From assembly GCA_900555795.1 (NCBI GenBank), contig USMP01000011.1, forward strand, positions 1-12,773: 12,773 bases of DNA, in the 5' to 3' direction. The position numbers and the translations under genes are program-made. Every line of letters starts with the position of its first letter. Position 1 is the stretch's first letter. The notes beneath the pieces were generated by a model. That model ran no database searches, was not told the origin of the DNA, and worked only from the letters and a program-made list of their open reading frames with translations. The stretch comes from an uncultured Eubacteriales bacterium. GTDB taxonomy: Bacteria > Bacillota > Clostridia > Oscillospirales > Oscillospiraceae. Below are positions 1-12,773 of this stretch, piece by piece.

Positions 1-513
1 CTGCGCACCACCGCCTGCCTGCTGCTGGCGGGGACTGTATTGGCCGCCTTTGTGGCCGTTGCCGCCGATGTGGGCTCCCAGGAGGACCCGCTGGTGACAC
101 TGAGTTATTTGAGCGACACCTTCCTGGGCCAGCTGCTGGAGCGGGTGGATAGGAAGGTGGCGGAGCGGGATGAGCGGCTGCGCCTGGAGATGGAGGAGGA
201 GTTGCTGCGCCGGGAGCGGGAGGGACTTCTGTCCGGCGGCGGCATGTCCGCGGCGGCCGCGTCCTATACGGCGGTGACGCTGTACAGTGGGCAGAGCCTG
301 TATGGGGAGGCGGGGTGCGAGGTGCTTCTCCGGTCCGGCCAGGCGGTGTGCTCCGGTACCGGCGCGGCGCTGACGGACGTCACCAGCGGCACTGCCCTCA
401 GCGGCGGGGGAGCACTCGCTGCCAATCACCTGTACCTGCTGACGGACAGCCGGGCCATTACGGTGTCCGGCGACACCGTGCTGCTGGTGCGGGGAAGCTA
501 CACGGTGGGTTAG
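1..513 (+). CDS. Exported or membrane-anchored protein of unknown function (5' end outside window)
   Basis: The frame is open from base 1 to a TAG at 511-513, so the start lies upstream of the window. The first residues seen form a hydrophobic stretch (TACLLLAGTVLAAFVAVAA), read as the end of a signal peptide or membrane anchor. A charged, Glu/Arg-rich helical segment follows (VDRKVAERDERLRLEMEEEL), with coiled-coil character. The last ~90 residues are rich in Gly, Ser, Thr and Val and alternate short strands with turns, suggesting a small beta domain outside the membrane. I do not recognise the family and no catalytic motif is visible. A TTG at 40 could be an internal start, but it falls inside the hydrophobic stretch, so a truncated call there is unlikely. 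A strong terminator follows at 552-598. Confidence 0.75.
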   Translation: MRTTACLLLAGTVLAAFVAVAADVGSQEDPLVTLSYLSDTFLGQLLERVDRKVAERDERLRLEMEEELLRREREGLLSGGGMSAAAASYTAVTLYSGQSLYGEAGCEVLLRSGQAVCSGTGAALTDVTSGTALSGGGALAANHLYLLTDSRAITVSGDTVLLVRGSYTVG

Positions 514-551
514 GCCCTGCCTCTTCCGCTGTTTGAAAATCCTTCTGACAA

Positions 552-598
552 GAACGAGCCCCTTCCCGCATAAGATGCGGAGAGGGGCGTTCTTTTTT
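552..598 (+). terminator. Intrinsic terminator after the first gene
   Basis: A long stem with arms GCCCCTTCCCGCAT and ATGCGGAGAGGGGC (one wobble) is extended by outer GAAC/GTTC pairs, has a short loop, and is followed directly by six T. The T run is on the right only, so it works for plus-strand transcription. It ends six bases before the ribosome binding site of the next gene. Confidence 0.9.
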
Positions 599-615
599 CA
601 GAGAGGAGGGCACAC

Positions 616-1140
616 ATGGAACAGGTCAAGCTGTACTGCGCCGGCGTCTGCCGCGGCGAGATCACGCTCCGCCCGGAGGGCGGGCGCACGGAGGTCCGCG
701 CGGTGATGCCGGACCCGGGCGACGGGCTGTACCGGGTGGAATTGCTGGGGGAGCGGGGTGGCCTGATGCTGGGGGTTATGGAGCCGGCCGGGCGGGAACT
801 GACGGTCTGCCGGCGGCTGTACAGCCGGGATGTGGCGGGGCTTGGCCGCCTTCTGCGGGGGGAGGCACGCTGCTCCTTCCGGTTTGGGGACGGCGCCGGC
901 TGGCGGGAAACCAGCTGTCCCGCTCAGCTGTTCCGGAGCAGCTTTCTGCACAGCCGCCTGAAAAGCTATGGCCGGGCCTGGTGGCGCAGGGAGGGGAATC
1001 GGCTGCTGCTGGCGCTTCCCCTGGAGCAGGGAAAGCCCTTTCCGCTGGAGGCGATGTTCTGTTTTTCCCGGGTGGAGCGGGTGGCGGGGTGCCGGTGCGC
1101 GGTATACGCCTTTGATGGCCAGGAGGAACCTGTACTGTAG
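616..1140 (+). CDS. Conserved-looking hypothetical cytoplasmic protein, 174 aa
   Basis: The ATG at 616 follows a strong AGGAGG at 604-609 with good spacing, which fixes the start. There is no signal peptide or membrane span. The protein alternates short predicted strands (for example VKLYCAGVCRGEITLRPEGG) with arginine-rich segments and carries several cysteines, but no metal-binding pattern I recognise. I cannot assign a family. The gene lies immediately behind a strong terminator, with no room for a promoter between the terminator and the ribosome binding site. It must depend on read-through or on a promoter inside the upstream gene. Expression therefore looks low or conditional. The coding assignment rests on the ribosome binding site, GC-rich third positions and a clean frame. 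Confidence 0.7.
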   Translation: MEQVKLYCAGVCRGEITLRPEGGRTEVRAVMPDPGDGLYRVELLGERGGLMLGVMEPAGRELTVCRRLYSRDVAGLGRLLRGEARCSFRFGDGAGWRETSCPAQLFRSSFLHSRLKSYGRAWWRREGNRLLLALPLEQGKPFPLEAMFCFSRVERVAGCRCAVYAFDGQEEPVL

Positions 1141-1189
1141 GGAACGGCAAAATATTTGTACAATTTCTATACCATTTCCTCTCCGGGTA

Positions 1190-1198
1190 TGCTATACT
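1190..1198 (+). promoter_or_regulatory. Extended -10 promoter for nrdR
   Basis: TGCTATACT matches the extended -10 form TGn-TATAmT, about 58 bases before the nrdR start. No convincing -35 box lies at 16-18 bases upstream, as is common for extended -10 promoters. I found no pair of NrdR boxes around it. Confidence 0.6.
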
Positions 1199-1255
1199 GA
1201 GACATACGCAGCACACGACACCCACCCCAACATGTGATACGGGAGGAATGCGTCA

Positions 1256-1711
1256 ATGAAGTGTCCTTATTGCGGCTATAAAGAGAGCAAGGTGGTGGAC
1301 AGCCGCCCTGCCGACGAGGGCAGCAGTATCCGCCGCCGCCGGGAGTGCCTGGCCTGTGAGAAACGGTTTACCACCTATGAGACCATGGAGTCGCTGCCCA
1401 TGGTGGTCATTAAAAAGGATGGCAGCCGCCAGAGCTTTGACCGAAACAAGGTCCTGGGCAGCATGCTGCGGGCCTGTGAGAAGCGGACGGTGCCCCTGGC
1501 CAAGCTGGAGCAACTCACCGATGAGATTGAGCAGAACCTGCAGAACTGCCTGGAGCGGGAAATCACCACCGATATGATCGGTGAGCAGGTCATGGAGAAG
1601 CTGCGGGGTGTGGATGAGGTGGCCTATGTCCGCTTCGCCTCCGTGTATCGGCAGTTTAAGGATATTCATACGTTTATGGCGGAACTGACAAAGCTGCTGG
1701 AGGAGAAGTAG
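1256..1711 (+). CDS. nrdR: Transcriptional repressor NrdR
   Basis: NrdR represses ribonucleotide reductase genes in response to ATP/dATP. The 151-residue length is normal for the family. The N-terminus has the zinc ribbon with Cys3, Cys6 (MKCPYCGY), Cys31 and Cys34 ([12 protein letters not shown]), plus the typical RRRRE stretch between. An ATP-cone domain fills residues ~48-138, beginning at [17 protein letters not shown]. The start follows GGGAGG at 1242-1247. The gene appears monocistronic: the next gene is convergent and begins (3' end) only 14 bases on, with no terminator visible between. No ribonucleotide reductase gene is in the window. Confidence 0.97.
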
Positions 1712-1725
1712 GCCCGGAGGCGGGG

Positions 1726-2106
1726 CTAGAGGACGTTTTTGATGCTCACCGCCTGGGTTTCCGCCAGATGTTCCAGCTGGCCCAGCAGCTGCGAGATAAG
1801 GATGTGGAAATCCTCGTTGTCCTGCTCCCGACAGGCCGCCAGGGCGCCGATCAGGGACAGTTCCGCCCCGTCCAGTTCCTGATGCTCAATGATTGTGTGA
1901 AAGAAGGTCTGGCTTTTGTCCCAGTCCTTCCGCGCGCCCTCCAGCTGCCGGAGGGCTTCGTCCCAATTTCCCGCATCGGCGGCCTTCTCCGCCTGGGACA
2001 GAAGGGCGGACCAGTGATCTGTGCGCAGCTGGACATAGCGGCCCGTCCAGAGGGATAGGCCCAGCATGAGGACCAGCAGGCCTGTGGGAATATACAGCGC
2101 TTTCAT
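1726..2106 (-). CDS. DUF4363-type membrane-anchored protein
   Basis: This 126-residue protein has one N-terminal membrane span (residues ~4-20, YIPTGLLVLMLGLSLWTG). A soluble, mostly helical, acidic domain follows, with repeated helices such as WSALLSQAEKAADAGNWDEAL and a W-D-K-x-x-x-F segment. Layout and length fit the DUF4363 family of Clostridia, whose function is unknown. I chose the ATG at 2106 because AAAGGAGG sits seven bases upstream and because it makes an ATGA overlap with the stop of the DUF421 gene, a sign of translational coupling. A longer frame starting eight codons earlier is less likely. The two proteins probably act together at the membrane. Confidence 0.8.
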   Translation of the reverse strand: MKALYIPTGLLVLMLGLSLWTGRYVQLRTDHWSALLSQAEKAADAGNWDEALRQLEGARKDWDKSQTFFHTIIEHQELDGAELSLIGALAACREQDNEDFHILISQLLGQLEHLAETQAVSIKNVL

Positions 2107-2786
2107 GTGACGCCCTCCTTTGTCACGCATACGATGCTTCCCGCCTCGTCCACCGTCAGCAGGAATACCTGTCGGGGGGAGGTGAGGCGGCGCTGGCGCA
2201 GCTGCTGGGTCAGCCAGGCCTCGTCATAGCCGCTGGAGCGGAGATTCCGGGTCATGACGTGGCCGTCGTTGATGAGCAGTACCGGCAGGGTTACATCGTC
2301 CGGCACCGACAGATTTACGGCCTGGGGGGTAATGGGGCTGCTCTTGGTATAGGGCAGCACGGATACCTGGCCGCTGGTTTCCAAGATGGCGTATTTTACG
2401 GCGGAAAGATCGCTGTAGCCCTGGCCGCGCAGCTGCTCAAACAGTTCGTCCACAGTGAAGCGGTTGCGGGCCATATTCTGCTCAAGCACCTTTCCGTCCC
2501 GCACGATGACCGTGGGGTGGCCGCAGACCAGGGAGCGGAAGCGGATGGACTTGAGGCTGAAGAAGCTGAGCAGCATGGACAGGCACAGCAGCGTCACGAT
2601 GGGCAGAAGGCCGTTGACCAGCGGGATACCAAAGTTCTGCATAGGTACGGCGGCCAGGTCGGATATAATGAGGGTCAAAACCAGTTCGCTGGGCTCCAGT
2701 TCACCGATCTGGCGCTTGCCCATGAGCCGCAGGCCGACCATCAGGATCAAATACAGGATCACAGTGCGGAAAAACGCGGTGGTCAT
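2103..2786 (-). CDS. DUF421 (YetF-type) membrane protein
   Basis: The 227-residue protein matches the DUF421/YetF layout. Three membrane spans lie in the first ~80 residues, with the family's LRLMGKRQIGELEPSELVLT segment between spans 1 and 2. A cytoplasmic alpha/beta region follows, containing GHPTVIVRDGKVLEQNM and the D-L-S-A-V-K-Y-A-I-L-E-T motif typical of this family. Related proteins in spore formers have been linked to the spore membrane and stress resistance, but no molecular activity is established. The ATG at 2786 has an AAAGGA about ten bases upstream. The gene overlaps the following DUF4363 gene by four bases and is divergent from glmS. I could not find a convincing promoter for it. 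Confidence 0.9.
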   Translation of the reverse strand: MTTAFFRTVILYLILMVGLRLMGKRQIGELEPSELVLTLIISDLAAVPMQNFGIPLVNGLLPIVTLLCLSMLLSFFSLKSIRFRSLVCGHPTVIVRDGKVLEQNMARNRFTVDELFEQLRGQGYSDLSAVKYAILETSGQVSVLPYTKSSPITPQAVNLSVPDDVTLPVLLINDGHVMTRNLRSSGYDEAWLTQQLRQRRLTSPRQVFLLTVDEAGSIVCVTKEGVT

Positions 2787-2847
2787 TGTCCCACATCCTT
2801 TCCCGGTCAGTATTTGCAGGATGGGCCGGGGTTATGCCCCGTGATTT

Positions 2848-2879
2848 TGGTAGCATCCGCTGAGGCGGTGTGATATAAT
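2848..2879 (+). promoter_or_regulatory. Promoter for the glmS leader
   Basis: TGATATAAT at 2871-2879 is a perfect extended -10 box. TTGGTA at 2848 is a weak -35 at a long 20-base spacing, so the promoter probably relies on the extended -10. Transcription would begin near 2886, about 50 bases before the ribozyme cleavage site. Confidence 0.7.
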
Positions 2880-2935
2880 GCTATGGAACAGAGCGTCGCA
2901 GAGAGAAAGGAGGACCATAGGCCGGGGCCTATCAT

Positions 2936-3092
2936 AAGCGCCAGTGCTCCGCCCGGTGCAGGCCGGGGGAGACAACGAGGTGGGGGGAGAATCGAACTTT
3001 CGGCGGATGCCCCTCCGTATCGCTCCGGGTGCGTACACAGCCGGCAAATATGCGGGCGACCGCAAAACAAAGGGGCTGTGACCGGGGAACGA
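2936..3092 (+). ncRNA. glmS self-cleaving ribozyme / riboswitch
   Basis: The leader of glmS carries the conserved ribozyme core: GCGCCAG at 2938, ACGAGGTGGGG near 2975, then ATCGA and TTTCGGCGGATGCCCC around 2991-3013. The P1 arm pairs CTCC..CCCGG with CCGGG..GGAG. A P3 hairpin lies at 3017-3035. P4 pairs CACAGCC (3036-3042) with GGCTGTG (3074-3080) and encloses a GCGG/CCGC stem closed by a GCGA tetraloop, as in known examples. CCGG after P4 can pair with the P3 loop (P3.1 pseudoknot). By family knowledge, glucosamine-6-phosphate is the cofactor for cleavage between A2937 and G2938, which triggers mRNA decay and lowers GlmS synthesis. The 3' boundary is approximate. Confidence 0.95.
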
Positions 3093-3094
3093 GT

Positions 3095-3178
3095 GACAAA
3101 TGGCTGCGCATTTGTCCTCTTGCTGTTGACAAAGGAGACACCGCCGCACGAAAAGGGGGCGGCGGTGGGCTTCGCCTA
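3095..3178 (+). other. Two extra leader hairpins between ribozyme and glmS start
   Basis: GACAAATG/CATTTGTC (3095-3102 with 3109-3116) forms an 8-bp hairpin with a six-base loop. CACCGCCGC/GCGGCGGTG (3139-3147 with 3159-3167) forms a 9-bp hairpin, followed by a small GGC-TTC-GCC hairpin and TATTTT. Neither belongs to the ribozyme core. The second could act as a weak attenuator or simply as a 5' stabiliser of the cleaved mRNA; the sequence does not decide. Confidence 0.55.
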
Positions 3179-3202
3179 TTTTCAGTAAGGAGGATATTGT
3201 AT

Positions 3203-5047
3203 ATGTGTGGTATCGTTGGATATGTGGGCCGGGAGCAGGCAGCCCCTATTTTGCTGGAGGGCCTGAACAAACTGGAGTACCGGGGATATGACTCCGCCGG
3301 CGTGGCGGTGTACTCCCGGGAGGAGGGGAAACTCTCTGTCCACAAGGCCAAGGGGCGTCTGAAGGTTCTCAGCGACCTGCTTCAGGGCGGCAGCCTGGTG
3401 GAGGGCACCGTAGGCGTGGGCCACACCCGCTGGGCCACCCATGGAGCGCCGTCGGACGTAAATTCCCATCCCCAGGTCAGCCGCAGCGGCCGCATTGCCG
3501 TGGTTCACAACGGCATCATTGAGAACTATGCCGAACTGAAGGCATTTTTGCAGGAGCAGGGAGTTCCCTTCACGTCCGAGACGGACACGGAGGTGGTGGC
3601 CCAGCTGATCGAGTACTTCTATGAGACGGATCAGGTGGGGATCCTGGAGGCCGTGGGCCGCTGCCTGCGCCGTATCGAGGGGGCCTACGCCCTGGGCATT
3701 ATCTGCGCCGACGCGCCGGATGAGATCATCGCCGTGCGTAAGGACAGTCCCCTGATCCTGGGCTATGGGGAGGACTGCAACTTCCTGGCCAGTGACGTCA
3801 CCGCCATTATCCGCCATACCCGCAACGTCAGCTATATGGATGACGGGGAGGTGGCGGTGCTGACGCGGGAGGGCATTCAGTGCTACAACCACCTGATGCA
3901 GCCGATTGTCAAGGAGATCTGCCGGGTGGACTGGGAGGTAGACGCGGCGGAAAAGGGCGGCTACGAGCACTTTATGTTCAAGGAGATCATGGAGCAGCCC
4001 GAGGCGCTGCGCCGGTGCATTTTCCCCCGGATCCGGGGCGGCGAGGTGGTGCTGGACGGCTTCCGTATCAGCGACGACTACATTCGCGGCGTCAGCAAGT
4101 TTTATATTATCGCCTGCGGCTCCTCCTACCATGTGGGCATGATGGGCAAGTATAATCTGGAGCGGATCCTCCGCCGTCCGGTGGAGGTGGCGCTGGCGTC
4201 GGAGTTCCGGTACATGGACCCCATTGTAGATGAGCACACCATGGCCATTGTCATCAGCCAGTCCGGGGAGACGCTGGACACGCTGGCGGCCATGCGGGAG
4301 GCGAAGCGCCTGGGGGCCAGGATACTGTCCATTGTCAACGTGGTGGGCTCCTCTATCGCCCGGGAGAGCGACCAGGTGCTCTATACCTGGGCGGGGCCGG
4401 AGATCGCCGTGGCCACCACCAAGGCATTTTCCACCCAGCTGGCGGTCATTAACCTACTGGGTCTGTACCTGGCCCGGGTTCTGGGCACCATGGAGGATGG
4501 GGAGTACCGGCTGATTCAGGAGGAACTGCTGCGCCTGCCGGACAAGATCGAGGAGGTCTTGGCAAACAAGGACAGCATCCAGTACTATGCCAGCCAGTAT
4601 TTCAACCACAACAGCGTCTTTTTCATTGGCCGCAATGTGGACTATGCCCTGGGGATGGAGGGCTCCCTGAAGCTGAAGGAGATCTCCTATATCCACTCCG
4701 AGGCGTATGCCTCCGGGGAACTGAAGCACGGCACCATCAGCCTCATTGAGGAGGGCACGCTGGTGGTAGCGCTGGGCACCTACGCGAAGCTCTTCGACAA
4801 GGCGATGAGCAATATTGTGGAGGTCAAGGCCCGGGGCGGCGACGTGCTGGCGCTGACGACCGTGGATCACGGGGAGGAGATGGGAAAGGTGGCCAACGGC
4901 GTTGTGACCATCCCCCAGGCCCACCCCCTGCTGCTGCCCAGCCTGGGTATCATCCCCCTGCAGCTGTTTGCCTACTATGTGGCCCTGCTGCGCGGCTGCG
5001 ACATTGATAAGCCCCGGAATCTGGCAAAGTCCGTCACCGTGGAGTAG
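3203..5047 (+). CDS. glmS: Glutamine-fructose-6-phosphate aminotransferase (isomerizing), GlmS
   Basis: GlmS makes glucosamine-6-phosphate from fructose-6-phosphate and glutamine, the first step towards UDP-GlcNAc, peptidoglycan and other amino sugars. The protein is 614 residues, the usual size. The class II glutaminase domain begins MCGIVGYVG, so Cys2 becomes the N-terminal nucleophile; HTRWATHG (74-81) and HNGIIENY (102-109) are its other signatures. Two SIS domains follow: the first (~290-425) contains ACGSSYH, SQSGETLDT and ATTKAFSTQ, the second carries ELKHGTISLIEE. The C-terminus DKPRNLAKSVTVE is canonical. The start at 3203 follows AAGGAGG; a longer frame from 3029 would run through the ribozyme and remove the required N-terminal Cys, so it is wrong. 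The gene is controlled by the ribozyme in its leader. Confidence 0.99.
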   Translation: MCGIVGYVGREQAAPILLEGLNKLEYRGYDSAGVAVYSREEGKLSVHKAKGRLKVLSDLLQGGSLVEGTVGVGHTRWATHGAPSDVNSHPQVSRSGRIAVVHNGIIENYAELKAFLQEQGVPFTSETDTEVVAQLIEYFYETDQVGILEAVGRCLRRIEGAYALGIICADAPDEIIAVRKDSPLILGYGEDCNFLASDVTAIIRHTRNVSYMDDGEVAVLTREGIQCYNHLMQPIVKEICRVDWEVDAAEKGGYEHFMFKEIMEQPEALRRCIFPRIRGGEVVLDGFRISDDYIRGVSKFYIIACGSSYHVGMMGKYNLERILRRPVEVALASEFRYMDPIVDEHTMAIVISQSGETLDTLAAMREAKRLGARILSIVNVVGSSIARESDQVLYTWAGPEIAVATTKAFSTQLAVINLLGLYLARVLGTMEDGEYRLIQEELLRLPDKIEEVLANKDSIQYYASQYFNHNSVFFIGRNVDYALGMEGSLKLKEISYIHSEAYASGELKHGTISLIEEGTLVVALGTYAKLFDKAMSNIVEVKARGGDVLALTTVDHGEEMGKVANGVVTIPQAHPLLLPSLGIIPLQLFAYYVALLRGCDIDKPRNLAKSVTVE

Positions 5048-5097
5048 GGACAGCCCAGTGGGGACAGCCCCGGGGGAACACAGATCCTTACAGAGGG

Positions 5098-5132
5098 AGA
5101 GCCGCCGGATTATTCCGATCCGGCGGCTCTTT
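5098..5132 (+). terminator. Intrinsic terminator of glmS
   Basis: A perfect 13-bp stem, AGAGCCGCCGGAT with ATCCGGCGGCTCT, closes a seven-base loop 50 bases after the glmS stop. The T run is short (TTT), so termination may be incomplete. Confidence 0.8.
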
Positions 5133-5201
5133 CCCACAGAAAAATTGTGGAAAAATTCCACAAACAGGAGAAAAATCGGATAAAATTTTCTCCATTTGCT
5201 A

Positions 5202-5230
5202 TTGTCCTTTCCCGGTAATTGTGGTATAAC
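5202..5230 (+). promoter_or_regulatory. Sigma-A promoter for the MATE gene
   Basis: TTGTCC at 5202-5207 and TATAAC at 5225-5230 are separated by exactly 17 bases, and TGG precedes the -10 (extended -10). The start of translation is about 65 bases downstream. Confidence 0.75.
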
Positions 5231-5296
5231 TGCTATGCCTTTTGGCCCTGGGGAAGATCGGACCCGGGCTTTTGAACGAGGATGGAGAGACAAGTC

Positions 5297-6676
5297 ATGG
5301 GAAAGCAAGGATATAAGATCGACATGTGCAGCGGCTCCCTGGCGGGGAAGCTGCTGCTTTTTGCGCTGCCGCTGATGGCTTCCAGCCTGCTGCAGCTGCT
5401 GTTCAACGCGGCGGACGTGGTGGTGGTGGGCCGCTTTGCCGGAAAGGAGGCCCTGGCCGCCGTGGGCTCCACCACCTCCCTGATTAACCTGCTGGTAAAT
5501 ATGTTTGTGGGCCTGTCCGTCGGCAGCAACGTCACCGTGGCCCGGGATCTGGGGGCCGGCCGGGAGGAGGAGGTGCGCCGCAGCGTCCACACCTCCATCA
5601 CCCTGGCCCTGCTCAGCGGCCTGGTTCTGACAGGCATCGGCACGCTGCTGGTGCGGCGGCTGCTGGAGTGGATGTCCTCCCCGGCGGACGTGATTGGCCT
5701 GGCTACCGTGTATCTGCGCATCTACTTTCTGGGGATGCCCTTCAATATGCTCTATAACTTCGGCGCGGCCATCCTCCGGGCCCAGGGGGACACCCGGCGG
5801 CCCCTGTACTTTTTGGCGGTGGCCGGCGTGGTCAATGTGGCGCTGAACCTGTTTTTTGTCATCGTGTTCCACATGAGCGTGGCGGGAGTCGCGCTGGCCA
5901 CCATTATCTCCCAGGCCATATCCGCGGTGCTGGTGCTGCTCTGCCTGATGCGGGACAGCGGCCCCCTGCGGGTGGATTTAAAGCGCCTGTGCCTGGATGG
6001 ACGGGTGGTGCGGCGGATTTTACAGGTGGGTTTTCCCGCCGGGTTTCAGGGGATGCTGTTTTCCATCTCCAATGTGGTCATCCAGTCCGCCATCAACGCC
6101 TTTAACTCCACCGCCATTGTGGCTGGCTCCTCCGCGGCGGCCAATATTGAGGGCTTTGTCTACGCGGGTATGAACGCCTTCTATCAGACGGCCCTCACCT
6201 TTACCAGCCAGAACTACGGCGCCTGCCAGTGCAGGCGGGTGGATCGGATCATGGAACTGTGCCTGGCCTACACGGTGGCCATCGGCGCGGCGCTGGGAGG
6301 CGCGGCGGTGCTCTTTGGTCAGCAGCTTGCCGCCATCTACGCCCCCGGGGAGCCGGAGGTGATTGCCCAGACGTTGCTGCGCATGCGCATTACCTGCACC
6401 ACCTATTTCCTGTGCGGGCTGATGGACACCCAGGTGGGCGTACTGCGGGGATTGGGCTATTCCATGGTGCCGATGATTGTGTCCCTGGTGGGGGCCTGCG
6501 GGCTGCGGCTGATCTGGGTGGCGTTTGTATTCCCCCTGGTGGGCACACCTGCCGCCCTGTATGTGTCCTACCCTGTCAGCTGGCTGGTGACAGCAATTTT
6601 CCACTGTGTGTTCTTCTTCCTTGTCCGCAAGCATGCCTACGCCAAGGTGGAACTGGCCCACAAGATGGCCCAGTGA
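5297..6676 (+). CDS. MATE family efflux transporter
   Basis: A 459-residue inner-membrane protein with about twelve hydrophobic spans in the two-lobed arrangement of MATE exporters, which use Na+ or H+ gradients to expel cationic drugs, dyes or metabolites. Family-like features are the opening LLLFALPLMASSLLQLLFNAADVVVVGRF, an LNLFFV segment in the first lobe, and the second-lobe GFPAGFQGMLFSISN followed by TFTSQNYGA. I chose the ATG at 5297 because GGAGAG (5284-5289) lies seven bases before it; the in-frame ATG at 5282 has no ribosome binding site and would add five residues. The substrate cannot be predicted. It is a single-gene unit with its own promoter and terminator. Confidence 0.95.
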   Translation: MGKQGYKIDMCSGSLAGKLLLFALPLMASSLLQLLFNAADVVVVGRFAGKEALAAVGSTTSLINLLVNMFVGLSVGSNVTVARDLGAGREEEVRRSVHTSITLALLSGLVLTGIGTLLVRRLLEWMSSPADVIGLATVYLRIYFLGMPFNMLYNFGAAILRAQGDTRRPLYFLAVAGVVNVALNLFFVIVFHMSVAGVALATIISQAISAVLVLLCLMRDSGPLRVDLKRLCLDGRVVRRILQVGFPAGFQGMLFSISNVVIQSAINAFNSTAIVAGSSAAANIEGFVYAGMNAFYQTALTFTSQNYGACQCRRVDRIMELCLAYTVAIGAALGGAAVLFGQQLAAIYAPGEPEVIAQTLLRMRITCTTYFLCGLMDTQVGVLRGLGYSMVPMIVSLVGACGLRLIWVAFVFPLVGTPAALYVSYPVSWLVTAIFHCVFFFLVRKHAYAKVELAHKMAQ

Positions 6677-6720
6677 CAGGCCTGTGCAAGGGCCGCAAGA
6701 CCGTACATAGTTTCTTTGGA

Positions 6721-6760
6721 AAAAAGAAGCCGCCGGTACCAATCTGGTACCGGCGGCTTT
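6721..6760. terminator. Bidirectional intrinsic terminator between convergent genes
   Basis: A perfect 15-bp stem (AAGCCGCCGGTACCA with TGGTACCGGCGGCTT) with a three-base loop is flanked by an A-rich run on the left and TTT on the right. Read on the minus strand it is followed by CTTTTTT, the stronger direction. It can end both the MATE transcript and the convergent deacetylase transcript. Confidence 0.9.
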
Positions 6761-6785
6761 GCTGTGAACTGCTGTACGGCTCTCC

Positions 6786-8030
6786 TTATGTGTCGGCGGA
6801 GGGGCCGTCCCCGGGAGGCGGGGGCGCGTCGGAAACCTCCCCGGGCAGTTCCCCGGGGAGAACTGTTCCGGCGGGGGGCTGATCGGCAGGCGGCTGGCTG
6901 GGCTCCTCCGCCGGTCCGCTGCCCTCGGGGACGGCCCCAGCGGGGGAATCCTCGGAAGCTGGGTTGTCGGGTGGCGCCGCCCCCGTCTCCGGCACGGTGG
7001 GAGTGGGAGGGGGAACGGCGGGGGTGCTCTCCTGTGTACCGGGGGTGTTCTCCTGTGTATCGGGGGCGCTTTCGGAATTCTCCGGCGCCTCCTGTTTGGC
7101 GGGGTCCTCCTCCGGCACCGCCGCCTCCTCCTGGGGGATGGATTCGCCGGGGGCGGGAAGCGTCAGAGGCGTATCTGTGCGGCTGTGGGTGGTGAAATAG
7201 GTATAGCCGTAGAACTGGTTCGGCTGAAGCAGTTCACCGTAGTAGTAGGCCATCAGTTCACTGACCGTCACAAGCTGATACCCCTGCTCCACCAGCCAGG
7301 GGACCAGCGTCCGCACCGCCTCCACGGTGCTTTCGTAGGTGCTGTGGAGCAGGACAATCTCGCCGTCCAGGCTGGCAAGGCCCTGCACATATTCCACCAC
7401 CTTGTCCGCGTCCCGGGAGAGCCAGTCCTGGGTGTCCACCGTCCAGGTGACAACGGAGCGGTTAGTGGCGTATTTTACAGCCTTGTTTACCGATCCGTAG
7501 GGGGGCCGAAGCAGGGTGGGCGCTGTTCCCGTGGCGGAGAGAAAGGCCTCGTCTGCCGCCTGCAGATCCTGCAAAATGGCACTTTTGCCGAGTTTGCCCA
7601 GATCACGATGGCTGTTGGAGTGGCTGCCTACCTCGCACCCCAGTTCCAGCATCCGGGGCAGGGCGTCGGGGCACTGGGCAATGCTGCGGCCTACCTCAAA
7701 GAAGGTGGCCACGCCGTGGTTTTCCTCCAGAATATCCAGGATCTGGTGGGAGTACACCGGGTGGGGGCCGTCGTCAAAGGTGAGGGCCACCATGGGCCCC
7801 GCCGGGTCGATGGTCCGGACATAGGGCTCCTCCGGCTCCGGTTCCGGCTTGGTTTCCGGGATCTGGGGGGGCGGCTCCTGCTGGTCCGGCTGTACCGCGC
7901 CGCCGGAGGGGATGACCGGGTCAGCTTTGGAGGCATCCTCCTCAGGCAGGGGTGCCGCCTGGCCCACACAGCCTGTCAGCAGGCAGGCGAGAAGGCAAAG
8001 AACGAGAAAAAGAGGGAGTAAACGATTCAT
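6786..8030 (-). CDS. Lipoprotein polysaccharide deacetylase (NodB domain) with long Pro/Glu-rich tail
   Basis: The N-terminus (MNRLLPLFLVLCLLACLLTGC) is a lipoprotein signal with lipobox LTGC, so Cys21 should be lipidated and the enzyme anchored outside the membrane. After a Pro/Glu linker, the NodB domain (~79-261) shows TFDDGPHP (Asp86 putative base, Asp87 metal ligand), HSNSH (His137 and His141, metal ligands), RPPYG, TVDTQDW and LLHS. This is a complete carbohydrate-esterase-4 motif set, with Ser in place of the common Asp after the last His. The likely substrate is N-acetylated cell-wall sugar; whether GlcNAc or MurNAc cannot be told. Residues ~290-414 are a low-complexity Pro/Glu/Ser/Thr tail, unusual in lying C-terminal to the catalytic domain. 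GTG at 8033 is an alternative start with better spacing to AAGGA. Confidence 0.93.
   Translation of the reverse strand: MNRLLPLFLVLCLLACLLTGCVGQAAPLPEEDASKADPVIPSGGAVQPDQQEPPPQIPETKPEPEPEEPYVRTIDPAGPMVALTFDDGPHPVYSHQILDILEENHGVATFFEVGRSIAQCPDALPRMLELGCEVGSHSNSHRDLGKLGKSAILQDLQAADEAFLSATGTAPTLLRPPYGSVNKAVKYATNRSVVTWTVDTQDWLSRDADKVVEYVQGLASLDGEIVLLHSTYESTVEAVRTLVPWLVEQGYQLVTVSELMAYYYGELLQPNQFYGYTYFTTHSRTDTPLTLPAPGESIPQEEAAVPEEDPAKQEAPENSESAPDTQENTPGTQESTPAVPPPTPTVPETGAAPPDNPASEDSPAGAVPEGSGPAEEPSQPPADQPPAGTVLPGELPGEVSDAPPPPGDGPSADT
7020..7061 (-). repeat. Tandem 21-base repeat in the deacetylase tail
   Basis: Two adjacent 21-base units (7020-7040 and 7041-7061) differ at two positions. They encode the heptads TQENTPG and TQESTPA-like of the tail. 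This suggests the tail length can change by slippage or unequal exchange. Confidence 0.75.
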
Positions 8031-8065
8031 CACAGGGACTTCCTTCGACAGTATTTGACGAATCC

Positions 8066-8094
8066 ATTATCCCCTGGAAGGCGGGAGAAAGCAA
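8066..8094 (-). promoter_or_regulatory. Sigma-A promoter for the deacetylase gene
   Basis: On the minus strand TTGCTT (8094-8089) and GATAAT (8071-8066) are 17 bases apart, placing the transcript start about 30 bases before the start codon. Confidence 0.7.
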
Positions 8095-8116
8095 GTGGAA
8101 AACGGTAACAGTTTGG

Positions 8117-8131
8117 GTAACAAATTGTTAC
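8117..8131. promoter_or_regulatory. Palindrome, possible regulator site upstream of the deacetylase promoter
   Basis: GTAACAA-A-TTGTTAC is a perfect 7+7 inverted repeat. A further half-site GTAACA lies at 8105-8110. It is centred about 33 bases upstream of the deacetylase -35 box. The symmetry suggests binding of a dimeric regulator, but no regulator gene is next to it. It also sits at the left edge of the phage remnant. Confidence 0.4.
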
Positions 8132-8138
8132 AGGGCCT

Positions 8139-8226
8139 TTCCGCGCGAAGAACATGCAGGAGGAGCGCCGGCTGCCGGGATTTTCCGAAGGCCTTCCCAT
8201 AGACACAGATGGATAAGAGAAGATAA
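8139..8226 (+). pseudogene. Decayed 3' end of a phage tail-chaperone-like gene (copy A)
   Basis: This aligns to copy B (8935-9039). Its last 52 bases up to the TAA differ at about ten positions. Compared with B, a net loss of about 17 bases after the FR-x-KN codons shifts the frame, and the Trp codon of the AFAW motif has become TAG (8200-8202). The register ends in DKRR-stop where B has DERR-stop. It is not a working gene. Confidence 0.7.
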
Positions 8227-8257
8227 AAAACCGCCGACCGGACATGGGCGGCGGGGG
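8216..8257. repeat. Direct repeat, copy A (partner at 9029-9070)
   Basis: These 42 bases are repeated at 9029-9070 with a single difference (A8237 versus C9050). They span the end of the chaperone frame, its stop codon and the terminator hairpin. The separation of 813 bases brackets cassette A, tape measure A and the chaperone B fragment. Confidence 0.9.
8225..8254 (-). terminator. Intrinsic terminator of small gene A
   Basis: On the minus strand a 9-position stem (CCGCCGCCC with GGTCGGCGG, one mismatch) and six-base loop is followed by TTTTTT. It begins six bases after the stop codon of small gene A. The T run lies across the TAA of the chaperone A fragment on the other strand. Confidence 0.8.
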
Positions 8258-8259
8258 AG

Positions 8260-8400
8260 TCAAAGCATACAGAATAAAAACAAAAGCAAAAAGGGAAGTG
8301 TAACCAATCCAAAGACCCAAAAGATCGTTTTTGTGGATCTATCCCAAAACGGGGCTTTTTTTGCATCACGGAAGGATTTGTCCAGTTCAGAAAACGTCAT
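8260..8400 (-). CDS. Small single-span membrane protein A (46 aa), moron-like cassette gene
   Basis: The frame runs from ATG at 8400 to TGA at 8260-8262. The N-terminal ~25 residues are charged and amphipathic (MTFSELDKSFRDAKKAPFWD). The rest is a single hydrophobic span of about 20 residues (IFWVFGLVTLPFLLLFLFCML), ending at the C-terminus. A sigma-A promoter lies 28 bases upstream and an intrinsic terminator six bases downstream, so this is a complete transcription unit, which is the main argument that it is real. The ribosome binding site is weak (AAAGGTG, about 12 bases away). It is AT-rich relative to its surroundings. I recognise no family. Superinfection exclusion, lysis control or a membrane toxin are possible; none is shown. 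Confidence 0.65.
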   Translation of the reverse strand: MTFSELDKSFRDAKKAPFWDRSTKTIFWVFGLVTLPFLLLFLFCML

Positions 8401-8427
8401 AAGCGAACACCACACCTTTCAAAACCT

Positions 8428-8455
8428 ATTATAGCATATTTTTGCAAATCGTCAA
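8428..8455 (-). promoter_or_regulatory. Sigma-A promoter of small gene A
   Basis: On the minus strand TTGACG (8455-8450), a 16-base spacer and a consensus TATAAT (8433-8428) preceded by TGC form a strong extended -10 promoter. The -35 box overlaps the first bases of the tape-measure ribosome binding site AAGGAGG (8454-8460) on the plus strand. Confidence 0.85.
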
Positions 8456-8467
8456 GGAGGGGAATGC

Positions 8468-8893
8468 ATGCCAGAAGTAGGAATTGTCATGACTTTGCGG
8501 GATCGTATGTCCAACACCATGAAGTCAATGATAAACTCCGGCAAGGCTCTGAGCAAGGAGTTCGACGATCTGCTTGACCGTGTGACCGCCACGGAAAATC
8601 AGCAGGCCGCCCTGGCGAAGGCCCTTGCCAAAACAAAAACAGCCATTGCGGATCAGACCGATGTGGTCAAAGCATCGGAAAAAGCGTGGAAGACACTGCG
8701 AAAGGAAAAGGGCGCCTCCGCTCAGGATATTGCAGAAAAAGCGGATGCCTACCACGCAGAATCTGAGAAGCTGGAGGCGCTGAGGAATCAGCTGAACGAG
8801 TACACGCTAGCGTCCAAGGACGCCCGCCAGGAAATGAAGGAGAAGCTGAGCGGGTTCCGGCAGAACACCCTCAAAGAAGTAAAAAACGGCTAG
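8468..8893 (+). pseudogene. N-terminal fragment of a phage tail tape-measure protein (copy A)
   Basis: The 141-residue frame begins MPEVGIVMTLRDRMSNTMKS, the kind of opening seen in tail tape-measure proteins. It continues as a long charged coiled coil (residues ~30-135, rich in Ala, Lys, Glu and Gln). Tape-measure proteins usually exceed 600 residues, so this is the amino-terminal stub. AAGGAGG at 8454-8460 gives a good start. It ends at a TAG (8891) just before sequence that reads as the 3' end of a tail-chaperone-like gene in another frame, so a deletion joined two tail genes near 8880-8895. The stub could still be translated. Confidence 0.7.
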
Positions 8894-9039
8894 AGGAGGG
8901 GAGCGACCCGGACCTCTCCCTCCTGTACTGGCTCTTCCGCGTGAAGAACATCCCGCCCTGGGAGGTCTGCGAGCAGAGCCGCGGATACCGGGATCTTCTG
9001 GAGGCCTTCGCCTGGGCACAGATTGACGAGAGAAGATAA
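8894..9039 (+). pseudogene. C-terminal fragment of a phage tail-chaperone-like gene (copy B)
   Basis: In the frame ending at TAA 9037-9039 the sequence reads LSLLYWLFRVKNIPPWEV and continues to EAFAWAQIDERR-stop, a clean protein-like segment with no start of its own. It resembles C-termini of small phage proteins encoded just before the tape measure (tail assembly chaperone type). That identity is inferred from position and look. Copy A at 8139-8226 is a decayed relative. The upstream part has been replaced by the tape-measure A stub. Confidence 0.6.
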
Positions 9040-9070
9040 AAAACCGCCGCCCGGACATGGGCGGCGGGGG
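9029..9070. repeat. Direct repeat, copy B (partner at 8216-8257)
   Basis: Same 42 bases as copy A with one difference, covering the chaperone stop codon and the minus-strand terminator. In this copy the hairpin stem is perfect. Confidence 0.9.
9038..9067 (-). terminator. Intrinsic terminator of small gene B
   Basis: On the minus strand a perfect 9-bp stem (CCGCCGCCC with GGGCGGCGG) with loop ATGTCC is followed by TTTTTT. It starts eight bases after the stop of small gene B and overlaps the stop codon of chaperone fragment B on the plus strand. Confidence 0.9.
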
Positions 9071-9074
9071 GAGA

Positions 9075-9176
9075 TTAGTACACAAGCAGTGCTAAGAATA
9101 TCGGGATCGAAAAAACAAAAAGGATTGCTAAGATGAGTTTAATATACCCGGGCATTTCATCAAATTTATGTTCCAT
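9075..9176 (-). CDS. Small single-span membrane protein B (33 aa), moron-like cassette gene
   Basis: The frame runs from ATG at 9176 to TAA at 9075-9077. Residues 1-10 (MEHKFDEMPG) are polar; residues ~11-33 are almost all hydrophobic (KLILAILFVFSIPIFLALLV), one membrane span reaching the C-terminus. GGGGG at 9191-9187 lies ten bases before the ATG as a G-rich ribosome binding site. A strong promoter is at 9229-9202 and a perfect terminator eight bases after the stop. The sequence is not similar to small protein A beyond its size and single C-terminal span. I recognise no family. AT-richness contrasts with the flanking chromosome. Confidence 0.65.
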   Translation of the reverse strand: MEHKFDEMPGYIKLILAILFVFSIPIFLALLVY

Positions 9177-9201
9177 GCCTACGCATCCCCCTTTTATTTA
9201 A

Positions 9202-9229
9202 AGTATACCACAAACAAAATTTTTGTCAA
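9202..9229 (-). promoter_or_regulatory. Sigma-A promoter of small gene B
   Basis: On the minus strand a consensus TTGACA (9229-9224), a 16-base spacer and TATACT (9207-9202) preceded by TGG. As in copy A, the -35 box shares its first bases with the tape-measure ribosome binding site AAGGAGG (9228-9234) of the other strand. Confidence 0.9.
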
Positions 9230-9241
9230 GGAGGCGCTGCC

Positions 9242-9289
9242 ATGCCTGAAAGCAGGGGCCGTGCCGCATATCCAGCTTGCGGCGATTAA
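9242..9289 (+). pseudogene. Stub of a second tape-measure start (copy B)
   Basis: AAGGAGG at 9228-9234 and ATG at 9242 match the tape-measure A start in spacing and in the first codons (MPE), but the frame stops after 15 residues. In the next frame the bases read CLKAGAVPHIQLAAIKKTPG and stop at about 9323; I cannot assign that segment. This is the right edge of the recognisable phage remnant. Bases 9290-9374 show nothing else I can support. Confidence 0.5.
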
Positions 9290-9374
9290 AAAAACGCCTG
9301 GAAGAGCGGGGGCGGTGAACGGATGAGAACCGGCTGCGGGGCGGCTGCAAGCAGTCTGATCAGGCGGAAAATTG

Positions 9375-9734
9375 CTACAGGGCCTGCTCCCGCTCCTCTT
9401 GGTGGGGGGGCTTGTGGGCGGCAAACCACAGATTCCATTGAAAGGAGTAGGCCCGCCAGGCCTCCTGGCCGGCGCAGCGGATGGAAAGGCGCTGCACCTG
9501 GGGGTGGTCGTAGAGGAAGTCCACCGCCGCGCGCAGCACGGCGTGAGCTGTCCGCCCGGGCTCCAACCCCAGGGCGGCGGGGTCGGCGCAGGTGATGGAC
9601 AGCTGCACCGACCCCTGGTTCAGCGCCGCGGTCAGCTGGGAGATGTAGCCCTGGGCCAGGGCCTCCGCCGAGGCGGGCCTGGGGGGGATGGCCGCCGGCC
9701 GCTCCGCCAGCAGCAGTTCCACTTTTTCCGTCAT
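9375..9734 (-). CDS. Hypothetical protein, 119 aa, third gene of the amidohydrolase operon
   Basis: The ATG at 9734 lies one base after the stop of the preceding gene (TGATATG), with GAGGAA about eight bases upstream, so the two are translationally coupled; a longer frame from 9794 would overlap that gene. The protein is soluble. Its second half (TAHAVLRAAVDFLYDHPQVQRLSIRC) has the helix-strand pattern seen near the end of macro domains, which bind ADP-ribose. The glycine-rich ligand loops of a full macro domain are not visible, so this is at best a partial likeness. Function unknown. No clear terminator follows it. Confidence 0.65.
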   Translation of the reverse strand: MTEKVELLLAERPAAIPPRPASAEALAQGYISQLTAALNQGSVQLSITCADPAALGLEPGRTAHAVLRAAVDFLYDHPQVQRLSIRCAGQEAWRAYSFQWNLWFAAHKPPHQEEREQAL

Positions 9735-9735
9735 A

Positions 9736-10068
9736 TCAGCGTTCCTCCCCGCTGTCCGCCCAGAACCGCCGCGCCTTTTTGACGGTGGCCACATACAGGG
9801 CGATCATGGTGACGGAAAAGGCGATGGAGAGGATAAAAAAGGGCCAGAAGCCGCCGAAGCCCGCCAGCAGCGCCCCCTCCATCAGAAGCCGCGGGGCGAT
9901 AAAGCGGCCAAGGCCCTCCGGGTTCCGGCAGGTACCCTGCGTCAGGTCCTGGGGCAGGATGATCCCGGCGGAAAAGGGCCGCCGCTTGATCTGTACCAAA
10001 AACCACTCATAGATGAAAAACGCGCCGTATCCGATGAAGAGGTAGTCCAAAATACTGGTTAGTTCCAT
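9736..10068 (-). CDS. Small multi-span membrane protein, 110 aa
   Basis: The ATG at 10068 follows AGGAG with a seven-base spacer, which fixes the start within a much longer open frame that runs under the amidohydrolase. The protein has a hydrophobic segment at ~5-25 (ILDYLFIGYGAFFIYEWFLV) and a long hydrophobic stretch at ~61-95, probably two spans, ending in a basic tail. No family is recognised. It sits 50 bases after the amidohydrolase and one base before the 119-residue gene, so the three appear to form an operon. Confidence 0.7.
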   Translation of the reverse strand: MELTSILDYLFIGYGAFFIYEWFLVQIKRRPFSAGIILPQDLTQGTCRNPEGLGRFIAPRLLMEGALLAGFGGFWPFFILSIAFSVTMIALYVATVKKARRFWADSGEER

Positions 10069-10118
10069 GATGTCACTCCTGTCCGGCGGGAGGAAGCCCG
10101 CCCTTTCCATAATGGGGC

Positions 10119-11474
10119 CTACCGGTCCAGATAGGCGGTGCAGACCGCCTCCGCCTGAGCGGCCAGCGCCCCCTCGTCCCAGCCGGCAAGCCGGCCCTTT
10201 CGCACAGTGACCCGACCATTGATGACGGTGTAATCCACGCTCCCACGGACACCCACGGTGCCCAGCACGCTCTTTACGTCCCGGCAGGCCCCCACCAGTT
10301 CCAGCCGGCGGCTGTCGATGAGGAACAGATCCGCGCACTTGCCGGGCTCCAGAGAGCCGATGTCCCCACGGCCCAGGACCCGGGCGCCGCCGCGGGTGGC
10401 CATTTTCAGCAGATCGTAGCCCGAGGGGGCCCGGCGGCTGTCCGCCAGGCGGTGGAGCAGGTAGGCGGTGCGCAGTTCCTCCAGCAGGCTGTTCCCGTCG
10501 TTGCTGGCGCTGCCATCCAAGGCCAGGCTCACCGGCACGCCCAGTTCCAGCATGTCCGGGACGCGGCAGATGCCGGAGGAGAGCTTCATGTTGGAAGCGG
10601 GACAGTGGGCCACGCCGGTGCCGGTCTGGGCCAGAAGGCGGAGCTCTCCGTCTGTGAAGTGGATGCCGTGGGCAAACCACACATCCTCCCCCAGCCAGCC
10701 CAGCCGCTCCATGAAGGCCAGCGGACGCATGCCCTCCCGTTCCAGCATGTACCGCTCCTCGTCCCTGGTTTCACACAGGTGGGTGTGGAGCCGGACGCCA
10801 TACTGCCGGGCCAGGGCCGCGCTCTCACGGAGCAGATCGGCGCTGACGGAGAAGGGGGAGCAGGGGGCCAGCGCCACCTGACGCATGGAGCCAAAGGATG
10901 GGTCGTGATAGGTCTCGATGGCCCGGATGCTGTCGGACAGAATTTCGCCGATGGTCTGCACCACGCTGTCCGGCGGCAGGCCCCCGTCTTTCTTGCTCAG
11001 ATCCATGCTGCCCCGGGAGCAGACCATGCGCATGCCCAGTTCCTCCGCCGCGGCGAACTGAGCGCCCAGAAGGTCCCCGGCGCCCCGGGGGAAGACGTAG
11101 TGGTGGTCAAAGCAGGTGGTGCACCCGTGCTTCATCATTTCCCCCATGGCGGCCAGGGAGGAGAAGCGGACCACGGCGCTGTCCAGATTTTTCCAGATCT
11201 CATACAGGGTCCGCAGCCAGTCGAAAAGTTCCATGTGCTGTACCTGGGGCAGGTTCCGGCTGAAACACTGGTAGAGGTGGTGGTGTGTGTTTACAAGCCC
11301 CGGATAGCAGAGCATGCCGGCGCAGTCGATGACTTCGCCGCCGGCGGCGTCCAAATCCGGTCCCATGGCCCGGATGCGGCCCTCCTCACATAGAATATCG
11401 ATATGCTCCAGGACCCGGTCCTGATCGTCGCAGGTGACGGCGGCGCGGATATGCTTCAGCAGCAGCTTGGCCAT
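10119..11474 (-). CDS. 8-oxoguanine deaminase-type amidohydrolase
   Basis: The 451-residue protein belongs to the cytosine/guanine deaminase branch of the amidohydrolase superfamily (COG0402 type), metal-dependent cytoplasmic enzymes that deaminate purines and related rings. Metal ligands are seen: H64 and H66 in PGLVNTHHHLYQ, H232 in LHTHLCET, H269 in WFAHGIHF and D320 in LALDGSASND; E235 is the likely proton shuttle. HHHLYQ together with FDWLRTLYEIWKNLD resembles 8-oxoguanine deaminases, which turn 8-oxoguanine into urate. Guanine, isocytosine or triazine substrates remain possible. The ATG at 11474 has AAAGGAG at seven bases; the longer frame reading through the promoter region is not real. 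It is the first gene of a three-gene operon. Confidence 0.88.
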   Translation of the reverse strand: MAKLLLKHIRAAVTCDDQDRVLEHIDILCEEGRIRAMGPDLDAAGGEVIDCAGMLCYPGLVNTHHHLYQCFSRNLPQVQHMELFDWLRTLYEIWKNLDSAVVRFSSLAAMGEMMKHGCTTCFDHHYVFPRGAGDLLGAQFAAAEELGMRMVCSRGSMDLSKKDGGLPPDSVVQTIGEILSDSIRAIETYHDPSFGSMRQVALAPCSPFSVSADLLRESAALARQYGVRLHTHLCETRDEERYMLEREGMRPLAFMERLGWLGEDVWFAHGIHFTDGELRLLAQTGTGVAHCPASNMKLSSGICRVPDMLELGVPVSLALDGSASNDGNSLLEELRTAYLLHRLADSRRAPSGYDLLKMATRGGARVLGRGDIGSLEPGKCADLFLIDSRRLELVGACRDVKSVLGTVGVRGSVDYTVINGRVTVRKGRLAGWDEGALAAQAEAVCTAYLDR

Positions 11475-11511
11475 ATGGCGGCTCCTTTCCTGTTTGGGGT
11501 GGTTTTTTTCT

Positions 11512-11540
11512 ATTATAAAAGAAGCGCGGGGAAATTGCAA
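11512..11540 (-). promoter_or_regulatory. Sigma-A promoter of the amidohydrolase operon
   Basis: On the minus strand TTGCAA (11540-11535), a 17-base spacer and consensus TATAAT (11517-11512), about 38 bases before the start codon. Confidence 0.85.
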
Positions 11541-11556
11541 CGGCGGCCTGGCGGCG

Positions 11557-11584
11557 TTGACTAATTTAAAATTTATGATACAAT
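11557..11584 (+). promoter_or_regulatory. Sigma-A promoter of the serine dehydratase operon
   Basis: TTGACT (11557-11562), a 16-base spacer and TACAAT (11579-11584) preceded by TGA. Its -35 lies only 16 bases from the -35 of the divergent amidohydrolase promoter, so one regulator could act on both. Confidence 0.85.
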
Positions 11585-11636
11585 ACCAGTGCGAAAACCG
11601 AATGCGGGGAGAACCGCGGAAAGAGATGAGGCGCCA

Positions 11637-12302
11637 ATGATTGACGTATTTGATATTATGGGTCCCATTATGGTGGGCCCCTCCAGTTCCCACACCGCCG
11701 GGGCGGTGCGTATTGGCCGCATGGGCCGGACCCTGCTGGGGGAGAGGCCGGCGAAGGCCATGCTGTGCCTCCATGGCTCCTTCGCGGACACCGGCGTGGG
11801 CCACGGCACGGACAAGGCCCTGGTGGCGGGGCTGTTGGGCATGAGCCCGGACGACTTTGACATTCCCAACAGCTTCGCCGTGGCGGCCCGCCGGGGCCTG
11901 ACCTTTACCTTTCACGAGGTGGAACTGCGGGAGGCCCACCCCAACAGTGTGGCGATGGAACTGACCGGGGTCACGGGGAAGAAGCTGGTGATGCAGGCCT
12001 GCTCCACCGGCGGTGGCCGCATTCAGGTGGACAAGATCGACGGCATGGACGTCTCCTTCGCCGGGGACTACCACACCCTGATCATCCATAACCGGGATGA
12101 CCGGGGCCATGTGGCCGACGTGACCTACGCCCTGGCCCAGGCCCGGGTGAACGTGGCCAACATGAGCCTGAGCCGGGATGGCCGGGGCGGCAGCGCCATT
12201 ATGGTCATTGAGGTGGACGAGCCTGTGCCGGAGCCCATACTGGAACTGCTGCGCCGGCTGCCCGGCATTCTGCGGGTGACGTACTACGAGAGGGAGGACT
12301 AG
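11637..12302 (+). CDS. sdaAB: L-serine ammonia-lyase, iron-sulfur-dependent, beta subunit
   Basis: With the alpha subunit this enzyme converts L-serine to pyruvate and ammonia. The 221-residue length is normal. The N-terminal signature FDIMGPIMVGPSSSHTAGAVR contains the SSSHTAG motif of the beta domain, and an ACT domain (~residues 145-221, YHTLIIHNRDDRGHVADV) closes the protein, as is typical for the two-subunit form of Firmicutes. The ATG at 11637 is chosen because the protein family begins here; a GTG at 11589 would add 16 unrelated residues. The ribosome binding site is modest (GAGG five bases away). The alpha gene starts two bases after its stop. Confidence 0.97.
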   Translation: MIDVFDIMGPIMVGPSSSHTAGAVRIGRMGRTLLGERPAKAMLCLHGSFADTGVGHGTDKALVAGLLGMSPDDFDIPNSFAVAARRGLTFTFHEVELREAHPNSVAMELTGVTGKKLVMQACSTGGGRIQVDKIDGMDVSFAGDYHTLIIHNRDDRGHVADVTYALAQARVNVANMSLSRDGRGGSAIMVIEVDEPVPEPILELLRRLPGILRVTYYERED

Positions 12303-12304
12303 GG

Positions 12305-12773
12305 ATGAATCTGGATGCCATGCAGGATATTCTCGCCGCGGCCCGGCGGGAGGAGAAGCCCTTTTGGGAGATCATCCTGGAGACGGATATGGAGAACCGG
12401 CAGGTGAGCCGCAGGGATTCTGTGGAGAAGATGGCCGCCGCCTGGCACGCCATGCTGGACGCCTCCGCAGCCTACACCGGGGAGCGCCGCAGTCTCAGCG
12501 GCCTGGCCGGGGGCCAGGGGGCGCAGATGCGCCAGTATGCTGCCACCCACGCCTCCATTGGCGGTGACTTTACCGCTCAGGTGATAGCCGAGGCTCTGGC
12601 TATGGGGGAGTCCAACGCCTGCATGCGCCGGATTGTGGCGGCTCCCACGGCGGGGGCCTGCGGAGTCATGCCGGCGGTGCTGATCCCCCTGTACCGGCGG
12701 GACCATATTTCCGAGGAGGAGATGCTGCGGGCCATGTACGCGGCTAGCGGCGTGGGGGCGGTAATCGCCTACC
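12305..12773 (+). CDS. sdaAA: L-serine ammonia-lyase, iron-sulfur-dependent, alpha subunit (3' end outside window)
   Basis: The ATG at 12305 follows AGGGAGG (12291-12297) by seven bases, two bases after the sdaAB stop, so the two form one operon. The 156 residues seen carry the alpha-subunit signatures: FWEIILETDMENRQVSR, SLSGLAGGQGAQM, and AAPTAGACGVMPAVLIPLY, the conserved PTAG-x-CG region. The cysteines that hold the 4Fe-4S cluster lie mostly downstream, beyond the window. The frame is open to the edge. Confidence 0.97.
   Translation, partial: MNLDAMQDILAAARREEKPFWEIILETDMENRQVSRRDSVEKMAAAWHAMLDASAAYTGERRSLSGLAGGQGAQMRQYAATHASIGGDFTAQVIAEALAMGESNACMRRIVAAPTAGACGVMPAVLIPLYRRDHISEEEMLRAMYAASGVGAVIAY

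Follow-up and report, generated by a model that had tools for sequence, protein, structure and literature searches.

The closest described counterpart of the locus reported here is found in phage HK97, whose gp15 is described as a superinfection-exclusion protein. In the HK97 record, gp15 is annotated as a moron product and is located between frameshifted gp14 and the tape measure gp16. Reversed morons exist as well, since HK97 gp23, named “reverse moron product,” is one. The membrane-associated proteins Ltp of TP-J34 and Sie2009 of Tuc2009, both from prophages of Gram-positive hosts, are described as blocking DNA injection, and the tape measure is implicated in the case of Ltp; gp15 and Ltp are assigned to phages with non-contractile tails (PMC10883804). 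Defences described as acting on tail or tape measure proteins include SNIPE, which is membrane-bound, and Tai, whose homologues are reported mostly from phage moron loci (PMC13190303, PMC11364771).

The locus analysed here lies in a chromosomal stretch of 12,773 nt (contig USMP01000011.1), hereafter called the window, from an uncultured Eubacteriales bacterium of gut Clostridium type. About 1.2 kb of phage tail DNA is flanked there by a polysaccharide deacetylase gene (PF01522) and by a host gene for a 139-aa protein. The nearest relative found for the deacetylase gene is that of Candidatus Pelethomonas intestinigallinarum (74% identity), and in the relative L001 both host genes are 94 nt apart without an insert, the second gene being 43% identical. 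The 17-nt direct repeat around the remnant (Table 1) may be an attachment-site scar or a copied insertion. About 80 nt (9290–9368), with an A7 run among them, separate the right repeat from the second tape-measure start.

A chaperone/tape-measure junction in two copies had been described here in a first-pass annotation. Its duplicated character is borne out, and the window reads as two tandem slot pieces, in which the order of chaperone end, reverse cassette and tape-measure start occurs twice. One part of that description has to be revised: the 141-aa tape-measure ORF is a fusion, which from about 8838 onward is the end of the second chaperone. Because of this fusion, the copies are taken as tandem slot pieces, each with truncated neighbours; the boundary between the tape-measure piece of copy 1 and the chaperone piece is approximate. 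At the DNA level, the chaperone ends of the two copies form a repeat of 84% identity that continues through the terminator (D1) and another of 86% (D3). A −1 shift at the slippery heptamer would give the extension RLEEGSDPD...QIDERR, and the corresponding site in relatives, where recognised, is AAAAAAC or AAAAAAA. The tape-measure start of copy 2 resembles that of copy 1 in the first few residues only. We infer that the two cassettes of the window are survivors of two decayed tail operons.

Table 1. Features read or predicted in the remnant, in window coordinates (promoter matches are given out of 12).
Feature	Position	Strand	Remark
17-nt direct repeat, left copy	8122..8138	.	16/17 identical; brackets whole remnant
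Copy 1 tail assembly chaperone, frame-broken 3′ end	8134..8226	+	Repeats with copy 2; broken in three-frame translation
Cassette 1 intrinsic terminator	8231..8254	−	T run 8225–8230
Cassette 1 cargo gene, 46 aa	8260..8400	−	Short N-terminal helix and one C-terminal membrane span
Cassette 1 promoter, TTGACG-16-TATAAT, TG before −10	8428..8455	−	11/12; −35 abuts tape-measure ribosome-binding site
Copy 1 tape measure protein, N-terminal piece	8468..8831	+	Aligns over 132 aa with intact L125, 50% identity
Copy 2 chaperone, zero-frame end	8838..8893	+	Fused in frame after copy 1 tape-measure piece; blastn against chaperone regions of relatives
Slippery heptamer A AAA AAC, chaperone frameshift	8881..8887	+	Sequence reading
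Copy 2 chaperone, −1 frame extension, open to stop	8887..9039	+	Weak match to phrog_2722, E 0.001
Cassette 2 intrinsic terminator	9044..9067	−	Hairpin and T run
Cassette 2 cargo gene, 33 aa	9075..9176	−	One membrane span
Cassette 2 promoter, TTGACA-16-TATACT, TG before −10	9202..9229	−	11/12
Copy 2 second tape measure gene, first codons	9242..9289	+	15 codons, then stop
17-nt direct repeat, right copy	9369..9385	.	3′ end of host 139-aa gene

Each slot piece had also been said to hold a minus-strand unit made of an extended −10 promoter, an AT-rich ORF for a single-span protein of 46 or 33 aa, and a terminator, with borders matching between the copies and proteins that differ. All of this was recovered at the places proposed. 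A scan of both strands of positions 8030–9420 gave two promoter-like sites (shuffle mean 0.8), each of them on the minus strand at an expected place. The terminator scan lists 9044–9067 alone, 8231–8254 being missed because of one stem mismatch, and since this single match is below the shuffle mean of 2.4, the assignment of the window terminators is based on their position and on relatives, not on the scan count. The G+C content is 0.38 for the 46-aa cargo gene and 0.34 for the 33-aa one, against 0.62 for the window and 0.54–0.59 for the adjoining phage genes. The borders of the two copies correspond over 95 nt at 84% identity on the terminator side and over 26 nt at 77% on the promoter and ribosome-binding-site side, while the two cargos fall into separate sequence clusters. 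AlphaFold2, run on the single sequence of the 46-aa cargo, gave helices at residues 4–14 and 22–45 with a mean pLDDT of 80, a predicted fold amounting to a short helix plus a span.

Intact relatives were obtained by several routes. The 141-aa piece had matches in 20 of 400 genomes, and profile searches had matches in 25 of 394 and 43 of 400 genomes, the latter in the same family sample as the 20 of 400; the weakest genome matches in these searches are not this tape measure. The first intact relatives came from a whole-genome search together with promoter-border patterns, and two of them then led to a few more viral contigs. Of the viral stretches found by promoter-border patterns, 5 of 56 and 12 of 37 were at a tape-measure start (the 12 include the same 5); in genomes, the promoter pattern gave 27 sites (control 3), eight at a tape-measure start and 19 elsewhere. 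The terminator-side DNA border was discarded as a diagnostic, as its five viral matches all turned out on inspection to be chance. In L125, the best relative, the tape measure has 701 aa and a TMP_3 domain (PF20155) and is accompanied by an XkdM-type tube (PF09393) and an XkdN-type chaperone (PF08890); the gap of L125 contains a reverse gene for a 44-aa single-span protein with promoter and terminator. No close relatives of the tape-measure and chaperone pieces of the window were found by peptide patterns in viral and genome contigs or among phage and plasmid records. Likewise, the tape-measure N-terminus and the cargo of L029 had no match in phage records, and the full L125 tape measure had 105 matches there, all below 60% identity and none covering 80%.

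In these relatives, the slot is the gap that separates the tape measure gene from the XkdN-type tail chaperone with its frameshift. From 78 deduplicated rows, 53 loci were chosen for a census, which comprises 25 filled and 28 empty slots; the gap is −8 to 64 nt long in the empty ones (n = 28), where the two genes abut, and 195–707 nt in the filled ones whose ends are both known (n = 20). Where one tape measure gave a second hit, the latter was omitted, as were near-identical copies (L028, L101), a locus with only 20 nt upstream (L133) and weak matches (L066, L067, L197, L209), and the window and L196 were handled separately. A reverse promoter matching 10–12 of 12 positions, with its −35 element within 20 nt of the tape-measure start, is present in 23/25 filled and 0/28 empty slots (Fisher p 4.8e-13), or 0/30 when L182 and L188, omitted with promoter absent and chaperone end unrecognised, are counted as empty. 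Among shuffled windows, 233 of 5000 have such an in-register promoter. Seven loci (L125, L139, L142, L146, L147, L157, and L165) were found only via a pattern demanding the promoter, which makes their inclusion circular; when they are left out, 16 of 18 filled slots have it (p 1.5e-10). The two filled slots without an in-register promoter, L208 and L177, both have a displaced one; for L208, the probable cause is that the tape measure really begins at an ATT codon further upstream.

A reverse ORF is listed in 23 of the 25 filled slots; L052 has no ORF past the ribosome-site filter, and L044 runs off its contig. When ORFs with a ribosome-binding site are compared for length, the minus strand has the longest in 19 of 20 gaps, and the exception, L043, has a weaker site. 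Terminators are listed in 20 filled slots, the others being L052, L039, L165, L038, and L044, and a chaperone end was recognised in all but five (L052, L075, L165, L044, and L207). Where both ends and a terminator are available (18 slots), the T run starts no more than 5 nt from the chaperone stop in 12 cases and the terminator lies 19–220 nt from it in the remaining six. In those 12, with the −35 element against the tape-measure ribosome-binding site and the T run near the chaperone stop, the predicted transcript therefore fills the gap and enters no tail gene. The longest gap, 707 nt in L124, has one 127-aa ORF and about 220 nt past its terminator.

Three marks of a moron are found at this position. 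An extra gene is present in 25 relatives and absent in 28, its own promoter and terminator accompany it in 23/25 and 20/25 filled slots and in each window copy, and the base composition of the window cargos is unlike that of their neighbours. The census and the shuffles rule out a chance origin of the slot pattern. On genomic grounds, these data establish that, in gut Clostridia prophages of the XkdN/XkdM type, the gap preceding the tape measure gene is a moron slot. Intact relatives devoid of ORF, promoter and terminator had been named as the outcome that would overturn the first-pass reading, and it withstood that comparison, with 25 of 53 slots filled and the ORF, promoter and terminator present in the numbers given above. 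We are close to certain that a slot with exchangeable reverse cassettes is real.

The cargo is highly diverse. The 32 proteins form 18 clusters (blastp E <1e-3), and at least one membrane span is predicted by hydropathy in 31 of them. Usually, the cargo is a membrane protein of 25–133 aa whose gene stands behind the promoter and ahead of the terminator, and a slot mostly holds one reverse cassette and sometimes two. L177 is an exception, as its 189-aa cargo has repeated coiled-coil heptads and no span, with the promoter 53 nt from the tape-measure start. The largest cluster has nine proteins of 59–133 aa, most of which share a C-terminal WAVWASxPPK-like stretch. Two of ten scanned cargos match PHROG 28591, namely the 129-aa one of L029 (E 2.6e-15) and, weakly, that of L145 (6.5e-5); the window cargos do not match this family. 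In a search of 5.8 billion proteins, none met the word criterion of the search for the 46-aa cargo and one candidate was returned for the L029 cargo. None of ten cargos tested matches the defence models of PADLOC.

Comparison of related slots illustrates the exchange, which is direct in one pair. The viral contigs L142 and L165 have tape-measure N-termini that are 96.9% identical and cargos that are unrelated: DNA identity is 98–100% in the tape measure and 85% through the promoter border, beyond which none is evident. Similarly, the tape-measure N-termini of L039 and L075 are 95% identical and their cargos 32%. By alignment, such pairs demonstrate that the cargo is swapped as a block and turns over faster than the flanking tail genes, while tape measure and promoter stay. 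The earlier proposal of a moron slot with exchangeable cargo is upheld because the cargo differs between slots, even between two whose tape-measure N-termini share 97% identity. In six homologous cargo pairs with finite dS above 1, dN/dS is 0.2–0.4, rough values because dS is near saturation; such ratios in diverged pairs are as expected of protein-coding genes. In five closer pairs, dN/dS is about 0.2, 0.55–0.65 (two pairs), 0.9 (the tandem paralogues L165a/b) and 1.0, and with 0.55–1.0 in four of the five, selection on the cargo protein is therefore not uniform.

There are stacked and isolated cassettes, too. L142 and L165 have two reverse ORFs with spans apiece. A defective prophage, L196 (G212:C1:2014500-2021500), read on the minus strand, has an open chaperone followed by five open antisense cassettes. 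Three truncated tape-measure starts, which differ in type, are interspersed among the cassettes, and what appears by eye to be a tape-measure C-terminal piece comes last. Of the five cassettes, two share 97% and 94% identity with those of L142, and another belongs to the L165 family. At 1067–711 of the same minus-strand reading, a further reverse gene of about 95 aa is located upstream of the tail tube gene; its product resembles small antitoxin-type proteins by eye, and it is possibly a second reverse slot. In genome G080 (L216/L239; L239 is G080:C6:36500-43500, about 3312–4000), a lone slot made of a chaperone end, a 59-aa cassette and about 40 tape-measure codons is flanked by mutY-like and sigma-70-type genes. 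This lone slot is also found on viral contig L146, and G080 carries an intact copy elsewhere in its genome.

Superinfection exclusion at the DNA-entry step is the most likely role of the cargo, favoured by slightly better than an even chance from the position and form of the cassettes. The strong reverse promoters would allow the lysogen to make the cargo at a time when the late operon is not expressed, and the small protein would be located in the cell membrane. There it could interfere when the DNA of related phages enters through the membrane, a step served by tape measure proteins, acting like HK97 gp15 from the same slot, and an arms race with the tape measures of incoming phages would account for the diversity of cargo. 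The step targeted may not be the same, since gp15 and Ltp belong to phages with non-contractile tails whereas L196 adjoins a sheath-like gene (recognised by eye). Taken as a whole, the explanation that the cassettes are exchangeable reverse morons whose cargo blocks DNA entry of related phages is fairly probable.

Other roles were weighed against it. The cassettes might work through transcription, with the reverse promoter over the tape-measure ribosome-binding site repressing the late operon in the lysogen and the ORFs being incidental. The −35 element indeed touches this site in 23 of 25 filled slots, but the predicted transcript of a single cassette does not leave the gap and runs antisense to none of the tail genes, the ORFs have ribosome-binding sites and spans as well as dN/dS of 0.2–0.4 in diverged pairs, and 28 of the 53 slots counted lack the promoter; this reading is highly improbable. 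Cargos of 25–60 aa that are hydrophobic with one span, of which there are many, would suit type I toxin-antitoxin modules, in which small hydrophobic toxins and antisense RNAs hold the prophage in place. The plus-strand promoter called for by such modules, at 10/12 or better, occurs in only one of 20 gaps, about the shuffled rate of 41/1000, an Rfam scan of window positions 8000–9500 gave no match, and two-span cargos of 127–133 aa do not fit, so that this reading is very unlikely. Modification of the host other than phage exclusion, such as stress, membrane or surface properties, tail-particle immunity or lysis timing, would accommodate the diversity of cargo with coiled-coil L177 included; tape-measure adjacency and rapid turnover better suit a contest between phages, and we consider it unlikely.

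A separate question is why the cassettes outlast their phages. That the phage genes of the window are broken and its small units intact had been noted before as a hint of selection. The observation holds and extends to relatives: the cassettes are open in L196 (five), G080 (one) and the window (two), while the tape-measure starts beside them are truncated in 6/6 cases. The part of that claim concerning selection is no more than suggestive. When the middle of the tape measure served as a control query, a search in which short pieces may fall below the E-value limit, 42/42 match rows were in open frames of at least 330 aa. The family sample has four truncated starts (three in G212, one in G080) against none in the control, a comparison of small numbers in which the G080 start was found via the promoter pattern only and the third G212 start by eye only. 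Together, open cassettes beside truncated tape measures suggest that cassettes are retained by the host after phage loss. There is nevertheless almost an even chance that the intact cassettes of the window survived prophage decay by luck, with no benefit to the host, which would be compatible with the best explanation of the slot itself. Small genes are hit less often, and the few remnants known were all found by searching for the slot. Other short tape-measure frames also exist, the profile search having listed them in G215, G013, G139, G204, G059, and G288; that of G215 has no promoter or cassette. Against mere luck stand the 6/6 truncated starts and the 42/42 rows of the control. A bolder and distinctly unlikely idea is that cassettes are kept and stacked by hosts to form a heritable exclusion library, in which every one protects from phages with matching entry machinery. 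The slot would be retained, or captured alone, after decay, and slots of different phages would pile up, an equally doubtful scheme. If it applied, which we doubt to the same degree, the two slots of the window, the G212 array with five cassettes and tape-measure starts of three phage types, and the lone slot of G080 would be examples.

For practical purposes, a positional rule follows: a reverse-strand reading of the gap that precedes the tape measure gene gives access to a reservoir of tiny membrane proteins. Standard resources may miss these proteins, as PADLOC recognised 0/10 and the 46-aa cargo drew none of the 5.8 billion proteins. If cargos exclude phages, gut Clostridia would offer a large panel of tape-measure-linked exclusion proteins, natural swap pairs like L142/L165 would help to find what each recognises, and there would be a way to ask whether bacteria keep exclusion genes after phage loss.

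Among the known systems, Ltp and Sie2009 are encoded elsewhere in the genome, and Ltp, unlike the cargos, is a surface lipoprotein. The SNIPE and Tai proteins are larger than the slot cargos, and their mechanisms differ from the one proposed here. PHROG 28591, matched by the L029 and, weakly, the L145 cargo, has no function or slot recorded. HK97 gp23 is similarly a reverse moron with its own terminator in the tail operon, but occupies another slot, between an I-like gene and J. The slot had at first been regarded as undescribed. The literature search, with subscription papers mostly outside its coverage, indeed returned no account of it in Clostridia phages, but HK97 gp15 occupies the same place, flanked by gp14, the chaperone with a −1 frameshift, and by gp16, the tape measure. 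Like the cargos, of which 31/32 are small membrane proteins by hydropathy, gp15 is small; its N-terminus resembles a membrane span, and a terminator is annotated behind its gene. It differs in being on the strand of the tail operon, whereas the cassettes here are on the reverse strand, in the N-terminal location of its span, in phage class and host, and in being one cargo against 18 clusters. Convincing homology between gp15 and the 32 cargos was not detected (best E 0.019 over 17 residues). A moron slot at this position was known before from HK97 gp15, and what is new is the variant with reverse, diverse cassettes.
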